A DNA stretch of 64,000 nucleotides from Salinadaptatus halalkaliphilus (GTDB lineage: Archaea; Halobacteriota; Halobacteria; Halobacteriales; Natrialbaceae), in NCBI RefSeq assembly GCF_006543045.1, contig NZ_RBZW01000019.1, positions 1-64,000 of the forward strand, given 5' to 3'. Position 1 is the first letter of the stretch. Each line of letters begins with the position of its first letter. Positions 1-64,000 of the stretch are shown piece by piece. Both the position numbers and the translations under genes were made by a program. The notes under the pieces were generated by a model that saw nothing but the letters and a program-made list of their open reading frames with translations, searched no databases and was not told where the DNA came from.

Positions 1-460
1 CAGCAGAGTCGGGGGTATCGTCTTGCTCGCTTTGAGCAGTCGGCACAGACACACGCTTCGAGCATGTGCGTTCACCGACTACCCTTTCGGATACTGCCTC
101 GTTACGTGGGCGGACAGGCCGCCTCCGAAGGACGGTTCGGAATCCGCTCCGTTCCGACCAATTCCTACATCAGTGTAGGGCGGCCTGTCACTTAAACGCA
201 ACCGTTGGAAACTCGGGGAAGGCGTTTGAATGGCGGTACGTTTCCCAGGGTGACGGCGCGTATCCACGCCGTGAACGACGTGGTATTGCGCCTGTTCAGC
301 CTATAAACACTGGGTCGGATGGTGGCGAAATCGTCTCCGATCACCTGCTGTCGCCACGAAGAGAGTCGTCGCCGAGCGAGTACAACTGGACCAATGGTGT
401 GGCCCATCGAGAGTCGCCCGAGTGCAGATCACGACGCACCCGACCGACTCGACGGACTCG
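1..460. other. No gene recognised
   Basis: No open frame in this stretch shows haloarchaeal coding character (acidic composition, G/C at third positions) or a familiar motif. The short open frames are arginine- and serine-rich, as expected for antisense frames of high-GC DNA. It lies downstream of the 3' end of the TumE-TumA gene. Confidence 0.5.
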
Positions 461-1150
461 TCAATCGGCACTGGCAGCAGCGTCGGTATCGACGTCGTCG
501 TCCACGAGTGGATACTCGATGTGCATCTCGATGCGCTCGTAAGGGACGATCGGGATCGTCGCGCCGCCACGGCCGCCGTCTTCGAACGCAACGACCTCGA
601 GCATCTCGAGTCGCTGGAGATCCGCGTGGACGTCGGAGACGTCCCGATCGACGAGACGAGCTGCCTCGCGGATGCTCGACGGTTCCGTCTCGACGATCGC
701 CTGGATGAGTTCGAGCCGCAGCGGTGAGAGGTGCTCGTGGAGGTCGTCGTAACTGCCAAACTGCAAGACGGATCGCCCGTCGAGGTGGTCGGGCATCGAC
801 TCGCCGATATCGTCCGGCGAGTCAGCACTGTCGATCGCCCGAGCGACCTCGAGTGCGTCCTCGCGAGCCGATTCGCGGTCGCCGACGGTGATGTGGAGTG
901 TGGATGGCATGGGTGTGTGGGTTGTGTGGATGGCCAGCGACGGTTCAGACGGGCGTTCTGGCCCGTCAGCGTTCTCGAGTTCGCCCCAGTAGACATCCGC
1001 TTCGGCGTCGAACTCCACCAACAATGGCCCGACGCCGGGGAAGTCGATGGTCGTCTCGCCGGTAGCAGTGTGCTTCTCGTGCCCGTTCGTCGCTTCGTGA
1101 GCGTTATCGTACCGGAGCAGTGTCAGTCCCTCGAGCGTGCCGATATGCAT
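461..1150 (-). CDS. TumE-like toxin joined in frame to TumA-like antitoxin/regulator
   Basis: Residues 1-62 from the ATG at 1150 match the TumE toxin family (LRYDNAHE, HEKHTATGE and IDFPG motifs). From residue 81 (ATG at 908-910) the protein matches TumA, the HVO_A0114-type winged-helix antitoxin: MPSTLHITVGD start, HTH around SPLRLELIQAIVETEPSSIR, then RLVDRDVSDVHADLQRLE. The two are normally separate adjacent genes, but no stop codon separates them here, so one polypeptide could be made; the internal ATG could also give free antitoxin. TumE-like residues continue upstream of 1150 in the same frame (IEKVNVGYATDVETYPSGVRY) to about 1255 without an ATG, GTG or TTG, so the 5' end is either truncated, started unconventionally or frameshifted. 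Two palindromic operators lie just upstream, as expected for autoregulation. Family assignment is good; fusion and start are uncertain. Confidence 0.7.
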   Translation of the reverse strand: MHIGTLEGLTLLRYDNAHEATNGHEKHTATGETTIDFPGVGPLLVEFDAEADVYWGELENADGPERPSEPSLAIHTTHTPMPSTLHITVGDRESAREDALEVARAIDSADSPDDIGESMPDHLDGRSVLQFGSYDDLHEHLSPLRLELIQAIVETEPSSIREAARLVDRDVSDVHADLQRLEMLEVVAFEDGGRGGATIPIVPYERIEMHIEYPLVDDDVDTDAAASAD

Positions 1151-1274
1151 CGAGTACCGGACACCGGACGGATAGGTCTCGACGTCGGTTGCGTAGCCGA
1201 CGTTGACTTTCTCGATGAGACCTTGTTCGAGGTATCGGTGTTCATAGATGACTGTGTATCCGGCGATCCCTATT

Positions 1275-1321
1275 TGTTGGTATTGCGCCCAACAGCATAC
1301 GTGTTGGTGGAATACCCAACA
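1275..1321. promoter_or_regulatory. Twin palindromic operators upstream of tumEA
   Basis: Two copies of TGTTGG-N8-CCAACA occupy 1275-1294 and 1302-1321. They are 27 bp apart start to start, with identical arms and different spacers. They sit upstream of the minus-strand TumE-TumA reading frame, where an autoregulating TumA winged-helix dimer would bind. The arms and spacing are seen directly; the ligand is inferred. Confidence 0.65.
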
Positions 1322-1478
1322 TAGCCCAGTCTCTGTACGGCCTCGACGTACGCGAATCGTTCACTTTGTAGAACTCACAAAATTGGTTCGTTTGGCTTCC
1401 AACTGTCTCCCGAACACGATCGGCGAGTTCGACAGTCTGGTTACAAGAGCCTCGAGTTCCCCACGGAGACACGTCCCG

Positions 1479-1865
1479 TCACTCGTCGTCCACCGCGTCG
1501 TCGCCACGCACTCGATCGAACGCCGCCGGCTCGGGACCGAGACACGTCGTCGTGCCGAGTCCCCGACGGAGTACCGCTCGAATCTCGTCGTCGCTCGCCG
1601 CGTCGGGCACCGTCTGCTTGGCGGCCTCGACCGCCGTCCGAATTGCCTCGAGATGAACCACGAGTTCGCTGTGCTCGCCCTCGATCGCGCCCGTCGTTTT
1701 GAGATCCGTCACCGACGCCGCCGCGATCCGGTCGATCGCCTCGAGTCGCGCTGCATACCCCAGGCCACCGTCCGGCTGCATCTCCATCGCAGTGTGGTCG
1801 TCGCCTCGAGACGCCTCGTCTGCGCTGTCGGGAGGTTCGTGATCCCGTAACTCATCGGTTGGCAT
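1479..1865 (-). CDS. Hypothetical acidic haloarchaeal protein, 128 aa
   Basis: The start at 1865 (MPTDELRDHEPP) is chosen because codons further upstream are not acidic and read into the promoter region. The product is acidic and predicted helical in its middle (ARLEAIDRIAAASVTDLKTTGAIEGEHSELVVHLEAIRTAVEAAK as an amphipathic stretch), with no signal peptide, membrane segment or cysteines. No family is recognised. It is transcribed divergently from the wHTH gene at 2080, sharing the AT-rich intergenic region at about 1985-2040. Confidence 0.5.
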   Translation of the reverse strand: MPTDELRDHEPPDSADEASRGDDHTAMEMQPDGGLGYAARLEAIDRIAAASVTDLKTTGAIEGEHSELVVHLEAIRTAVEAAKQTVPDAASDDEIRAVLRRGLGTTTCLGPEPAAFDRVRGDDAVDDE

Positions 1866-1974
1866 GGCTTCCGTCGTGTGGGTACGGGAGTTTCCCGCGG
1901 AGTTGGTGTTTCCAGCACCGAGCCGCAATTTCTGGTCTCGGAGAGCCAAATCGGCGTATAGCGTCCCTGAAAAT

Positions 1975-2045
1975 AGAGGCCCTCTACAGACACTTAAATA
2001 TTAGTTTATATACTCCATTTTTGAGATATATACCTTAAGAAGCGG
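1975..2045. promoter_or_regulatory. AT-rich divergent promoter region
   Basis: An AT-rich island with TTAAATATTAGTTTATATA at about 1994-2012 and GATATATACC at about 2025-2034 separates the divergent genes starting at 1865 (minus) and 2080 (plus). It stands out against the GC-rich surroundings and offers TATA-like elements in both directions. Exact start sites cannot be fixed from sequence. Confidence 0.5.
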
Positions 2046-2079
2046 TCGATCCGGTGCAGTTAATCACGAATCCGCCGAC

Positions 2080-2397
2080 GTGCGGGGTATGCGGGCCCGT
2101 GTCTCTTGGATGAACGAGGCTGACGACGCTATCCTCGAGTACTTACAGGAACTCGAGACCGAGACGGGCCATCGAATATCGCTTCCACCAACTGCTGTCT
2201 GGTACAACCTTGTCGAGGAGCTCGGTGTACTCGATCGAAGTCAGAATACGATTTCTCGCCGGATGAACGTGCTTTCAGATGCGTCTCTACTCGAAAAAAC
2301 GAGTGACAAACGTGGCTACTACCGGATTACCGATCGCGGACTCGCGTATCTCGAGGGAGAGATAGACGCGAGTGACCTCGAGCGAACCGACGACTGA
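2080..2397 (+). CDS. PhiH1-repressor-like winged-helix regulator, 105 aa
   Basis: This small cytoplasmic DNA-binding protein resembles the haloarchaeal phage phiH1 repressor family. The pattern is a WMNEADDAILEYL start, an HTH around SQNTISRRMNVLSDASLLEK, and a wing/C-terminus YYRITDRGLAYLEGEIDASDL. The length of about 105 residues is usual for the family. ATG at 2080 is used; ATGs at 2089 and 2110 are alternatives. Its TGA stop (2395-2397) is also the first three bases of a palindromic repeat. It stands between two toxin-antitoxin loci, which suits an accessory or prophage-derived origin. The target is unknown. Confidence 0.7.
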   Translation: MRGMRARVSWMNEADDAILEYLQELETETGHRISLPPTAVWYNLVEELGVLDRSQNTISRRMNVLSDASLLEKTSDKRGYYRITDRGLAYLEGEIDASDLERTDD

Positions 2398-2477
2398 TAC
2401 GGATTGCTGTACCGATGTACCGGCCAACCGCGACCCGGGCGGCGGTTGCGCCGGCAATGACGTACAGTAAACCGTAT
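2397..2477 (+). repeat. 81-bp palindromic repeat, family 1 copy A
   Basis: It begins ATACGGATTGCTGTACC and ends GTACAGTAAACCGTAT, with inner arms ending AACCGC and GCGGTT around a short GC-rich loop. The preceding gene's TGA overlaps its first base. Related copies lie at 17511, 41859, 55510 and 57421. Confidence 0.85.
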
Positions 2478-2615
2478 GAGGTCCTCGAGCGTGCACCCGG
2501 TATCCGAGGCCAGCCGGCGAATGGGTGGGCAACCGTTCGAACCGATGCCAGGGTACGCTCCAGAGCGTCACGAGATCGACTCGAGGAACCGCGACGCTCA
2601 AGTGAGTAATGCACG

Positions 2616-2627
2616 TACATGCATGTA
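2616..2627. promoter_or_regulatory. Perfect palindrome over the vapB start
   Basis: TACATGCATGTA is a perfect 12-bp palindrome whose last base is the A of the vapB ATG. A site covering the translation start fits autorepression by the antitoxin; function is inferred from position only. Confidence 0.5.
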
Positions 2628-2851
2628 TGGCGACGACGATTAGTCTCACCGAAAAGGCCTACGAGAGCCTGAAAGCACTCAAGCGGGAGGACGAGAGCTT
2701 CAGCGACGTCGTACAGCGCCTCTCGGGTGCGCACGAGGACAAGATGAAGTGGTTCGGCTCGTGGGCTGATGTCGACCTACGGAACGCCGTCGACGACTAC
2801 CGTGACGAGTACGACCGCGACCTCGAGAAACGGCTGACTGAACGGTCTTGA
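2627..2851 (+). CDS. vapB: VapB-type antitoxin, 74 aa
   Basis: The protein (MATTISLTEKAYESLKALKR, then DESFSDVVQRLSG) matches the archaeal VapB/DUF217 antitoxin family, which neutralises a cognate PIN-domain RNase and usually represses its own operon. The ATG at 2627 is chosen over 2609 because the family begins directly with the T-I-S-L-T strand. The C-terminus (WADVDLRNAVDDYRDEYDRDLEKRL) is the usual toxin-binding helix. Its end overlaps the beginning of the PIN reading frame, implying translational coupling. Confidence 0.75.
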   Translation: MATTISLTEKAYESLKALKREDESFSDVVQRLSGAHEDKMKWFGSWADVDLRNAVDDYRDEYDRDLEKRLTERS

Positions 2852-3230
2852 TACGAATATTTTGATTGACTACTTAGAGGGAAAAGCGTACGTCGGCGAG
2901 TTTATCCAATCGCACGCGAGCGAGCCACTGTTCGCACCGACCCCGGCGTTGCACGAGACGGTTATCGGTGCGGTTCGAACTCGTGGCGACGACGGACTCG
3001 AGCAAGCACGGTCCGATCTTGGTTGGGTCGAACCCGTTTCGTTGACCGTCGACGGCGCTGCAGAAGCCGCCCGAATCGACAGCGAACTTCACAGCGCCGG
3101 TGAACCGATCGGACCGCTCGACACGCTCATCGCGGGAGTTGTTCGTGAGGCCGGTGGGACTGTCGTCACGCGAGACGAGCATTTCGAGCGCGTCGACGAC
3201 CTAGATGTGGCGTTGATCGGGAGTAGATAA
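2838..3230 (+). CDS. vapC: VapC-type PIN-domain toxin, non-AUG or damaged start
   Basis: This is a PIN-domain ribonuclease: LDTNILIDYLEG holds the first catalytic aspartate (codon 2850-2852), LHETVIG the middle glutamate and TRDEHFERV the C-terminal acidic residue, with PLDTLIAGVV before it. The first usable TTG (2862) would remove the first catalytic aspartate, and there is no ATG, GTG or TTG between the upstream in-frame stop (2835-2837) and that residue. The only near-cognate codon is CTG at 2838, within the vapB 3' end, so the listed start is tentative. Either a coupled CTG start is used or the start codon was lost by mutation. Confidence 0.65.
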   Translation: MNGLDTNILIDYLEGKAYVGEFIQSHASEPLFAPTPALHETVIGAVRTRGDDGLEQARSDLGWVEPVSLTVDGAAEAARIDSELHSAGEPIGPLDTLIAGVVREAGGTVVTRDEHFERVDDLDVALIGSR

Positions 3231-3672
3231 TCGTAGGTGAGATAACTACTATGGAGTTGTCTCGCGCGTACGTGAACCCTCTCGAGATCACGGCCCGTGG
3301 CATTCGCCTTGCGATTCTGTAAACCCCTGCTCGGAAGCCGGAACCCAAAGACGGCGAACGGAATGACAAGAGACGCGTGGTCGAAAGGCGGATGGTTAAC
3401 GGTACGTCGCCCTGGTACCCCTACCCACTACGGCGGGGAAGGCGAAACGCGGGAGAGCAGGGCGGTACCCCATCCGTCCCCGCCGCTTCGGCGTTGGTAA
3501 TGAGTACTTATTAACTTGTTCAATCATAAACGTGCATAGCCAATATTTTGAAATGTATTGTGGAAATACTGTCTTTATATTCTAAGTTTGAAATTCCATA
3601 CGGTCGCCTATCCGTTACAGAACGACCGCGATCGGGTGAGCCGAATGCCGGCTCGGAGAGAGAGGTCGCTTC
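3231..3672. other. Intergenic, no gene recognised
   Basis: The region lies between the end of vapC and the 3' end of the surface-protein gene. It contains two GGTACCCC motifs (about 3412 and 3470) and an AT-rich stretch at about 3500-3605. No coding frame with haloarchaeal character is visible. Confidence 0.5.
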
Positions 3673-6120
3673 CTACTGTCGTCGGAGCGCAATCATCGCG
3701 GCGGCAAGCAGTGCGACGACTGCGACGGCGACGCCGAAACCGGGCACGCTGTCGTCGCCCGTGGCTGGGTCGTCCGTGCCGTCGTCGGTCTCGACTGGCT
3801 CGTCGTCGGTCTCCTCGGGTTCGTCGTCGGTCTCTTCGGGCTCGTCATCTGTCTCGTCCGCGTCGTCGTCCTCGAGTGCGTCGACGAAGATGCCGTCGGC
3901 ATCGCCGATCGTGCTGCCTCCAGCACGGAACTCGAGGGTGGCGTTCTCGTCGACCTCGCGGTCGCTCAGATCGATCTCGTTGGATTCGAAGACGCCGTCG
4001 GCGTCGATCGCTGCGTCTGCGGTGTGCAGGAAGGTGTTGTCGGCGCCCGAGACGTGGCCGATGCGGACGTCGGCGGTCGTGCCGGGTGCGACGTTGGTTT
4101 CGCCCGTGACGACGATCTCGCCGGCCTCGAGCTGGACGGTCTCGTCCGCGTCGAGGTTGTCGAAGCTCACGGCGGGGTCGACGATGGTGACGTCGGTGCT
4201 GACGGCCTCGTCGGAGTCGGCGTCGAAGTACGGGTAGGCCGCCTCGGCGTCGCCGTCGGCACCGCCGTCGAAGGCACCGTCGCCGAAGGCGTAGCGCTCG
4301 TCGTCGTCGGTCTCGTACTCGAGGGTGGCGGTGAACTCCATGCCGTCCTCGAGGCTGCCGTCGAAGGCGCTACTGGAGCTGGTGTCGGCGACGACGTAGA
4401 GAGCGCCGGTGTCGGTGTCGACGAACACGTAGACGTCGTCGTCATCGGCATTCTCGAGCACCAGCGTGGTCGGATCCTGGTTGCCCGTCGCGTCGTCGGC
4501 CTCGACCTCGAAGGAGATGCCTTCGCCGTCGTTTTCGGTCAGTTCGTACAGCGAGTCGGCCGCGAAGCCGTCCTCGAGAGCGTCCCAGTCACCCTCCTGG
4601 GCGAGCAGGGCGCCGGTGAGACCGCCGGTTTCGGCTGCGACGATCAGCTGATCGTCTGCGGCGATCTCGGTGCGTTCGGTAGCGATCTCGCGGAGTTCGT
4701 CGAGTTCGTGTTCGTCGGCGTCGTCGGACGGTGCGGTGGAGGTGGTCACGGACTCGATCGTCGGCGTCGTCAGATCGAGCGTGGCCAGTGCGAGCTCGTC
4801 GTCGAGCTCGGAGTCGCCGTCGGCGTCGACGATGAAGTTCTCGTTGCCGTTGACGGCGACGTTGTAGTCAGCGGCCTGAAGCGGTCGCGTGAGCTGTTCG
4901 TCCGGCTCGTCGCCGTCGCTCAGGAGGTCCAGTTCCTCGAGGTATTCGCTGAACCCGCCCTCGAGTGCGTTACTCGAGTCGACCGCATCGTCGTAGAAGG
5001 CGGCCTGTTCGACTTCGTCGCCGCCGTCGTGGACGAGGCTCTGGACGATGTCGTCCTCGCTGTGGAAGACGTCCTCGGTGGCCGTGTTGGGCGCGCCTGC
5101 GGTCCGGGTGTTGACCTGGACGGTCACGTCGCCGGAGTCGCTGTCGTCCTCGACGTAGAGGATGTCGACGTAGCCGGCGTCCTCGTCGCCGAACTGGACG
5201 TAGGCGTCGTCGGTGTCCTCGAGGTCGATGGTGAACTCGACGACATCACCGGCGGACTGCGTGTAGACGCTCTGGTCGAACTCGGCGTCGAGATCTTCGG
5301 CACCGACCTCGACGGAGACGCTGTCGGCGGCATCACTGTCGACGACCTCGAACTCGAGGTCGTACTCGCCGTCGTCGATGTCGGTGAAGTTCAGCGCGTG
5401 TTCGCGGTCGTCGAGGTCGACGAGGACGATCGTCTCGTCGGCGTCGTCTTCGTCCTCGTCGTAGACGCCCGCGTTGAACTCGCCGTAGGTCGCGCCGACG
5501 TCAAGTTCGTCGGCGTCTTGGGTGGTGATCTCGTCGTACTCGCCGTCGTCGCTGAAGATGCCAAACAGCTCCTCGTCGTCGAGATCGCCGTCGGCGCTGA
5601 CGTTCAGCGAGTACGTGCCGCGGTTGGAGTCGATATCGAGGTCCGTGAAGGCGTCCTGACCGCCGTCGGTGACGGCCTCATCTTCGAGTTCGACGGTGAG
5701 ATCCTGTGTGACGACCTCGAAGGTGTCGCTCGTGGCGACGGTACTGGTATCGATACCGGGCCCCTCGAGGAAGTAGTTACCGTCCTCGAGATCCGCCGTT
5801 TCGATTTCGATGTCGCCGTTCTCCGGGTTCAGTTCGCTGACGAAACTCGTCCCATCGACCTCGCCACCGCTCGTGTCGGTGACCTCGCGGAGGTCGTAGA
5901 CTTCGTCGTCGTCGATACCGCCATCACTGCCGCCCGATGCAACTACCGTCTGGCCCTGAAAGACCAGGGTTCTGTCCTCGCCGTCGACCGTGTAGGAGAC
6001 CTCGTCGCTCGCTGTCGCCCCACCCGCAAACGCTGCGGACATGGCAACGACGGAACAGACCATCATCGCGGCCAGGACGAGTGCACGTCCCGTCTCGCGA
6101 TACGTTCGTTCGTGTGTCAT
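3673..6120 (-). CDS. BGTF/S-layer-type surface glycoprotein with PGF-CTERM anchor, 815 aa
   Basis: A secreted cell-surface protein. The N-terminus (MTHERTYRETGRALVLAA, then AMSAAFAGGATASDEV) is the haloarchaeal surface-glycoprotein signal peptide. The mature part is a long, extremely Asp/Glu-rich beta-type ectodomain (YTVDGEDRTLVFQGQTVV start, VQVNTRTAGAPN, LVHDGGDEVEQAAF) of the BGTF/major surface glycoprotein group. The tail is a spacer of four seven-residue DDEPEET-type repeats (the last DDEPVET) followed by PGFGVAVAVVALLAAAMIALRR. That is a PGF-CTERM signal, known to be processed by archaeosortase ArtA. It probably contributes to the S-layer or a surface coat. It has a close paralog directly upstream at 6511-8823, with long identical segments such as GGFSEYLEELDLLSDGDEP, indicating duplication. 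Confidence 0.85.
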   Translation of the reverse strand: MTHERTYRETGRALVLAAMMVCSVVAMSAAFAGGATASDEVSYTVDGEDRTLVFQGQTVVASGGSDGGIDDDEVYDLREVTDTSGGEVDGTSFVSELNPENGDIEIETADLEDGNYFLEGPGIDTSTVATSDTFEVVTQDLTVELEDEAVTDGGQDAFTDLDIDSNRGTYSLNVSADGDLDDEELFGIFSDDGEYDEITTQDADELDVGATYGEFNAGVYDEDEDDADETIVLVDLDDREHALNFTDIDDGEYDLEFEVVDSDAADSVSVEVGAEDLDAEFDQSVYTQSAGDVVEFTIDLEDTDDAYVQFGDEDAGYVDILYVEDDSDSGDVTVQVNTRTAGAPNTATEDVFHSEDDIVQSLVHDGGDEVEQAAFYDDAVDSSNALEGGFSEYLEELDLLSDGDEPDEQLTRPLQAADYNVAVNGNENFIVDADGDSELDDELALATLDLTTPTIESVTTSTAPSDDADEHELDELREIATERTEIAADDQLIVAAETGGLTGALLAQEGDWDALEDGFAADSLYELTENDGEGISFEVEADDATGNQDPTTLVLENADDDDVYVFVDTDTGALYVVADTSSSSAFDGSLEDGMEFTATLEYETDDDERYAFGDGAFDGGADGDAEAAYPYFDADSDEAVSTDVTIVDPAVSFDNLDADETVQLEAGEIVVTGETNVAPGTTADVRIGHVSGADNTFLHTADAAIDADGVFESNEIDLSDREVDENATLEFRAGGSTIGDADGIFVDALEDDDADETDDEPEETDDEPEETDDEPVETDDGTDDPATGDDSVPGFGVAVAVVALLAAAMIALRRQ

Positions 6121-6254
6121 TGTATGGTGTTAGTGTCGTGTTTCGATTGGTTGGCGGACTGTACTACGGGGGTAAGTCCCGGTTACGCCCGACTGGCTCC
6201 GCGCCAGCCGGCGTCGATCGTCCGGGTAGGGGTACCCCTCGCTTTCCCCCTCCT

Positions 6255-6271
6255 CGGCATAAGCCTTCTGT
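6255..6271 (-). promoter_or_regulatory. Conserved promoter element, surface gene 1
   Basis: On the minus strand this reads ACAGAAGGCTTATGCCG. It matches 16 of 17 bases of the element at 8949-8965 upstream of the paralog, at a similar distance from the start codon (about 135 nt). GGCTTATGCC is the probable TATA/BRE region, giving a leader of about 110 nt. Downstream of it both genes have a GGGGTACC or GGGGTACCT motif. Confidence 0.55.
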
Positions 6272-6510
6272 GTTTTAGTCATTCTTCTTACAATGAATGT
6301 TCAGATATAGCACGAGTAAGGATGGCATAACTAGATCTCCTATCCACCATATTCGGCCTCCAGAATATTCACTGCGGGAATAATTTGTCTATTTTCAATA
6401 ACAAATCAGAAAGCATTTGACCGCTCACTGAGGGAGCGCTCGAGCCACCAGGCTGTGGTGCTCCAACTCGAGGGATCGACGGTCACGTCCTGGGAGCCGA
6501 ACAGACCGTC
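6272..6510. other. AT-rich region between surface-protein genes
   Basis: Bases 6285-6420 are markedly AT-rich (for example ATTATTCTTCTTACAATG-like runs and TTTGTCTATTTTCAATAAC). They lie upstream of the conserved promoter of the gene at 6120 and downstream of the paralog ending at 6511. No gene is visible; it may hold activator sites. Confidence 0.4.
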
Positions 6511-8823
6511 TTAATCGTCGCCCGATTCGACCGGTTCGTCGTCGGCCACGAGGAGTCCGTCGTCAGGCTCGGCGAGCCGCTCGCCACCGTCGGCCATCGC
6601 CTCGACGAAGACGCCGTCTGCCTCGTCGATCGTGTCGCCGTCGACGCGGAACGCGAGTGTGCCATCGCCGTCGACCTCGCGGTCGCGCAGATCGACGGGT
6701 TCGGTTTCGAAGTCGCCGTCGGCGCCGACCGTGGTGGCTGCCGTCTGCAGGAAGACCTCGTCGCTTCCGTCGGTGTGTTCGAGACGGACCTCGGCGACCG
6801 TGCCGGGTGCGATGGTGGTCTCCCCAGTCACGACGGTCTCGCTGGCCTCGAGTGCCACGGCGTCGTTCGCGTCGCGGTCGTCGAAGCTCACGGTGGGTTC
6901 GACGAGACTGAATTCGGTGCTGACGGCCTCGTCCGAGTCGGCGTCGGCGTACGGGTATGCTGGCTCGGCTTCACCAGCAGCGCCGCCGTCGAAGGCCTCG
7001 TCGCCGAACGCGTAACGCTCGTCGTCGTCGGTCTCGTACGCGAGGGTGGCGGTGAACTCCATGCCGTCCTCGAGGCTGCCGTCGAAGGCGCTACTGGAGC
7101 TGGTGTCGACGACCACCGAGAGCACACCCGTCTCGGTATCCGCGAAGACCGACACAGCTTCGGTATCGGCGTCCTCGAGCACGAGCGAGGTGGGCCCCTG
7201 GTTGCCGATCGGATCCGCGGCGTCGACCTGGAAAGAGACACCCTCGCCGTCGTTTGCGGTCAGTTCGGACAGCGAGTCGGCCGCGAAGCCGTCCTCGAGG
7301 GCGTCCCAGTCACCCCCCGCGGCGAGTACGGCACCGACGAGACCGCTGGCGTCGACGTCGACGATCAGCCGATCACCCTCGGCGATCTCGGTACGTTCGA
7401 TGGCGAATTCGTGCAGTTCGTCCCGGTCGTGGCGGTCGGCACGGTCGGACGACGCGACGGACGTCGTTACGGCATCGACGCTCGGCGGCGTCAGATCGAG
7501 CGTGGCCCGGTCGAGTTCGTCGTCGGTGTCGGACTCGCCGTCGTCGACGACGAAGGTGCCGGTCGCGGAGACGGTCAGATCGTACGCCGTCGGCTGGAGC
7601 GGTCGCGTGAGTTGGTCGTCCGGCTCGTCGCCGTCGCTCAGGAGGTCCAGTTCCTCGAGGTATTCGCTGAACCCGCCCTCGAGTTCGGCGCTCGAGTCGC
7701 TCTCCCTGTCGTAGAAGGCGGCTTGTTCGACTTCGTCGCCGCCGTCGTGGACGAGGCTCTGAACGACATCGTCCCCGGCGTAGAAGGCGTCCGCAGTCGA
7801 CGTGCCGGGAGCGCCTGCCGTGCGGGTGTTGACCTGGACGGTCACGTCGCCGGAGCCGGTGTCGTCAGCGAGATAGAGGACGTCGACGTAGCCGGCGTTC
7901 TCGTCACCGAACTGGACGTAGGCGTCGTCGGTGTCCTCGAGGTCGACGGTGAACTCGACGATGTCGCCAGCCGACTGCGTGTAGTGGTGCTGGTCGAACG
8001 ACGCATCGAGATCGATCTCGCCGACGTCGACGGCGGTGGTGTCGACGGCCGTGGAATCGACGACCTCGAACGCGAGGTCGTACGCGTCGTCGTCGACGCC
8101 AGTGAAGTCCAGTTCCGCCTTACGATCGTCGACATCGACGAGGACGATTTTCTCGTCGGCATCGGCTTCGCTCTCGTCGTAGACGCCCGCGTCGAACGCG
8201 CCGACGGTGTCGCCGTCGAGGTCGGCGGCGGTGTGGGGCTGCAGGTCGCCGTACTCGCCTTCGTCGCCAAAGATAGCCAACAGCTCCTCGGCATCGATGT
8301 CGCCGTCGGCGCTGACGTTCAGCGAGTACGAGCCGCGATTCGAGACGATGTCGAGGGCTGTCGTGGCGTCCGGCCCGGCGTTGGCGACGGCATCGGCCTC
8401 GAGCGCCGTGCGGATGGTTTGGATCGTAACCTCGAACGTGTCGCCGACGGTGACGGGGCTCGTATCGCCGGGTTCGGCGAGGTAGTACTGCCCGACCGCG
8501 AGGTCGGACGTCTCGAGTTCGATCTGGCCGGTGCCATCGGTCGTCACCGTTTCGACGTAGGTGCTGGATTGGACCGTGCCACCGCTGCTGGCGGTCACCT
8601 GGCGAAGGTCGTACGCTGCAGTGTCTCGAAAGTCGCCCGATACGACTACTGTCTGTCCCTGATAGAGCAGGGAGGATTCCTCGCCGTCGACGGTGTAGGT
8701 GACGTCGTTGGTCGTCGTCGCTGCGCCCGCAAACGCCGTCGCGGTCGCGACGACGGAGAGAATTACGATCGTAGCCAGGACGAGCGCACGCCCCGACTCG
8801 CGGTAGGTTCGGTTTGGTGTCAT
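6511..8823 (-). CDS. BGTF/S-layer-type surface protein paralog lacking a C-terminal anchor, 770 aa
   Basis: The start at 8823 (MTPNRTYRESGRALVLATI) restores the same surface-glycoprotein signal peptide as the paralog at 3673-6120. The ectodomain aligns throughout: YTVDGEESSLLYQGQTVVVSG, DVTVQVNTRTAGAPG, LVHDGGDEVEQAAFYD, GGFSEYLEELDLLSDGDEP and FDGSLEDGMEFTATL. The C-terminus stops at DDGLLVADDEPVESGDD, so the DDEPEET-type repeat spacer and the PGF-CTERM transmembrane tail are missing, and no frame immediately downstream encodes one. The product should therefore be released or held non-covalently rather than anchored by archaeosortase. It may be a diversified copy serving as a recombination partner or secreted form, or an eroding duplicate. 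Confidence 0.8.
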   Translation of the reverse strand: MTPNRTYRESGRALVLATIVILSVVATATAFAGAATTTNDVTYTVDGEESSLLYQGQTVVVSGDFRDTAAYDLRQVTASSGGTVQSSTYVETVTTDGTGQIELETSDLAVGQYYLAEPGDTSPVTVGDTFEVTIQTIRTALEADAVANAGPDATTALDIVSNRGSYSLNVSADGDIDAEELLAIFGDEGEYGDLQPHTAADLDGDTVGAFDAGVYDESEADADEKIVLVDVDDRKAELDFTGVDDDAYDLAFEVVDSTAVDTTAVDVGEIDLDASFDQHHYTQSAGDIVEFTVDLEDTDDAYVQFGDENAGYVDVLYLADDTGSGDVTVQVNTRTAGAPGTSTADAFYAGDDVVQSLVHDGGDEVEQAAFYDRESDSSAELEGGFSEYLEELDLLSDGDEPDDQLTRPLQPTAYDLTVSATGTFVVDDGESDTDDELDRATLDLTPPSVDAVTTSVASSDRADRHDRDELHEFAIERTEIAEGDRLIVDVDASGLVGAVLAAGGDWDALEDGFAADSLSELTANDGEGVSFQVDAADPIGNQGPTSLVLEDADTEAVSVFADTETGVLSVVVDTSSSSAFDGSLEDGMEFTATLAYETDDDERYAFGDEAFDGGAAGEAEPAYPYADADSDEAVSTEFSLVEPTVSFDDRDANDAVALEASETVVTGETTIAPGTVAEVRLEHTDGSDEVFLQTAATTVGADGDFETEPVDLRDREVDGDGTLAFRVDGDTIDEADGVFVEAMADGGERLAEPDDGLLVADDEPVESGDD

Positions 8824-8948
8824 TGATCCTAGGTGCTGTGGTCGTTCGTGTGGACGGAGTGTGATACAGCGGCGTCCGCCGCCGCCAGCGCAACCGAATC
8901 GCCGATGGTCGACGACCGGTGTGAGGTACCCCCCGCTTCCGAGCACCC

Positions 8949-8965
8949 CGGTATAAGCCTTCTGT
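8949..8965 (-). promoter_or_regulatory. Conserved promoter element, surface gene 2
   Basis: The minus strand reads ACAGAAGGCTTATACCG, 126 nt upstream of the ATG at 8823. It differs in one base from the element at 6255-6271. AT-rich DNA (8965-9095) continues upstream, as it does for the paralog. Confidence 0.6.
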
Positions 8966-9247
8966 AATTAAGTAATATATCATACATTGAAAGTGTTCTC
9001 CAGATATAGATCTAAATGAGCCCTATAGAACACATGAACCGTATAACCGGATACCACACCATTCACTTGTATGTGAATATATCATATTGTTAGGTGTACT
9101 TGGTCGACGACTATCTGCCTCGAGTGCGAGCCGAACCACCGGCCTAACCGTCGCTCGTCGGCCGGATCCACAACAGACGACGGACGATTTTTCGAGGGGC
9201 GAAGCGAGCACACAATACTCTTAGGAGGGGAGGACGTATCACCGGCC
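8966..9247. other. Intergenic, divergent promoters
   Basis: AT-rich sequence (8965-9095) belongs to the surface gene promoter. Further right, CAATACTCTTAGG at about 9212-9224 followed by GGAGGGGAGG (about 9226-9235) precedes the ATG at 9248 and looks like the promoter and ribosome-binding site of the DUF5808-like gene. Confidence 0.45.
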
Positions 9248-9532
9248 ATGGCAGACAAACCGACATCCGGTGAGATACTCGGCGTACCGTACAACTTCGA
9301 ACGCCCGCAGCTGAGCCGCATGCTCTCGTCGTACTGGCAACCCGGTGAGGGGATGCTCGTCGAGAAACCGTTCGGCGTGGGCTATACGCTGAATCTCGCC
9401 AACTGGCGCTCCTGGGTCGTCGTCGCCGTCGCCGGTGCGCTCCTCTGGCAGCAAGAACGATCCGGGACCGGTACCGACGAGGAGACGACGGACGAACCGG
9501 TCGAAGTGATCGTCGACGACGGCGAGGAGTGA
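9248..9532 (+). CDS. DUF5808-like haloarchaeal protein, 94 aa
   Basis: A small conserved protein with the signature GEILGVPYNFERPQLSRML, QPGEGMLVEKPFGVGYTLN and LANWRSWVVVAVAGALLW, followed by an acidic tail. The tryptophan-rich hydrophobic segment (residues ~52-68) suggests a single membrane insertion, leaving the acidic tail on one side. Similar haloarchaeal proteins are annotated DUF5808; biochemical function is unknown. ATG at 9248 follows a purine-rich ribosome-binding site. Confidence 0.75.
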   Translation: MADKPTSGEILGVPYNFERPQLSRMLSSYWQPGEGMLVEKPFGVGYTLNLANWRSWVVVAVAGALLWQQERSGTGTDEETTDEPVEVIVDDGEE

Positions 9533-9662
9533 TCGTCGTCCCGTCGCCACCGTCGCCGGCGGCGACCAAGCAAAATCGTCCCGACCGTTTTCGGTCGGTC
9601 TCGCTCGTCGGACGACCGAGATCGACCCACGATCGATTGCTGAAACGATAGCTACTGGACGG

Positions 9663-10568
9663 CTAAGTCCCGTCGGTAGCACCTGGAGCGTCCTCCGGCA
9701 TCGCCGGCGGCGTGCCGACGATCGTCGCCGTCCGTCCGTCACGCTCGGCGCTGGCCACGTCACTCGAGACGGCCTCGAGCGTCTCGAGGGCGTCGTCAGT
9801 CAGTGCGTCTGCGCTCTCGAAGACGAAGACCCAGGTCATCTCCTCGGCCATCGGGGACTCGCTCGAGACGCCCCAGAGGTAGATCTCGTCGATGTCGACG
9901 TTGCTGCCGGCGGGTGCGTCGTACTCTCCGGTGACGGTCTCCGTGTGGGGTAACTGTTGGAACAGGTGGGTGAACTCGGGGTCGACATCCTCGAGGCGGT
10001 CGCGTTCGCCTTGGTGGGCGTCGATTCGTGCCTCGTAGTCGTCGCCGATGACGATGGCCTCCGGGCCGATCGCGAGCGTCCGCTCACCGTCGGGAAGCGA
10101 TTCGGTGACGACAGTATAGCCGCCGTACGTCCCCGTGATCTCGGTATCGTCGTCACGGTCTGCGTCGGCGGTAATCGCGTCGACATCGAACGTCCCGAAA
10201 AACACCTGGGTAAACGCCTGTACCAGGTGGCCGTCGACGTCGTCGATCGTCACGTCCGAAAAGCCGGGCAGGACGGGTTCTAAGTCGACGCCTTCGGGAA
10301 AGACGGCCGTGTAATCGAAGCGTCGGTTGCCGCCGCTGACCGGATCGCTGTCGAGTAGCCACGTTCGAAACGGCGCGGCGGCGTCCCAGTCGGCGTCGAT
10401 ATCGCGGTCGGGGATCTCGCGTTCGTCGGCGTCCCGCTCGCTCTCGTCACCACCAGTTTCGGCGTCCGGTGGCAGTTCCTCGGGATCGTCGCCACCGCTC
10501 GTACAGCCGGCGATTGCGGCCATCGTGACTGCGAGCATGGATCGACGCGTGAGTCTCGAGTCTGGCAT
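9663..10568 (-). CDS. Tat-exported lipoprotein, 301 aa, unknown function
   Basis: The N-terminus MPDSRLTRRSMLAVTMAAIAGCTSGG combines a twin-arginine motif with a lipobox (AGC), so the protein is exported folded and lipid-anchored outside the membrane. An acidic linker (residues ~27-60) precedes a globular domain of alternating beta strands (FRTWLLDSDPV, RFDYTAVF, EAIVIGDDYEARI, YLWGVSSESPMAEEMTWVFVFES). No enzyme motif is seen. The promoter region carries a 20-bp tandem repeat at 10611-10650, and GTTATACG at about 10591-10598 is a likely TATA box. Confidence 0.75.
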   Translation of the reverse strand: MPDSRLTRRSMLAVTMAAIAGCTSGGDDPEELPPDAETGGDESERDADEREIPDRDIDADWDAAAPFRTWLLDSDPVSGGNRRFDYTAVFPEGVDLEPVLPGFSDVTIDDVDGHLVQAFTQVFFGTFDVDAITADADRDDDTEITGTYGGYTVVTESLPDGERTLAIGPEAIVIGDDYEARIDAHQGERDRLEDVDPEFTHLFQQLPHTETVTGEYDAPAGSNVDIDEIYLWGVSSESPMAEEMTWVFVFESADALTDDALETLEAVSSDVASAERDGRTATIVGTPPAMPEDAPGATDGT

Positions 10569-10610
10569 CTATCGCCGGCAACCACGAACTGACGTATAAC
10601 AACTCGTGAC

Positions 10611-10650
10611 TGTCCGGACAGTGAGAACGCTGTTCGGACAGTGAGAACGA
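10611..10650. repeat. 20-bp tandem repeat in lipoprotein promoter
   Basis: Two adjacent copies of TGTYCGGACAGTGAGAACGM lie at 10611-10630 and 10631-10650, differing at two positions. Each begins with a palindrome (TGTCCGGACA perfect, TGTTCGGACA near perfect). They lie just upstream of the TATA-like element of the minus-strand lipoprotein gene, where a regulator dimer pair would bind on one face of the helix. Confidence 0.6.
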
Positions 10651-10678
10651 GCGAAACCACTGTCTCGTCCGTGGGTCG

Positions 10679-11209
10679 CTATCGATCGGCAGCGTCGAGT
10701 AGCTCGCTTGCGGTGACTAACGCTTCCATCTCGACATCGGCGGCTTCGACGTTCTCGCGGCCGCCTTCCTCGCGGTCGACGACGACCAGCGTCCGATCGA
10801 CCGTCGCACCCGCTTCCCGCAGCGCCTCGATCGCATCCACTAAACTCGTCCCCGTCGTGACGATATCTTCGAGCACGATCACTTCCTCGCCCTCCTCGAG
10901 TCGTCCTTCGATCAGGTTCCCGGTGCCGTACTCCTTGCGTTGCTTCCGGGCGATGACGTAGGGAACCTCGGCCGCGACGCTGGTCGCAGCCGCAAGCGGC
11001 ACGGCACCCAGCGCGACGCCCGCGAGTTTGTCGTCCGGCCCGACGCGCTGGGCGAACGCCTCGGCGACGGCCTCCAGACAGGCGGGATCGGTTTCGAAGA
11101 GGTACTTGTCGACGTAGTATTCACTCGTCCCCCCGTGTGAGAGTTCGAACTCCCCGAATCGAACGGCATCGGCCGCCCGAAGGGCATCGATGAGCTGCTG
11201 ATTTGCCAT
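10679..11209 (-). CDS. pyrE: Orotate phosphoribosyltransferase
   Basis: Catalyses orotate + PRPP to orotidine 5'-phosphate + PPi in de novo pyrimidine synthesis, in the cytoplasm. Evidence: [21 protein letters not shown] start, substrate-binding [24 protein letters not shown] flexible loop, and the PRPP signature [13 protein letters not shown]. The length of 176 aa is normal for archaeal PyrE. ATG at 11209 is chosen because upstream codons lack homology and read into the promoter. Its 3' end lies next to the promoter of the lipoprotein gene; it stands divergently from the esterase gene. Confidence 0.9.
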
Positions 11210-11330
11210 TGGCGGTACGGGCGTGCCCCACCAAATTAAGCGGTGTGAAACGACTCGAGCCGGCCGCCGCCACTGCAGCGACCGGTGGATCGCGAAGGTT
11301 TTTATCACGATCGATAGACAATATTTACCG

Positions 11331-12290
11331 ATGACACCTGACAGGGCACCCCAACCCCATCCCGACGTACAGTCGTTTCTCGAGCTCTACGAATCACTCG
11401 ACGCGCCCGAGTTCACCGAGGTATCTCCGACGCGCGCTCGCGAGATGTTCGAACAGATGCGCGTCGGCGGCGACCCGATCGTCGACCTCGAGTCCGTCGA
11501 GGATCGGACGATCGACGGCCCCTACGGGGAGATCCCGATCAGAATCTACGACCCCGGCACTGCCGGAGAGGACCGGCCGCTTCTGGTGTACTTCCACGGC
11601 GGCGGCTGGGTGATCGGCAGCATCGAGACCCACGACAACACCTGTCGAAAACTGGCCGACGAGACCGGCTACCCCGTCGTCAGCGTCGACTACGGGCTCG
11701 CCCCCGAACAGCCGTTTCCCGAAGGGCTCCTCGAGTGTTACGCCGCTCTCGAGTGGGCCAGCGAGACGGCACCCGACCTCGAGGCCGACCCCGACCGCAT
11801 CGCGCTGGCCGGTGACAGCGCCGGCGGCAATCTCGCGGCGGCGACCGCACTACTGGCTCGAGACCGCGACGGGCCGACGGTAGCCCACCAGCTGTTAGTC
11901 TATCCCGGCACCGGCGACGTTACCCAGACCGACGCCTACGAGGAAAACGGCGAGGGCTACTTCCTCACCGCCGAGGACATGGCCTGGTTTCGCGGCCACT
12001 ACTTCGAGCGCGAGATCGACCAGGGCAACATCTACGCGATGCCCCGACTCGCCGACGACCTCTCTGATCTGCCGCCCGCGACCGTCATCACCGCGGGCTT
12101 CGATCCGCTTCGCGACGACGGTGGGGCCTACGCCGAGCGCTTGACAGACGCCGGCGTCCCGACCAGCCACCACCACTACGACGACATGATCCACGGCTTC
12201 TTCGGCATGATCGCCAAGCCGATCGACCTCGAGCCGGCCCACGAGGCCTACGAGGCCGCCGTCGCGGATCTGCAGGCAAGTTTGGAGTAA
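11331..12290 (+). CDS. Alpha/beta hydrolase, HSL-type carboxylesterase, 319 aa
   Basis: Hydrolyses short acyl esters. The HSL-family hallmarks are present: oxyanion motif YFHGGGWV, nucleophile elbow GDSAGGN, catalytic Asp in [10 protein letters not shown] and His in MIHGFFGM. The length is standard. The start is the ATG at 11331; TTTTTATCA about 27 nt upstream fits a TATA box for a leaderless transcript. The protein has no signal peptide, so it is cytoplasmic. It is divergent from pyrE, and no neighbour indicates the natural substrate. Confidence 0.85.
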
Positions 12291-12512
12291 TATCGCGTGC
12301 ACGTGACCGTCCACCGCCGTTCTGCCGTCCAGGACTATGCTACTCGATCACATAATTTTCGACCCTCGAGCGTTGCTCGGATTATGTATCATGAACGTTT
12401 ATGTATGTGGAGCCAGTAGCAGGAATCACAGATGTCGGTCGTACACGTACGAGCCTAACGCCGCCCCGACGACGAGTACCGATTGCCGACAACGCGACCA
12501 CACCCGACCGAC

Positions 12513-12713
12513 ATGAGCACACGACACTTCCAGCCCCAGACCGAGACCGAATCGACACCCAGCCAACCCCCGACCCGAACGACAGCCACGTCGGCCGTCA
12601 CACAGCCGCCAAGTTCGCGGGCGCCACAGACGTTTTCGCACCGCCGCAGCGACAAACTTCAGAACCTCATCGACAAGTACAACGCCGCAATCTCGGTCAC
12701 TCAATCGTCGTAA
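12513..12713 (+). CDS. Possible small basic Ser/Thr/Pro-rich protein, 66 aa
   Basis: The frame from the ATG at 12513 (MSTRHFQPQTETE) has mostly G/C third positions and ends HRRSDKLQNLIDKYNAAISVTQ, a plausible short helix. The middle is disordered and rich in T, P and S. No family is recognised, and an upstream ATG (12483) is possible. The basic composition is unusual for this genome, so a chance frame cannot be excluded. Confidence 0.35.
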   Translation: MSTRHFQPQTETESTPSQPPTRTTATSAVTQPPSSRAPQTFSHRRSDKLQNLIDKYNAAISVTQSS

Positions 12714-12838
12714 TTCGGTCGTTTTTGCAGTGATCTCGAGTCAAAACCGTCTTTGTAGCCACGGCCCTACGGGGCACTGGCCAATGACGATTCACTCCTT
12801 CCGAGCCGGACTCGGCATCCGGTCGTGACGAGCCCTAT

Positions 12839-12913
12839 GAGTGCCGAGGCCGCCATTTTTACGGTAGAACGCGTCTCTGAGGGGATCTGGGTGTGGCCAC
12901 AGTAGACAGAGGC
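12839..12913 (+). repeat. Dispersed ~72-bp repeat, copy 1
   Basis: It begins GAGTGCCGAGGCCGCCATTT and ends CCACAGTAGACAGAGGCC. A related copy lies at 16342-16413, with the blocks GAGTGCCGA, CCGC, ATTTTT, GAGAAC/GTAGAAC, TCTCTG, GGGATCTGG and CACAGTAGACA conserved. It is noncoding here; it could be an IS relic or a small RNA. Confidence 0.55.
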
Positions 12914-12970
12914 CCCGTTCAGTCGAAAATGTCTACTCTATCTTGACACAGCGAGAGAATCCCGGCGTCG

Positions 12971-13008
12971 TCGGGCGAAGCCCGAGAGCTTGCGGAGCTT
13001 TGCTCCGC
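12971..13008 (-). terminator. Tandem hairpins after the lipoprotein gene
   Basis: GCGGAGC-TTT-GCTCCGC (12992-13008) and TCGGGC-GAA-GCCCGA (12971-12985) form two compact stem-loops starting 22 nt past the 3' end of the minus-strand gene ending at 13030. They are likely to protect or terminate its transcript; no long T tract follows. Confidence 0.45.
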
Positions 13009-13029
13009 TCTGTTCACGGCCAGAGGATG

Positions 13030-14601
13030 TCATTCGCGTCGCGTGTCCTCCTCCCCAACCATGACGATTTTGAGGTACATATCGGTTGCTTCGGCCTTTT
13101 GATCGTCGTCGGCGTCGACGAGATGAACGAGCGGACAGTCGAGCGCCACCGTCACACCGCTCATCACGTCGTGGTCGTCGCTGGCCGGCCCATCACGGAG
13201 TGGAATCATGATTTCCTTGCCGGTCTGGGGGTTGCGGCCACGATTTTTCTGCTGTAACGTCTCCTCGACGAGCGAGAAGAGTTCACGCCGGCCCTGATCC
13301 GAATGAAATTCCTCGGGGAGCGCACCGAGCAAGTCCTCGTCGATGTTGCCGCGGTGGAGTGACGCCCCGCGGCGGCGGTGGCGGGTGTCGCGGCGAATTC
13401 GCTGGAGTAGTGCCTGCTGGCCATCGGTGCTGGCCACGTCCTCGGGGGTGAACGAAACGACCTCGTTCGGCCCCTGAAGCGTCAGCAGCGTACACGAGTC
13501 CTCGTAGAGCGCGCCGTCGTCGATGACCCACCCGCCGGTGTAGATGTACTCGCCCTCGTGCTTGCAACGGCGGACGTATGCCACCGCCGGAATCGGCATG
13601 GGTGCACCCTCGGGAAGCGCAAGCGCCGGCGCGACGATCACCGGCGTCGCGGTGACACCGCCCGATTCGCTCTCCTCGCCCCACCCGTCGGACGCTGTCG
13701 AGTCCTCCCACTCGTAGTCGGGAGTAAAGCCACCATTGGAGACCATCCCGGACCCGCTCTCGCGACCGGCTTCTGGCGGGTCGTTCTGGACGGTGACGAC
13801 GACGCTCGAACCACGCGTCCGGGCCACAATCGAGCGGTCGCTCCGTTCGGGCACGAGTAACTCAGCGCGGTTCGCGCCCCACGACCACGCCATCACGTCG
13901 ATATCGCCGTCGCGTACACTTTTGAAGGAGTTGTTCCCCCAGCAGTACACCCTCCCCTCGCGCTCGACGCACAGCTGGTCGCTGGTCATGTACTGGAAGA
14001 TCCGTTCGGGTGTAATTTCGTCGGCGATAGCCGGCCCGCGCGGAATATCCGCATCCGGAAGCGAGACGGCCACGCTCTCGCCGGCGACCGATTCGATCTC
14101 GAGATATGCGTACAGCGCCTCCCGGAGTTCGTCGAACCCGTCGTCGTCCTCGTCCGGGTCGTCCCCGTTGATCTCGTCGGGAACGATGCCGACCGCACTG
14201 CGACGCTTGTTCGAGCGGACAGAGTTGTAGTCATTTGCCGGCTGTATGGTATCGACCGACCAGCCGTCGAGTTCCAGGCTGGCCGAGAGCACGCCGCTGC
14301 TTTTGATGCTGGCGGGCACCGACTGGGCCCGCAAGTCGGTCACGTCGAACACGCGGCTGCCGGGCGAGCGAAAGCCGGATTGCAACTGCTCGACACCGCC
14401 GCCCGTGAGCGTTGCGGGAATCATCGCGGCAGGCGAGGCCGAGGTATCGGTCATCCGACCGGCGACCTGGCCGAGACAACCGGCCATCCCAGCGAGCGCC
14501 GCCCCAGCGCCCGCTGCGAGAAACCGCCGTCTCGTCGTTCCAGTATTGCTCTCAGTCCGATCCTTCATTAGTTTCGAAGAACGGCGACTCTGACTCATCA
14601 C
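13030..14601 (-). CDS. Large Tat lipoprotein of unknown function, 523 aa
   Basis: TGTTRRRFLAAGAGAALAGMAGCLG is a twin-arginine signal with a lipobox, so the folded protein is exported and anchored by a lipidated cysteine. The mature part has no recognised catalytic domain. Features seen are an acidic insert around residues 135-155 (DPDEDDDGFDEL), a Cys-containing segment LCVEREGRVYCWGNN, a cluster VRRCKHEGEYIYTGGW, and a C-terminal RGRNPQTGKEIMIP segment resembling the HU/IHF DNA-arm signature. The ATG at 14601 is used because TTTATATAC about 27 nt upstream fits a leaderless promoter; the ATG at 14568 would still keep the Tat motif. Confidence 0.7.
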   Translation of the reverse strand: MMSQSRRSSKLMKDRTESNTGTTRRRFLAAGAGAALAGMAGCLGQVAGRMTDTSASPAAMIPATLTGGGVEQLQSGFRSPGSRVFDVTDLRAQSVPASIKSSGVLSASLELDGWSVDTIQPANDYNSVRSNKRRSAVGIVPDEINGDDPDEDDDGFDELREALYAYLEIESVAGESVAVSLPDADIPRGPAIADEITPERIFQYMTSDQLCVEREGRVYCWGNNSFKSVRDGDIDVMAWSWGANRAELLVPERSDRSIVARTRGSSVVVTVQNDPPEAGRESGSGMVSNGGFTPDYEWEDSTASDGWGEESESGGVTATPVIVAPALALPEGAPMPIPAVAYVRRCKHEGEYIYTGGWVIDDGALYEDSCTLLTLQGPNEVVSFTPEDVASTDGQQALLQRIRRDTRHRRRGASLHRGNIDEDLLGALPEEFHSDQGRRELFSLVEETLQQKNRGRNPQTGKEIMIPLRDGPASDDHDVMSGVTVALDCPLVHLVDADDDQKAEATDMYLKIVMVGEEDTRRE

Positions 14602-14914
14602 GTTTCAGTGAAGGGAGGGGGCTATAAGTATATAAATATATATTAAATCATTTATTAAATCGTATGTTTTGTGTGTGGAGTAGGGCAGGAGACAACAGAT
14701 CGCCCCCGGTCAGGGGTCAGCAACCACTACGGTGCTGAGTTCGGCGATGAAGACGAACGCAGGAACGTCAGACACCTACGAAGAACGGTCCTCACAGCGA
14801 AAATCGAGCACTTCTGCAGGCTCGGGTTCGGGTCGAGTCATACTGAACTGTAGAGAGATTATGAGTCGTGAGTGCCGAGGGGCTCGATTCACCAGTACAA
14901 ATCCTACCGTAGAA
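14602..14914. other. Promoter plus noncoding stretch
   Basis: Bases 14615-14665 are AT-rich and hold the TATA-like element of the minus-strand lipoprotein gene. The remainder up to 14914 shows no convincing coding frame on either strand; short frames there lack acidic bias. A GAGTGCCGAGG block at about 14868 recalls the start of the repeat at 12839 but the similarity does not continue. Confidence 0.45.
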
Positions 14915-15601
14915 TCATCCACCGCAACGACTTGTGGCCCGATACCGCTGTGTCAACCTTTTGATTACAGCAGCTTCTCCCTGACGGAGTAAGTGTGACG
15001 CCGTCCCTTCGGCGCAGTCGAGCTCGTAGGCGACATCCGCGAGTGTCCCGTTCCGTGGAACGTCGTAGTAGCCGGTTTCGACGGCGACCTGGAGTGCCTC
15101 GAACTGTCGTTCTGTGCAATCAGTTGCGATTGTCTTGTGACGGCGGTCGAATTCGCCAATTGCATCGACCGTCACCTCGAGATCGTCGGGTAGTGTTTCT
15201 AGTAGCGTCCGGAGATCGTCACCTGCCCCGACGAGCGTCATCTCGAAGGATGCGTCGCTGTCGTAGATAATGGGTGGCAGGACGACGAGATCGAGTGTCG
15301 TGTAGGCCTCACGCCAGGTTTTGTCCTCGGGTCGGGTCTCCTGGCAAAGATAGACATAAAACGACTCGTCGTCGATTTCGGTGATCCGATACCACCGGAT
15401 CGACGCGACCGATGCAATCGCCTCCTCGTAGGGTTCCCGGTCCGCTTCGACGTAAAAGAGTTCGTACTCCGTTTCATTTCCCGTCTCGATGTTCCACGAG
15501 AGCAGCTCTTCGTACTGGACGACATCGCGCTCGCGGATGAACTGCTGCATTGGGTGGAGCATCCAGTCGGGCTGTCGCAAGGAGAATCTGAGATACTTCA
15601 C
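14915..15601 (-). CDS. Bacterio-opsin-activator-type HTH regulator, 228 aa
   Basis: A probable transcription factor of the haloarchaeal bat-type HTH (HTH_10) family. The C-terminal domain reads TDCTERQFEALQVAVETGYYDVPRNGTLADVAYELDC... with ASHLLRQGEAAVIKRL as recognition helix. The N-terminal sensor half (KYLRFSLRQPDWMLHPMQQF, then VVQYEELLSWN) is typical of the group. GTG at 15601 is chosen because family similarity begins there and TTTATATAG lies about 26 nt upstream, fitting a leaderless mRNA. It is transcribed away from the methyltransferase-like gene at 15688; target unknown. Confidence 0.8.
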   Translation of the reverse strand: MKYLRFSLRQPDWMLHPMQQFIRERDVVQYEELLSWNIETGNETEYELFYVEADREPYEEAIASVASIRWYRITEIDDESFYVYLCQETRPEDKTWREAYTTLDLVVLPPIIYDSDASFEMTLVGAGDDLRTLLETLPDDLEVTVDAIGEFDRRHKTIATDCTERQFEALQVAVETGYYDVPRNGTLADVAYELDCAEGTASHLLRQGEAAVIKRLTQRYRATSRCGG

Positions 15602-15687
15602 AATTGTGACTGTGTTGTGGCTATATAAATAATCTAGCGAGCTAGAAGCAATCTCCTCGGTAACGCCGGACCGACACACGGCCAGCA

Positions 15688-16299
15688 ATGACAGAAACAC
15701 TCGAGTGGGTGCTGTTGGGAGCCGGACTGGGTGCGATGCTCGCGAACCTCGCGGGCGTCGTCTCGAGCATCCGTGGATGGACATCATACTATCCCCTCGG
15801 CGAGAAAGACTGGCGCTTCACCGTGTTCTGGGGACTGGCACACGTGAGCAACGGTGCGCTGCTCGGACTGGCCTACATCCAGTTCGGAGAACTCGGACTT
15901 CCCTGGTGGGCGTTTCCGGTCGGACTGGTACTGTTCGTCGGTGGGTTCGCGATCGTGATCGTTGCGACGTCCGACCTCGGCGTTTCCCAGACGCAGGGAA
16001 TAACGGACGGTCTGCGGACGGATAGGTTATATCGGTATTCTCGGAATCCACAGTACGTCGGGTACATTCCGGTTACGATCGGCTACGTGCTATTCACCGA
16101 TGCGCCGTTTGTCGTGCCGATCTGTGCTGTCTGGCTGGTTTGGTGGTTCGTGCTTCCGTTTGCCGAAGAGCCGTGGTTGCGTGACCAGTTCGGACACGAG
16201 TACGAACAATATGCCGAGCAGATCCCACGGTTTGTGGGCGGGAATACGGTGCGACGACTGCTGACCGACGCAGGGATGAAAGGGAAGAATAATAAGTAA
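15688..16299 (+). CDS. Isoprenylcysteine carboxyl methyltransferase-like membrane protein, 203 aa
   Basis: A polytopic membrane protein with about five hydrophobic segments. The C-terminal signature LYRYSRNPQYVGYIPVTIGY followed by EEPWLRDQFGHEYEQYAEQIPRFV is the SAM-binding motif of the ICMT/PEMT family, which methylates lipid or prenyl-cysteine substrates at the membrane. The natural substrate here is unknown. ATG at 15688 gives the expected length. It is divergent from the bat-type regulator, which could control it. Confidence 0.8.
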   Translation: MTETLEWVLLGAGLGAMLANLAGVVSSIRGWTSYYPLGEKDWRFTVFWGLAHVSNGALLGLAYIQFGELGLPWWAFPVGLVLFVGGFAIVIVATSDLGVSQTQGITDGLRTDRLYRYSRNPQYVGYIPVTIGYVLFTDAPFVVPICAVWLVWWFVLPFAEEPWLRDQFGHEYEQYAEQIPRFVGGNTVRRLLTDAGMKGKNNK

Positions 16300-16341
16300 T
16301 ATTATGTGGTTTTAGTGGCGTACTGGTAAGTCGTCCAGATT

Positions 16342-16413
16342 TGAGTGCCGAAGCCGCTATTTTTGACGGGAGAACAGGTCTCTGGGGATCTGGTTGTGAC
16401 CACAGTAGACATC
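16342..16413 (+). repeat. Dispersed ~72-bp repeat, copy 2
   Basis: TGAGTGCCGAAGCCGCTATT through CCACAGTAGACATC resembles 12839-12913 at about four in five positions (by eye). It lies about 70 bp before the orphan antitoxin gene. Confidence 0.5.
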
Positions 16414-16481
16414 GGCCTCAATCAGGCTCTCGCCGATCAGGTAGACTCGGATTGAAGAACGTTGCCGAGCAATCATACGGT

Positions 16482-16733
16482 ATGGCCGCCGAAATTTCCG
16501 ACCGGGTACGAGAAATCGCGGAGGCTCGCGGCCTTCCAGAGTCAGAAGTGTTCGAACAGGCACTCGAACGTGGTCTCGAAGATCTGTGGGAGGACCTCGT
16601 GCTCGCACAGTACCTCGACGGCGAACTCGACGGCAAGGAAGCCATCGAGCGTGTCGGTCGGACGAAGGTCGAGCGAGCGGAGCGAAAGCGTAAAATCGTC
16701 GAGGAAGATGTCGACTGGGGCCTGAACGCGTGA
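16482..16733 (+). CDS. Antitoxin-like protein of a VapBC-type pair, 83 aa, orphan
   Basis: MAAEISDRVREIAEARGLPESEVFEQALERGLEDLWEDLV resembles the ribbon-helix-helix-like N-terminus of archaeal VapB antitoxins, followed by a charged toxin-binding tail (RTKVERAERKRKIVEEDVDWGLNA). ATG at 16482 is the family-consistent start. Its last codons overlap a GTG that opens a PIN-like frame (VIDTS), the usual arrangement for a coupled toxin, but that frame stops after eight codons. The antitoxin is therefore probably orphaned. Confidence 0.6.
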   Translation: MAAEISDRVREIAEARGLPESEVFEQALERGLEDLWEDLVLAQYLDGELDGKEAIERVGRTKVERAERKRKIVEEDVDWGLNA

Positions 16734-16756
16734 TCGATACGTCTACTGGCGGGTAA
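16730..16756 (+). pseudogene. Remnant of a PIN-domain toxin start
   Basis: GTG ATC GAT ACG TCT encodes VIDTS, like the first strand and catalytic aspartate of PIN toxins. It overlaps the antitoxin stop, but the frame ends at TAA (16754-16756). Nothing recognisable as PIN continues downstream, suggesting the toxin gene was deleted. Confidence 0.4.
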
Positions 16757-16969
16757 CAGTCACCGGAGAGCATTCGCCGGATGAGGGCAGCGAATTCTCG
16801 TACTGGTTCTGGCCGGCAGTTCAACACGACGAGAGGCTACGACAACTATCGCCGTAAACCGTAGACGTTCGTCCAGAGATGGCGTACGCTGCGTCCGCTT
16901 TCACGACTGTACCGAAATACGCAATACGATCCTAAGACCTCGAGCGACCTCTCTCTACTCGAGGGATCG

Positions 16970-17511
16970 ATGATGACGACAGACGAACTGGAACACACAG
17001 AAACGCACCGAACGGGCGACATCGAGCACGGCGTCGACGCCGGCGACCACCACGAGTTCATCGAGTGGGTCGACGCGAATCCGGACGCGGCGAGGGTCGA
17101 GTTTCGCGCCACCGGCGACACCGAAGCGGTCGCCAACCGCACGACGGCGACGATCGGCGACTGGGCGCTGGGCGGCGAGGAGATGGGCGCCGAGCGCAAC
17201 CACACGCTCGAGTTCGGCCTTCCGCCGGAGCTCGAGGCGGCGATGGGGTACGTCGAACCGACCGATCGCTACGAGGCGATCGAAGGAGCGCTCGCGGGGC
17301 TCACGGCGTGTCTCAACGGGACGATCGTCTACAACGCGATTCGCGAGGGGATCGACATCGAAAACTCGAGATCGACGTCGCGGTGACCGGCGATCTCACC
17401 GCCGAGGAGCGATCCATGGTCCGGGAGTATCCACAGCGGTCCCCGGTGTACAACCTGGTGACGCTCGAGCACCGGAACAGGCCGAACGTCGAGATCGACG
17501 CGCCAGCCTGA
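16970..17511 (+). pseudogene. OsmC-family gene broken by an out-of-frame internal deletion
   Basis: OsmC-like proteins reduce organic hydroperoxides. The frame from 16970 encodes a good N-terminal part (FIEWVDANPDAARVEFRA, EEMGAERNHTLEFGLPPEL, YEAIEGALAGLTACLNGTI, YNAIREGIDIE), then goes out of frame at about 17360 and stops at 17384-17386. The correct C-terminus continues in another frame: EIDVAVTGDLTAEERSMVRE, then YPQRSPVYNLVTLEH, ending at 17511. About 50 residues normally between these parts are missing, so a deletion with a frameshift explains the structure better than a single indel. The TGA of the C-terminal frame opens palindromic repeat copy B. Confidence 0.75.
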
Positions 17512-17591
17512 TACGGATTGCTGTAACGATTTACCGGCGAAACCGCAGACGGGTCGCGGTTTCGGCGGTAACGACTTACAGTAAACCGTAT
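17511..17591 (+). repeat. 81-bp palindromic repeat, family 1 copy B
   Basis: ATACGGATTGCTGTAAC...TTACAGTAAACCGTAT with inner arms GAAACCGC / GCGGTTTC. It begins on the TGA ending the OsmC remnant. Same length as copy A, with compensating changes in the inner stem. Confidence 0.85.
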
Positions 17592-18134
17592 GAGACGGAC
17601 AGCGGTCCGGATCAGACCGACCACGGACGGTTTGGAGGGCGTCCAAGAATCGTTTCGACGCGTTCCTCGGCACGCACACGAGAGCGACGACCGCCAACAG
17701 TCACGTGTGGGTGACCGTTACCGCGGTTTCGATGCCGAGTACGGTGCTCGTACCGACGGTACGGGATCCCTATCGGTTCGCTCGAAAGCGGTATAGCGAT
17801 CGGCAGTCGATTGCGGCCCTCCTCGATCGGCGACACACCCCGATCCAGTTGTCCGCCCGACACGTCCATGAGGGCGTGTGGTCTCGCCGACATAGGCCCA
17901 GGCTTCCCGGCCGTTCTGGGGGAGAAGCCTCTCACTCGAGACCCTAGCCGCTGGTTTCGCTCCCGCTACAGATGCCCCGTGCTGGTCGTTTCTCGTGACT
18001 GTGATCGCCGCGCGAGGCTCACCGCGTTAGAACTGTCGTGTCCGCCGGTAGCTCACTGATTACAAAACGTCCGTTCGGTGGAGTGATCGATACTCGCCGG
18101 CCCGACGGCACGGCGCCGTTGGCCGGAGGTGACC
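17592..18134. other. No intact gene; possible degenerate mobile-element tail
   Basis: No frame on either strand has convincing coding character. On the minus strand, around 17880-18060, short pieces (a PADTTV-like motif, then KP-ARVSSE-like residues) faintly recall the C-terminal tails of haloarchaeal TnpB proteins, but stops interrupt them. GGAGGTGA at 18125-18132 belongs to the following gene. Confidence 0.35.
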
Positions 18135-19661
18135 ATGACAGACGACGACCCCATTTCCAGGCGGACGAGTCTCAAAGGTATCGCAGCGACCGGTGCGCTC
18201 CTCGGTGGTGCCGGTCTCGGCATCAACAGCGCCAGCGCCGGTGAGAAGAAACACCACGGCGACAAACACGACGGCAAGCACAAGAAAGGGAAGCACGGCG
18301 ACGACAAGGACGGCACGAACGGCGACGGCATCCCCGGCGTCGCCGGCATCGACTTCGACGCGTGTCACACGATGGCCGTCCACTTCGATGGCAGTTACGC
18401 CGATCCGACAGCCGATGGCTCCGTGGCGATCCCGATCACGACCAAAGACGGGTTCATGACGCTGCCGACGGTCGGCGACGTCGACGACGCGATCACGATC
18501 CCCACCGCGGGCGCGAACACGTTCCTCCAGATTCCGATCGGCGAGGTGACCGACGACTACGTCGAGATTCTCGTCCAGAACGACACCGAAATCGTCGACA
18601 GCAGCCGCTACGTTCGGGTCCCACTCGGAAAACTCGAGGACGGTTCGATTACGCTCCCGGCCGAGGGACCGTACGACGGCTATTATAAGCTGCCGCTGAT
18701 CGGCGGCGGCCACATCCCCCTGCCTGCCGGCGGCAAGGAAAAGGACGCGCTCGTAATCGCTCTCGAGAACGGGTACGCGACGTTCCCGGTACACGACGAC
18801 GACGGCGGGGCGCTCGTGACGCCGGTCGTCCAGGTTGGCGACGCACCGTTGGCGAACCTTCGGATCCGAACGTACAACGGCCGGAAGGGACGCATCGAGA
18901 ACGTCCAGCGGACGATCACCGCGGACGATCTCACTCCATCCGGACGGTACGGGTCGGATGTCTACGGCAGTCAGTACACCTGGACGTTTACCGTCTTCCA
19001 GTTCTACGATCACGTTTACAACACCGGCGACAAGATCCTCTCGGTCTCGATCGGCGAGGCGACCGTCCAGAACCCCAACGACTGCGCGACAGAGTATCAG
19101 GTCGGCTACGACTCGGCAGGCTACCTCGACCTCGAGAAACTCTCGCTGTCTCCCGTCTGTGTCGACTCGGAAACGAACATGGCGCGGTTCCGGGTCCGAA
19201 ACGCGAACGAGAAGCCCGTCGCAGCGGCGTACGCAGTCGAGGGGACGGATCGGGCGGGCTCGGTCTTCGTCGAGCCCGAGAGCGCGACGTACATCCACGT
19301 CGCCGCGCCGGACGGTGACGCGACGGTCTCGCTGATCGCCGACGGCAAGGTGATCGCTACTCGAGACAGCCGAACTGACGTCGAGTGTCTGCCACGCGGG
19401 CAGATTCCGTTCAACGCCGAGTGCGTCGAACGGCTGGAAGGAGCGGCGAAGTTCTACATCCACAACGGTACCGACACCGACCTGACGTTCTTCTATCACG
19501 TCGCCGAAACCGGCGAACTCAGTGCGGTGACGGTACCCGACGATATGACCAGTTCCGAGACGTTCTGGGTCGAGGCGCCGGATGGCGAAGTGACGACGAC
19601 GATCTACTACGAAGACGAAGCGATCGCCTCGGCGACGAGCGATCCGTCCGTCGACTGCTAG
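18135..19661 (+). CDS. Tat-exported protein with Lys/His-rich linker, 508 aa
   Basis: MTDDDPISRRTSLKGIAATGALLGGAGL is a twin-arginine signal; cleavage after the SASA/AGE region is likely, with no lipobox. It is followed by an unusual basic stretch of about 25 residues (GEKKHHGDKHDGKHKKGKHG), then a beta-rich ectodomain with paired cysteines (CVDSETNMARFRVRN, CLPRGQIPFNAECVERL, ending SVDC). Repeating elements such as AAPDGDATVSLIADGKVIA and EAPDGEVTTTIYYEDEAIA suggest duplicated Ig-like modules near the C-terminus. No enzyme motif is seen. ATG at 18135 follows GGAGGTGA closely; GTG at 18129 is a less likely start. Confidence 0.75.
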   Translation: MTDDDPISRRTSLKGIAATGALLGGAGLGINSASAGEKKHHGDKHDGKHKKGKHGDDKDGTNGDGIPGVAGIDFDACHTMAVHFDGSYADPTADGSVAIPITTKDGFMTLPTVGDVDDAITIPTAGANTFLQIPIGEVTDDYVEILVQNDTEIVDSSRYVRVPLGKLEDGSITLPAEGPYDGYYKLPLIGGGHIPLPAGGKEKDALVIALENGYATFPVHDDDGGALVTPVVQVGDAPLANLRIRTYNGRKGRIENVQRTITADDLTPSGRYGSDVYGSQYTWTFTVFQFYDHVYNTGDKILSVSIGEATVQNPNDCATEYQVGYDSAGYLDLEKLSLSPVCVDSETNMARFRVRNANEKPVAAAYAVEGTDRAGSVFVEPESATYIHVAAPDGDATVSLIADGKVIATRDSRTDVECLPRGQIPFNAECVERLEGAAKFYIHNGTDTDLTFFYHVAETGELSAVTVPDDMTSSETFWVEAPDGEVTTTIYYEDEAIASATSDPSVDC

Positions 19662-19758
19662 TCGATTCGCCAGCCTCGAACCTCTTCGTTCTCTTCGCGT
19701 CGCGACCGGGGGCATCGTTGGGCAACAATATATTCGCTCCGGAGTCGTACGTCGTGGT

Positions 19759-20235
19759 ATGCACGTCAGTGGCTCCCTGTCTCGAGCACAGATCGCGGAC
19801 TTTCTGACCGACGATCCGATCCCGATACGGCTCGGCTGTCGAACGCCCGCGGGCGAGTTGTGGATGCTCTCGATGTGGTATCGCCACCGCGAGTCCGACG
19901 ACACCGACGACGAGTGGGTACTCGAATGTGCGACCAACGCGGATGCGAAGGTCGTAACCTACCTTCGCGAGAGTCCCGATGTCGCGTTCGAAGTGTCGAC
20001 GAACCGGCCGCCGTATCGGGGCGTCCGGGGCCGGGGAACGGCGACGATCGACCCCGATCCCGACAAGACCGTCCTCCGGGCGCTGCTCGAGCGCTATCTC
20101 GGAGGGACTGATTCGGAACTGGCGACGAATCTCCTTAAAGAGGATCGAACGGAGGTGACGATCACGATCTCGCCGTCGACCGTCTACGGCTGGAATTTTG
20201 CCGACCGAATGGGCGACACCGGGCGATCCGAATAG
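19759..20235 (+). CDS. Pyridoxamine 5'-phosphate oxidase-like FMN protein, 158 aa
   Basis: The split-barrel pattern ADFLTDDPIPIRLGCRTPAGELWMLSMWYRH, then ECATNADAKVVTYLRESPDVAFEVSTNRPPYRGVRGRG, is typical of PNPOx-like flavin proteins, which bind FMN or F420 and carry out redox reactions on various substrates. True PNP oxidase activity is not implied. CAATATATT about 30 nt upstream of ATG 19759 is a likely TATA box for a near-leaderless mRNA. Confidence 0.75.
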   Translation: MHVSGSLSRAQIADFLTDDPIPIRLGCRTPAGELWMLSMWYRHRESDDTDDEWVLECATNADAKVVTYLRESPDVAFEVSTNRPPYRGVRGRGTATIDPDPDKTVLRALLERYLGGTDSELATNLLKEDRTEVTITISPSTVYGWNFADRMGDTGRSE

Positions 20236-20280
20236 TGCGGATAGTAACACCTATCATCCAGCCGTGTCCGCCACCGATAG

Positions 20281-21864
20281 ATGCAGTCGACCAGCCGGGA
20301 GCGTGCGAACGCGGCCGTCCGCAGTGGCTGGTCGGTTCTTCGCGAGTGCGTGCGAGTCGAGACGCGGTCGCTGGCACTCTTTCGGATCCTCGTCGCGCTG
20401 TTGATACTGGCCGACCTCGGATTACGGTCGCGCAACTTCTCGCAGTTCTACACCGAAGACGGCCTCGTCCCCCAGTCGCTAGCTACCGGGATGGAGCACG
20501 TCAACGGGGTATCGGTCTACTTTCTCTCGACGGAGCCGGCGGTGACCGCAGCGCTGTTTGCGGTGCAGGCACTCGTTGCGGTGGCGTTACTCGTCGGCTA
20601 CCGGACCCGCATCGCGACGGTGGTGTCGGTCGTGTTTGTCGTCTCGCTCGACCTCCGGAATCCGCTCGTGGTGAGCTACGCCGACGTGCTGTTTGCCTGG
20701 CTGCTGTTCTGGGCGATATTCCTCCCGCTCGGCGAGCGCTGGTCGGTCGATGCGGTCCACCGCGACAGGCCGCCCAGGGCGAGCGTCGCGACGCTCGGGT
20801 CGGCAGCGATCCTCGGTCAGATGGTGACGATGTACGTCGTCAACGGCTACCACAAGACGACGTCTGAACTCTGGCAGACGGGGGAGGCAGCAGTGCTGGT
20901 GCTCGGGCTCGACGATATGACGTTCCTGCTCGCCGACCTCGTACGCTCGGTCCCGACCGTGCTCCAGGTCGGCGGGCTCACGTGGTTTGTCATGCTACTC
21001 GGGGCGTGGCTCTTGATCCTGTTGCGCGGGCGGGCACGAACGGCGTTCGTCGGGCTCTTTCTGGCCGGTCACCTCGCTTTCGCGGTCACCGTCCGGATCG
21101 GCGCGTTCGCCTTCGTCGCCATCGCCGGCCTGCTACTCTTTCTCCAGTCGTCGTTCTGGACCGACCTCGAGGCCGTCGCGAGGTGGGGAGGCGTTCCAGT
21201 TGCCGCCCTCGAGTCGCGACTGGCCGGCCTCGAGCGCGTCGCCGAGGTGATTCCACGACCGAAACGGTGGCTCGGAATCGGGTCGTGGCTCGTCACCAAC
21301 CCCTACAAGATACTGCTCGCGGTGGGGGTCGTCACGCTCGCTACCCTCACGATCCTGTCGGCGCTGTCGGCCGGCGGCATCGTCGAGACGGACGCCGGCC
21401 CGGTCGAGACGACAACCGACGGCGCGGACGCGTTCGTCACCCACCAGACCCAGTGGCGAATCTTCGCCCCACAACCCCGGACGACCGACCGCTACTACGT
21501 CTTTCCCGCAGAGACCGAATCCGGCGAGGTGATCGACGTCTACAACGACCGGGAACTCAGCTTCGAGCGCCCCGAGGGCAGCCTCGAGAAACAGTACGAC
21601 ACCTATCGCGAGCGATTCTACATGAACAGCGTCAGCGCCGACGAGCCGCCGGGAACGGCCGACCGCCTGGCCGAACGACTCTGTACCGAGTGGAACGAAG
21701 CCAACGACGACGACCTCGTCACCGTCAACATGTACCGCGTCGACGAGTCTGTGACCCTCGAGACGATCGACGCGCCGGCAGACCGCGACCGGGAGAGCAC
21801 CTATTTCCACTGGTACAGCTGTGACGACAGCGAGCCGACGACCGTCGCGTCGCCGCCGTTTTGA
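20281..21864 (+). CDS. HTTM-domain membrane protein, 527 aa
   Basis: A multi-pass membrane protein of the HTTM (horizontally transferred transmembrane) family, related to vitamin-K-dependent gamma-carboxylase. The N-terminal helix SLALFRILVALLILADLGLR with SQFYTEDGLVPQS, several helices through FVAIAGLLLFLQSSF, a late helix ILLAVGVVTLATLTILSAL and a C-terminal outer domain (HQTQWRIFAPQPRTTDRYYVFPAETESGEVIDVYNDREL, ending FHWYSCDD) are all as in haloarchaeal members. Enzymatic role in archaea is not established. It is followed by a palindromic repeat (21871-21958). Confidence 0.8.
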   Translation: MQSTSRERANAAVRSGWSVLRECVRVETRSLALFRILVALLILADLGLRSRNFSQFYTEDGLVPQSLATGMEHVNGVSVYFLSTEPAVTAALFAVQALVAVALLVGYRTRIATVVSVVFVVSLDLRNPLVVSYADVLFAWLLFWAIFLPLGERWSVDAVHRDRPPRASVATLGSAAILGQMVTMYVVNGYHKTTSELWQTGEAAVLVLGLDDMTFLLADLVRSVPTVLQVGGLTWFVMLLGAWLLILLRGRARTAFVGLFLAGHLAFAVTVRIGAFAFVAIAGLLLFLQSSFWTDLEAVARWGGVPVAALESRLAGLERVAEVIPRPKRWLGIGSWLVTNPYKILLAVGVVTLATLTILSALSAGGIVETDAGPVETTTDGADAFVTHQTQWRIFAPQPRTTDRYYVFPAETESGEVIDVYNDRELSFERPEGSLEKQYDTYRERFYMNSVSADEPPGTADRLAERLCTEWNEANDDDLVTVNMYRVDESVTLETIDAPADRDRESTYFHWYSCDDSEPTTVASPPF

Positions 21865-21870
21865 GCACGC

Positions 21871-21958
21871 CTAGTGGCTTCCCAAGCCTGCACTGCTGGG
21901 TCGAACCAGTTGGCGGGTGTCGGTTCGACCCAGCAGTCGACGCTTGGGAGGGTACTAG
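21871..21958 (+). repeat. 88-bp palindromic repeat, family 2 copy 1
   Basis: CTAGT...ACTAG with inner arms ACTGCTGGGTCGAACC and GGTTCGACCCAGCAGT (16 bp, perfect) around AGTTGGCGGGTGTC. It is almost identical to 53803-53890 and sits seven bases after the HTTM stop codon. Confidence 0.85.
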
Positions 21959-21970
21959 ATCGACGATGGC

Positions 21971-22765
21971 TTAGTTCGACCGAACATCGGCGGCCGCGAG
22001 CGCGTCGGCGTCGGCCCAGTAGTCGTCGATGGTCTCGATCGCCCACGAGCGAACCGCGGGATCGTCGGTGTCGACCGAGGCTCGCAGGATGCCCTGCTCG
22101 TCGCGCAAGAGGAGATAGACCGTCTCGTCGAGGACCATCACCGCGAGCGGCACCGAATCGACGACGCCGACGGTCGCATCCGCAGACTCCAGTACCGTCT
22201 CGAACCGGTCCCGAAGCTCGGGGTCCTCGGCGAGGGCGTCGACGGCCGGCCGCGAGAAGACGCCCCGAAACGTTTGCTGGCCATCGGTCGTCCGCTCCTG
22301 GACGACCGAAAGCGTCTGCTCGTTGAACGCGTGTGACAGCGTCTGGACCGCCTCGGCGTCGCCGAGCAACTCGAGCAGGCGACCCAACGGTGCGTTCGGT
22401 CGGGTCCGCGTCGGCGTCGTGATCGTCGCGTCGGCGAGCCGTCGAAGATCGAACGTCAGCGTCTCCGTCGGGAGATAGTCGACGATCCCTCGCAGCGTCG
22501 CCTCGGTTTCGACGATCTCTAAGAGGTCGGTAAACCCCGCCGCGACGAGTTCGCCCGTCGCCGTCGCCGTGTACTGGCTGCCATCTCTCCTGATCCAGGC
22601 CCGATCGGCAAAATCACCCAGAATACGACCGAGCGTCGCCTGTGAGGCCCCCGTCTCGTGGGCCAGCTCCGAGCGTGTGTATCGATCCGCCGACAGCAGC
22701 CTGAGCACCTCCACTCGGTTCGCCGAGAGCGCGAGAAACTCGATCTCCTCGAGTGCCGACTCCAT
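21971..22765 (-). CDS. Winged-helix transcriptional regulator, 264 aa
   Basis: The N-terminal wHTH (LALSANRVEVLRLLSADRYTRSELAHETGASQATLGRILGDFADRAWI) is followed by a C-terminal sensor-like domain with YLPTETLTFDLRRLADATI and FRGVFSRPAVDAL, as in the archaeal two-domain regulators with a DUF1724-like C-terminus. It is cytoplasmic. It is transcribed divergently from the EamA exporter gene, with two copies of the palindrome GAAATAATTTC between them. A repressor controlling itself and the exporter is the simplest reading. Confidence 0.75.
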   Translation of the reverse strand: MESALEEIEFLALSANRVEVLRLLSADRYTRSELAHETGASQATLGRILGDFADRAWIRRDGSQYTATATGELVAAGFTDLLEIVETEATLRGIVDYLPTETLTFDLRRLADATITTPTRTRPNAPLGRLLELLGDAEAVQTLSHAFNEQTLSVVQERTTDGQQTFRGVFSRPAVDALAEDPELRDRFETVLESADATVGVVDSVPLAVMVLDETVYLLLRDEQGILRASVDTDDPAVRSWAIETIDDYWADADALAAADVRSN

Positions 22766-22807
22766 ACGCTGTACAGCACCCGCCGCCGTATACCGCTTTC
22801 GACCCCT

Positions 22808-22892
22808 GAAATAATTTCACAGTGTGTGCCGTTTCGCTCCCCGCTACGTACGTGGATTGCGCCACTCGAGTTTCTCACCGTGAAATAATTTC
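22808..22892. promoter_or_regulatory. Paired GAAATAATTTC palindromes in divergent promoter
   Basis: The identical 11-bp palindrome GAAATAATTTC occurs at 22808-22818 and 22882-22892. The flanks are also mirrored: CTG before and CACAG after in the first, GTG before and TGA after in the second. The intergenic DNA is otherwise GC-rich. These are good candidates for the operator of the regulator at 21971-22765. Confidence 0.6.
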
Positions 22893-23004
22893 TGAACGAA
22901 ACTATGGGTGAGCATCCGCTACTAGATACTACGATGATTTCCGGAACCGAGTGCCCAAACATTTTGGATTCTGACCTCCAGCTTGCTGTTCGTGGTGTTT
23001 CTCT

Positions 23005-24006
23005 ATGATGGGGCGTCGCAGTATCGCGCTCTTCGGGCTCTCGAGTCTGTTCTTCGGCGGGACGTTCGTCGCCGCGAAAGCCGGCCTCGAGTACTTTCCG
23101 CCCCTGTTGTTCGTCGCGTTGCGCTTCGATATCGCGGCCGTCATCCTGATCGGATACGTGTTGGTGACCCGGTGCCGCGAGGAGCTCCGTCCCTCGACGG
23201 CTGGTGACGCGCTGGGAATCGTCGCGACGGGCGTGCTCGTGATCGGGCTGGCCAACGCCTTGCTGTTCATCGGCCAGCAGTACGCCACCAGCGCGGTCGG
23301 CGCGATCATCTTCAGCCTCAATCCGATTCTGACGCCGGTCTTCGCAGCGGTTTTGCTTTCCTCGGAACGACTCTCTCCCCGCGGCGCCGTCGGCATGGGG
23401 CTCGGTCTCGTTGGCGTCGGCCTCGTGGTGAGTCCCGACCCCGCGACACTGCTCGGGGGCGACGCCCTCGGCAGAGCGATCCTCTTCGCCGGTGCGGCAT
23501 GTGCCGCCCTCGGTGCCGTGCTCATCCGCCGCGTCGACGCGACGCTCTCGAGTACGGTTCGCATCGCGTGGGGGCTCCCGCTGGCGGCGGCGCTTTCCCA
23601 CGGCCTCTCCTGGCTCACCGGCGAATCGGCGACGGCGATCGAGTGGACGCCGGCCGCGGTCGTCTCCCTGGCCTACGTCAGTCTCGTCGCCGGCGTGCTC
23701 GCCTACGTCGCCTACTTCGCCCTGCTCGACGAAACCGGTGCGATCCGTGCAAACCTGGTGTTCTACGTCGTCCCGGCCGTCTCGACGGTCGGGGGCTGGG
23801 CGCTGCTTGGCGAATCAATCGCGCCGCTGGCGGTCGTCGGCTTCCTGACGATCTTCGCGGGCTTTGCGGTGCTTGGCAGCGAGTCGATCGACCTGCGCTC
23901 GCGCCTCCCATCGAGGCCCACTCGCGACCCCATCACGGGCCCGACTCGCGATTCCGATTCGGGTCGCGAACCGACCGATCACGCTCGCGGTTACGAAGCC
24001 GACTAG
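23005..24006 (+). CDS. EamA/DMT-superfamily transporter, 333 aa
   Basis: Ten hydrophobic helices in two EamA repeats (SLFFGGTFVAAKAGLEYFPPLLFVALRFDIAAVILIG; later LAYVSLVAGVLAYVAYFALLDETGAIRANLVFYVVPAVSTVGGWALLGESI) identify a drug/metabolite exporter in the cytoplasmic membrane. The substrate is unknown. The tail is hydrophilic and basic. It is divergent from a wHTH regulator likely to control it; its stop overlaps the convergent rqcH 3' end by 4 bp. Confidence 0.85.
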   Translation: MMGRRSIALFGLSSLFFGGTFVAAKAGLEYFPPLLFVALRFDIAAVILIGYVLVTRCREELRPSTAGDALGIVATGVLVIGLANALLFIGQQYATSAVGAIIFSLNPILTPVFAAVLLSSERLSPRGAVGMGLGLVGVGLVVSPDPATLLGGDALGRAILFAGAACAALGAVLIRRVDATLSSTVRIAWGLPLAAALSHGLSWLTGESATAIEWTPAAVVSLAYVSLVAGVLAYVAYFALLDETGAIRANLVFYVVPAVSTVGGWALLGESIAPLAVVGFLTIFAGFAVLGSESIDLRSRLPSRPTRDPITGPTRDSDSGREPTDHARGYEAD

Positions 24007-26204
24007 TCGTCCGCGATCCGACTGCCCCCCGGCGGCATGAAGTGCTGGATACGGTCGGGGCTGGCGATCTTCCGGACGAACGACTCGTCGGCGAACCGCT
24101 CGCGGAATCGTCTGTAGAGGCGTTTGGCCGCGTCGGCCTGGGCGTAGCGACCGGGCTCGAGTTCGATCGTCGTCTCCGCCTGGCCCTCGATAGCTGGGGC
24201 TGGCCCGCCAATCACGCGGGTATAGGGTTCACACTGGATGCCGACCACCGCGCCGACGGCCGTGTCGCGGTAGTAGGTTCGGTCGCCGCGAATGGCGAAG
24301 CCGCCCTTCTCCAAGTACTCCCCGCTCTCGGGCGTCTTCGTCACCTGATCGGCGTCGACGGCATAGACATCGCCCGCGTAACGCCCGTCCTTCCAGACCG
24401 ACGAGTATGAAACCGCGAACTGGGCGGCCTCCGCGATGCTCGAGTCCGGCAGTTCGATGTCCGACGAGGACGCCTCGCTGGGATCGGTCGCTTTCAACAC
24501 GGTGACGGGGCCGCCGTGGGCCTGGGTGTGTAGGACCTTGTCACCCGGCTCGAGGTACTTCTTGACCAGTTCCTCGTTCTGGTCGGCGTCACGCCCGCCG
24601 ATGACGAGGTAGCCGTCGCTCGTGTGAAACCAGCGAAAGCGGTCGTACCAGGGTTCGTTCTCCCGGATCGGCACGGACGGCTCGGCCAACCAGTCGCGGT
24701 CCGCGCTCTCGTCGTCCGCGTCGTCTTCGTCGTCGTCCTCGCCGTCGTCGGCCTTCCACTCGTCGCGGCGGCGTTTGGCGTCTTCTAAGTCCTCGCGAGT
24801 GTCCTCGATGGCCGCGAGTGCGCCCTCTTTTTTCTCTGCGATGCGCTTGGCCTCGGTGTAGAGCCGATCGGCATTCTGTTCGACGCCGTCGTGGGCGACG
24901 AGATCGATGTACTCGCCGTCGACGTCGACCGTGACCGTCCCCTCGCTGCCGTCGACGTCGATCACCGCCTCGGCGGCCGCGATGCCGCGCTCTTTTCCTT
25001 CTTCGAACCGCTCCTCGATCTCGTCCCACGGGCGATCCTGGTCGCGAGCGTCCTGGATAGTCGAGAGGATGTCGTCGACTAGCCCGTACTCGGCGTACAG
25101 TAACTCCGCGTTCTCACGCATCGCATCGGCTTCCTGCTCGAAGCCCTCGATCGCGCCCCGTTGCTGTTCGATGATCCGCTCGTACTTGGCGATCTCCTCC
25201 TCGAAATCAGGACGCTGGTCGGTCGGGTCGGGCTCTTCCTCGTCCTCAAGTTCGAGCCGGAAGAAGTAGTCGTCGAGCGCCGAGAGGAAGGTGTCGTACG
25301 GTTCGGCCGCGTACTCGGCGCGTTCCTCGAGCGGGAACGGCGTCGCGTCGAGGACGCGCTCACGGGCGGGACTCGAGTCGTCGCCGTTGGCATCGTCGTC
25401 ACCGTCCTCGCCGGCCCCTCCATCGTCGCTACTGTCCTCGCCATCCTCGTTCTCGCGCTCGAGGTAGAGTCGCGGCTCGAAGTTGGCGTTGCGGATGTCC
25501 AGCGCGAGGCGTTCGATGGCCTCGTAGAGACGGTCGTAAACGTCCTCGTCGGCCTCGCCGATGTCCATCCCCTTCTCGACGCCGGCGCGGGAACAGATCT
25601 CCTCGCCGTAGAGCCCGCCGAAGTTGAGCTGGGTCGCCAGCGTGCGGACGACGTCCGTATCGGACTCTTCCATCTCGTGGCCGAACGCCTCCCGCGAGAT
25701 CGTCAGCGGATTCGTCCGCGTGTCGGGAAACTCGTAGCGCGAGCCCGGAACGACCGTCCTCGATTTGAGCCGCACCGTCTCGAGTGAGTCGATCACCTCG
25801 TACTCGCCGTCCGTGACCGCGACGTTGCCCTGCCCGAACAGTTCGACGATGATCCGGGTCGTCCCGTCCTCGCGTTCGAAGACGAACTCGAGGATGCGAT
25901 CGAACTCGTACTGGGAAACACCGGCGAAGTCGGCGCCCGAGAGCCGATTGCGAAGCATCATCGCGAACTGGGGCGGCCGGCCGGGGGCGTCTGGCACTCG
26001 CTCCTGGGCGACCGTGTGGGCCCGCTTGACCTCGCCGACCTCGAGAATGAGCTCGACCCGGCCACGATCGAAGTCGCGCATCTTCAATCGGAGCAGGTCG
26101 TCGCCGTAGAGGTAGGCCTTGTCGACCTTCGCGCCCTCGTAGGCGCCGAGTTCCCCGACGAGGGCCGCGAGGTCGACGCTCGTAAGCTCCCGCTTTGGAT
26201 CCAT
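24003..26204 (-). CDS. rqcH: Ribosome-rescue protein RqcH (NEMF/Rqc2 family), 733 aa
   Basis: Binds obstructed large ribosomal subunits and, in studied bacteria and archaea, recruits tRNA-Ala for C-terminal alanine tailing. The order is standard: NFACT-N (MDPKRELTSVDLAALVGEL; FAMMLRNRLSGADFAGVSQ; conserved D102-R103 in YEFDRILEF), helix-hairpin region (TQLNFGGLYGEEICSRAGV), long coiled coil (about residues 330-520) and NFACT-R (WYDRFRWFHTSDGYLVIGGRDADQNEELVKKYL, then HTQAHGGPVTVLK). Highly acidic haloarchaeal insertions are present (residues ~255-280). The length fits the family. Confidence 0.92.
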   Translation of the reverse strand: MDPKRELTSVDLAALVGELGAYEGAKVDKAYLYGDDLLRLKMRDFDRGRVELILEVGEVKRAHTVAQERVPDAPGRPPQFAMMLRNRLSGADFAGVSQYEFDRILEFVFEREDGTTRIIVELFGQGNVAVTDGEYEVIDSLETVRLKSRTVVPGSRYEFPDTRTNPLTISREAFGHEMEESDTDVVRTLATQLNFGGLYGEEICSRAGVEKGMDIGEADEDVYDRLYEAIERLALDIRNANFEPRLYLERENEDGEDSSDDGGAGEDGDDDANGDDSSPARERVLDATPFPLEERAEYAAEPYDTFLSALDDYFFRLELEDEEEPDPTDQRPDFEEEIAKYERIIEQQRGAIEGFEQEADAMRENAELLYAEYGLVDDILSTIQDARDQDRPWDEIEERFEEGKERGIAAAEAVIDVDGSEGTVTVDVDGEYIDLVAHDGVEQNADRLYTEAKRIAEKKEGALAAIEDTREDLEDAKRRRDEWKADDGEDDDEDDADDESADRDWLAEPSVPIRENEPWYDRFRWFHTSDGYLVIGGRDADQNEELVKKYLEPGDKVLHTQAHGGPVTVLKATDPSEASSSDIELPDSSIAEAAQFAVSYSSVWKDGRYAGDVYAVDADQVTKTPESGEYLEKGGFAIRGDRTYYRDTAVGAVVGIQCEPYTRVIGGPAPAIEGQAETTIELEPGRYAQADAAKRLYRRFRERFADESFVRKIASPDRIQHFMPPGGSRIADD

Positions 26205-26409
26205 ACAATAGCCTGCCCCGCGCTGTCAAAAAGACGTGTCGCTCCTGTGGCGGCGGTCGGCGCTCGACGCGTCGAGCTACTGGGACGTGTGCGACGACAT
26301 CGCGACGGCCGCCTCGAGTCGGCATACCGGTCGCCACGACCGTCATGGCATATCAAGCGCGAATACTGACACGGTAGCTGACTTCCGACTATCGGTACAA
26401 CGCCGGGAC

Positions 26410-26727
26410 GTGTCCCGCACGTCGTCGCCCGACACGGAGTCGGTTCACGCTCGAACGTCCTACGACGCCACCGCCGACGAGTTCACCGTCGTCGTCGACG
26501 CCTTCCCCGCAAGCATCGAAGACGTTTCGGTCGCCGTCGGCCGGCGGTGCATCGAGATCGCCATTTCCCGAGCAGACGGCGTCTCCGACGGATACATCTC
26601 GCCACCGTCTCGAGCCCACGTCTTCACCGACGACCGGCAGGCGTGGTTCAACAACGGCGTGCTCACGGTGACGGTCGGGGCGGAGCGCTCGCGGCGTCGA
26701 GCCGTCCGCGATCCGTTCCACCGGTAG
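26410..26727 (+). CDS. Hsp20-like (DUF7127-type) protein, ~105 aa, start uncertain
   Basis: The segment SYDATADEFTVVVDAFPAS, DVSVAVGRRCIEIAISRADG, then AWFNNGVLTVTVGAERSRRR is the beta-sandwich pattern of small heat-shock-like proteins, in which the FNNGVLTVTV strand is most conserved. Haloarchaeal members are called DUF7127. GTG at 26410 is a reasonable start; the frame stays open further upstream to an ATG at 26236 but without homology. It may act as a small chaperone or scaffold; this is unproven. Confidence 0.5.
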   Translation: MSRTSSPDTESVHARTSYDATADEFTVVVDAFPASIEDVSVAVGRRCIEIAISRADGVSDGYISPPSRAHVFTDDRQAWFNNGVLTVTVGAERSRRRAVRDPFHR

Positions 26728-26838
26728 CTGCCGACACCGGACGACACTCTCCGCCCCTGTTGTCCCCGTGAGCCGTCCGCTGAAACTGCCGCTTTGACCG
26801 CCCTTATGTAGCTCTCGCGGCTCGATCCGAGTAGAACC

Positions 26839-28050
26839 GTGACCGACACCCGTCGCGCCTACGGGCTGGTCGTCGCTGCGACGCTCAGCTACACCTGTCT
26901 GATGTTCGTCTGGTTCTCGCTGCCGGCGTATCTGCCGACGATCATCGAGGAGGTCGGCCTCTCGAGTACGCAGGCGGGAATTCTGGCGGGCGCAATTCCG
27001 GCGACGTACATTCCGCTCGCGCTGGCAACGGGGCTGTTCGTCGACCGCGTCGGGCCAGGCCGCGTCGTCGGCGTCGGCGTCGTGATCTACGGCCTCGCCC
27101 AGATCGGGCGCAGCCTCGCGCCCGACTTCCTCTCCTTGCTCGCGACGACGTTGCTGATCGGCGTCGGCGCGACGACGATCACCTTCGGCCTGCCAAAACT
27201 CGTCTCCGTGCTCTTTCCGGCCGACGAGACCGGTCGCCCCTCCGCCATCTACCTCGTCGGCGCGTCGGCTGGCTCGGCGCTCGTCTTTGCAATCGGCCGG
27301 CCGATCCTCGGCCCTGCCCTCGGCGGCTGGCGAGCGCTGTTTTTCTGGAGCGGCGTCGTCTCGGTCGGCTACGGCGTGGGCTGGCTCCTGATCGCACTCG
27401 CCTCGCGCATCGACGCGACGGCCGTCGCCGACAACGACGAGTTCTCGGTCACCGGCATGCTGTCCGACCTCCGGCTGGTGCTTTCCCACCGTGATCTCCA
27501 ACTCGTCGTCGTCATCGGGACGATGTACCTCTTTCTCAACCACGGCGTCCAGGGCTGGCTCCCGACCGTCCTCGAGAGCCGCGGGCTCGCCGCCGGCCTC
27601 GCCGGACAGGCCACGAGTCTGTTCGTCCTCGCGTACGTCGGCGGCGTGCTCGTGGTCCCGGAACTGGCCGATCGCTTTGGCATCCGCCGGCTCGCACTGG
27701 TCGGCTGTGGGTCCGTTACGTTCCTCGGTGGCACGGGCCTGCTGGTCGGCGGGACCGGCCTCCTGATGGCACTGGCCATCGTCGTCACCGGGCTCGGGAC
27801 CGGCGGCATCTCGCCGCTGGTTCGGGCGATCCCGCCGGCCCTCGAGGGGATCGGCGCGCGCCTGACCGGGACGGCGGTTGGCTTCATCTTTGCCGTCGGC
27901 GAAATCGGCGGCTTTCTCGGACCGATGTTGATCGGCGTCCTCCACGACGTGACAGGCTCGTTCCTCCCGGGATTCGCGTTGCTTGCAGCGTCCGGTCTCG
28001 TCGTCGCGGTCTCAGGGGCGCTCTTGCGACGGCGCGAAAGCGCAGTGTGA
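26839..28050 (+). CDS. MFS transporter, 403 aa
   Basis: Twelve predicted helices in two halves identify a major facilitator superfamily permease. The start (RRAYGLVVAATLSYTCLMFVWFSLPAYLPTII), the loop 2-3 motif (ATGLFVDRVGPGRVVGVGVV) and its second-half counterpart (ELADRFGIRRLALVG) are visible. The substrate is unknown; the overall pattern resembles nitrate/cyanate or oxalate-formate type permeases. It starts with GTG at 26839. The nearest downstream gene is 220 bp away. Confidence 0.85.
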   Translation: MTDTRRAYGLVVAATLSYTCLMFVWFSLPAYLPTIIEEVGLSSTQAGILAGAIPATYIPLALATGLFVDRVGPGRVVGVGVVIYGLAQIGRSLAPDFLSLLATTLLIGVGATTITFGLPKLVSVLFPADETGRPSAIYLVGASAGSALVFAIGRPILGPALGGWRALFFWSGVVSVGYGVGWLLIALASRIDATAVADNDEFSVTGMLSDLRLVLSHRDLQLVVVIGTMYLFLNHGVQGWLPTVLESRGLAAGLAGQATSLFVLAYVGGVLVVPELADRFGIRRLALVGCGSVTFLGGTGLLVGGTGLLMALAIVVTGLGTGGISPLVRAIPPALEGIGARLTGTAVGFIFAVGEIGGFLGPMLIGVLHDVTGSFLPGFALLAASGLVVAVSGALLRRRESAV

Positions 28051-28271
28051 ATCGCCTCGGAGTATTCTCCTATACCGCTTGATAAAAGGTCCGGGCTCCG
28101 GCATGTGGGAATTCCAATGATTTGTTAATTTAACGTTATAGGGTATGGAACATATGCGGCAACGTATGACTGTTCGATTCGACGCGCTGCGGGCAGCTTA
28201 CACCCCAAACTCGTCTGGCAACAAGAAATAAGTGGAGATAGAACAATCAGTATTTTAGAACTATTCAGCAA

Positions 28272-31200
28272 ATGAATTTACCAGAGCGGATATTTTCAGT
28301 TGGGGGAGCTGGGAAGGAAATAGCGTTCGAACTGTTAGAATCGGAGTGGGTGCTTCGTGACGTGTTAGAGCCGCGTCCGAACCCACATTCGGTTCGAGTC
28401 ACGATCCTGGATACGGCGGAGGAAGAAGAGAATGCGGATCGCCAGCGAATCGCAGACATTCGTGACACCATCTCCTCGATCAAGTCCGAACTCCGGGACA
28501 GCGAACGCGGGCGACCCGGCGATATCGACGTCGAGTACAAACTCATCACGCGAAATATTCAACTCAACGATCAGAACGACCTGATCGGCGAGAAGGCCGT
28601 GCCCCGCATCACGGCCGGCAACGGGATGGACGAAGACGACTGGTGGGTCGAAAGCCAACACATCAACGAGAACCTCGATTTCGCCACCGGCGTCGTCCGA
28701 AAACGCGGCCTGGGGAAGGCGATGTACTACAAGGCCTACGCCGAAGACGACGAGCTATCGACCTACATCGATCTCCCCGACAAGGGGAAAGTCGCCGTCC
28801 TGGCCGGCCTCGGCGGGGGTACCGGTTCGGGCGTCGTCATCGACCTCGCACGCCACCTCCAGCAGAAACAGCGAACGGCCGAGATCACGCTGTTTGGCGT
28901 GCTGCCCAACCACACCGAAGGAGTTCGCGAAAACGCAAACGCCTACGCCGTCCTCTCTGAACTCGAGTATCTGAACCTGATCGACGAACCGGCGTTCAAA
29001 GACCGGGTGCTGATGCCGATCGATCCGACCGATTTCGACGGCAAAGGCGGCAACAAAATCCAGAACAGCCAGTTGCTCCAGGAGTTCGACGAGGGGATCA
29101 TCTACCTGCTGGCGGCGTACTACAACACCGTCGGTACGGAAGATCCGTTCGCGGACTCGCCGGACTACGCGCCGTTTACCATCGGTATCCCGCAGATCCT
29201 GCGGTACAACGTCGAGGCGGTAAACGAGGGTCGGACGGCACTTCGTGAGATACTCAACCTCAAACAGGAAGCGGTTCAGGCCGAACGGGAGATCTATACG
29301 ACCCTCGAGCGCTTCCTCGATACCCACTACGGCGGGCCGAGCGGCGACGGCCTGCGCGACCTCGATCGAGCGGATCTGAACGGCCGACTCGAGGAGGTCC
29401 AGTCGTTGCTGGAGTTCGACCTGTTCAACGAACTCGAGTACGAGTCGGTATCGATATTCACCGATATAATCGCCGACGCCGAAAACGAAGGCGACGACAT
29501 CTCCGATCAGATCGACATTATTTCGGGCTCGCTTCGAGCAGTGGATACGACTGGCAAAGAGGCCGGACGGTTCGTCGACACGATCGACGAACATCTCGCG
29601 GAGGTCATCGAAGCCGACCTCCAGGCGATCATCCAGCGCCACCGGCTGCTGGTCCAGAAGCAATCGATCGACGACAACCGAGTGCGCGATACCATCGAGT
29701 TCTTGATCGGCAGCGACGACGGCAGTGGCAACCCCGGTGTGAAACTCAATCGACTGGAGGCCCAACTCGAGGACGTGACCGACCGTCGGGAGCGCCTCGA
29801 GTCCGATCTGGAAGAGACCGTCGAGGAACTCGAGAGCCTGCAGGCCGAACAGGAAGACGAGATCAATCGCAACCTCCAGACGTGGGTTCGTGAGACGCGG
29901 TCGTCGGTCGAGCAGTTGCAGTCGATCGACATCGACGGAATCGAGGGCGATCTCACGGCATTGAGCCGCTCGCTCGAGCAGTTCAGATCGGAGATCGTCA
30001 ACGCCGATAGCGAAGAGCGGGTCAACCAAGTATCCAGCCAGGACATCAGTCAGCACCTCGACGACCTCGAGTCGACACTCGACCAGGTCGGCGTGACGTT
30101 CCACGAGACGCGCGACGACATCGAGACCTCGACGACGGCGCTCAAGGAGGTTCGAAAGGCGTTCCTGACGATGAACATGGAGGAAGGGACGATCGAAAAG
30201 ATCACCCCGTGGTCCGGCAAGACCGAGCAAGCCAAAGAGGAGGCCCATCGGAACTTCCGGGTTCAAAAGAACAAGATCGACGATCGAGGGGTGTTCAGCG
30301 TCGGCCCGCCGGGCGAGACCTTTACCGCAGAAGTCATCTTCGACGGCCAGTCGATCGTCGCGGATCTGCAGGACCGAACGCAAAGGCTCGAAGAGGAGAT
30401 TCTCGAGGGACTCCGGGGACAGATCGAGGAGCTATCCGACGATCTCCGTCGGGAATTCCAGTCGGAGCTCGACCGAGGCCCGGATCTCGAAGCGTTGCGC
30501 GATATCGCACGTCAGGCGTTCGAAGCGGAGATCGAAGGAACCGACGAAATCAAAACCAGAAAAGACGAGATCGAAACCGAACTCGACGAACTCGGCGACG
30601 AAGAAGCGATCTACGAGGCGACGATCGACGTCTTCGAGGAGCTCAGCCAGCAACGAGAGACCTACTCGAGTCAGATCGCCGAGTTCAACCAACGGCGCAG
30701 CGAGTACGAGACCGAGTCGACGCGGTCGGTGTCGACGGAACGCGACGAGTCGGCCTACGTCACCAACACCAAGCCAAACGATATCTTCCGGGTGACCGGC
30801 GACGAAGATATCGGCGAGAGCGATCTCTTCTCGAGTCGGGAGGAGAACCAGCGCATCCACGGCGCGCTCGAGGATCTCGTCGAGAACGTCTTCAACGAAC
30901 AGTATTCGGGGATCAAAAAGCGGCGATTCAGCAAGGATCGGCAGCGCTACACCGACATCAAAATCCGCGTCGGCGTACTGAGCCAGGCCGTCGATCAGAT
31001 CGATCCCGACGCGATCGACTTCGAGAACAGGTTCAACAACGCCTTCGACCTCGGCGCGAGCGGCAACCGCGTCGAGAACCCCTACACGAGCTGGCAACAC
31101 ACCATCGGCGACACCTGGGACATCGGCCTGAGCGTCTTTATCGATGGGATCTTCCTGGACAACCTCCGGAAGATGGTCCAGCCCGACGGCTACCGATCCG

Positions 31201-31490
31201 GATACGAGAAGCGAGCGACCGAGTTGGGCGAGGACATCCTCATCCACCACAACTACGGCCTCGACGACGGATTCTACGTTCGACGCCAGGACACACTCAA
31301 CTTAGAAGACGACGACGGCGTTGGCTTCTATCTCCAGGAGGAACCCGAGATCGTCGACGGACTGCTCGAGGAGTACGTCGAACGCGTCGAAGTGGCCTCA
31401 AGCGGGGACGACTCGTCCGGAGACGAGTCGGCAGCGTCGGACGACGGCACCGCCGCGCAGTCGTTCGAATACAGCGGTGAAATGGAATGA
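28272..31490 (+). CDS. Tubulin/FtsZ-like GTPase with long coiled coils, 1072 aa
   Basis: The N-terminus has FSVGGAGKEIAFELL (residues 8-22), like the first nucleotide loop of FtsZ, and VAVLAGLGGGTGSGVVIDLARHL with the tubulin signature GGGTGSG at 181-187. A TLFGVLPNHTEGVRENANAYAVLSEL segment follows, as in tubulin-like (Pfam Tubulin_2) proteins. This GTPase part occupies about residues 1-340. After it come heptad-rich coiled coils (about 490-560 and 655-800) and a C-terminal folded domain (about 820-1040: IRVGVLSQAVDQIDP, TIGDTWDIGLSVFIDGIF). It is cytoplasmic, far longer than FtsZ or CetZ (~350-400 aa), and unlikely to be a standard division tubulin. Its stop overlaps the next gene's ATG (ATGA), implying coupled expression with a membrane GTPase. 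Confidence 0.8.
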   Translation: MNLPERIFSVGGAGKEIAFELLESEWVLRDVLEPRPNPHSVRVTILDTAEEEENADRQRIADIRDTISSIKSELRDSERGRPGDIDVEYKLITRNIQLNDQNDLIGEKAVPRITAGNGMDEDDWWVESQHINENLDFATGVVRKRGLGKAMYYKAYAEDDELSTYIDLPDKGKVAVLAGLGGGTGSGVVIDLARHLQQKQRTAEITLFGVLPNHTEGVRENANAYAVLSELEYLNLIDEPAFKDRVLMPIDPTDFDGKGGNKIQNSQLLQEFDEGIIYLLAAYYNTVGTEDPFADSPDYAPFTIGIPQILRYNVEAVNEGRTALREILNLKQEAVQAEREIYTTLERFLDTHYGGPSGDGLRDLDRADLNGRLEEVQSLLEFDLFNELEYESVSIFTDIIADAENEGDDISDQIDIISGSLRAVDTTGKEAGRFVDTIDEHLAEVIEADLQAIIQRHRLLVQKQSIDDNRVRDTIEFLIGSDDGSGNPGVKLNRLEAQLEDVTDRRERLESDLEETVEELESLQAEQEDEINRNLQTWVRETRSSVEQLQSIDIDGIEGDLTALSRSLEQFRSEIVNADSEERVNQVSSQDISQHLDDLESTLDQVGVTFHETRDDIETSTTALKEVRKAFLTMNMEEGTIEKITPWSGKTEQAKEEAHRNFRVQKNKIDDRGVFSVGPPGETFTAEVIFDGQSIVADLQDRTQRLEEEILEGLRGQIEELSDDLRREFQSELDRGPDLEALRDIARQAFEAEIEGTDEIKTRKDEIETELDELGDEEAIYEATIDVFEELSQQRETYSSQIAEFNQRRSEYETESTRSVSTERDESAYVTNTKPNDIFRVTGDEDIGESDLFSSREENQRIHGALEDLVENVFNEQYSGIKKRRFSKDRQRYTDIKIRVGVLSQAVDQIDPDAIDFENRFNNAFDLGASGNRVENPYTSWQHTIGDTWDIGLSVFIDGIFLDNLRKMVQPDGYRSGYEKRATELGEDILIHHNYGLDDGFYVRRQDTLNLEDDDGVGFYLQEEPEIVDGLLEEYVERVEVASSGDDSSGDESAASDDGTAAQSFEYSGEME

Positions 31491-32944
31491 TCGGCGACGT
31501 CGTTGATACACTCCATCAGCACCGCGAGAAAGTCCGGCTCCTGAGCTACTTTATTCTCATGCTCGTATTGATGCCGTCGCTGGGACGGCTGTTCGGGGCC
31601 GCATACGAGAACGGCCACGTCTCGAGAGCCTTTCTCGATCTCCGGCATCTCGTGGATATCATCGACCTCGAGGGCGTGAGCGTCTTTTTCTTGGGCATCT
31701 TTCTGGGACTGCTCGTCCTGATGACGATCGACCCCAAGAAACGGTGGCAGGGATACCTGTTGTGGATCGGGCTCGCGATCGCGATGCTCGGGCTCCAGTC
31801 GATGGGGCTGTTCATTCCAAATATCGAATTTACCGATACGGCGAATCTCGGCTGGCTCGGCGTCGGCGTCGTGCTCGGCTTTCTCGCCGGGGGCGGACGG
31901 CAACTGTTACAGGCCGAAACCGCCAGAGCCAGGGAGTTCAGGCGAGCGTCGTTCGGCATCTACGTCATGGTCGTCGTGCTCATCCTCGGCTCGCTGGTCG
32001 AGTATCACGTGCTGTATCCGGAGTTCATCGAGATTTCCTCGGAGGGACTGGTCGTCTTTGCCGTCGATAACCCGGACGTCGGCGTCGAAACTGATGGATT
32101 GCTGTTCAACCTCGGCGTCGCAGCCGTCGTGTTGGTCACGGTACGACAGTTCATCCAGTACGATGCCAAGGAGGACTTCTTCGTTCTGGGGCCACCGGCT
32201 TCCGGCAAGAGTCTGTTCCTGATCGGGTCGTATCTCGCGGCCCTGAATCGGAATCCAAACGACGAAGCGACGAATAACACGCCGCTGCAGCCGAGCCAGG
32301 ATCTGATGGAGATGGTCGAAAACCTCGACCGACGCTCCTCGGGGTGGATCGTCGATGCGACGGGGCAAGGCGAGATCAAAGACCTCGAGTTCCAGTACGT
32401 CCACGGATCGACGTTTCCGAAGAACGTGAAAATCGCCAGTATCGACTACGCCGGCGAGTATCTGAGTCGGTTGCCCGACGTTCTCGCAGGGGCGGTTACG
32501 GAGGAGGATACGGACAACACGTTGCTTCGGCTCGCAGGAGGTGTCGAGAGCGCGGACACGCTCATCCTGTTGGTCGACACCGAGCGCCACGTCAACGGCG
32601 AAGGGCTCGACATCAAGGAGTACTTCAGCATCCTGCAATCCGTCGACGATACCAGCGTCTTCGTGGTCGCGACGAAGGCCGACATCCTCGCCGACCGATT
32701 CCGGGAGGAAGAGGGGATCGAGGCCCATCTCGCCTTCGACGAGTTCAAATCGTACGTCAGCAGGGAGTTGCGCCAGAGCGAGCAGGTGGAGTCGCTTATC
32801 CGGCAGACGACCAGCACCGAGATTCATCCGGTCTACTACCAGACGCGAGTCAACGACGACGGCGACCGCGTCCCCATGCGTGACGAGACGGGATCCGTGA
32901 TGACGATCGGCTTCGACCAATTGCTCGAGGAACTCGGGCGGTGA
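31487..32944 (+). CDS. Polytopic membrane protein with C-terminal P-loop GTPase, 485 aa
   Basis: About six transmembrane helices occupy residues 17-225 (LLSYFILMLVLMPSLG; VSVFFLGIFLGLLVLMT; YLLWIGLAIAMLGL; GWLGVGVVLGFLAGG; FGIYVMVVVLILGSLV; LLFNLGVAAVVLVTV). A cytoplasmic G domain follows: P-loop GPPASGKS (235-242), G3-like SIDYAGE (D320, G323) and G4 TKAD (396-399) after VFVVA. This matches TRAFAC-type GTPases of the SRPRB/Ras-like class rather than AAA ATPases. It overlaps the tubulin-like gene by 4 bp and is followed after 6 bp by the next gene, so the products probably act together at the membrane. No exact family name is claimed. Confidence 0.75.
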   Translation: MIGDVVDTLHQHREKVRLLSYFILMLVLMPSLGRLFGAAYENGHVSRAFLDLRHLVDIIDLEGVSVFFLGIFLGLLVLMTIDPKKRWQGYLLWIGLAIAMLGLQSMGLFIPNIEFTDTANLGWLGVGVVLGFLAGGGRQLLQAETARAREFRRASFGIYVMVVVLILGSLVEYHVLYPEFIEISSEGLVVFAVDNPDVGVETDGLLFNLGVAAVVLVTVRQFIQYDAKEDFFVLGPPASGKSLFLIGSYLAALNRNPNDEATNNTPLQPSQDLMEMVENLDRRSSGWIVDATGQGEIKDLEFQYVHGSTFPKNVKIASIDYAGEYLSRLPDVLAGAVTEEDTDNTLLRLAGGVESADTLILLVDTERHVNGEGLDIKEYFSILQSVDDTSVFVVATKADILADRFREEEGIEAHLAFDEFKSYVSRELRQSEQVESLIRQTTSTEIHPVYYQTRVNDDGDRVPMRDETGSVMTIGFDQLLEELGR

Positions 32945-32950
32945 CCACGA

Positions 32951-34489
32951 ATGACTGACTTAACGATCTACGATTCACAAGGCAAACCGTACGACCCAAG
33001 CGGTGGTGGACAGCAAAGCGAACTGATCAAAGACCTCTTTTTCAGTGGGGTCAAGGTGTACGCCGAGTTCGGTTCGGAGATCAAGATCGCCGCGTTCTTC
33101 CGAGCGAGCGATTCGAACGCGAGTCGCTCCGAGCAGTATTACGCGGTGTATCAGACCCGCCAGCAACAGAACGTCTTCCGGCAGTTCAAATCCGATCTGC
33201 GCCAACTCGTCGAGCAGGAGTACGGGATGGTCTTACAGACATCCGGGAACGATGTCGAGGTGTTCAGGAAACTCGAGCAGAGTCAGACGCGGGTTCCCGG
33301 CTCGGATTTCGAGCACGACCTAGTCGAGAATCTCCTCAGTTCCGGCCAGCGACTCAGTTTCGGGGTTCGCGATACCGAGTCCGCGTTGAGCCTGTTCCAG
33401 AAATACAGCAACAATCCGGCCCAGCGCATCGCGATCGCTGACAATGCCGATACGTCAGATCTCCCGGACACCAATCTGGTGATCGAGGTCGGCAACCACA
33501 GCGGGCTCACACCGATTGGGGACACGAAAGCGAAGATGGACAACGCGCGCTCCCAGATGGAACGCCAGTTCACGCAGACGATGCTCGCCTCGATCAAGCA
33601 AGATGTCAGCGACCTCCGGATGCAAACCGACAAAAGTGACGCCGAGATCCGCAACCGTCTCAAACGGGAGCTCTCGATCTTCGAGTCGCCCGCGATGAAC
33701 GCGGGCAGCTCCTCGAGTTCGGGCGGATTGCTGTCGGGGTTGAGCAAGCCCACTCGAGCTGCTGTCACAGGCGTCGGCGCTGCCGCTGCGGTCGTAGTCA
33801 TCTTGTTGTTGCTCGTCAACGTGTTGATAGCGGTTGGGCTCGGCGGGGCAGTGCCGACGGCGCTTGGTCCGTTGGGAATAATTGGCGACGATGGAGAGAC
33901 AGGGTTCGACGAACTCGTTATCCAAGGCGAAGACGAACACTACCCACTCGAAAACGAGTCAGTGATTGTGGTCCCAAATGATGGCGCGATTTGGATAAAT
34001 GGTGAGACAGATCAGGATGATGTACAGGTCGATTTCGATTCGGATGCTGATGACGAGTGGTCCGAACACATATCCGTCGACGATGGAGAGTTCGATTCCG
34101 AACCCTTAGACATCCAGAACAGCGGTAATCTAACCATTCAGGCTGGTAACAACTCGGGCGGTTCGTTCGACTCCGAATACGACGCTATCGAGGTAGCCGT
34201 CGACTCGCCGGCTGAAGACGCGCCGGACGACGGTGATTCGGGTGCCGAAGAAACAGGTGACGAAGAGGCAGACAGCGGCGATGAAGAGGCAGACAGCGGC
34301 GATGAAGAGGCAGACAACGGCGATGAAGAGGCAGACAGCGGCGATGAAGAGGCAGACAGCGGCGATGAAGAGGCGGATCAAGCAGATGAAGCGACTGACG
34401 ACGAATCGTCAGGTGAGGAACAAGCGGCCGACGAAGACTCGGATCCGGACGAGGAGACGACAGACGACGAGGGGGCGGACGAAGCGTAA
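32951..34489 (+). CDS. Single-pass membrane protein with acidic repeat ectodomain, 512 aa
   Basis: Residues 1-265 form a soluble alpha/beta region (LIKDLFFSGVKVYAEFGSEIKIAAFFRAS; helical NARSQMERQFTQTMLASIKQDVSDLRMQ). One hydrophobic helix (about 272-298, AVVVILLLLVNVLIAVGLGG) precedes an outer domain with beta strands (NESVIVVPNDGAIWINGETD). The tail carries seven-residue DEEADSG repeats encoded by a 21-bp tandem repeat. There is no N-terminal signal, so the first domain should be cytoplasmic, facing the GTPase and tubulin-like partners, and the repeat tail outside. The family is not recognised. It is the third gene of the operon; an adaptor or GTPase-regulating role is a guess from context. 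Confidence 0.7.
   Translation: MTDLTIYDSQGKPYDPSGGGQQSELIKDLFFSGVKVYAEFGSEIKIAAFFRASDSNASRSEQYYAVYQTRQQQNVFRQFKSDLRQLVEQEYGMVLQTSGNDVEVFRKLEQSQTRVPGSDFEHDLVENLLSSGQRLSFGVRDTESALSLFQKYSNNPAQRIAIADNADTSDLPDTNLVIEVGNHSGLTPIGDTKAKMDNARSQMERQFTQTMLASIKQDVSDLRMQTDKSDAEIRNRLKRELSIFESPAMNAGSSSSSGGLLSGLSKPTRAAVTGVGAAAAVVVILLLLVNVLIAVGLGGAVPTALGPLGIIGDDGETGFDELVIQGEDEHYPLENESVIVVPNDGAIWINGETDQDDVQVDFDSDADDEWSEHISVDDGEFDSEPLDIQNSGNLTIQAGNNSGGSFDSEYDAIEVAVDSPAEDAPDDGDSGAEETGDEEADSGDEEADSGDEEADNGDEEADSGDEEADSGDEEADQADEATDDESSGEEQAADEDSDPDEETTDDEGADEA
34262..34387 (+). repeat. 21-bp tandem repeat (DEEADSG coding)
   Basis: Five in-register units of GAAGAGGCAGACAGCGGCGAT (34262-34366; the third has AAC for AGC) are followed by a degenerate sixth unit. 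Near-identity at the DNA level implies recent slippage, so copy number probably varies between strains. Confidence 0.85.
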
Positions 34490-34555
34490 TTCCAGGCCAC
34501 GACGAGGACAGTAGCACAGCGACGCAGACACGAGCGAATTCAACAACACAGAACG

Positions 34556-35857
34556 ATGGGGAGGAACTACAGTCGTCGGTTGGTTCTGGCAGGTATCGGG
34601 GCCGGAACACTCGGCGGGGCAGTATTGGGCAGTTCGAACAGCGCGGTGGCAGACGAGTTCGAGCCACTGGTGTACGTCGGCACGGAAGACAATCACGTTC
34701 GTGGACTCGAGCTCGAACGGGGGCGCGAGCAGTGGGCGGTCGACATGGGATCGCGCGTCGCGTCGCCACAGCTCGCCGCCAGTAACGGAACGCTGTACGC
34801 GGGCATCGATTCCTCGGACGAGGGCGTGTACGCGCTCGAGCCCGAAGATGGCTCCCAGCGGTGGGCAGCCGAGACCGATGGCCGCGTTCGATCGCCACCG
34901 GCCGTCGACGACGGCGTCGTCTACGTCGGCGATTACGAGGGGACACTGTACGCGTTCGACGCAACCGACGGCACGGAGCTGTGGACGTTCGAGACGGGCA
35001 ACGACATTCGGTCGTCGCCGCGGGTCGCCAACGGGACCGTCTACGTGGGGTCCGACGATGGGCGAGTGTACGCCGTCGACGCCGACTCGGGATCCGGCGA
35101 GTGGACGTTCAGAACGTCCGACGCCGTACGGACGACGCCGGCCGTCGACGGAACGACGGTCTATGCGGGCTCCGACGACGGCTATCTGTACGCGATCTCC
35201 TCGAGCGGGCGCCAGCGGTGGCGATTCGACACCGAGGGACAGGTTCGGTCGTCACCGGCGGTCGGTGACTCGAGCGTGTTCGTCGGCTCCGACGACGCGA
35301 CGCTCTATGCGCTCAATCCCGCCACCGGCTCACAGAACTGGGAGTTTTCGACGATCGACGAGGTTCGGTCGAACCCCGTCGTCGTTGGCGATACCGTCTT
35401 CGTCGGCTCGGATAGTGGGAATCTGTTTGCAGTAGCCACCGAAGACGGGCAACGACGGTGGGAGTATCAAACCGCCGGCCAGATTCGATCCTCGCCGACC
35501 GCGACCGACGGCGTCGTCTACGTCGGCTCGGATATCGAGTCGACGTTCGCGATCGACGCCGACGATGGGAGCGAACTGTGGGAAGCGACGTTCGACGAAC
35601 CTGTCCGAGCGGCTCCGGTGGTCGTCTCCGAAACCGACCGCCAGGATGGTGACGGGGCTGACGACGACGGCAGCGACGAAGCGGCTGACGACGATTCCGA
35701 AGGCGATAGCGACGAAGACGACGAGACAGGAGCGGAAACTGGCAGTGAATCCGACGAGCCGGACGTACTACTCGAGATCCCAGGATTTGGAATCGGTGGC
35801 GCGATCGCCGGCCTCGGACTCTTTACATACCTTCTCAACGCGTTGGCCCGCGACTAA
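34556..35857 (+). CDS. Exported PQQ-type beta-propeller with C-terminal anchor, 433 aa
   Basis: The N-terminus (RNYSRRLVLAGIGAGTLGGAVLG) has a twin-arginine motif. It is followed by about eight repeats of the PQQ/BamB-like blade (VRSSPAV-DDGVVYVGSDDGTLYAFDA-DGTELWTFET pattern), forming a beta-propeller over residues ~38-360. An acidic linker (361-400) leads to IPGFGIGGAIAGLGLFTYLL, a PGF-CTERM-like tail suited to archaeosortase processing or membrane anchoring. It should face the outside as a binding or sensing domain. It starts 66 bp after the acidic membrane protein in the same direction, so it is likely the fourth gene of the tubulin-like operon. Confidence 0.8.
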   Translation: MGRNYSRRLVLAGIGAGTLGGAVLGSSNSAVADEFEPLVYVGTEDNHVRGLELERGREQWAVDMGSRVASPQLAASNGTLYAGIDSSDEGVYALEPEDGSQRWAAETDGRVRSPPAVDDGVVYVGDYEGTLYAFDATDGTELWTFETGNDIRSSPRVANGTVYVGSDDGRVYAVDADSGSGEWTFRTSDAVRTTPAVDGTTVYAGSDDGYLYAISSSGRQRWRFDTEGQVRSSPAVGDSSVFVGSDDATLYALNPATGSQNWEFSTIDEVRSNPVVVGDTVFVGSDSGNLFAVATEDGQRRWEYQTAGQIRSSPTATDGVVYVGSDIESTFAIDADDGSELWEATFDEPVRAAPVVVSETDRQDGDGADDDGSDEAADDDSEGDSDEDDETGAETGSESDEPDVLLEIPGFGIGGAIAGLGLFTYLLNALARD

Positions 35858-35935
35858 CGGACGAGCCACGCTGTGTGGTTCGAACTCGTATGCCAACTGA
35901 CTACGATCGCTGGAGGCAACGATGCGACTGCAACG

Positions 35936-36596
35936 CTATCGGCGACCGTCGAAGAGGCCACGAAGGACCGTCGACTCGGCTTTCCGGAGATGTTCGGCTG
36001 CAGTCGACGGCGCACAGCCGAGTTCGGCGGCGATGTCCTCGGTTGTCGCGTCGCGAGGCTCGTCGTAGTAACCGAGCTCGAGGCCTGCCTCGACGGCCGC
36101 CCGCTGTCGATCCGAGAGGTCATCGAGCACGCTGTCCGCGTCGATCTGTGTCCCGCCGACCGACTCGATATCGACCAGAACGTCGTCCGGAACGCACTCT
36201 ATGGCCGACTGGACATCGGCGTCTCGACCTACGATCGTGAACGTGTAGCTGCCGTCGCCGTTCCACGTCGCCGGCGGGATCGTTAGCAGGCTCCCACGCT
36301 TGAAGGTCTCCCAGAGGGCTCGCGCGTGCCGTGCCACTGCCAGCGACGAAGCAGTACCACGTGCCGTCGTCGACCGGTAGGAACTCGTATGTCTCGACCC
36401 CCGGATCGTCCTCGAGTGCGGTTTCGAATCGGCAGCGATCACCCCGAACGCGGAGCAAGAACGCGGCCGTCGGCCCGCCGACGTTCCAGTTGACGACCTC
36501 GACGCGAGCGAACGGCTCGTCGGCGCCGGTCGTCCGTTCGAACGTCAGCGGCAGGTCGGACCCTCGCGGTCGGATCGTGAGTCGCACGCGTTTCAT
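35936..36596 (-). pseudogene. Bat-type HTH regulator gene with a +1 frameshift
   Basis: From ATG 36596 the first frame gives MKRVRLTIRPRGSDLPLTFE through TWYCFVAGSGTARA. The same protein then resumes in the next frame as RALWETFKRGSLLTIPPATWNG, through TFTIVGRDADVQSAIECVP, to the bat-type HTH: LSDRQRAAVEAGLELGYYDE then EDIAAELGCAPSTAAEHLRKAE. The switch lies in the CG-rich run near 36321-36340 and needs removal of one base. An intact gene would encode about 220 aa. It is a pseudogene if the sequence is accurate; a sequencing error in the GC run is the alternative. Confidence 0.75.
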
Positions 36597-36803
36597 ACAG
36601 GTGGTCCGTGGGTCTCTCTCGGGCTACCACCTCGACCTATAAATCTCCCGGCCATTTGCGGTAGCACTGATTGCGATGCTACCGGGGCCCCTGATGGGGA
36701 TGACTGGCCTGTGGCTGGCGGCTCGCAGCTAATATATCGGACGGTCGATATCGTTGACGGCAATCCCACCGGAATTTAAGCGTCTTCAGGCGAATCGTCC
36801 GCT

Positions 36804-37340
36804 ATGCCCTCACGACGGCAGCTTCTCGTTGCCGGCAGCCTCGCGGTCGCCGCTACCGCCGGCTGCCTCGGCGATGATGACGATCCGGAAGACCCCGAAC
36901 CGGCTGACGACGAGTCCGATGACGACGACACTGCCGTTACCGTGTCCGATCCCGATGCCCCGCTCGTGACGACGGTCGACCGACGAACGGCGGACGACAA
37001 CGACGAAGATACCGAGGATATCGTCCTCGCAACGTACGGCGGCGTCGACGACATCGGCACCGTCGAATACGACGACACCCGGGAGATCTACCACGTCCCG
37101 ATCCGCTTTGCCGACGAGACCGTCGACAACTTCGTCGCTGAACTCGAGGCCGTCGACGGGTTCAGCGATCCGATGGCCCAGGAACTGCAGGTCCACGTCG
37201 ACGGCGAGGTGATCGGCTCCTACGCGCTCGGTCCGGACTTTGCCGCGTCGATGGAAGACGACAACTGGGACGGCTCGTTCAGCATCATGGGTGAGGAAGC
37301 CGAACTCGAGGAACTTCGAGCCGAGTTCGACACCGAGTGA
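36804..37340 (+). CDS. Tat lipoprotein, 178 aa, unknown function
   Basis: MPSRRQLLVAGSLAVAATAGCLGDDDD is a twin-arginine signal with a lipobox (AGC), followed by an acidic spacer. The C-terminal domain (YHVPIRFADETVDNFVAELEAVDGF, then VHVDGEVIGSYALGPDFAASM) resembles the P1 periplasmic-type fold seen in SecD proteins, though the similarity is by eye only. It stands alone between the bat-type pseudogene and a small membrane protein gene. Confidence 0.7.
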   Translation: MPSRRQLLVAGSLAVAATAGCLGDDDDPEDPEPADDESDDDDTAVTVSDPDAPLVTTVDRRTADDNDEDTEDIVLATYGGVDDIGTVEYDDTREIYHVPIRFADETVDNFVAELEAVDGFSDPMAQELQVHVDGEVIGSYALGPDFAASMEDDNWDGSFSIMGEEAELEELRAEFDTE

Positions 37341-37451
37341 TCGCGAGCCGATAGTTTGGCCGCCGGATCGACGCGACCACACCGACACGAAACGCGACCA
37401 CACCGACACGGAATCGACAGTCTACTTGAGCCAGGGGTGAGATGGGCCGGT

Positions 37452-37619
37452 ATGGAACGGGCTACATCGTTACTTGCGACCGGTGCGATCGGCGTCGTGA
37501 TCGGCCTCTGGACGACGTACTTCTACGACCCCCACGCGGCGATCTGGATGCTGGGCGCGGCCCTGGCCGCCTTCGGCGGCGGAACGCTGCTTGCAGGTAT
37601 CGCCTACCAATTTCTGTAG
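37452..37619 (+). CDS. Small membrane protein, 55 aa
   Basis: MERATSLLATGAIGVVIGLWTTYFYDPHAAIWMLGAALAAFGGGTLLAGIAYQFL forms two hydrophobic helices joined by YDPHA and nearly nothing else. The start at 37452 is chosen because upstream codons are hydrophilic and unlike it. Function is unknown; haloarchaeal genomes carry many such short two-helix proteins. Confidence 0.6.
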   Translation: MERATSLLATGAIGVVIGLWTTYFYDPHAAIWMLGAALAAFGGGTLLAGIAYQFL

Positions 37620-37726
37620 AGCGGTTCGCTCGAGCGTGTCGTTCCACGCTGTCTCGTCGACAGCTCGTGTGGCCGTCGTCCCGGTATCGCCGAAAGGATC
37701 TTTGGATACCTCGCGCATTCGAGCCC

Positions 37727-38974
37727 ATGGGCAGCGACGTTCGGTCACTGTCGGAGCCGCAAGTGCTCGCTCACACCAAGCGGCGGCTCTTTCCCGACGA
37801 TCGGACCGAAGCGACGCGGTCCTACGCTGTCGCCGATACGCAGTTCGCCCAGGACGAGTGGCGGCCCGGCCATCGGATCGCGCCGGCCGTTCGGGAGCGA
37901 CTCGCGCCGTTCAATCACGTTCAGGTCGGGAGCGGCTATCCCGATCTCGTCGGCGTTGGCTGTCTCGAGTCGGAACTGCTTGCGGTCGATCGCCTCGGCG
38001 ACGAGCCGCCGTTGATCGCCGTCGAAGCCAAGGGGTACGCAAGTCGCGGCGTCGACACTCACCAGGGAATCGTCCAGGCGTACGATCGGCTCCACGAGGC
38101 CAACGCGGCCTACGTTGCCGCGCCGGCCGACGCTATTTCGGCGACCGACCGCACCCTCGCCCGGGAGCTGAACGTGGGTGTCCTCGGCGTCGACGCCGAC
38201 GGTGCCGTTCGCCCGATCGAAGTCCCGCGAGTCGTCGGCAATCGTACGACTGGTGAGGCGACGGCCGTTCGCTTTCAGGCGAGTGCCCAGGGCGTCGCCG
38301 AGCAGTCGTTCGGCCTCAACCATCCGAAGAACTATTTGGGGTACCCGCTAGCACTCGCGGCCGACGGCGAGACCGAGCGGTTGCTATCGACCCACGATAT
38401 CGTCGGTGCGGCCGAAGACGCCAGACGCGGCGCCGCGTTTCTGGGCTTGATCGAGACCGGCCCGACGACCGAGCTGACGGCGTTGGGCCGAGAAGTCGTC
38501 CGCTTTGGGATGTCAGAGTGCGGATCGCTCGAGGCAGCCCTAGGCGCGTTCGAATCGTGGTATCGTTCTCGAACTCGATTCATCGACGACGCCCCGGCGT
38601 GGGGGCGACTCGCGCGTCGCATCCTGTTTGCCTATCCCGCCACGGAGTTGCTCGTGGGGGAACTACAGACGCTGTACGACGACTGGGTCACGGAGCCGTC
38701 GCTCGTCGAGTTCGTCGAACACCTCCACGAACTCCATCCCTCCGTTGCGATCGAGTTGTTCGTCCGCAACGACGAGGGGGTGCGCCGCCGCGTGCTGACT
38801 GCGGACGGTGCCCTCCAGGCCGACGCACTCGAGGACGGCGGGATCTATCACTCGCCGACGGTGTTCCAGCTAAAGACCATGCTGTACCACGTCGGGATCC
38901 TGACCGACCGCGGAACCGAGCCCCATCGCCTCGAGCCACGCGAGGACGTGTGGGCGCTTCGACATCCGGTGTAA
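37727..38974 (+). CDS. PD-(D/E)XK-like protein, 415 aa
   Basis: GSGYPDLVGVGCLESELLAV followed by LIAVEAKGYAS gives the PD-X(~25)-EAK arrangement of PD-(D/E)XK nucleases, then GIVQAYDRLHEANAAYVAAP as the usual following helix and strand (residues ~75-140). The C-terminal two-thirds is helical, with wHTH-like pieces (LGLIETGPTTELTALGREVVRF; VFQLKTMLYHVGILTDRG). This suggests a DNA-acting enzyme or a relative that has kept the fold. ATG at 37727 is the first start with homologous-looking sequence. No methylase or toxin neighbour is present. Confidence 0.6.
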   Translation: MGSDVRSLSEPQVLAHTKRRLFPDDRTEATRSYAVADTQFAQDEWRPGHRIAPAVRERLAPFNHVQVGSGYPDLVGVGCLESELLAVDRLGDEPPLIAVEAKGYASRGVDTHQGIVQAYDRLHEANAAYVAAPADAISATDRTLARELNVGVLGVDADGAVRPIEVPRVVGNRTTGEATAVRFQASAQGVAEQSFGLNHPKNYLGYPLALAADGETERLLSTHDIVGAAEDARRGAAFLGLIETGPTTELTALGREVVRFGMSECGSLEAALGAFESWYRSRTRFIDDAPAWGRLARRILFAYPATELLVGELQTLYDDWVTEPSLVEFVEHLHELHPSVAIELFVRNDEGVRRRVLTADGALQADALEDGGIYHSPTVFQLKTMLYHVGILTDRGTEPHRLEPREDVWALRHPV

Positions 38975-39009
38975 CTCGTTTCCGGGCTGCCCGACTCGAG
39001 GACGATCCG

Positions 39010-40209
39010 CTACGCGTGGAGCGTCGACTCGTATTCGAACGCGCCGTCGAACGCGCGCTCGAGTATCGCCTCGAGATCGTCGGCGTCGGTCGTCCGCGGA
39101 TTGCTGACCAGGGAGCCGTCGGCGAGTGCCTGCTGGGCGAGTTCCGGGATGGCCTCGCGGTCGGCGTCGACGCCCTCGAGCGTCGCTGGAATGTCGATGT
39201 CGGCACAGAGCGTTCGGACGGCACGGACGCCCTTGGCGGCCTCACGTCGCGGCAGCTGGCTGTCGTCGATGGGTTCGCCGAGCGCCGCGGCGACGGTCGT
39301 CAATCGCTCGGGGACCTGTGGGCGGTTGTACGCCATGACGTAGGGGAGCAAGATCGCGTTGGCGAGCCCGTGTGGGACGTGAAACGCCGCGCCGACCTGA
39401 TGTGAGAGCGCGTGAACGGCGCCGAGGCCGGCCCCGTTGAACGCCATGCCGGCCTAGTTGCTCGCGGTCGCCATCGCCGTCAACGCCTCGCGATCGGTAT
39501 CTCGTCGATCGACGGCTCGTGGCAGGTAGGTACCGATCTTCTCGATCGCATCCAGCGCGAGCGCGGAGGTACGGCTTTGTCGATGGATCGAGACGTACGC
39601 CTCGATCGCGTGAGTAAGTGCGTCCATCCCGGTTGCAGCCGTAATCGCTTCAGGGACGCTCGCAGTGAGTTCGGGATCGACGACGGCAACGTCGGGAACC
39701 AGTTTTCCGTTGCCAATCGACCGTTTGATACCCGCGTCCTCGTCGCGGATCACACACCAATTCGTGACCTCGCTGCCAGTGCCGGCAGTCGTCGGCAGCA
39801 CGGCCAGGGGCGGCGTCTCGGCGGGAACGTTACCCACGCCGGCGTACTCGAGGACATCGTCGCCGGTGGTCGCGATCGCAGCCGCAGCTTTGGCCGTATC
39901 GATCGACGAGCCGCCGCCGACGCCGACGATTCCGTCGGCATCGACCACCTTGAATCGCTCGGCAGCCGCGTCGACGACGGCACTGGTCGGGTCCGGAACC
40001 GTCTCGTCGAAGATTTCGTACTCGATATCGGCCGCCTCGAGCGATTCCGTAACCGGCTCGAGAACACCAGCCTCGCGGACGCCGTCGTCGGTCACGAGGA
40101 GGGGCCTCGAGCACTCGAGGTGTTGTACCTGCCTGCCGGTCGTCTGTGCCGTTCCCCAGCCAAAGATGTTTCATGGCGGAACGAACCACCGCTCGATAGT
40201 ATCGGTCAT
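39010..40209 (-). pseudogene. Iron-containing alcohol dehydrogenase gene with two in-frame stops
   Basis: One continuous frame from ATG 40209 encodes a complete group III (iron-dependent) alcohol dehydrogenase of about 399 codons: FGWGTAQTTGRQVQ, VGVGGGSSIDTAKA, LPTTAGTGSEVTN, TGMDALTHAIEAY, AGMAFNGAGLGAVHALSHQVGAAFHVPHG (metal-binding His residues). It is interrupted by TGA at 40171-40173 (codon 13) and TAG at 39454-39456 (just before AGMAFN). The rest of the frame is undamaged, so inactivation looks recent. Readthrough as selenocysteine or pyrrolysine is unlikely because family members do not have such residues there. Confidence 0.8.
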
Positions 40210-40427
40210 GGTCGTATCATCCGGACATCGACATCCGCGTAAGTATGTTAACTCTCTGGAGAGAGATAATAAATTCGCCGAAAGAGTCAGTACTACCGAT
40301 CGAGAGACGCTCGTCACTGGGAGGGGGTCCCGAACACTGGCACAACGACAGCTTGAATCACGGCCGTGCCGGCACTGACAGCTACCGCTCTGTATGACAG
40401 TATGGATCGTGCTGTCGTCGACGAAAA

Positions 40428-40739
40428 CTAGTCCGAGGATTCCGTCTCGGCGAACCCGAGCGTTTCGGTGCCTTGCTGTGTCCCACCGTCGAGCGTAATT
40501 TCGACGCCCTCACTGATAGCCTGGAGCGCGACCGTTCGGCCGGCGTACGTAAATTCCAACGACGAAAATCCGTCGGCGCGACATATCGTATCGAGTACGT
40601 CCGGATCGATCACGTCGTACAGCGGCTCGAGCTCGAGCGGATCGACACCAGTGGCTCGGGAGACGAGATCGATAACCGCCATACTCGGTCGTTGCTCGTC
40701 AGTCATTGCCACTGTTGTCGACCACGGCTGCGCATCCAT
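40428..40739 (-). CDS. HalOD1 output-domain protein, 103 aa
   Basis: MAVIDLVSRATGVDPLELEPLYDVIDPDVLDTI then LEFTYAGRTVALQ matches HalOD1, a small domain found in haloarchaea alone or fused to sensor proteins, thought to act in signal output. ATG at 40739 is used because CATATTCTTT about 30 nt upstream fits a leaderless promoter; a later ATG at 40706 would shorten only the N-terminal tail. Confidence 0.75.
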   Translation of the reverse strand: MDAQPWSTTVAMTDEQRPSMAVIDLVSRATGVDPLELEPLYDVIDPDVLDTICRADGFSSLEFTYAGRTVALQAISEGVEITLDGGTQQGTETLGFAETESSD

Positions 40740-40875
40740 ATTCGGTTTTGTTGCGTGCACCGGTAAAGAATATGTCCCAAAATTCCACCGGCAAACCGGT
40801 CAGTGAATACGACGGTCGAGCACACACCGCTCTCGACGGCGGTCCCGGCCAGATAGCGCCGCGGGGATTGGCGGT

Positions 40876-41085
40876 TCATGACTCGACGCAAAGATACGTT
40901 CGTGTTCCCCGTTGCTCGAGCGCGACGTGGTCGGTTTCGAGACTCGAGGCGACGAACGCTTCGATCCCCTCGAGGTCGAGGTCGGAGACGTCGATGTACC
41001 GTTGCTCGCTCGAATTGCGGGTCGGAGACGTTCGTTCCGTGGCGGTGTGATCGTGGGCTGTCGTTCGATCGACGATCAACGTCAT
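40876..41085 (-). CDS. Small hypothetical protein, 69 aa
   Basis: MTLIVDRTTAHDHTATERTS, then YIDVSDLDLEGIEAFVASSLETDHVALEQRGTRTYLCVES, shows an acidic C-terminal alpha/beta half typical of haloarchaeal small proteins. The family is not recognised. ATG at 41085 is preferred over 41151, since codons between them look noncoding. Confidence 0.4.
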   Translation of the reverse strand: MTLIVDRTTAHDHTATERTSPTRNSSEQRYIDVSDLDLEGIEAFVASSLETDHVALEQRGTRTYLCVES

Positions 41086-41230
41086 GCCAGTCAATTGGTG
41101 TGAGTCAACGTCAAACCGATCCGTCCGAAGTGAAAGTGAAAGTGCCGGCATACGTCGGGGTCGACGCCTCGAGGCGTCGACTGGCGCAGTGAGTCACCGC
41201 GAGGTTCGTGCCGTCGATCGGCTCCGCCGA

Positions 41231-41749
41231 TCAGCCGATCAGTTTGACATCGACGCGGTGTGTTTCCGTGTCGGTCTCGAGGGCGACTGTCTCGACGATC
41301 GCGTCCTGGGCTCGCGTCCGCCAGCGATCGACCGCCTCGGCGCGGCGCTTTCGACGACGTTCGGTTGACGTCGACGTATCGGCGGTCACGTCGTCGGATT
41401 CGTCTGCGTGGATCGTGCCATCGTCGCCATCGGCGTTCGTGTGACCCTCGTCCTCGGCGTTCGTGTGACCCTCGTCCTCGGCGTTCGTGTGACCCTCGTC
41501 CTGGAGGTGTGGATACGCCGCGAGGACGTCGTCGTCGATCACGGCTGCAGGATCGACGTGAACTGCGCCGGTAACCGGCGTATCGTCGATCTGGTAGACG
41601 TGTAAGCGAGCGCGCATCCGACCGTGAAACGGTGGCGTCACCCGCAATACGGCGTCGCCGGGGTTCTCTTGTGTGTAGGCGTAAGCGTTGGTGGCGTCCG
41701 CCGGCGATATCGCGAGCGACCGGATCGAACTCGGATCGGTCTCGGTCAT
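41231..41749 (-). CDS. Hypothetical protein with EDEGHTNA repeats, 172 aa
   Basis: The N-terminal half (SIRSLAISPADATNAYAYTQENPGDAVLRVTPPFHGRMRARLHVYQID) looks like a folded beta domain conserved in haloarchaea, and the C-terminal end (AVDRWRTRAQDAIVETVALETDTETHRVDVKLIG) another. Between them lie three eight-residue EDEGHTNA-type repeats from a 24-bp DNA repeat and an acidic linker. No catalytic motif or signal peptide is seen. Confidence 0.6.
   Translation of the reverse strand: MTETDPSSIRSLAISPADATNAYAYTQENPGDAVLRVTPPFHGRMRARLHVYQIDDTPVTGAVHVDPAAVIDDDVLAAYPHLQDEGHTNAEDEGHTNAEDEGHTNADGDDGTIHADESDDVTADTSTSTERRRKRRAEAVDRWRTRAQDAIVETVALETDTETHRVDVKLIG
41433..41504 (-). repeat. 24-bp tandem repeat, three units
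   Basis: GCGTTCGTGTGACCCTCGTC plus four bases, repeated at 41433, 41457 and 41481 with one mismatch, inside the minus-strand gene 41231-41749. Confidence 0.8.
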
Positions 41750-41858
41750 CGACCGTCCATTTGGCTCGCGGTGACTAATACTGTCGGACGAAACTGTCGT
41801 AAACAGTCGTCTTCCCTGTCCGGCAACTTCTCTTCATCGGCAGTTGGCCGACAGTGTC

Positions 41859-41939
41859 ATACGGATTCCTGTACGTCGTTGCCGGCCCACCCGCCGCCCC
41901 GTCGCGGGTGCGCCGGGACATCGGTAGAGGAATCCGTCT
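41859..41939 (-). repeat. 81-bp palindromic repeat, family 1 copy F
   Basis: On the minus strand it starts GACGGATTCCTCTACC directly at the TGA ending cbiZ (41939-41941) and ends GTACAGGAATCCGTATGA. The ends differ more than in copies A-C, but the length and layout are the same. Confidence 0.75.
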
Positions 41940-42736
41940 CAGCACCGATCGGGGAGAAACACGTCCGCTCGTACGTCCGTCGACACGCCGTACTCGGCGT
42001 CCTCGACCGAGGCCGGAACGGTCGCGTCACAGCCCTCGTAATGGGCCTCGAGCGATGCCCGGATGGCCTCGCGAACGCAGGCTCGAGTCGCCGCCCCGAC
42101 GGGCGTCGCGCTGCCGGTAAACGCCGCCGGGCGGCCCGCGGGATCGTGACCGGCGACGACCGCGTCGGTCGTCGTCCCCGGAACGCCGGTTATCGAGAGC
42201 AGCGTCGCAGCCTTGGCTTCGGCCGCGACCGCGAGCAGGTTCGCCAGCGCGCCGTCGCCCAGCGCGCGGGTCGTCCCGACGATCACGTTGACCGTGCCAG
42301 ACCCCGGACAATCGCTCGAGATTCCCTCACCGGTCGCCGCGTCGGAAACGCTACTCGGAAGCGACCCGCCCGTCGGCGCCATCGGCAACGCGGCGGGATT
42401 CGAGATGCCAGCGGTCGCGTAAGCCGTCACCGATCCACACCGGGCGCCGCGAGCGTCGGCGATATCGACGCCCGTGAGTAGCGACGGTGGCCGCTCGCTG
42501 ACCGTCCCCGGCTGCCCACCGATCGGCTCGGCGAATCCCGCGCGCTCGAGGCGCTCGTCGACGTAGGTCTCGAGGTCGGTGCGAGTCCAGCCGTCGGGAA
42601 CCGAAACGTTGTACGCGCAGTCGGCCCGGACTCGCCCCCCTGCCGGTCCGCTCGAAAGCCACTCGGTCCCCGGTCTGTCGACTCGAAGCACGCCGTCGCG
42701 GCGACGGCCCTCGTAGCCCGGCGACTCGTCGGTCAT
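41939..42736 (-). CDS. cbiZ: Adenosylcobinamide amidohydrolase
   Basis: Removes the aminopropanol side chain from adenosylcobinamide to yield adenosylcobyric acid, allowing archaea to salvage cobinamides. Evidence: WLSSGPAGGRVRADCAYNVSV start, TAYATAGISNPAA, GTVNVIVGTTRALGDGALANLLAVAAEAKAATL, GVPGTTTDAVVAGHDP, all typical of CbiZ. It is the last gene of the cobalamin operon, 33 bp after cobD. Its TGA forms the edge of palindromic repeat copy F. Confidence 0.9.
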   Translation of the reverse strand: MTDESPGYEGRRRDGVLRVDRPGTEWLSSGPAGGRVRADCAYNVSVPDGWTRTDLETYVDERLERAGFAEPIGGQPGTVSERPPSLLTGVDIADARGARCGSVTAYATAGISNPAALPMAPTGGSLPSSVSDAATGEGISSDCPGSGTVNVIVGTTRALGDGALANLLAVAAEAKAATLLSITGVPGTTTDAVVAGHDPAGRPAAFTGSATPVGAATRACVREAIRASLEAHYEGCDATVPASVEDAEYGVSTDVRADVFLPDRC

Positions 42737-42769
42737 TCGTCTACCGGTTCCGGCCGACGCCGAAAAGAA

Positions 42770-43831
42770 CTATTCGAAATCGTCCGCGTCGCCGTCGGAA
42801 CCGGTTCTGTCGACGCCGAGGGCGCCGAGCATCGCGTCGTTTGCCGCCGGGTCCTTGATCGCGACGCGGACGTGCGAGTCCAGCCCGCGGAAGGTGCGCG
42901 CATCCCGGACCGCGACGCCGTCAGCTCGCGCCGACTCGAGGATCGAATCGACGTCGCGGCTACCGACGTCACACAGAAGGAACGGGGCGTCGGAGGGAGC
43001 GACATCGAACCGCCCCTCGAGGGCCTCGCGAAGACGCTCGCGCTCGCGCTCGACCCGTCGACGCGTCCGCTCGACGAACGCGGGCTGGCGGAGACAGTAC
43101 GCGCCGACGCGGGCCGCTGGCGTCCCGAGCGACCAGGCGCGACGGGCCGTCTCGAGGGTGTCCCGTTTCGTTCCGCTCGCAACCGTGAATCCGGCTCGCA
43201 GCCCCGGCAAGCCGAACAGCTTGGTCAGCGAACGCGCGACGACGACGTGATCCGCCGCGAGCGTCGCCGCAGATCGCCGGTCGGTAAAGCCCAGAAAGGC
43301 CTCGTCGATCAGCAGCGTCGTCTCGGCCGTTCGACAGCGATTCGCGAACGCCTCAAGGGATTCGAACGCGATCGCCTCGCCCGTCGGATTGTTCGGCGTG
43401 CAGACGATCGCCAGCGCCGCGGACTCGAGGGCAGCGTCCTCGATCGCGAGCAGTTCGTCGTGAGCGACGAACCGCGGTTTCGCGCCCTGTAGCTCGACTT
43501 CACGGGCGTACTCGCCGAAACTCGGTGCGGGAACGAGCACCTCGTCGCCGGCCGCGAGGGACGTCTCGATCGCGAGCCGGATCGCCGCCAGCCCCCCGGG
43601 CGTCGGGACCACCGCCTCGGGCTCGCACCCGACGAACGCGGCCGCCGCCGCTCGAAAGTCCGGATACGCGTCGTCCGGATAGCGACGGGACGCCTCGAGA
43701 GCGTCGGCGTAGATGTCGGCGACACCGTCCGGCGTGTGAGGGTTCGTGTTGGCCGAGAAGTCGAGTACGGCCGGATCGGTCTCGCCGCCGTGGGGGACAC
43801 GCTCCCCGGCTCGAACGGCCTCAGGATCCAC
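42770..43831 (-). CDS. cobD: L-threonine-O-3-phosphate decarboxylase
   Basis: A PLP enzyme (aminotransferase fold) that makes (R)-1-amino-2-propanol O-2-phosphate, the linker for the nucleotide loop. Evidence: VPHGGETDPAVLDFSANTNP, RRYPDDAYPDFRAAAAAF, CTPNNPTGEAI, LIDEAFLGF, and the PLP lysine in SLTKLFGLPGLRAGF. GTG at 43831 matches the usual beginning (VDPEAV) and overlaps the upstream gene's stop by 11 bp; ATG at 43870 would overlap by 50 bp. Confidence 0.88.
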   Translation of the reverse strand: MDPEAVRAGERVPHGGETDPAVLDFSANTNPHTPDGVADIYADALEASRRYPDDAYPDFRAAAAAFVGCEPEAVVPTPGGLAAIRLAIETSLAAGDEVLVPAPSFGEYAREVELQGAKPRFVAHDELLAIEDAALESAALAIVCTPNNPTGEAIAFESLEAFANRCRTAETTLLIDEAFLGFTDRRSAATLAADHVVVARSLTKLFGLPGLRAGFTVASGTKRDTLETARRAWSLGTPAARVGAYCLRQPAFVERTRRRVERERERLREALEGRFDVAPSDAPFLLCDVGSRDVDSILESARADGVAVRDARTFRGLDSHVRVAIKDPAANDAMLGALGVDRTGSDGDADDFE

Positions 43832-44900
43832 GACCGCCCTCCGTGGCGGGCGCGTCGGGGTCGCCCGCATCGTCGGCGGGTGATCGATCCGGGAGTCCCC
43901 CGTCGACGGACTCGCCGTCCCCCATCCCGAGACGCGCGTAGATCGTTTCGAACTGGTCGCGGACGGTGGCCATCTCGCCGTCGGGAACCAGCGACAACGC
44001 ACCCCCCATCGCGACGCCTTCTTTGGCCTCGCCGGCGCAGTAGCGGTTCATCGCGACGTGATCGCGGGCATCGAACCCGGGATCGGTCACGACGAGATCA
44101 CAGTCGAGTCGGTCACAGGCCGCCTGCAGTCCGCCGTCGCGTTCGTCGGCGACGAACGAGGTCGTCGCGATCGACAGCGGCGCCTCGAGGCCGGCGTGGC
44201 GAAGTGCGGCCGCGACGGCGACCATCTGCGTGCCGCCCGCGAGTGTGACCTCGATACCCGCCTCGAGCGCGCCCGCAGCGATGCCGGCGACCGTCGGCTG
44301 GACCGGATCGCCGACCGCGCGGATCGCCTCGAGGGGATCACCCACGCAGGCGCCCGCCTCGAGGCCACTTTCGTCGAGGGCGTCCTCGACGACGACGCGC
44401 TTTTGCTCGAGGGGGTTCGCGGGCAGCGACGAGGAGACGTCAGCGGGTTCGTCGAGGGCCGTCAAGAGGGCGAGCGCGGTCGTCGTCCCGCCGGGGACCG
44501 TCTCGCCGATCAGAAGCGCCTCGTCCGGCAGGCTCGCCCCGAACTCACGTGCGCGATCGTAGATCGACGAGGCGTCGGGAACCGCGACGGGGTCGCGGAT
44601 GTCCCGTCCCGGCGTGGCGCCGACGTCGACCGTCGGTGCAGCCGTCGGCTCGCTGAGTCCGGCGTCGACGACTGAGACATCGAAACCGACGACCTCCCGA
44701 ACCGCGCGCGTGATCGCTGCGGGCGTCGGACAGCCCGAGGGTGAAACCGGCGTCACCGGCGACTGGGTCGGTCGGCCGTACTCGAGGATTTCGACATCGG
44801 CTGAGGGAGTGTGTGCCATCAGCGCGGGAGCCGCGCCAGCCGCGCTGATACCCTCGATGAGCGCTGTCTCGGTCGTTCCGGCCGGGAGGATTACGCGCAC
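43821..44900 (-). CDS. cobT: Archaeal CobT-like nucleotide:base phosphoribosyltransferase, 359 aa
   Basis: The archaeal TIGR00303-type NaMN:base phosphoribosyltransferase makes alpha-ribotides for the lower ligand of cobamides. Evidence: ALLIGETVPGGTTTALALL, VTLAGGTQMVAVAAAL, TTSFVADERDG, VTDPGFDARDHVAMNRYCAGEAKEGVAMGGAL. It starts with GTG at 44900, overlapping cobY by 10 bp. The acidic tail (DDAGDPDAPATEGG) is a haloarchaeal extension. Confidence 0.85.
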   Translation of the reverse strand: MRVILPAGTTETALIEGISAAGAAPALMAHTPSADVEILEYGRPTQSPVTPVSPSGCPTPAAITRAVREVVGFDVSVVDAGLSEPTAAPTVDVGATPGRDIRDPVAVPDASSIYDRAREFGASLPDEALLIGETVPGGTTTALALLTALDEPADVSSSLPANPLEQKRVVVEDALDESGLEAGACVGDPLEAIRAVGDPVQPTVAGIAAGALEAGIEVTLAGGTQMVAVAAALRHAGLEAPLSIATTSFVADERDGGLQAACDRLDCDLVVTDPGFDARDHVAMNRYCAGEAKEGVAMGGALSLVPDGEMATVRDQFETIYARLGMGDGESVDGGLPDRSPADDAGDPDAPATEGGRGS

Positions 44901-45577
44901 GGATCGTCACCTCCCCGTCGCTGGCCGTGTGCCTCGCCACTGGTCCCGTCTCGACGAGCCACCCCCTGGTCGGTTCGTCGAAGGTGGTTCGCCGCTGTCC
45001 GGGCGTCTGTACGTCGATTCACGTTGACCGCGAGTCGCGGGTCGTAACTGACGTGGTGCATAGATTGTGCGGAGTTGCCGACGACGTTGACCCCGGTCGG
45101 CGCGAGGTAGTCGTGTGACTCGAGCGTCGAATCGACGCTGACCGCGAGTCGGCGTTTCAACGATACCGGTACGCAAACGGTTCGAGATGCCGCGCTGTCG
45201 CCGTGGGCCGCGAGCAGCCGGTCGATGACGGCCGGCTCGAGCAGTGGGAGATCGGCGGCGACGGTAACTATTGGCGCCGAGAGGGCGGGGCGCTCGAGCA
45301 GCGCCAGCAGGTCGGCCACGTAGCCCTCGCCGGCGGTTTCGACGGGCGTTGGGGACCCCGGTAGCGAGTCGTCTATCCCGTCGTCGCTTCCCTCGAGATA
45401 GGCTCTCGTCTCCGGTGCGTTCGGCGAGACGGCCGCGTAGATCGTCTCGACACGGCTGTCCGCGAGGGCCGCGAGTACGCAATCGACCATCGGGACGCCG
45501 TCGATTGGGTGGAGTGGCTTCTCGTGGTGGCTCTCGAGACGAGTTCCCTCGCCGCCACACATCACAACAGCGTCCAC
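44891..45577 (-). CDS. cobY: Adenosylcobinamide-phosphate guanylyltransferase
   Basis: The archaeal replacement of bacterial CobU: transfers GMP from GTP to adenosylcobinamide phosphate. The nucleotidyltransferase start VDAVVMCGGEGTRLESHHEKPLHPIDGVPM, the metal-site strand IVTVAADLPLL and ADLLALLERP are typical. GTG at 45577 is chosen because this start motif follows at once; it overlaps cobS by 16 bp. The C-terminus (RRTDARTAANHLRRTD) is usual for haloarchaeal CobY. Confidence 0.87.
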   Translation of the reverse strand: MDAVVMCGGEGTRLESHHEKPLHPIDGVPMVDCVLAALADSRVETIYAAVSPNAPETRAYLEGSDDGIDDSLPGSPTPVETAGEGYVADLLALLERPALSAPIVTVAADLPLLEPAVIDRLLAAHGDSAASRTVCVPVSLKRRLAVSVDSTLESHDYLAPTGVNVVGNSAQSMHHVSYDPRLAVNVNRRTDARTAANHLRRTDQGVARRDGTSGEAHGQRRGGDDPCA

Positions 45578-46353
45578 GCGATCACCCCCGCGTGGACGCC
45601 GGCCACGCGCCCGATTTCGTTCGCCGCGCCGAAGATGTCGCCGTTGATCCCCCCGAGGTGGTGGGTCGCCCAGTACCACGGTAACGCGATGGCGGCGACC
45701 GCCCCACAGACCGCGACGGCGGCGGCCGGATGTGGCCAGGTCAGGCCAACGGCGGGCACGGCGACGGCGATCGGTCCGAGCACCGAAGCGGGACTCGAGG
45801 CCTCGGTGAACGACTTTCCCATTCCCTCGTAGCTCGCGTGACCGAGACAGGCCATCGCGGCCATCCCGAGTTTTGCCCCGACCTCGGCGGCGATAACGAC
45901 GCCGACGGCCCCAGCGACGGTGAGTCCGGCTACCCCGAGTCCGCCCAGTGCGAGCCCGGCGACGACGACGGCGACGGCTAGAATCGCGCCGACACCCGTG
46001 GTCGTATCCTTCAGCACCTCGCGGCGGCGCTCCGTGTCGCCGTGGACGACCAGCGCGTCGCCCAGATCCGCGACCCCGTCCAGGTGATGGATGCCGACGA
46101 CGGCGTAGACCGCAAGCAGGTAGGCAAACGCGACCGGCCCGCTCGAGAGCGTCCCGACTGCCAACAACGGAATCGCGGCGATCGCACCCGCGAGATAGCC
46201 GACGACGGGAAACGCTGCCGGCGTCTCCCGAAGGGCCTCCCAGTCGCCGTCCCGAAACGACACCGGAAGCCGCGTCAGAAATCCGACACCGCCGCGGATC
46301 GCGCCGAGCCAGCGCCCGGCTACGGCTCCCGGCGAGAGGGTACTGTTGGTCAC
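45562..46353 (-). CDS. cobS: Adenosylcobinamide-GDP ribazoletransferase (cobalamin synthase)
   Basis: An integral membrane enzyme joining adenosylcobinamide-GDP and the alpha-riboside to give cobalamin (or its 5'-phosphate). Evidence: FLTRLPVSFRDGDWEAL, FPVVGYLAGAI, AVVGIHHLDGVADLGDALVVHGDTERRREVLKDTTTGVGAI (with the DGVADLGDA/HG metal and substrate motif), and many hydrophobic helices. It begins with GTG at 46353 in a GTGA overlap with cbiB. Confidence 0.92.
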   Translation of the reverse strand: MTNSTLSPGAVAGRWLGAIRGGVGFLTRLPVSFRDGDWEALRETPAAFPVVGYLAGAIAAIPLLAVGTLSSGPVAFAYLLAVYAVVGIHHLDGVADLGDALVVHGDTERRREVLKDTTTGVGAILAVAVVVAGLALGGLGVAGLTVAGAVGVVIAAEVGAKLGMAAMACLGHASYEGMGKSFTEASSPASVLGPIAVAVPAVGLTWPHPAAAVAVCGAVAAIALPWYWATHHLGGINGDIFGAANEIGRVAGVHAGVIAWTLL

Positions 46354-47306
46354 GGCACCACCCCCGGCTCGAGCGCTATCCCGACCGCTGTCGTCACCGC
46401 TGCGACGACGACGGCGACGATCACTGCCACGACGGCCGCGAAACCGACGAGCGTGATCGCGCGTTCGCCGTCTGCGAGCGTCGGCAACGCGGCGTCGGGG
46501 TTGAGATCGTAGACGCCCGGCTTGGTCAATCGACGCTCGAGGACGCAGGCCAGCGTGGCCATCGGCCAGCCCGAATTCGGCGAGGGTGGGTCACGAGCCC
46601 ACCTGCGGGCCCGTCCGAGTGCAGCCGGATCGCCAGCCGCGATCGCGATCGTGCCAGCGGTAAGCCGGGCCGGCAGCCACATCACGAGATCGTCGAGACG
46701 GGCGCTCGCCGTTCCGATCGGTTTGTCGGGATACCCCAGCATCGAATCAAGCGTGTTGACACCCTTGACCCAGGCGGCGACCGCCGCGGCGGCCGGCAGC
46801 GAAATCGGGGCGACCAGCGCGAAGGGCACCAGCGTCGCGACCAGCCCGTCCGCGAGGTTCTCGGCCGCGCTTTCGATCGCTGCGCTCCGTAACTCACCGG
46901 GCGAGAGCGTCGCCGTCTCCCGGCCGACGAGCCCACGAATCTGTTCGCGAGCCGTCTCGAGGTCGTCCTCGGTCGCTTCGATCACCGTCTTGGTGAGTTC
47001 GAGCAGCGATCGGAGACTGATCGACAGAAACAGTACCAACCCCGCGACGACTGCGGCCGCCAGCGTACTGACGCCGCCGACGAGAACGACGGCCCCGCCC
47101 GCCGCAACGGCCGGCACGAGCGGCGCGAACGCCGCGATAGCTACCCCGACGAGTCGCTGCCCGCGGTCGGTCTCGAGCCACCGTCGATCGAGCGCGTCGA
47201 CGAGCCGGCCGAACCACGCGACCGGGTGGGCGGCGTTCGGCGGTTCGCCGACCAACAGGTCGAGGCTGAACGCGAGTCCGAGCAGCGCGAGCGTCGTCCC
47301 CGTCAC
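46350..47306 (-). CDS. cbiB: Adenosylcobinamide-phosphate synthase
   Basis: A membrane protein that attaches aminopropanol phosphate to adenosylcobyric acid. Evidence: LDLLVGEPPNAAHPVAWFGRLVDALDRRWL start, LRSLLELTKTVIEATEDDLETAREQIRGLVGRET, ESAAENLADGLVATLVPFAL, AWVKGVNTLDSMLGYPDKPIGTASARLDDLVMWLPARL, as in CbiB/CobD families. It starts with GTG at 47306 and is coupled to cobS. Confidence 0.92.
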   Translation of the reverse strand: MTGTTLALLGLAFSLDLLVGEPPNAAHPVAWFGRLVDALDRRWLETDRGQRLVGVAIAAFAPLVPAVAAGGAVVLVGGVSTLAAAVVAGLVLFLSISLRSLLELTKTVIEATEDDLETAREQIRGLVGRETATLSPGELRSAAIESAAENLADGLVATLVPFALVAPISLPAAAAVAAWVKGVNTLDSMLGYPDKPIGTASARLDDLVMWLPARLTAGTIAIAAGDPAALGRARRWARDPPSPNSGWPMATLACVLERRLTKPGVYDLNPDAALPTLADGERAITLVGFAAVVAVIVAVVVAAVTTAVGIALEPGVVP

Positions 47307-47349
47307 GATCCGGCCTCCAGGAGCCGTTTCGCGCCGACCCGTTTCATTG

Positions 47350-47985
47350 TTACTCTCGAGCCTCCAGGAGCGTCTCGAGCCGAGCGGGAACCGCAGTGAG
47401 CGGCGTCTCTTCGAGCAACACGACTTGGCCGCCGACGGACTCGACGCCGCCGTCGGTCCGGCGGTCGTCGCCGACGTGGATCAACGCCTCGGGTGCGACA
47501 TCGAGTGCGGCTGCCGTCCGCTCGAAGATTTCGGGTGCCGGCTTGCGCCAGCCACAGCCGACGCTGGAGACGACGGCGTCGACATCGTCGCGCCCGAACG
47601 CGGCCCTGACGAGGGTCCGCCCGACCAGTTCCGGCACCGAGCAGTTCGAACAGATCGCGACCGGCCCGTACGCGCGGGCGGTCTCGATGGCCTCGAGGGC
47701 GCCGTCTCTGGTCTCGACGGTCGGATCGAACGCCGCGACGACCGCCCGTCTGGCGGCGTTGTGGTCGGCGTCGATCCCGCGGCTGTCGAGCGCTCGAGCG
47801 ACGTGAGCTGGCAGCGGCACTTCGGCACCCGCGGGCGAATCGACGTGGACCTCGGTGTAGGCATCCCCCCAGTCGTCGGGCACCGGAATGTTTCTGGCCT
47901 CGAGTTCGGTCGCGACGGCTGTCGCGGGGTCGGTCGGCTGGTCGACAGCGATGAGGGTACCGAAGAGATCGAACGAGATTCCCAC
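47350..47985 (-). CDS. HAD-superfamily phosphatase in the cobalamin operon, 211 aa
   Basis: VGISFDLFGTLIAVDQP holds HAD motif I (DLFGT), AICSNCSVPELV motif II (S), WRKPAPEIFERTAAAL motif III (K) and LIHVGDDRRTDGGVESVGGQVVLL motif IV (DD). This is a subfamily I HAD hydrolase, likely a phosphatase. GTG at 47985 is the start nearest the motif. It leads the cobalamin operon, 43 bp before cbiB, so a role in removing a phosphate in nucleotide-loop assembly (for example from alpha-ribazole phosphate or cobalamin phosphate) is plausible but inferred. Confidence 0.8.
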   Translation of the reverse strand: MGISFDLFGTLIAVDQPTDPATAVATELEARNIPVPDDWGDAYTEVHVDSPAGAEVPLPAHVARALDSRGIDADHNAARRAVVAAFDPTVETRDGALEAIETARAYGPVAICSNCSVPELVGRTLVRAAFGRDDVDAVVSSVGCGWRKPAPEIFERTAAALDVAPEALIHVGDDRRTDGGVESVGGQVVLLEETPLTAVPARLETLLEARE

Positions 47986-48130
47986 GTCCGTGTGACTAGC
48001 CCAAGTGGACTTTAATTTCGCGGTCGACTCACAGCACAACCGATCGCCGAGCGGCGATCTTCGGTGGGTGAATCGTCGGAAATCGTTCGACGAGAGGAGA
48101 GTCGACAGCGACCGGATCGGCAGGGGGTGA

Positions 48131-48742
48131 TCAGTCGCGTCGAGCGAACGCGAGGTTGCCCGAGATGTTCTTGATGTAGATGTCGACGACATCGCCCTCG
48201 TCCGCGCCCGGGACGAAGATCGTGTACTTTCCTTTTTCCGCGACACCGTCTCCCTTGCGGCCGGTGCCGGTGATTTCGACGGTGTAGGTCTTGCCCTCTT
48301 CGACGGCCTCGGTTTGCTGTTGTTGTTGGCTGCTCGTCGAGCGCTTGGTCACCGGACGGAATGCACCACAGGCGTCACAGCGAAGCATCGGCGTCCGATC
48401 CTCGCGGACGAGGCGGGTGTCCGGTAGGCCACACTCCGAACAGAGGACGTACTCGTCGACGTAGGCGTCGACGGCCGCGTCGAAGTCCTGGTCGGTGAAC
48501 GTGCCGTTGTACCGGCCACGCCCGTCCTCGAACTTGCCACTCGTCCCCATCTCTCGCTGGATGAACCGGTGCAGGTGCTCGGCCTCGCGCGAGAGCGTAT
48601 CGGCGATATCTCCGAGGTTCGTAAACCGCGTAAAGGCGCCGTCTTTCTGGGCCTCGGCGTCCGGGATCTGAAGCCGTTCCTCGTCGCCACCGATGTCCGG
48701 AACGTCCTCCATCGCACGGTCGAGACTCGATTCGTAATCCAT
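48131..48742 (-). CDS. Translation initiation factor aIF2 subunit beta with TRAM domain
   Basis: Part of the heterotrimeric aIF2 that brings initiator tRNA to the ribosome. Residues ~1-135 give the aIF2-beta core (MDYESSLDRAMEDVP; HLHRFIQREMGTSGKFEDG; zinc finger CSECGLPDTRL...LRCDACGAFRPV). Residues ~145-203 form a TRAM RNA-binding domain (GKTYTVEITGTGRKGDGVAEKGKYTIFVPGADEGDVVDIYI), a fusion typical of haloarchaea. ATG at 48742 gives the family length of 203 aa. Confidence 0.92.
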   Translation of the reverse strand: MDYESSLDRAMEDVPDIGGDEERLQIPDAEAQKDGAFTRFTNLGDIADTLSREAEHLHRFIQREMGTSGKFEDGRGRYNGTFTDQDFDAAVDAYVDEYVLCSECGLPDTRLVREDRTPMLRCDACGAFRPVTKRSTSSQQQQQTEAVEEGKTYTVEITGTGRKGDGVAEKGKYTIFVPGADEGDVVDIYIKNISGNLAFARRD

Positions 48743-48834
48743 ACACGAGAGCAGACGACGCTGACGTAAATCCGTTCTGCTATACCGGCGACCGTCGTTC
48801 CCGGCGATCGGTTGGGTCGCCAATCCGTTTCCGG

Positions 48835-49221
48835 TCAGTCACAGCGAGTCGCTTCCTCGCTCGGGGCCCCCTGTTTGTCGTCCTCGAGGCGAGTGAGATC
48901 GCGCTCGGGATTGGCCTCGTCCGGACTGCCAGCCTGGCCGGTAAGCTCGCCGTGGACGGCTTCCCGGACCGCCTGCGGGTCCTCGAACTGTTCGCCGCCC
49001 AAGAGATCGAAGATGCTGCCCAGCGACTCCGTCTCGTTGGGCAGATCGATCGGCTCGGTGGCGTACACCGTCGCGAGTTCCTCACTCGTGGTCGGATACT
49101 CGAGGTCGCCCAAGTCGCGCTCGACGTCTTCGAGGATCGATTCGGTGGTCTCGGCGCGACTCGATGTGCGCTGTTCGGCGCGGTCCTGCACACGGTCGCG
49201 GTCGCGGCCGTCCTGACTCAT
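48835..49221 (-). CDS. DUF5789-like haloarchaeal protein, 128 aa
   Basis: ESILEDVERDLGDLEYPTTSEELATVYATEPIDLPNETESLGSIFDLLGGEQFEDPQAVREAVHGEL follows the DUF5789 pattern (a YPTTSEEL block, then a helical LG.EFED..AVREAV block). It is acidic and cytoplasmic, of unknown function. ATG at 49221 is chosen because the reading upstream has basic noncoding character. Confidence 0.65.
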   Translation of the reverse strand: MSQDGRDRDRVQDRAEQRTSSRAETTESILEDVERDLGDLEYPTTSEELATVYATEPIDLPNETESLGSIFDLLGGEQFEDPQAVREAVHGELTGQAGSPDEANPERDLTRLEDDKQGAPSEEATRCD

Positions 49222-49414
49222 GTACCGCGCTATCACCAGCCTCGAAAAAAGCCGTCGGCCAGCGTGTGCATACCCCGGAAACTGTTCAGCGACTGTTTCT
49301 GTGGCTTCGGAACCAAGAGAGACCAGACCCTGGACGGTGGCGCGTTGCCCAACGGCTACCTGTTTTCCAGGGCGTTTCGGACGGCGAGCGACGGGTTTCC
49401 GGACGAGCGACGGA

Positions 49415-50044
49415 TCACCGCTCGAGGTACGCGATCGCATCTTCGTCCGTCACCTGCCCGAAGTCCCGATAGTACTGGCCGACCGCTCGAAAGTCCGCCG
49501 GGGTTTCCAGCGCGACCACGTCGTCGGCGTCGCCCTCGAGTTCCTCGACCGACCGCGGCGAGCCGACGGGAACCGCGAGCACGACCGATCCCGCGCCAGC
49601 CGCCCGCACCTGGCGGAGACAGGCCCTCGCAGTCGCGCCGGTCGCGACGCCGTCGTCGACGACGACCACGCGCTTGCCCTCGAGCGGCGCAAGCCCCGGC
49701 GTCTCGCGGTAGCGGTCGGCCTTCTGGCGTGCGTTTTCGGCCTCCGCCTCGCGAACGTCCTCGAGATAGCCCGCCGACGCGCCCACTCGGTCGACGAGGC
49801 CGTCGTTGTACCAGACGGTGCCGTCGCTCGCGACCGCGCCGAGGGCGAGTTCCGGATTCTCCGGCGCGCCCAACTTCCGCGCGACGACGACATCCAGGTC
49901 GGCCTCGAGCGCGTCGGCGACCGGACGCGCGACGGGTAACGCGCCGCGGGGAATGCCCAGCACGATATCTGCCTCGAGTCCCCGTCGCTCGAGATCGTTG
50001 GCCAGTCGTTCGCCGGCGTCGGTTCTATCGTCGAACGTGGACAT
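49415..50044 (-). CDS. PRPP-dependent phosphoribosyltransferase-family protein, 209 aa
   Basis: ADIVLGIPRGALPVARPVAD (substrate loop) and VVVVDDGVATGATARACLRQVR (PRPP-binding VDDGVATGAT) identify a type I PRTase of the class found in haloarchaea and bacteria next to dienelactone-hydrolase-like genes. The nucleobase or other substrate is unknown. It starts at ATG 50044, well away from a half palindromic repeat at 50113. Confidence 0.8.
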   Translation of the reverse strand: MSTFDDRTDAGERLANDLERRGLEADIVLGIPRGALPVARPVADALEADLDVVVARKLGAPENPELALGAVASDGTVWYNDGLVDRVGASAGYLEDVREAEAENARQKADRYRETPGLAPLEGKRVVVVDDGVATGATARACLRQVRAAGAGSVVLAVPVGSPRSVEELEGDADDVVALETPADFRAVGQYYRDFGQVTDEDAIAYLER

Positions 50045-50112
50045 GGATCACACTACGAGAACGAGGGATATGGGTTGCTTGCCTATCGAGTAAGATACCA
50101 GTCAGCGGGCAG

Positions 50113-50150
50113 TGATACGGATTGTCGTCATGTGTTGCGGGTGATCACCC
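50113..50150 (+). repeat. Half copy of palindromic repeat family 1
   Basis: TGATACGGATTGTCGTCATG then TGTTGCGGGTGATCACCC matches the left arm of the family (closest inside to copy D at 55510), but no right arm follows. No plus-strand gene ends here, unlike the five complete copies. Confidence 0.6.
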
Positions 50151-50228
50151 GAGCTTCCCCGATGGGACGACTAAACGCGGCATTTGAGTTATGCCGAGTT
50201 TGACTATCCACTGGCGCGTACCGATCGG

Positions 50229-51542
50229 ATGATGCCAACGACGGCCCTCCAACGAACGAACGCCGTACTCGAGTCCCATCGACTACTGCTTGCAGTACTC
50301 GTCCTCGCGGTCGGGGCGACCGTTCTCGCGGTTCCGGTGGTGGCCGACGGTCCCGACGCCGAGCACGACCACGAGGCCGATCGATTCGGCTTCGCGGACG
50401 GACAGCTGTCGATCGAAGTCGACCCTGGTGAGACAGTCGAGATCGACGTCACGAACACGGGTGGAGACATGTTCGTCTTCGAACTCGACCACGTCGGCGA
50501 CGACCTCCACCTCGAGGTCGAACTCGAGCCTACTGCCGAGAACGTGACGATCGAACTAGCGACTGGTACCGTCGGTGAGGACCCGACCGAATCGCTGTCG
50601 GCCGCCGATGCCGAGGTGCGAAACGTTACTGTCCACGAGAACGACATCGACGGCGAGCTGCCGGGTGGATCCTACGGCGTCTCCGTCGACGACGGCGACG
50701 GATATCACGCAGGCACCCTCCTCGCTGAACCGACGGTTCGATTCGAGACGAGCGGGACCATCTCTGATTCCGACAGCGAACACGATCCGGTGGAGACGTT
50801 CGAAGGCACGACCGGGCTCGAGTCCGGTGAGCCACTCGAGGTACGCCTCGAATCGAGAGACGACGGTTCCCCGCTGTTCGAGACCGAGACGGTAGTCGAC
50901 GACGACGGTGCGTTCGAGGTAGCGCTCGACCTGAGCCACGTTCCCGAGGATGCCTGGCTTTCCCTCGTAGCCGAACACGACGGGACGGTCAAAGCAGAGG
51001 TCCCGGTCATCGTCGAAGATGACGTAACTGGCGAAGACGAACGCAAACAGGAGAGCCACGGCATCGTGATCGTCTACGAAGACGAGATGCTCGAACTCGA
51101 GGCAGCCCCCGGTCAGGCGATCACCGGAGAAGCCGCTCTCGAGGCGGGCGAAACGGTAGACGTCCGACTCGAGTCGACTGACGGTACGCCGTTTCTGGTC
51201 AGCGAGACGGCGACAGTCGACGACCGTGGGACGTTCGAAGCGAATATCGACCTCGACATCGTCGAGCCAGGAACTGAGTTCGAGGTAATTGCCAGCGCCC
51301 GTGGTGAGCCGCGTGTGAACGGCACAGCACCGGGAATAGTGCTCGAGCCGGTCGACGGCGGGAGTCACACACCGGCCACCGAACAGTCGGCCGATCTCGA
51401 TGACAACGCATCCCTCCTCGGCACGGCTTCAGGCCTCCGAGGACTCGGCGCAATCGCGTTCGGCACAGTGCTTGCAAGCGTCGGTATCGCCGTCATAGTC
51501 GGTGTTCGTCGGGATGGCTTGCCCGGACTCGGTTCGTCCTGA
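50229..51542 (+). CDS. Secreted BGTF/DUF7827-like surface protein, 437 aa
   Basis: A Sec signal (LESHRLLLAVLVLAVGATVLAVPVVADG) leads to an acidic beta-rich ectodomain with two similar modules (ESGEPLEVRLESRDDGSPLFETETVVDDDGAFEVALDLS and EAGETVDVRLESTDGTPFLVSETATVDDRGTFEANIDL). A C-terminal transmembrane helix (LGAIAFGTVLASVGIAVIVGVRR) follows, so it is anchored outside the cell. The start is ATG 50229 (or 50232). It is followed by a subtilase and a membrane-bound regulator in the same direction, a likely functional set. Confidence 0.75.
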   Translation: MMPTTALQRTNAVLESHRLLLAVLVLAVGATVLAVPVVADGPDAEHDHEADRFGFADGQLSIEVDPGETVEIDVTNTGGDMFVFELDHVGDDLHLEVELEPTAENVTIELATGTVGEDPTESLSAADAEVRNVTVHENDIDGELPGGSYGVSVDDGDGYHAGTLLAEPTVRFETSGTISDSDSEHDPVETFEGTTGLESGEPLEVRLESRDDGSPLFETETVVDDDGAFEVALDLSHVPEDAWLSLVAEHDGTVKAEVPVIVEDDVTGEDERKQESHGIVIVYEDEMLELEAAPGQAITGEAALEAGETVDVRLESTDGTPFLVSETATVDDRGTFEANIDLDIVEPGTEFEVIASARGEPRVNGTAPGIVLEPVDGGSHTPATEQSADLDDNASLLGTASGLRGLGAIAFGTVLASVGIAVIVGVRRDGLPGLGSS

Positions 51543-51691
51543 CGATGTCACGACCGTCAACGCTGCTCCCGATCGATCCAGAACGGCCCAACACTCATGT
51601 GGGCCGAATCGCCATGGTAGTAACCAGCGGCGAATCGATCGGTAAACCGATACGAGCAGTCCAGCCGAATTCCCAGTGACGGGTAGCATCG

Positions 51692-52999
51692 ATGGGACGA
51701 ACGAAACAGGTCGCCGTGCTGGTCGCTATCGTGCTCGTCGTTAGCTCGCTTGCCGGCGGCCTCGCTGGGCTCGCGATCTCGCTCGAGTCGACAGCCGCCG
51801 ACGCCGAACTCGGCGAACCGACCGTCCAGACCGAGGCGGTACACGAAACGGGAATCACCGGCGAAAACGTCTCCGTCGGTATCCTCGACGTGACTGGCTT
51901 CGATGCTGAACAGCCGCTGCTCGAGGATCGGGTCGTCACGTCCCGTGGGTTCGGTGACGGCGTTGCCGTCGACGACCCGACCGACAACCACGGTACCGCG
52001 GCAGCGATCACAGTCGCCCGGACCGCGCCGGATGCGGAGCTATACCTTGGGACGGTCGAGACGCCCGCGGACTACGCGGCAGGACTCGAGTGGCTGGTCG
52101 AGGAGGACGTCGACGTGGTCGTCACACCCGTGGTCGACGCCGGGACGGTCGGTGACGGGACCGCTGATATCGCTCGATCGACGACTGCCGCAATCGATCA
52201 GGGCGTCATCGTCGTTGCTCCTGTCGGCAATATCGGTGATGGACACTGGATCGGTACGTACGACCCGGACGAGGACGGAGTTCACTCGTTCGATCACGGA
52301 CCGCTCAACGGGATCGACGGCCAAACCGGGCACGCGGAGTTTCACCTCGCCTGGAACGATCCGGACGAATCCTATCACCTCGAACTCCACCGGCTCGGCG
52401 ACGACGGAACGACCGATCTCGTGGCCAGGTCGCTTCCCCGGGAACACCGTCCCGAATCCGCCGAGCGTCTGACTGTCAGACTGGAGGACGATCGATACGC
52501 GCTCGTTGTCCGTGGGCCAGGAGCCGGGGATGGCACCAACACCACGGTTCGGATCGCGTCACCGACACATTCACTTGACGAAGCCCGTTCCGAACGAAGC
52601 GTTACCGCACCCGCAACAGCCCCCGAGGCAATCGCCGTCGGTGCATACGATCCGTCGTCGGAGTCGGTAGCACCGTTCAGTTCCCGCGGTCCGACGACGG
52701 ACGGTCGACTCGGGGTCTACGTCGTCGCTCCGAGCGGGAACCACGGTCCCGGAACCGAATCCTTCGAGGGAACGTCGGCCTCGGCAGCGTACGTTGGCGG
52801 CGTCGTCGCGCTCGTCTGTGAAACAGCACCCGACCTCGAGCCACGGGACGTCCGTTGGACCATCGCCTCGAGCGCCGAACCGATCGACGGCGTCGATGCC
52901 GAGAGCGGACATGGGGTGATCGATCCACTGGCTGCTGTCCAGGCCGCCGATTCCGACCGAGAACCGCCTCCGGAAGCCGAGTCTGCGGACTCGAGGTAA
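51692..52999 (+). CDS. Secreted S8 (subtilisin-like) serine peptidase, 435 aa
   Basis: The N-terminal segment VAVLVAIVLVVSSLAGGLAGLAI is a signal peptide or anchor. The subtilase triad is complete: Asp in VGILDVTGFD, His in DNHGTAAAI, oxyanion Asn in APVGNIGDG, Ser in GTSASAAYVGGVVAL. A beta insert (residues ~195-300) separates the Asn and Ser motifs. It may process surface proteins such as that encoded just upstream; this is inferred from adjacency. It stops at TAA 52997-52999, followed by a small hairpin. Confidence 0.85.
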   Translation: MGRTKQVAVLVAIVLVVSSLAGGLAGLAISLESTAADAELGEPTVQTEAVHETGITGENVSVGILDVTGFDAEQPLLEDRVVTSRGFGDGVAVDDPTDNHGTAAAITVARTAPDAELYLGTVETPADYAAGLEWLVEEDVDVVVTPVVDAGTVGDGTADIARSTTAAIDQGVIVVAPVGNIGDGHWIGTYDPDEDGVHSFDHGPLNGIDGQTGHAEFHLAWNDPDESYHLELHRLGDDGTTDLVARSLPREHRPESAERLTVRLEDDRYALVVRGPGAGDGTNTTVRIASPTHSLDEARSERSVTAPATAPEAIAVGAYDPSSESVAPFSSRGPTTDGRLGVYVVAPSGNHGPGTESFEGTSASAAYVGGVVALVCETAPDLEPRDVRWTIASSAEPIDGVDAESGHGVIDPLAAVQAADSDREPPPEAESADSR

Positions 53000-53012
53000 T
53001 CTTTCAGACCGA

Positions 53013-53029
53013 TGGAGTCATACGGACTC
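53013..53029 (+). terminator. Hairpin after the subtilase gene
   Basis: GGAGT-CATACGG-ACTCC lies 13 nt past the stop codon. Its loop carries CATACGG, the end motif of palindromic family 1, so it may be a decayed copy or a short terminator. Confidence 0.35.
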
Positions 53030-53157
53030 CGAGCTGCCTGGGCCAGTACGAGGGTGTGCCAACTCCGTCCACCCTGTGGAACGCCGTTCGGATACCGCTC
53101 AAATCGTCGTTTAACGTATGGAAAACTATGTTTCCCTCTACGACTAATCGCGGCGTA

Positions 53158-53772
53158 ATGTCGACGCTTACGGATATTCTCCCGTCGGAGTCACAGACGC
53201 CCGAGGCCAGCCTCCGGGTCGTCGACGTCGATCACGACGAGGCTGACGAACTCTTCGACGTGCTCTCGAGCGAGACGCGTCGTAACGCCTACCGATGTCT
53301 GTTCGACGAGCCGGCAACGGCGTCGGAGCTAGCGACGCGACTTGATACCTCGGTCCAGAACGTCTCTCATCACGTCTCGATGCTCGAGGAGGCGACACTC
53401 GTCGAACCGGTCGGGAAACGGTATTCCGAGAAAGGCAACGAGATGGTCGTCTACGGACCAGCGAGCGATCCCCTCGTATTCGTCGGCCGGGAAGAGATCC
53501 GGCCGCAGGTCGACCGCTCACTCTCGGAGGTCGTCACCGGGCTGGGAATTATCGCCGCAGGGTCGCTGTTCGTCCAATGGGGTATTTACGAGTTGCTCGC
53601 CCGCCAGGGAACGAATGCGGCTGGGATCGAGACGGCGAGTCGTGCGACCGAACTCGAGGGAACGCAGGGGCTGCTCGCGTGGCTCGTCTTCGAGGCCGGC
53701 GAACCCGGACTGATCTTTTTTGTCGGCTGTCTGCTGATCGCTGGACTCGTCTCGCTGACGCTCTACCGCTGA
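53158..53772 (+). CDS. Membrane-bound ArsR-like winged-helix regulator, 204 aa
   Basis: The N-terminal wHTH (DELFDVLSSETRRNAYRCLFDEPATASELATRLDTSVQNVSHHVSMLEEATLVEPVGKRYSEKGNEMVVYG) is followed by two C-terminal transmembrane segments (VVTGLGIIAAGSLFVQWGIYEL and GLIFFVGCLLIAGLVSLTLYR). It is a DNA-binding protein held at the membrane, a design known in haloarchaea for signal-dependent control. ATG at 53158 is used; ATG at 53128 is possible. It follows the surface protein and subtilase genes and may regulate them. Confidence 0.8.
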   Translation: MSTLTDILPSESQTPEASLRVVDVDHDEADELFDVLSSETRRNAYRCLFDEPATASELATRLDTSVQNVSHHVSMLEEATLVEPVGKRYSEKGNEMVVYGPASDPLVFVGREEIRPQVDRSLSEVVTGLGIIAAGSLFVQWGIYELLARQGTNAAGIETASRATELEGTQGLLAWLVFEAGEPGLIFFVGCLLIAGLVSLTLYR

Positions 53773-53802
53773 CTCGATTTCTCGACGACCGCCGCGAGCC
53801 CG

Positions 53803-53890
53803 CTAGTGGCTTCCCAAGCCTGCACTGCTGGGTCGAACCAGTTGGCGGGTGTCGGTTCGACCCAGCAGTCGACGGTTGGGAGGGTACTAG
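53803..53890 (+). repeat. 88-bp palindromic repeat, family 2 copy 2
   Basis: It differs from 21871-21958 at only one or two positions (CGGTTGG for CGCTTGG in the right arm). The 16-bp inner stem is perfect. It lies 30 bp after the membrane-bound regulator gene. Confidence 0.85.
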
Positions 53891-53951
53891 TACCGACGAC
53901 ACCGGAACACGCGTGCCAAACGGCTACCCGCACGCATCCGATAGACGCGCT

Positions 53952-54725
53952 ATGACTCGTCTCCAACGGACGCTCTCGAACGTCTCCGAAGGCGGAAACG
54001 ACAACGGTTGCATCGGGATCGTCGGCGGGGCCGTCGCGTATCCGAATCAACCGGCTCTCGTCGGACAAGCAGCGCTGCGAACCGGCTCAGACCACGTCCG
54101 CGCGCTCGTCGCGGAGCCGATCTACGAGATCGTCGCGAGTCACTCGCCGAACCTGCTGGTCGATCGCTACGCAGGTGAGCAGTTCGACGATGACGCCGTC
54201 GACCGCACGCGCGAACTGAGCGAGTGGGCCGACGCGGTGATCATCGGTCCCGGCCTCGTCGACGCCGACCCGGGCGCTCTCCGCGATGCCGTCGACGCCA
54301 TCGACGTGCCGGTCGTCGTCGACGCCCTCGCGATCGAGCCCGCACTCGAGGCCGACCTCTCGAATGCAGTGCTCACCCCGAGTGGCTCCGAGGACGATCC
54401 GATTCGCGATGCGTACGGATCGCTCGAGTCCTGTACGGTCGAAACCGACGCCGTCGTCGCGCTCACCGGGGAGGTCGACGAGATCGTCGCCGACGGCGAT
54501 CGCAACCGGAACGAGACGGGCACGTCGGCACTTACCGTCGCCGGAACCGGCGATACGATCGCCGGCATCGTCGGCTCACTGCTCGGACAGGGGCTCGAGC
54601 GCGCGGATGCTGCCGAACTCGGCGCGTGGATCCTCGGCAAGAGCGGCGAACTGGCCACTGCGGAGTACGGCCCCGGGATGGTCGCGACCGACGTGATCGA
54701 GCGGATTCCGGATACGATCCGGTAG
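53952..54725 (+). CDS. NAD(P)H-hydrate dehydratase-like protein, 257 aa
   Basis: The YjeF C-terminal (ribokinase-like) fold: CIGIVGGAVAYPNQPALVGQAALRTGSDHVRALV start, ADAVIIGPGLVDAD, VPVVVDALAIEPAL, NAVLTPSG, and the nucleotide/catalytic motif VAGTGDTIAGIVGSLLGQG. Such enzymes repair damaged NADHX/NADPHX using ADP or ATP. The protein has only this domain, without the epimerase half found in bifunctional versions. ATG at 53952. Confidence 0.8.
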   Translation: MTRLQRTLSNVSEGGNDNGCIGIVGGAVAYPNQPALVGQAALRTGSDHVRALVAEPIYEIVASHSPNLLVDRYAGEQFDDDAVDRTRELSEWADAVIIGPGLVDADPGALRDAVDAIDVPVVVDALAIEPALEADLSNAVLTPSGSEDDPIRDAYGSLESCTVETDAVVALTGEVDEIVADGDRNRNETGTSALTVAGTGDTIAGIVGSLLGQGLERADAAELGAWILGKSGELATAEYGPGMVATDVIERIPDTIR

Positions 54726-54826
54726 CGGGAGCCACCGGCCCGCCGTAGCTGCGGCCGTCCAAGCAGTTTCCGGGACAGACCAGTTCCGGGCCCGAAATCT
54801 TTAGCAGCCGTCGTCGTAGGCAGGGT

Positions 54827-55510
54827 ATGCCCAACGCCACGACCACGTCCGAGTGCGGCCGCGAACACGACATCGCTCACCCGGTTTTCGCGAGGTTGTA
54901 CGATCTGTTGCCCCAGTCACCGCTGGTCGACCCCCACCGACGCTACCTCGCTCGCGGGCTCTCCGGTCGCGTCCTCGAGCTCGGCTGTGGCACCGGCGAC
55001 CAGTTTCGGTTCGTCGTCGCCGAAAGCGGCCAGGAGCTCGAGTACCACGCGATCGAACCGGACCCACACATGCGAAAGCGAGCTGTCCGAACCGCTCGCA
55101 AACTCGACTTTCCCGTCGACCTCCGGAGCGGGCGGGCCGAATCGTTACCCTATCCCGACGCGTCGTTCGATACCGTCGTCGCCGGCGTCGTCTTCTGTAC
55201 GATACAGGATCCCGACGCGGCGCTCGAGGAGGTCGTGCGCGTGTTGAAACCCGGCGGCGAGTTTCGGTTTCTCGAGCACGTCCGTTCGACCGGCTGGCGG
55301 GCGACCGTCCAGGAGCTACTGACGCCGCTGTGGGCGCGATCCGCCGGCGGCTGCCAGCTCGACCGCGAGACGATCGATCGGTTCGTCGCCCACGACGCAC
55401 TGACCGTCGAGGAAGTCGAACGGCTCGATCTCGGCGTCTTTCCGGTCGATCCAATCTTCCGCGGAACGATGCGTCGCTCTCGTGGCGGACGCTTCGAGGC
55501 GGTACTCTGA
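54827..55510 (+). CDS. Class I SAM-dependent methyltransferase, 227 aa
   Basis: Motif I VLELGCGTGDQFRFV, acidic motif II (YHAIEPDPHMRKRA), the motif III region (SFDTVVAGVVFCTIQDPDAALEEVVRVLKPGGEFRFLEHVRS) and the N-terminal FARLYDLLPQ... element fit UbiE/Coq5- or METTL7-like methyltransferases. The substrate is unknown. The TGA stop at 55508-55510 is shared with palindromic repeat copy D. Confidence 0.82.
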   Translation: MPNATTTSECGREHDIAHPVFARLYDLLPQSPLVDPHRRYLARGLSGRVLELGCGTGDQFRFVVAESGQELEYHAIEPDPHMRKRAVRTARKLDFPVDLRSGRAESLPYPDASFDTVVAGVVFCTIQDPDAALEEVVRVLKPGGEFRFLEHVRSTGWRATVQELLTPLWARSAGGCQLDRETIDRFVAHDALTVEEVERLDLGVFPVDPIFRGTMRRSRGGRFEAVL

Positions 55511-55591
55511 TACGGACCGTTGTAGTTCTTTACCGGTGATCACCCGGAACGGGGTCGGTGATCACCGGTAAAACGCTACAACAATCCGTAT
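55510..55591 (+). repeat. 82-bp palindromic repeat, family 1 copy D
   Basis: ATACGGACCGTTGTAG...CTACAACAATCCGTAT with a perfect 16-bp inner stem TTTACCGGTGATCACC / GGTGATCACCGGTAAA. It starts on the methyltransferase TGA. Sequence differs from A-C but the layout is the same. Confidence 0.82.
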
Positions 55592-55690
55592 GACGGGAGC
55601 AGGAGTCGGCTCGAGCAACCGACGGTGAGCCGGTTTCGGCCGGAGTCTGCAGGTGGAACCGTTTCCCGTCTCACAGACGGAGGTATCGAC

Positions 55691-55969
55691 ATGTCCGAAC
55701 CCGATCGAGAACCACCGGAGGGACCGACTGAGGACAAGGTCCAAGCCGAACACGATGGAAAGCAGATGGCCCGCAACTGGGTCGGGATCGCCGTCGTCTC
55801 GATTCTGGCGTTGCTGTTGCTCGCGGTCGGGTTACTGCAAGCGACCGGCGTCGTCGACGTCTTTGCACCGATCGCGACGACCGAGACTCAGCAGTGGGCC
55901 GCCGTCGGCGTCCTCGCACTGATCGTCGTCGCCATCGCCGGCTGGAGCTGGAGTTCGTTCGTCGGGTAG
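55691..55969 (+). CDS. Small two-helix membrane protein, 92 aa
   Basis: An acidic N-terminus (MSEPDREPPEGPTEDKVQAEHDGKQMARN) precedes two transmembrane helices (WVGIAVVSILALLLLAVGLLQ and WAAVGVLALIVVAIAGWSW). The lysine- and asparagine-bearing start of helix 1 suggests the N-terminus stays inside. Conserved-looking but of unknown function. Confidence 0.6.
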   Translation: MSEPDREPPEGPTEDKVQAEHDGKQMARNWVGIAVVSILALLLLAVGLLQATGVVDVFAPIATTETQQWAAVGVLALIVVAIAGWSWSSFVG

Positions 55970-56001
55970 CCTCGTGTGTTCACCGACTGTGGTCGACCGG
56001 C

Positions 56002-56292
56002 CTATCGGCAGTACGACCAGTCGCGAACGCCGTCCGAGGCCCCACTCGAGCGTGCCTGACCGTCGGGGAAGCACATCTCGCTACAGTAGTGGCGCTCGTG
56101 GGTCGTGTAACCGTCCTCGAGGAGTCGCGTCAGTCGGAATTCTTGCGGGCCGATCGTCGTCTCACAGGTGTCACAGCGAACGCTCCCGGCGTCGAGATCG
56201 GCGTCCGAACCGCCGCTGTCGTCCGCGCCGTCGCGGTCGCCAGGCCGGAGCGGGGCTGCCACCGATCCCGATTCGGTGTTCGGATCTCCCAT
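56002..56292 (-). CDS. Zinc-ribbon protein (DUF7576-like), 96 aa
   Basis: CDTCETTIGPQEFRLTRLLEDGYTTHERHYCSEMC contains a CxxC...CxxxC zinc site typical of small haloarchaeal zinc-ribbon proteins, preceded by an acidic disordered segment. ATG at 56292 removes noncoding upstream codons. Likely protein- or nucleic-acid-binding; no further function can be assigned. Confidence 0.65.
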   Translation of the reverse strand: MGDPNTESGSVAAPLRPGDRDGADDSGGSDADLDAGSVRCDTCETTIGPQEFRLTRLLEDGYTTHERHYCSEMCFPDGQARSSGASDGVRDWSYCR

Positions 56293-56452
56293 ACGCGATC
56301 CACCACGAGGACCGATAAATAAGCCGCCCTGACCGTCAATTTCTGATGACTGTCTGGACCGCGATAAACTCTCGCCAACGGAGGACAGCAAACTACCCCA
56401 CAAATCTAGCTCAATGACAAAACGTTACCATCCTTCGGCGAGAGGCACGCCT

Positions 56453-57421
56453 ATGACCGGTGATTCCGGCAGCAACTTGCCGGACGATGCCTTTCGTGTC
56501 CTCAGTCACGATCTTCGACTCGCCGTTCTCGACGTCCTCGAGAGCGCACAGGACGCAGGTTCGTTCGCCGCCGACCCCCTGGCCTACGCCGAATTGGCGG
56601 GCCAAGTCGGTGAACGACTCGACGGCGACTTCACTCGAGACTCGGGAAATTTCAACTACCACCTCCGAACGCTGCGCGATGCGTCGTTTATCGAGCGCGT
56701 CGACGGCGGCTATCGAATCAGTCAAGCGGGCGTCCGGATCGTTCGGGCGATCAGAACGGGTAACATCGCCGACGAGACGCAGTTCGAGACGCTGCCGATC
56801 GACGAGCCCTGCCCGTACTGTGGCGGGTCGTCCGCGATCTCGTTGCAGGACGACTGGCTGTTTATCCGCTGTCTCGAGTGTCCGGGTGCGTTCGTCCAGG
56901 ACGATACGCTTCCCAACGGAACGCTGGCCGGGTTCGAGGTCTCGCCGGCCAGCGTTCGAGACCGCGACCCCCTCGAGATATTCGCGGTCGCGTTCCAACT
57001 CGGCTTACAGGTTCACCGCTCGTTCGCCGCCGGCATCTGCCCGGAGTGTGGCGCAACGACGACCACGGAAACCCTCGAGACCTGTCTCGAGCACGAACTG
57101 AACGCCGAGCAGCTGTGTGAGCACTGCGGCCGGACGACCGACGAATTCCTGGCCGTCTCGTGTGACATCTGCAACCGGTCGCTGATGACGTTTCCGGCGA
57201 TCGTCGTCGCCACCGATCCCCACGTCGTCGCCGTGATGTACGAACGCGGCCGCGACGTGACCGACCAGACCTGGAGTGCCCTCTCGCGGCCGCCCGACTG
57301 GCCCTGTCGATACGCCCAGCGCGACCCGGTCGTCCTCGAGTATACGATCCCCGTTCCGGCGGGCGAGGACATCCGCGTCCGACTCGAGGAATCGCTTTCG
57401 GTCACCGTCTGCAATCCGTGA
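56453..57421 (+). CDS. wHTH regulator with zinc-ribbon domain (DUF7351-like), 322 aa
   Basis: The N-terminal ArsR-like helix-turn-helix (DAFRVLSHDLRLAVLDVLES, NFNYHLRTLRDASFIERVDGGYRISQAG) is followed by a domain with several Cys pairs (CPYCGGS, CLEC, CPECGATTTTETLETCLEHE, CEHCGRTTDEF, CDICNRS), a zinc-binding module common in haloarchaeal regulators of the DUF7351 type. It may sense metal, redox state or a ligand; this is unproven. ATG at 56453 is preferred over 56414. Its TGA stop opens palindromic repeat copy C. Confidence 0.75.
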   Translation: MTGDSGSNLPDDAFRVLSHDLRLAVLDVLESAQDAGSFAADPLAYAELAGQVGERLDGDFTRDSGNFNYHLRTLRDASFIERVDGGYRISQAGVRIVRAIRTGNIADETQFETLPIDEPCPYCGGSSAISLQDDWLFIRCLECPGAFVQDDTLPNGTLAGFEVSPASVRDRDPLEIFAVAFQLGLQVHRSFAAGICPECGATTTTETLETCLEHELNAEQLCEHCGRTTDEFLAVSCDICNRSLMTFPAIVVATDPHVVAVMYERGRDVTDQTWSALSRPPDWPCRYAQRDPVVLEYTIPVPAGEDIRVRLEESLSVTVCNP

Positions 57422-57502
57422 TACGGATTGCTGTAACGGTTTACCGGTGCAACCGCAGGAGGGGACGCGGTTGCACCGGAAACGACGTACAGTAAACCGT
57501 AT
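57421..57502 (+). repeat. 82-bp palindromic repeat, family 1 copy C
   Basis: ATACGGATTGCTGTAAC...GTACAGTAAACCGTAT with inner stem CCGGTGCAACCGC / GCGGTTGCACCGG. It begins on the TGA of the zinc-ribbon regulator gene. Confidence 0.85.
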
Positions 57503-57547
57503 GAGTCTGCCGGCGGGCCACGAGTTCCGGACACGACGACCGAGCCG

Positions 57548-58597
57548 TTAGAACAGCGGCGCGATCGGCTCGTCCCGAATCGATCCGCCGGTAACGCCAA
57601 CGGAAAGCGTCATCTCGCCGACCCCGTCCTCGAGGTCGAGAACCTCGCCCACTCGCCCTCGCGGATCGTAGTTCAACATGATGCGATTCGCGCCGCCAGG
57701 GTTCGCACGAAGGTGGTTCCACAGCGCTCGAGCGGCCGCTTCGTGGCCGGGTGCGTACCAATAATCCGACAGCATCGTCATCCGAAGTTCCTTGCTCTCG
57801 GGAATCGCCGGGGGTAACGCGTCCGCGTCCTCGAGTTCGGGCGGGAGCGAGTCGACCACCAGCGACATTACGTTGTGCATTTCGGAGGCGAAGACGCCGG
57901 CGACGACCTCGTCGTCGACCGTCGCGACGACGTATCGATGCAGCGGCTCGTCGATCGGCGAATCGGCGAGCCGACTCGTCAGCCCGTCGACCGTGTACGG
58001 TCGGTAGACATCGGTCTCCGCGTAGAAGTTGTTCGATCGATCGACCGCGGCGACCCGCTCTTCGGCGCTGGCGTCGTGGACATCGACATCGGTCGAGGGT
58101 GCCGCCGGAATCGGTGGTGCAGGGTACATGACGAACTCGGCCGCGAGCGAGTCGGCCCACCACGCCGCGACCGCTTCCGACGGGTCGTTGCCGTGCTGGA
58201 TGTTGGCGAAGACGACACAGTCCTCGCCGAGTTGCTCTCGTGCATGCGCGATTCGTCGCTCGACGATGCGTTTTGCGAGCCCGCGGTTCCGAAAGTCGGG
58301 GTGGACCGCGAGCGCGTTTAGCAACGCGCTCGGCCGAACCTCGCCGTCGAATCGCGCCTTCGTATTCGAGACGAAGCCCACCCCGACGAGCCGACCGTCG
58401 TCAGTTTCCGCGACGAACCCTGTCGTTTCCGGACGCAACCCCGCGTAGACCTCGTAGGGATCGTACTCGAATCGCGGTGCGAAACTGACCGCTCCCTCGT
58501 CCGGACTGTTGGTAAACAGCGTCCCAATCGCCTCCCCGTCGGCTGGCGTCGCCGTTCGAAGTCGAATCTCGCCCTCAGAATCAGTGTGTGTTTGCAT
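57548..58597 (-). CDS. GNAT-family N-acetyltransferase, 349 aa
   Basis: The N-terminal GNAT domain (RTATPADGEAIGTLF, LVGVGFVSNTKARFDG, LLNALAVHPDFRNRGLAKRIVERRIAHAREQLG with the acetyl-CoA motif RNRGLAKR) is followed by a second, degenerate GNAT-like half (RYVVATVDDEVVAGVFASE; YDPRGRVGEVLDL), as in two-domain family members. The substrate is unknown. ATG at 58597. Confidence 0.82.
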   Translation of the reverse strand: MQTHTDSEGEIRLRTATPADGEAIGTLFTNSPDEGAVSFAPRFEYDPYEVYAGLRPETTGFVAETDDGRLVGVGFVSNTKARFDGEVRPSALLNALAVHPDFRNRGLAKRIVERRIAHAREQLGEDCVVFANIQHGNDPSEAVAAWWADSLAAEFVMYPAPPIPAAPSTDVDVHDASAEERVAAVDRSNNFYAETDVYRPYTVDGLTSRLADSPIDEPLHRYVVATVDDEVVAGVFASEMHNVMSLVVDSLPPELEDADALPPAIPESKELRMTMLSDYWYAPGHEAAARALWNHLRANPGGANRIMLNYDPRGRVGEVLDLEDGVGEMTLSVGVTGGSIRDEPIAPLF

Positions 58598-58717
58598 TCT
58601 CGAGCCGCCTCGACCGATTCTATCTCTGCAATACTATAAACGCTCTGTACTGTTTATTTTATTAACTAGTAGACGATTTGGGTTCTGGCGGTCACGATAA
58701 GGGGTGACACCGGTCGA

Positions 58718-59602
58718 TCAGTCGGCTGCGGACTCGTCGTCACTCTGTCCGCTGGTGGCCTCGTCCGTGTCGCTGTCGGCCTCGCCACTCGAGTCGTCAG
58801 TTTCGTCGGCGGAATCGTCACCGGACGACGCTTCGCCGTCCCCACCAGCGGTGCCATCGTCGCTGTCACTCGTCGACGATTGGTCGCTCGAGTCCTCGTC
58901 ACTGTCGTCATCTGTGCCCGTCTCGTCGCTCTCGGTGCTCGAACCGTCACCCCCGTCGTCCGAAGTGTCGTCACCCCCGTCGTCCGAAGTGTCGTCGCTC
59001 GAGTCCTCGTCACTGTCGTCATCCGTGGCCGTCTCGTCGCGTTCGTCGTCGCTCTCCCCACTGTCGTCGCCACCAGCCGTGTCGCCATCGTCTGGTTCAT
59101 CGGCAGGTGTCTCGTCGTCTGATTCTCCATCTTCGCTCTCGTCGTCCGACTGGTCGTCATCACCGTCGGTCCCGTCGTCCGACTGGTCGTCCTCCGAGTC
59201 TGGGTCGTCGCCGGTGCCGTCGTCACGCTCATCATCTTCCTCGTCGGTCGGTTCCTCGTCTGCAGCGCCATCGCCTGCTTTGCCGTCGTCGACACGCTGG
59301 TCTGACTCGTTGTCGTCGACGCTCTCGTCCGGACCGGACCCGGACGACGATCCGTTGGAGACATCCTGTGTTCCGTCGGCAGTATTGCCGTCCTCGTCGG
59401 TTCCGTTCTCGGTTTCCTCGCGGACCGGCTGGTCGTCTGCCGAGGTGGACTCGACCGTCGTGACCGCATCATCGTACGTTTCGGCCGTCGAAAACTCACC
59501 CGCCGTCCACTCGGAGTCGGTAAACACCGCGAGCGTCCCGCCACCCCCAACGACGGCACCCACGACGACGAGCAGCGAGAGGACGACAAGCACTCGCGTC
59601 AT
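58718..59602 (-). CDS. SipW-type secreted protein with Asp/Ser-rich low-complexity body, 294 aa
   Basis: MTRVLVVLSLLVVVGAVVGGGGTLAVFTDSE is a SipW-dependent signal peptide, recognised by the TLAVFTDSE motif near the cleavage site. Residues ~40-294 are almost entirely Asp, Ser, Glu, Gly and Thr repeats (SDDTSDDGGD, DDDSDEDSS), giving an extreme negative charge. It may be a matrix or linker protein outside the cell. It overlaps the signal peptidase gene by 4 bp, so the two are translated together. Confidence 0.75.
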   Translation of the reverse strand: MTRVLVVLSLLVVVGAVVGGGGTLAVFTDSEWTAGEFSTAETYDDAVTTVESTSADDQPVREETENGTDEDGNTADGTQDVSNGSSSGSGPDESVDDNESDQRVDDGKAGDGAADEEPTDEEDDERDDGTGDDPDSEDDQSDDGTDGDDDQSDDESEDGESDDETPADEPDDGDTAGGDDSGESDDERDETATDDDSDEDSSDDTSDDGGDDTSDDGGDGSSTESDETGTDDDSDEDSSDQSSTSDSDDGTAGGDGEASSGDDSADETDDSSGEADSDTDEATSGQSDDESAAD

Positions 59603-60687
59603 TCGCTCACCCCACTCGAGTCGGGGCTGTCTGCCCCATCGACATCAGCCTCGTCCGGAGCGCCGGCGGCCGTCGGAACCGGCTTTTCACGGTCGAGATC
59701 ATCATCGGTCTCGGACGCAGTCGATGCAGGCCAGTCTACCGGATCGGCTTCGGGAAGAGCGTCGGGGTCCAGGCGTTGCTCGTCGCCAGTCGAACGCTCC
59801 CACACGAACGGTCCGTCGGTTCCATTGGCGTCCGCTTCGCTACCCGATCCGTCTGCCGGTTCACTCGAGCCAGCGGACGTGTCTCTGGACCTGTCGTTGA
59901 ATTTCGCCAGCAGCCAGACGCTCCCGAGCGCGAGCGTCGAGAACGTCGTCGCAAACGCAGCGGTAATCGTCATTACCGTCGAGAGCTGTACCGCCACGTA
60001 GATCGTGTACGGTGTGACAAGTGCTAATACGCCGAGTGTAATTGTCAGATCCGTTACGTGCACGCCGACGGGATCGGTCGCCTGTGTCGAGGCTGTCGAA
60101 CCGGGTGTCGCCATCGATCCACCGTCGGAGGCCGGCAACTCGCGGTCGGCACTCGCGTCAGTTTCGGTCTCCTCGAGGGGTTCCGGGTCGTCGTCGACCG
60201 CCCGGAGCATCGTCCAGACCTCCGAGAGGACCAAGAGCCCGACCGGAACGCCGACCAGCAACAGGAGGCCGGGCGTGGTCCCCCCGAACTGGATGACGTA
60301 GCCGATCAGCGGGAGCGTCACCGCGACCGATCCGAGGACGTTCTCCCCGGGCACGAGTTGCGTATCCGGTTCGGGGTTCGCGTCGCCTTGCGTTTGAAAC
60401 GCCACCTCACCGCCTTGCTCCCGAACGTCGATCACGCGATGCGTAACCGGAATTTCGGCGTCGGATCGGGCGTACGTGATGACATCGCCCTCCTCGATCA
60501 ACGCCGGATCCGCCTCTTCGACGATGACGACATCTCCTGGGGAGATATCCGGTTCCATGCTTCCCGAGAGGACGACGAAACTGTGATCGGCGCCGATCGC
60601 GCCCGGCACGGCGTAGACGAAAAACGGTGCGACCAGCGCGATCAACACCACGAGGCCGACGATGTGTGTGATTCTGCGGAGATTCAC
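59599..60687 (-). CDS. SipW-type signal peptidase I, 362 aa
   Basis: A membrane peptidase that cleaves signal peptides of camelysin/TasA-type proteins. The nucleophile Ser43 is in VVLSGSMEPDISPGDVV, and VTHRVIDV gives His83, the archaeal/eukaryotic Ser-His pair rather than bacterial Ser-Lys. The core is residues ~1-130; further helices (IGYVIQFGGTTPGLLLLVGVPVGLLVL; LTITLGVLALVTPYTIYVAVQL; ITAAFATTFSTLALGSVWLL) and an acidic tail extend it beyond usual size. It is flanked by probable substrates on both sides with 4-bp overlaps. Confidence 0.87.
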   Translation of the reverse strand: MNLRRITHIVGLVVLIALVAPFFVYAVPGAIGADHSFVVLSGSMEPDISPGDVVIVEEADPALIEEGDVITYARSDAEIPVTHRVIDVREQGGEVAFQTQGDANPEPDTQLVPGENVLGSVAVTLPLIGYVIQFGGTTPGLLLLVGVPVGLLVLSEVWTMLRAVDDDPEPLEETETDASADRELPASDGGSMATPGSTASTQATDPVGVHVTDLTITLGVLALVTPYTIYVAVQLSTVMTITAAFATTFSTLALGSVWLLAKFNDRSRDTSAGSSEPADGSGSEADANGTDGPFVWERSTGDEQRLDPDALPEADPVDWPASTASETDDDLDREKPVPTAAGAPDEADVDGADSPDSSGVSE

Positions 60688-61787
60688 GACGAGTCACCCC
60701 CCTCCTCGTCGGCACAGACGTATACGGTAATGTTGCTGATCCCCGGCCGTTCGCCGTCCTCGACCGAGTCCGGATCAGTTTTCGCTTCGCCGTGGGCCGC
60801 ACAGACCTCTCGCCGCGTCCGGGTCAGCGGCGGATCGACATCGTATGCGGCGACACGGGAGTCGGGATCATTCGGCGGCCGCATTGGTCGTCCACCACCG
60901 ACGGTAACCCGACAGATCGGTGGCGCGTCTCGCTCCGCGCCGTTTTCCAGTATTCGAACACTTGCACACACGGTTTCCGTCTCGCTGTCGTCGCGTTTAT
61001 TCGTCACTCTCAGCACCTCGAGTCGGTACTCATCGCTGGTATTCTCGAACGCCCCGTACAGTTCGTCGAACGCGTACGACCGTGGCTCAAGTCGATCGCC
61101 GACGACATCGACTTTCCCCAGTTTCGTACAATCGGGACACTCGAGGTCCGGACAGTCAGTTGCCGTCGCAGGCGGACTCGAGCGGTCGGCGTCGGAAACG
61201 CCTCTGCACTGCTCGGCGAATAGCTGCAGCGAAAGCGCCGTCGTCAGGTTCGCGGTCCAGTCGGCCGTCGACGGCAGCTCGTACTCGAGTTGCAAGGAGA
61301 GGTCGTCCCCCGGGGACAGACAGGGTTCTCCGAGTCGATCGTCCAGACGGATGCCGTCGCTGAACGCGGCGCCGAGTTCGTCGAGCGAACCGGTATCACC
61401 ACTGTCGGGGAACAGCTGTTCGTCCGCCCCGTCGCGAACGAACGAGAGTCGAACCTGCATCGCCTCGCCGAGCGGATCGACGGCGGGCGGACACGCGGTC
61501 GTGAGCCAGAGCCGGGACGGATTATCCTCGATCGTGATATCGAACGTCTCCTCTCCCCCAACGCCCGGCTCGAGTGTCTCGAACGTGGCCGTGATCGATC
61601 CGTTCTCCGCCCGGCAGTCCGAACACTCCACGTGGGTCGATACGGTCCCCGCCTGGATGCGTACCGATCCACGCTCGGTAGTACCAAAACGGGCGGCGGT
61701 CACCCCAGCACTTGCCCCGATCGCTCCCGCACCAGCGACTGCCCCCAGCAGCTGGCGTCGGGTCGGTTCGAACGATCTATCTGTCAT
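60684..61787 (-). CDS. SipW-dependent secreted protein (TasA/camelysin-like), 367 aa
   Basis: FEPTRRQLLGAVAGAGAIGASAGVTAARFG is a hydrophobic signal with RR preceding it. The mature domain has the pattern THVECSDCRAENGSITATFETLEPGVGGEETFDITIEDNPSRLWLTT with paired cysteines, which resembles TasA/camelysin beta proteins. An N-terminal CSDC and multiple later Cys pairs (CPDLECPDC) may form disulfides outside. The ATGA overlap with the signal peptidase indicates coupling. Confidence 0.72.
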   Translation of the reverse strand: MTDRSFEPTRRQLLGAVAGAGAIGASAGVTAARFGTTERGSVRIQAGTVSTHVECSDCRAENGSITATFETLEPGVGGEETFDITIEDNPSRLWLTTACPPAVDPLGEAMQVRLSFVRDGADEQLFPDSGDTGSLDELGAAFSDGIRLDDRLGEPCLSPGDDLSLQLEYELPSTADWTANLTTALSLQLFAEQCRGVSDADRSSPPATATDCPDLECPDCTKLGKVDVVGDRLEPRSYAFDELYGAFENTSDEYRLEVLRVTNKRDDSETETVCASVRILENGAERDAPPICRVTVGGGRPMRPPNDPDSRVAAYDVDPPLTRTRREVCAAHGEAKTDPDSVEDGERPGISNITVYVCADEEGGDSS

Positions 61788-62244
61788 GAATCTTCTCTGG
61801 ATTGGGTTTCGCAGCGTCGGCAGCCGTCCGCACTCGAGTCACTGCCGTGTGGTCTCACCGTCACTGCTGTCGGTGCGGGTCCTGCCATCGATTGGGTCTG
61901 GTCGGCGACGCGACGACCGGTCGGGTGCCACCCCCTGACGGATACCGACGGGTCGCCCGCGTTCGCCGCTCTATCGAACACGGCGGTCGCCAGTGCAGGT
62001 TCCGGCGGATAGCCGACGGTCGTCCACCCCCGGCCGTTTCGCGCCCGAACCTGGTTGCGGATCAGCGAGTGACACATCATAAGAATAACTTGTATACTGG
62101 AGTGTCACCAGTGTGTAAGCATTGCTTACTGGCGTTCAAGCCCGCCCTGCCGGCCTCGATCTGCGGACGGAATGGTCCTCGCCCCTGGCAGGGTTGGTCG
62201 GACACGTCGATCGGTGATCCGTGGTCGGTCATTGGTCGTGGAAA
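61788..62244. other. Intergenic with hairpin and AT-rich promoter-like region
   Basis: The region separates two co-directional secreted-protein genes. GTAAGC-ATT-GCTTAC (62115-62129), flanked by CCAG and TGG, forms a stem-loop about 115 nt past the stop of the upstream gene. ATAAGAATAACTTGTATAC at about 62079-62097 is AT-rich and could hold the promoter of the minus-strand operon at 61787, with a long leader. No gene is visible. Confidence 0.45.
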
Positions 62245-62943
62245 TTAACACTGCGTGGCATCGAACGTCAGATCGAACTCGAGTGAGTCGCCCTGGACCG
62301 CGTTGATGTTTGGCTGGTTCGGCGGGAACGACCAGCCGAAGGTGATCGTGACATCATCATCGTCGTCCACTTCGAGGCAGTTCGAGCCCAGCGGATTCGG
62401 GGACGAGTGGAGTGAGACACCGTCGTCGAGGGCCGCTGCGACATCAGCGACGGTGCCTTCGGCGGCGGGATCGACGAGTGCCTCGCCGAAATCGCGCACG
62501 CCGTTGTTCGCGCCCAGGGGATCGACCCCCAGAAGCCCAACGTCGTACCAGACGGCAGCCTCGATGAACTCCTGCAGACCGGGCGAGTTCAGTTCCCCTC
62601 GCAGATCGACGGTGACCGACGGTTCGACCGCGAGGTCATCCTCGCCCTCGAGGCGGAGCCGAACGCTCAGCGTGCCCGAATCGCCCGGGAGGACGTTCCC
62701 CAACGAAATCGCTGGACCGGTCGGGGAACGACTGGCGGCGCCGTCAGACGCGTCGACCAGCGTGGCGCCGTTGTACGTTTCCCGCCAATCGACGACGAGT
62801 CCGTCGACGCTCTCGGTCTGAATCGGTGCCGTGTCGGTAAACGCACGGCTCCGGTCGGTCGTCAGCACCAGTCCGGCCGTCGCGACCGACGTGGCACCGA
62901 CCAGTCCAGCAAGCAGTTGTCTTCGCGGCATTCGATCGATCAT
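62245..62943 (-). CDS. SipW-dependent secreted protein (TasA/camelysin-like), 232 aa
   Basis: The signal region MPRRQLLAGLVGATSVATAGLVLTTDRSRAFTDT ends in an F-T-D motif typical of SipW substrates. The mature domain follows the TasA-like pattern: LGNVLPGDSGTLSVRLRLEGEDDLAVEPSVTVDL, AVWYDVGLLGVDPLGANNGV, and a C-terminal strand DSLEFDLTFDATQC. ATG at 62943 is the first start with signal-peptide character; ATG at 62931 is an alternative. Confidence 0.72.
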   Translation of the reverse strand: MIDRMPRRQLLAGLVGATSVATAGLVLTTDRSRAFTDTAPIQTESVDGLVVDWRETYNGATLVDASDGAASRSPTGPAISLGNVLPGDSGTLSVRLRLEGEDDLAVEPSVTVDLRGELNSPGLQEFIEAAVWYDVGLLGVDPLGANNGVRDFGEALVDPAAEGTVADVAAALDDGVSLHSSPNPLGSNCLEVDDDDDVTITFGWSFPPNQPNINAVQGDSLEFDLTFDATQC

Positions 62944-63061
62944 GGCTATTCGTGTGCGTACCCGTGATACGGGACGGATGCCCGCCGACGGAATCGAACC
63001 GTCGAACTGCCAGCGCGGGTCGAAACGGGGGAGTAGTGGGATGATGGTGGTGGTGCGTGTG

Positions 63062-64000
63062 CTAGAATCCCGATGGCCCCGATGGGATGTCGTTGTGGCG
63101 ACACTGCTCGGTGTAGAACCCGAGGTCGAAACGCAGCGAGCGTCCCTGCAGCTCGTTGATGTCTTCGAGGTGGGACGGCGTCGTCGTCGGGAGACACCAC
63201 TCGAACGCGACGCAGAACGTCTCGTTCGGCGGGAAACACGGCGGGACGAAGTCGCCATCGGGACAGTACCGGAACTCGATGACGTTGATTTCGTCTTCGT
63301 CTTCGCCTTCGCCTTCGCTCTCCGGGATTCGGACGTTGGTCTGGCCGGTCGTACAGCCGTCAAACGTCACGAGGGTGTCGCCATCCTCGTTGATCAGGAT
63401 CTCGCCGAATCCGAAGTCGTCGCTCGCATCGACGATGTCCCAGTCGAACTGCCTGATGTTCGACAGATCGTCTGCGTCTGCATCGACCGCGGTCCGTTCC
63501 TGCCCGTCCGGCGTTGGAATCTGAAGATCGGACAGCACCACGTCGAACCAGACCGATTCGTCCTCCGGGACGAGACGGAGTTCGATCTCCACCTCGTCGA
63601 CGCCGTCGTCGTTTTCGTCCCGAATCTCGAGGACCTCGCCGTATTCGACGGCTGCACCGTTTTCCTCGAGCGTGATCGGATCGAGGTCCTGCGGGTCACC
63701 AGGATCGCCACCCGATTCGACGCCTTCCCCGTACACGTCCGGGTTCAGCAGCCGGCCGTCCGGAGAGAGACGATCGTCGAGGAAGGTCTTCAGATCGGTC
63801 GTCTCGATGAGGACGGTGTCGCCGTCGTCCTCGAGCAGCGTGTTGGTACAGCCGAGATCGTACCACGCCTGGACCTGGATCGCTTCCGCCAGATCCGCGT
63901 CGTACTCGCCGGTCTCGGCCAGCATCCAGATGTATCCCGGGTTATCACAGAGGTGAAGGCTAAACGTGACTTCACCGCAGTCGCCGGGCTTGACGTCGTC
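63062..64000 (-). CDS. SipW-dependent secreted protein (TasA-like), partial
   Basis: The frame is open to the window edge, so the N-terminus with its signal peptide lies beyond 64000. It reads DDVKPGDCGEVTFSLHLCDNPGYIWMLAETGEYDADLAEAIQVQAWYDLGC, the most characteristic TasA-like block (KPGDxGxVxxSLHxxxNPGYIW). Asp-rich segments, an SEGEGEDEDE stretch and a C-terminal strand with paired Cys (FCVAFEWCLPTTTPS; LGFYTEQC) follow. Likely a fibre- or matrix-forming protein processed by the signal peptidase encoded downstream. Confidence 0.75.
   Translation of the reverse strand, partial: DDVKPGDCGEVTFSLHLCDNPGYIWMLAETGEYDADLAEAIQVQAWYDLGCTNTLLEDDGDTVLIETTDLKTFLDDRLSPDGRLLNPDVYGEGVESGGDPGDPQDLDPITLEENGAAVEYGEVLEIRDENDDGVDEVEIELRLVPEDESVWFDVVLSDLQIPTPDGQERTAVDADADDLSNIRQFDWDIVDASDDFGFGEILINEDGDTLVTFDGCTTGQTNVRIPESEGEGEDEDEINVIEFRYCPDGDFVPPCFPPNETFCVAFEWCLPTTTPSHLEDINELQGRSLRFDLGFYTEQCRHNDIPSGPSGF

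Follow-up and report, generated by a model that had tools for sequence, protein, structure and literature searches.

The window analysed here corresponds to positions 1 to 64,000 of contig C26, which is 70,810 bases long and belongs to a haloarchaeal genome of 4.5 Mb. Its last part contains a gene cluster that is probably a TasA-type fibre operon. A more specific reading has slightly better than even chances. In this reading, the locus would be a haloarchaeal operon dedicated to donor-strand fibres of the TasA family, in which the acidic protein g6, encoded after a SipW-type signal peptidase, serves as an end subunit carrying a donor strand only. Judged from the related loci, the g6 gene is kept and its start is kept, its body is not.

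Organization of the Locus

All cluster genes (g1, g2, g3, g4, SipW and g6) are carried by the minus strand. The following features were identified:

65288..64509 of the contig, minus strand: g1, TasA-like protein of 259 aa, just outside the window, found in the contig sequence past the window end
63062..64000 within the window (whole at contig 64477..63062), minus strand: g2, TasA-like protein of 471 aa, crossing the window edge
62245..62943, minus strand: g3, 232 aa, with a twin-Arg signal and a TasA-like domain (profile match)
60684..61787, minus strand: g4, 367 aa, with a twin-Arg signal, a TasA-like domain and a second conserved domain (model and profile)
59599..60687, minus strand: SipW-type signal peptidase, 362 aa (TIGR02228 and alignment of 35 proteins)
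60559..60561, minus strand: codon of the SipW catalytic Ser43 (alignment, 35/35)
60439..60441, minus strand: codon of the SipW catalytic His83 (alignment, 35/35)
58718..59602, minus strand: g6, 294 aa, with a Sec-like signal, a TasA-like N-terminal segment and a long acidic low-complexity tail (TIGR04088 and position after SipW)
59459..59542, minus strand: conserved segment of g6, residues 21-48, resembling the N-terminus/donor region of the TasA-like proteins

SipW is preceded by g4, g3, g2 and g1 and followed by the acidic g6, and its gene overlaps those of g4 and g6 by 4 bp each. The preliminary description, made on the window sequence, had already recognized a peptidase with a Ser-His pair and a 4-bp overlap on each side, which the gene calls and the alignment bear out. 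It had also placed two more TasA-like genes ahead of the peptidase, the last one crossing the window edge; these are g3 and g2. Examining the sequence past position 64,000, as it had proposed, yielded the complete g2 and the additional TasA-like g1. The flanking, presumed substrates that it described are thus present, but they number five instead of four, as g1 adds one.

In the whole genome, the model for SipW-type signals (TIGR04088) matches g1, g2 and g6 only, and a SipW search at E<=1e-20 returns the cluster peptidase as the sole match. With only three such matches and a single SipW in the genome, the peptidase and its substrates form one dedicated locus.

The SipW Peptidase and the Spread of the Locus

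The peptidase passes the NCBIfam model TIGR02228 with 117.5 bits (cut-off 51.85); with the equivalog model of Bacillus SipW (NF046067), it scores 108.9 bits and does not reach the curated cut-off of 190. Ser43 and His83 are invariant among all 35 aligned long SipW proteins, and the C-terminal extension contains a second hydrophobic region. "Long" refers here to at least 280 residues, either by gene call (the 48-locus set) or by open frame (the 104-locus set), which leads to slight differences between the two sets.

A SipW match at E<=1e-20 was found in 110 of the 293 genomes of the order. From these matches, 60 were fetched, mostly the better-scoring ones and with some second copies skipped; as this is a chosen part, the rates given below describe relatives of this SipW. 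The named loci are the best 80 of 101 relatives; among them are Natrialbaceae genomes and Natronorubrum thiooxidans (L168), whose SipW is 57% identical in the best segment. Altogether, 141 loci were scanned, which reduce to 120 distinct ones by SipW sequence.

The locus gene maps reveal that the order of TasA-like genes, g3, g4, SipW and g6 recurs across Halobacteria, so the arrangement is more than chance. The g6 profile matches directly after SipW in 89 of the 104 distinct long-SipW loci, and one gene further in five. The remaining ten were judged by eye from the translations; nine are clear and one (L094) is atypical. In the short-SipW loci, which are simpler, the profile matches directly after SipW in 10 of 16. 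The spacing between SipW and the next gene is -4, -1 or 0 in 37 of the 48 long-SipW loci. In L051, some of the bases after SipW are unread, and the gene at the g6 position of L076 looks frame-broken in its assembly. Of the 39 loci that include the 5' flank, 32 have a DUF7344-like gene as their closest upstream neighbour, and this gene is oppositely oriented in 31 cases. Two Haloferax loci (L161 and L163) are reduced to a three-gene unit that encodes a single TasA-like protein, SipW and a protein of the g6 type. The literature searched (open-licence papers) yielded no account of this haloarchaeal cluster.

Conservation and Composition of g6

The tail of g6 consists of 45% D+E and 26% S+T, and D, E, S, T, G, N, P and A together account for 93% of its residues. 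Its body had been described as "Asp/Ser-only"; it is indeed acidic and rich in D and S, but the term is loose for what is really a D/E/S/T/G-rich sequence. In the 48 long-SipW loci, nearly all genes after SipW encode a hydrophobic signal followed by a T-x-A-x-(L/F)-(S/T)-(D/A) motif. The tails behind it vary between loci, being acidic (D+E up to 0.60), sequon-rich (up to 23 sequons), Thr-rich, short or domain-bearing. Added domains include PKD-like repeats in L080 (by eye) and matches to the PGF-pre-PGF model in 2 of 45 members at E<=0.1.

The g6 profile was built from 43 proteins, either profile-labelled or clear by eye, leaving out the genes of L067, L076, L077, L084, L091 and the short-SipW loci; 39 of them could be placed in a window test. 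In this test, the 28-residue conserved segment has an identity of 0.293 against 0.097 for shuffled sequences. In the windows that follow, identity drops to 0.112 (shuffled 0.099) and then to 0.102 (shuffled 0.102). The acidic body can therefore be ruled out as the conserved feature of g6, as both composition and sequence differ between loci and identity is at the shuffled level.

The conserved segment itself resembles the start of the TasA-like proteins. Taken without the hydrophobic core, it scores 25.0 against the TasA-like segment and 30.7 against the g4 segment, where the maxima of 200 column permutations are 15.4 and 14.1, respectively; against the g3 segment, the score is 4.5, which is no match. 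The donor strand of TasA is reported to comprise residues 28-38, with contacts made by F29, I32 and F39 (PMC9674648), and a Phe is placed at P2' of its SipW site (PMC10269814). If T-x-A is taken as the SipW site, which makes the placement an inferred one, the F29-equivalent position of g6 is L, F, I or Y in 43/43 proteins and the F39-equivalent is F, I, V or L in 43/43. The position equivalent to I32 shows no hydrophobic preference in these 43 proteins, which counts against the donor-strand reading. Behind this TasA-like N-terminus, g6 has no jelly-roll or acceptor domain. A protein that offers a donor strand but lacks a groove could only be held at a fibre end, and such a donor-strand-only end role is the best single reading of g6, at about even probability.

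The main doubt about the end role is that recognition by SipW might by itself maintain these residues. The motif of g6 coincides in part with the presumed recognition site, and TIGR04088, which matches 12 of 45 g6 members at E<=0.1, spans the same stretch, confounding the donor-strand reading. Alternatively, g6 might be secreted as a polyelectrolyte or as a glycosylated protein of the matrix, where it would coat the fibres or keep them apart, its N-terminus being kept only for recognition and cutting by SipW. The tails are in keeping with such a function, being long, hydrophilic and acidic or rich in N-glycosylation sequons, and the SipW-type signal falls inside the conserved segment. Against it, tail composition shifts freely from locus to locus with no identity above shuffled, and the conserved hydrophobic positions run 12 residues beyond the presumed cut, though recognition could still explain them. 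We consider this alternative unlikely, if the most serious one. A coat or spacer was also the role that the preliminary description had suggested for the acidic body; as the main role it is not borne out, as only the signal and the donor-like N-terminus are conserved. A spacer role for the tail is possible.

Comparison of g6 with TapA and CapP

The locus is comparable to the tapA-sipW-tasA operon of B. subtilis, in that one operon combines TasA-like subunits and SipW with a partner whose N-terminus is TasA-like. In Bacillus, TapA is described as giving the first strand and as sitting only at the beginning of the filament (PMC10151520, PMC9674648), a placement explained by its inability to receive a strand (PMC10151520). 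According to the same source, a strain secreting only TapA 44-57 forms a proper biofilm (PMC10151520). The best single reading, based on the sequence comparisons above, is that g6 works like Bacillus TapA while standing outside the TapA family, with a TasA-like N-terminus and no acceptor domain. Unlike TapA, g6 lacks an Ig domain. Membership in the TapA family (TIGR04087) was considered and rejected: the g6 of the window gives no match, and 2 of 45 relatives match with a best E of 0.047. Further differences from the B. subtilis system are the presence of several TasA-like paralogues, of g3 and g4, which have no stated counterpart, and of twin-Arg signals on the subunits. The Haloferax three-gene unit parallels the Bacillus operon, which also has three genes (PMC9674648).

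The second system of comparison is sipW-tasA/calY-capP of B. cereus. CapP, a SipW substrate, is described as having a disordered C-terminal part whose repeats vary between strains, and as being needed for assembly and modulating it (PMC13082335); g6 is similar to it as a presumed SipW substrate whose variable tail is probably disordered. By analogy, g6 could stay in the membrane by its N-terminal helix next to SipW, serving as a tether that holds subunits or as an assembly guard against early polymerisation, as proposed for CapP. The strict neighbourhood of g6 and SipW would agree with this function. We regard it as improbable, as g6 has the T-x-A-x-(L/F) site of cleaved TasA-like proteins, and as the conserved, DUF4047-bearing N-domain of CapP, about 150 residues in size, is absent from g6, in which only about 28 residues are conserved after the hydrophobic core.

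Fold of the TasA-Like Proteins

The AlphaFold2 model of g1 has a mean pLDDT of 77.1, with low values over residues 23-39. TasA (8aur) ranks first in the Foldseek search with this model (E 3.0e-3), and in VIA, the TasA structures 8aur, 5of2 and 5of1 reach Z values of 8.9, 8.1 and 7.9, followed by the next row at 6.3. For g4 (pLDDT 84.5), TasA again ranks first in Foldseek (E 8.4e-5), and the VIA list consists of TasA at Z 8.5, 8.4 and 8.3, then the Sulfolobus 0406 filament at 7.3 and the Pyrobaculum bundling pilin at 6.5. The g4 match concerns the first domain, as the second one (about 217-355) is barely covered by the structure comparisons. Values of Z 8 to 9 are modest and at the edge of the range that the tool calls trustworthy; they gain weight from the fact that TasA tops both structure lists and that the sequence comparisons agree. 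The mature g4 profile matches the TasA-like family with an E of 5.4e-31. In a search of the PDB with the TasA-like profile, the first two matches are TasA, with weak E values of 0.026 and 0.032; the g4 profile search of the PDB returned no TasA match.

TIGR04088 (cut-off 19) is passed by g1 (34.6 bits), g2 (20 bits) and g6 (27.1 bits); the g3 and g4 proteins of this genome do not pass it. Among relatives, at E<=0.1, it matches 40/40 TasA-like proteins, 24/40 g4 proteins and 0/33 g3 proteins. An N-terminal motif is common to the TasA-like paralogues, and g2 has a TasA-like N-terminus. In the family-model search, g3 and g4 match no family above the cut-off. The Pfam camelysin model (PF12389, cut-off 22.5) gives 18.0 bits for g1, 21.7 for g2, 18.2 for g3 and no match for g4, so these proteins are classified as TasA-like by fold and not as Pfam camelysin members.

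The models support the assignment of a TasA jelly-roll fold to g1 and g4. The TasA fold that had been suggested for these proteins is thus supported by the best matches of the g1 model and of the first domain of g4, and by profile for g3. The earlier link to archaeal bundling pili also finds some support, as the Pyrobaculum pilin appears in the same VIA lists, below TasA. These pili (AbpA of Pyrobaculum calidifontis) are described as jelly-roll donor-strand fibres (via PMC10151520, PMC9674648); the AbpA structure 7ueg stands at Z 5.9 for g1 and 6.5 for g4, among unrelated rows and less similar than TasA. That the jelly-roll proteins are S-layer-associated or secreted surface proteins sharing a common fold with TasA and forming no fibres is very improbable: the sequence matches to TasA are weak and many unrelated beta-sandwiches occur at Z 5 to 6 in both VIA lists, but the TasA rows exceed all others for two separate models, the paralogues have their N-terminal motif in common, and SipW and a strand-only partner accompany the jelly-roll genes.

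Export Signals and the TafA System

A twin-Arg precedes the hydrophobic core in 143/156 TasA-like proteins, 39/40 g3 proteins and 46/48 g4 proteins. In the genes after SipW, it was found in 5 of 48, one being a displaced g4. Those TasA-like, g3 and g4 proteins that have no twin-Arg are, by eye, mostly clipped at the locus edges or affected by wrong start calls. The Tat model at E<=0.1 matches 12/40 TasA-like, 2/40 g4 and 5/33 g3 members; given such weak matches, we infer, rather than observe, the Tat export of folded subunits.

Databases already contain haloarchaeal fimbrial proteins with Tat-type signals, namely the TafA family of NCBIfam (NF052520) and PDB 9p0a ("Pilin"), which shares the signal pattern; the two are presumably one system. 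The twin-Arg signal and N-terminal pattern of the TafA fimbriae are similar to those of the cluster subunits. The cluster itself was rejected as a TafA system: all own-genome matches of NF052520 are on contig C28, and g1 has no TafA match at E<=0.1. The taf-type locus on C28 includes a signal peptidase of its own as well as an HTH-like gene, and no relatives of g3, g4 or g6 were found in it. With the TafA family, 9p0a and this separate locus in the genome, fibre subunits carrying Tat-type signals are no novelty in this case.

The g3 Protein

The mature g3 profile matches the TasA-like family with an E of 1.3e-32, which supports g3 as a TasA relative at the sequence level; its search of the PDB gave no TasA match. 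The profile of the SipW-type/donor motif found nothing in g3. Compared with the TasA-like segment, that of g3 reaches a score of 13.4 (probability 12.8), a value that has no permutation reference and is far lower than the 55.6 of the g4 segment. The span from the twin-Arg to the conserved Trp is about as long in g3 as in the TasA-like proteins, and another recurring pattern, YTYAQ-like, is located there. A bolder reading, resting on the absence of the motif, would make g3 an acceptor-only piece.

Proposed Assembly

It is proposed that g1 to g4 would be exported folded via Tat and g6 via Sec. SipW would trim g1, g2, g4 and g6 at a site two residues ahead of a leucine or aromatic residue, so that the N-terminal strand becomes free. 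The freed strand of each subunit would fill the groove of the next one. As the initiator, g6 would donate the first strand, like TapA in Bacillus, and its disordered tail, whether acidic, sequon-rich or domain-bearing, may act as an end tether or cap.

An extended version of this scheme, which we consider rather unlikely, assigns both fibre ends to separate proteins. In this version, g6 would be the strand-only first piece and g3 a groove-only last piece (cap or membrane base), while g1, g2 and g4 would do both. The subunits would be exported folded via Tat and polymerise only once SipW frees their strands outside, and the g6 tail would be exchangeable end cargo, such as an acidic brush, a glycan-bearing stretch or a PKD-type domain.

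To our knowledge, little is known outside Bacillus about how donor-strand fibres start and stop when no chaperone-usher machine is present. In the haloarchaeal loci, a strand-only partner is nearly always found beside SipW while its body can vary freely, so that a short peptide and the three-gene Haloferax unit offer ways of testing initiation. If true, the end role of g6 would suggest that separate lineages reached the same initiator logic.

Genomic context and domain extensions

HTH-type and acetyltransferase-like genes lie around the probable TasA-type fibre operon, and two of its products carry additional C-terminal regions.

Features in and around the operon
L001 (source locus, contig C26) 9666-10202, 11338-11925 and 11975-12580, i.e., contig C26 65666-68580: three DUF7344 HTH-type genes, upstream of the operon
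Window 60684-61130 (-): C-terminal second domain of the TasA-like protein g4
Window 59599-60220 (-): C-terminal part of the SipW signal peptidase, a long extension
Window 57548-58597: acetyltransferase-like gene, downstream of g6
Contig C28 188001-203000: taf-type fimbrial locus L190

The nearest of the three DUF7344 genes is divergent, and among the 39 loci whose 5' flank could be read, 32 again have a DUF7344-like neighbour upstream of the operon. The long extension of SipW, in which another hydrophobic region and a tail of hydrophilic character occur, is common to the long-SipW loci; in other loci, the peptidase comprises just 180-230 residues.

The second domain of g4 is modelled with confidence and has conserved cysteines. 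In the g6-type genes of two loci of SipW relatives (L080 and L086), the low-complexity tail is replaced by a PKD-like sequence, as judged by eye. A close relative of the acetyltransferase-like gene is likewise located downstream of SipW in L037 and L093.

The same genome also harbours a separate taf-type fimbrial locus, L190, in which several TafA-like genes are accompanied by a dedicated signal peptidase gene and one that is HTH-like.
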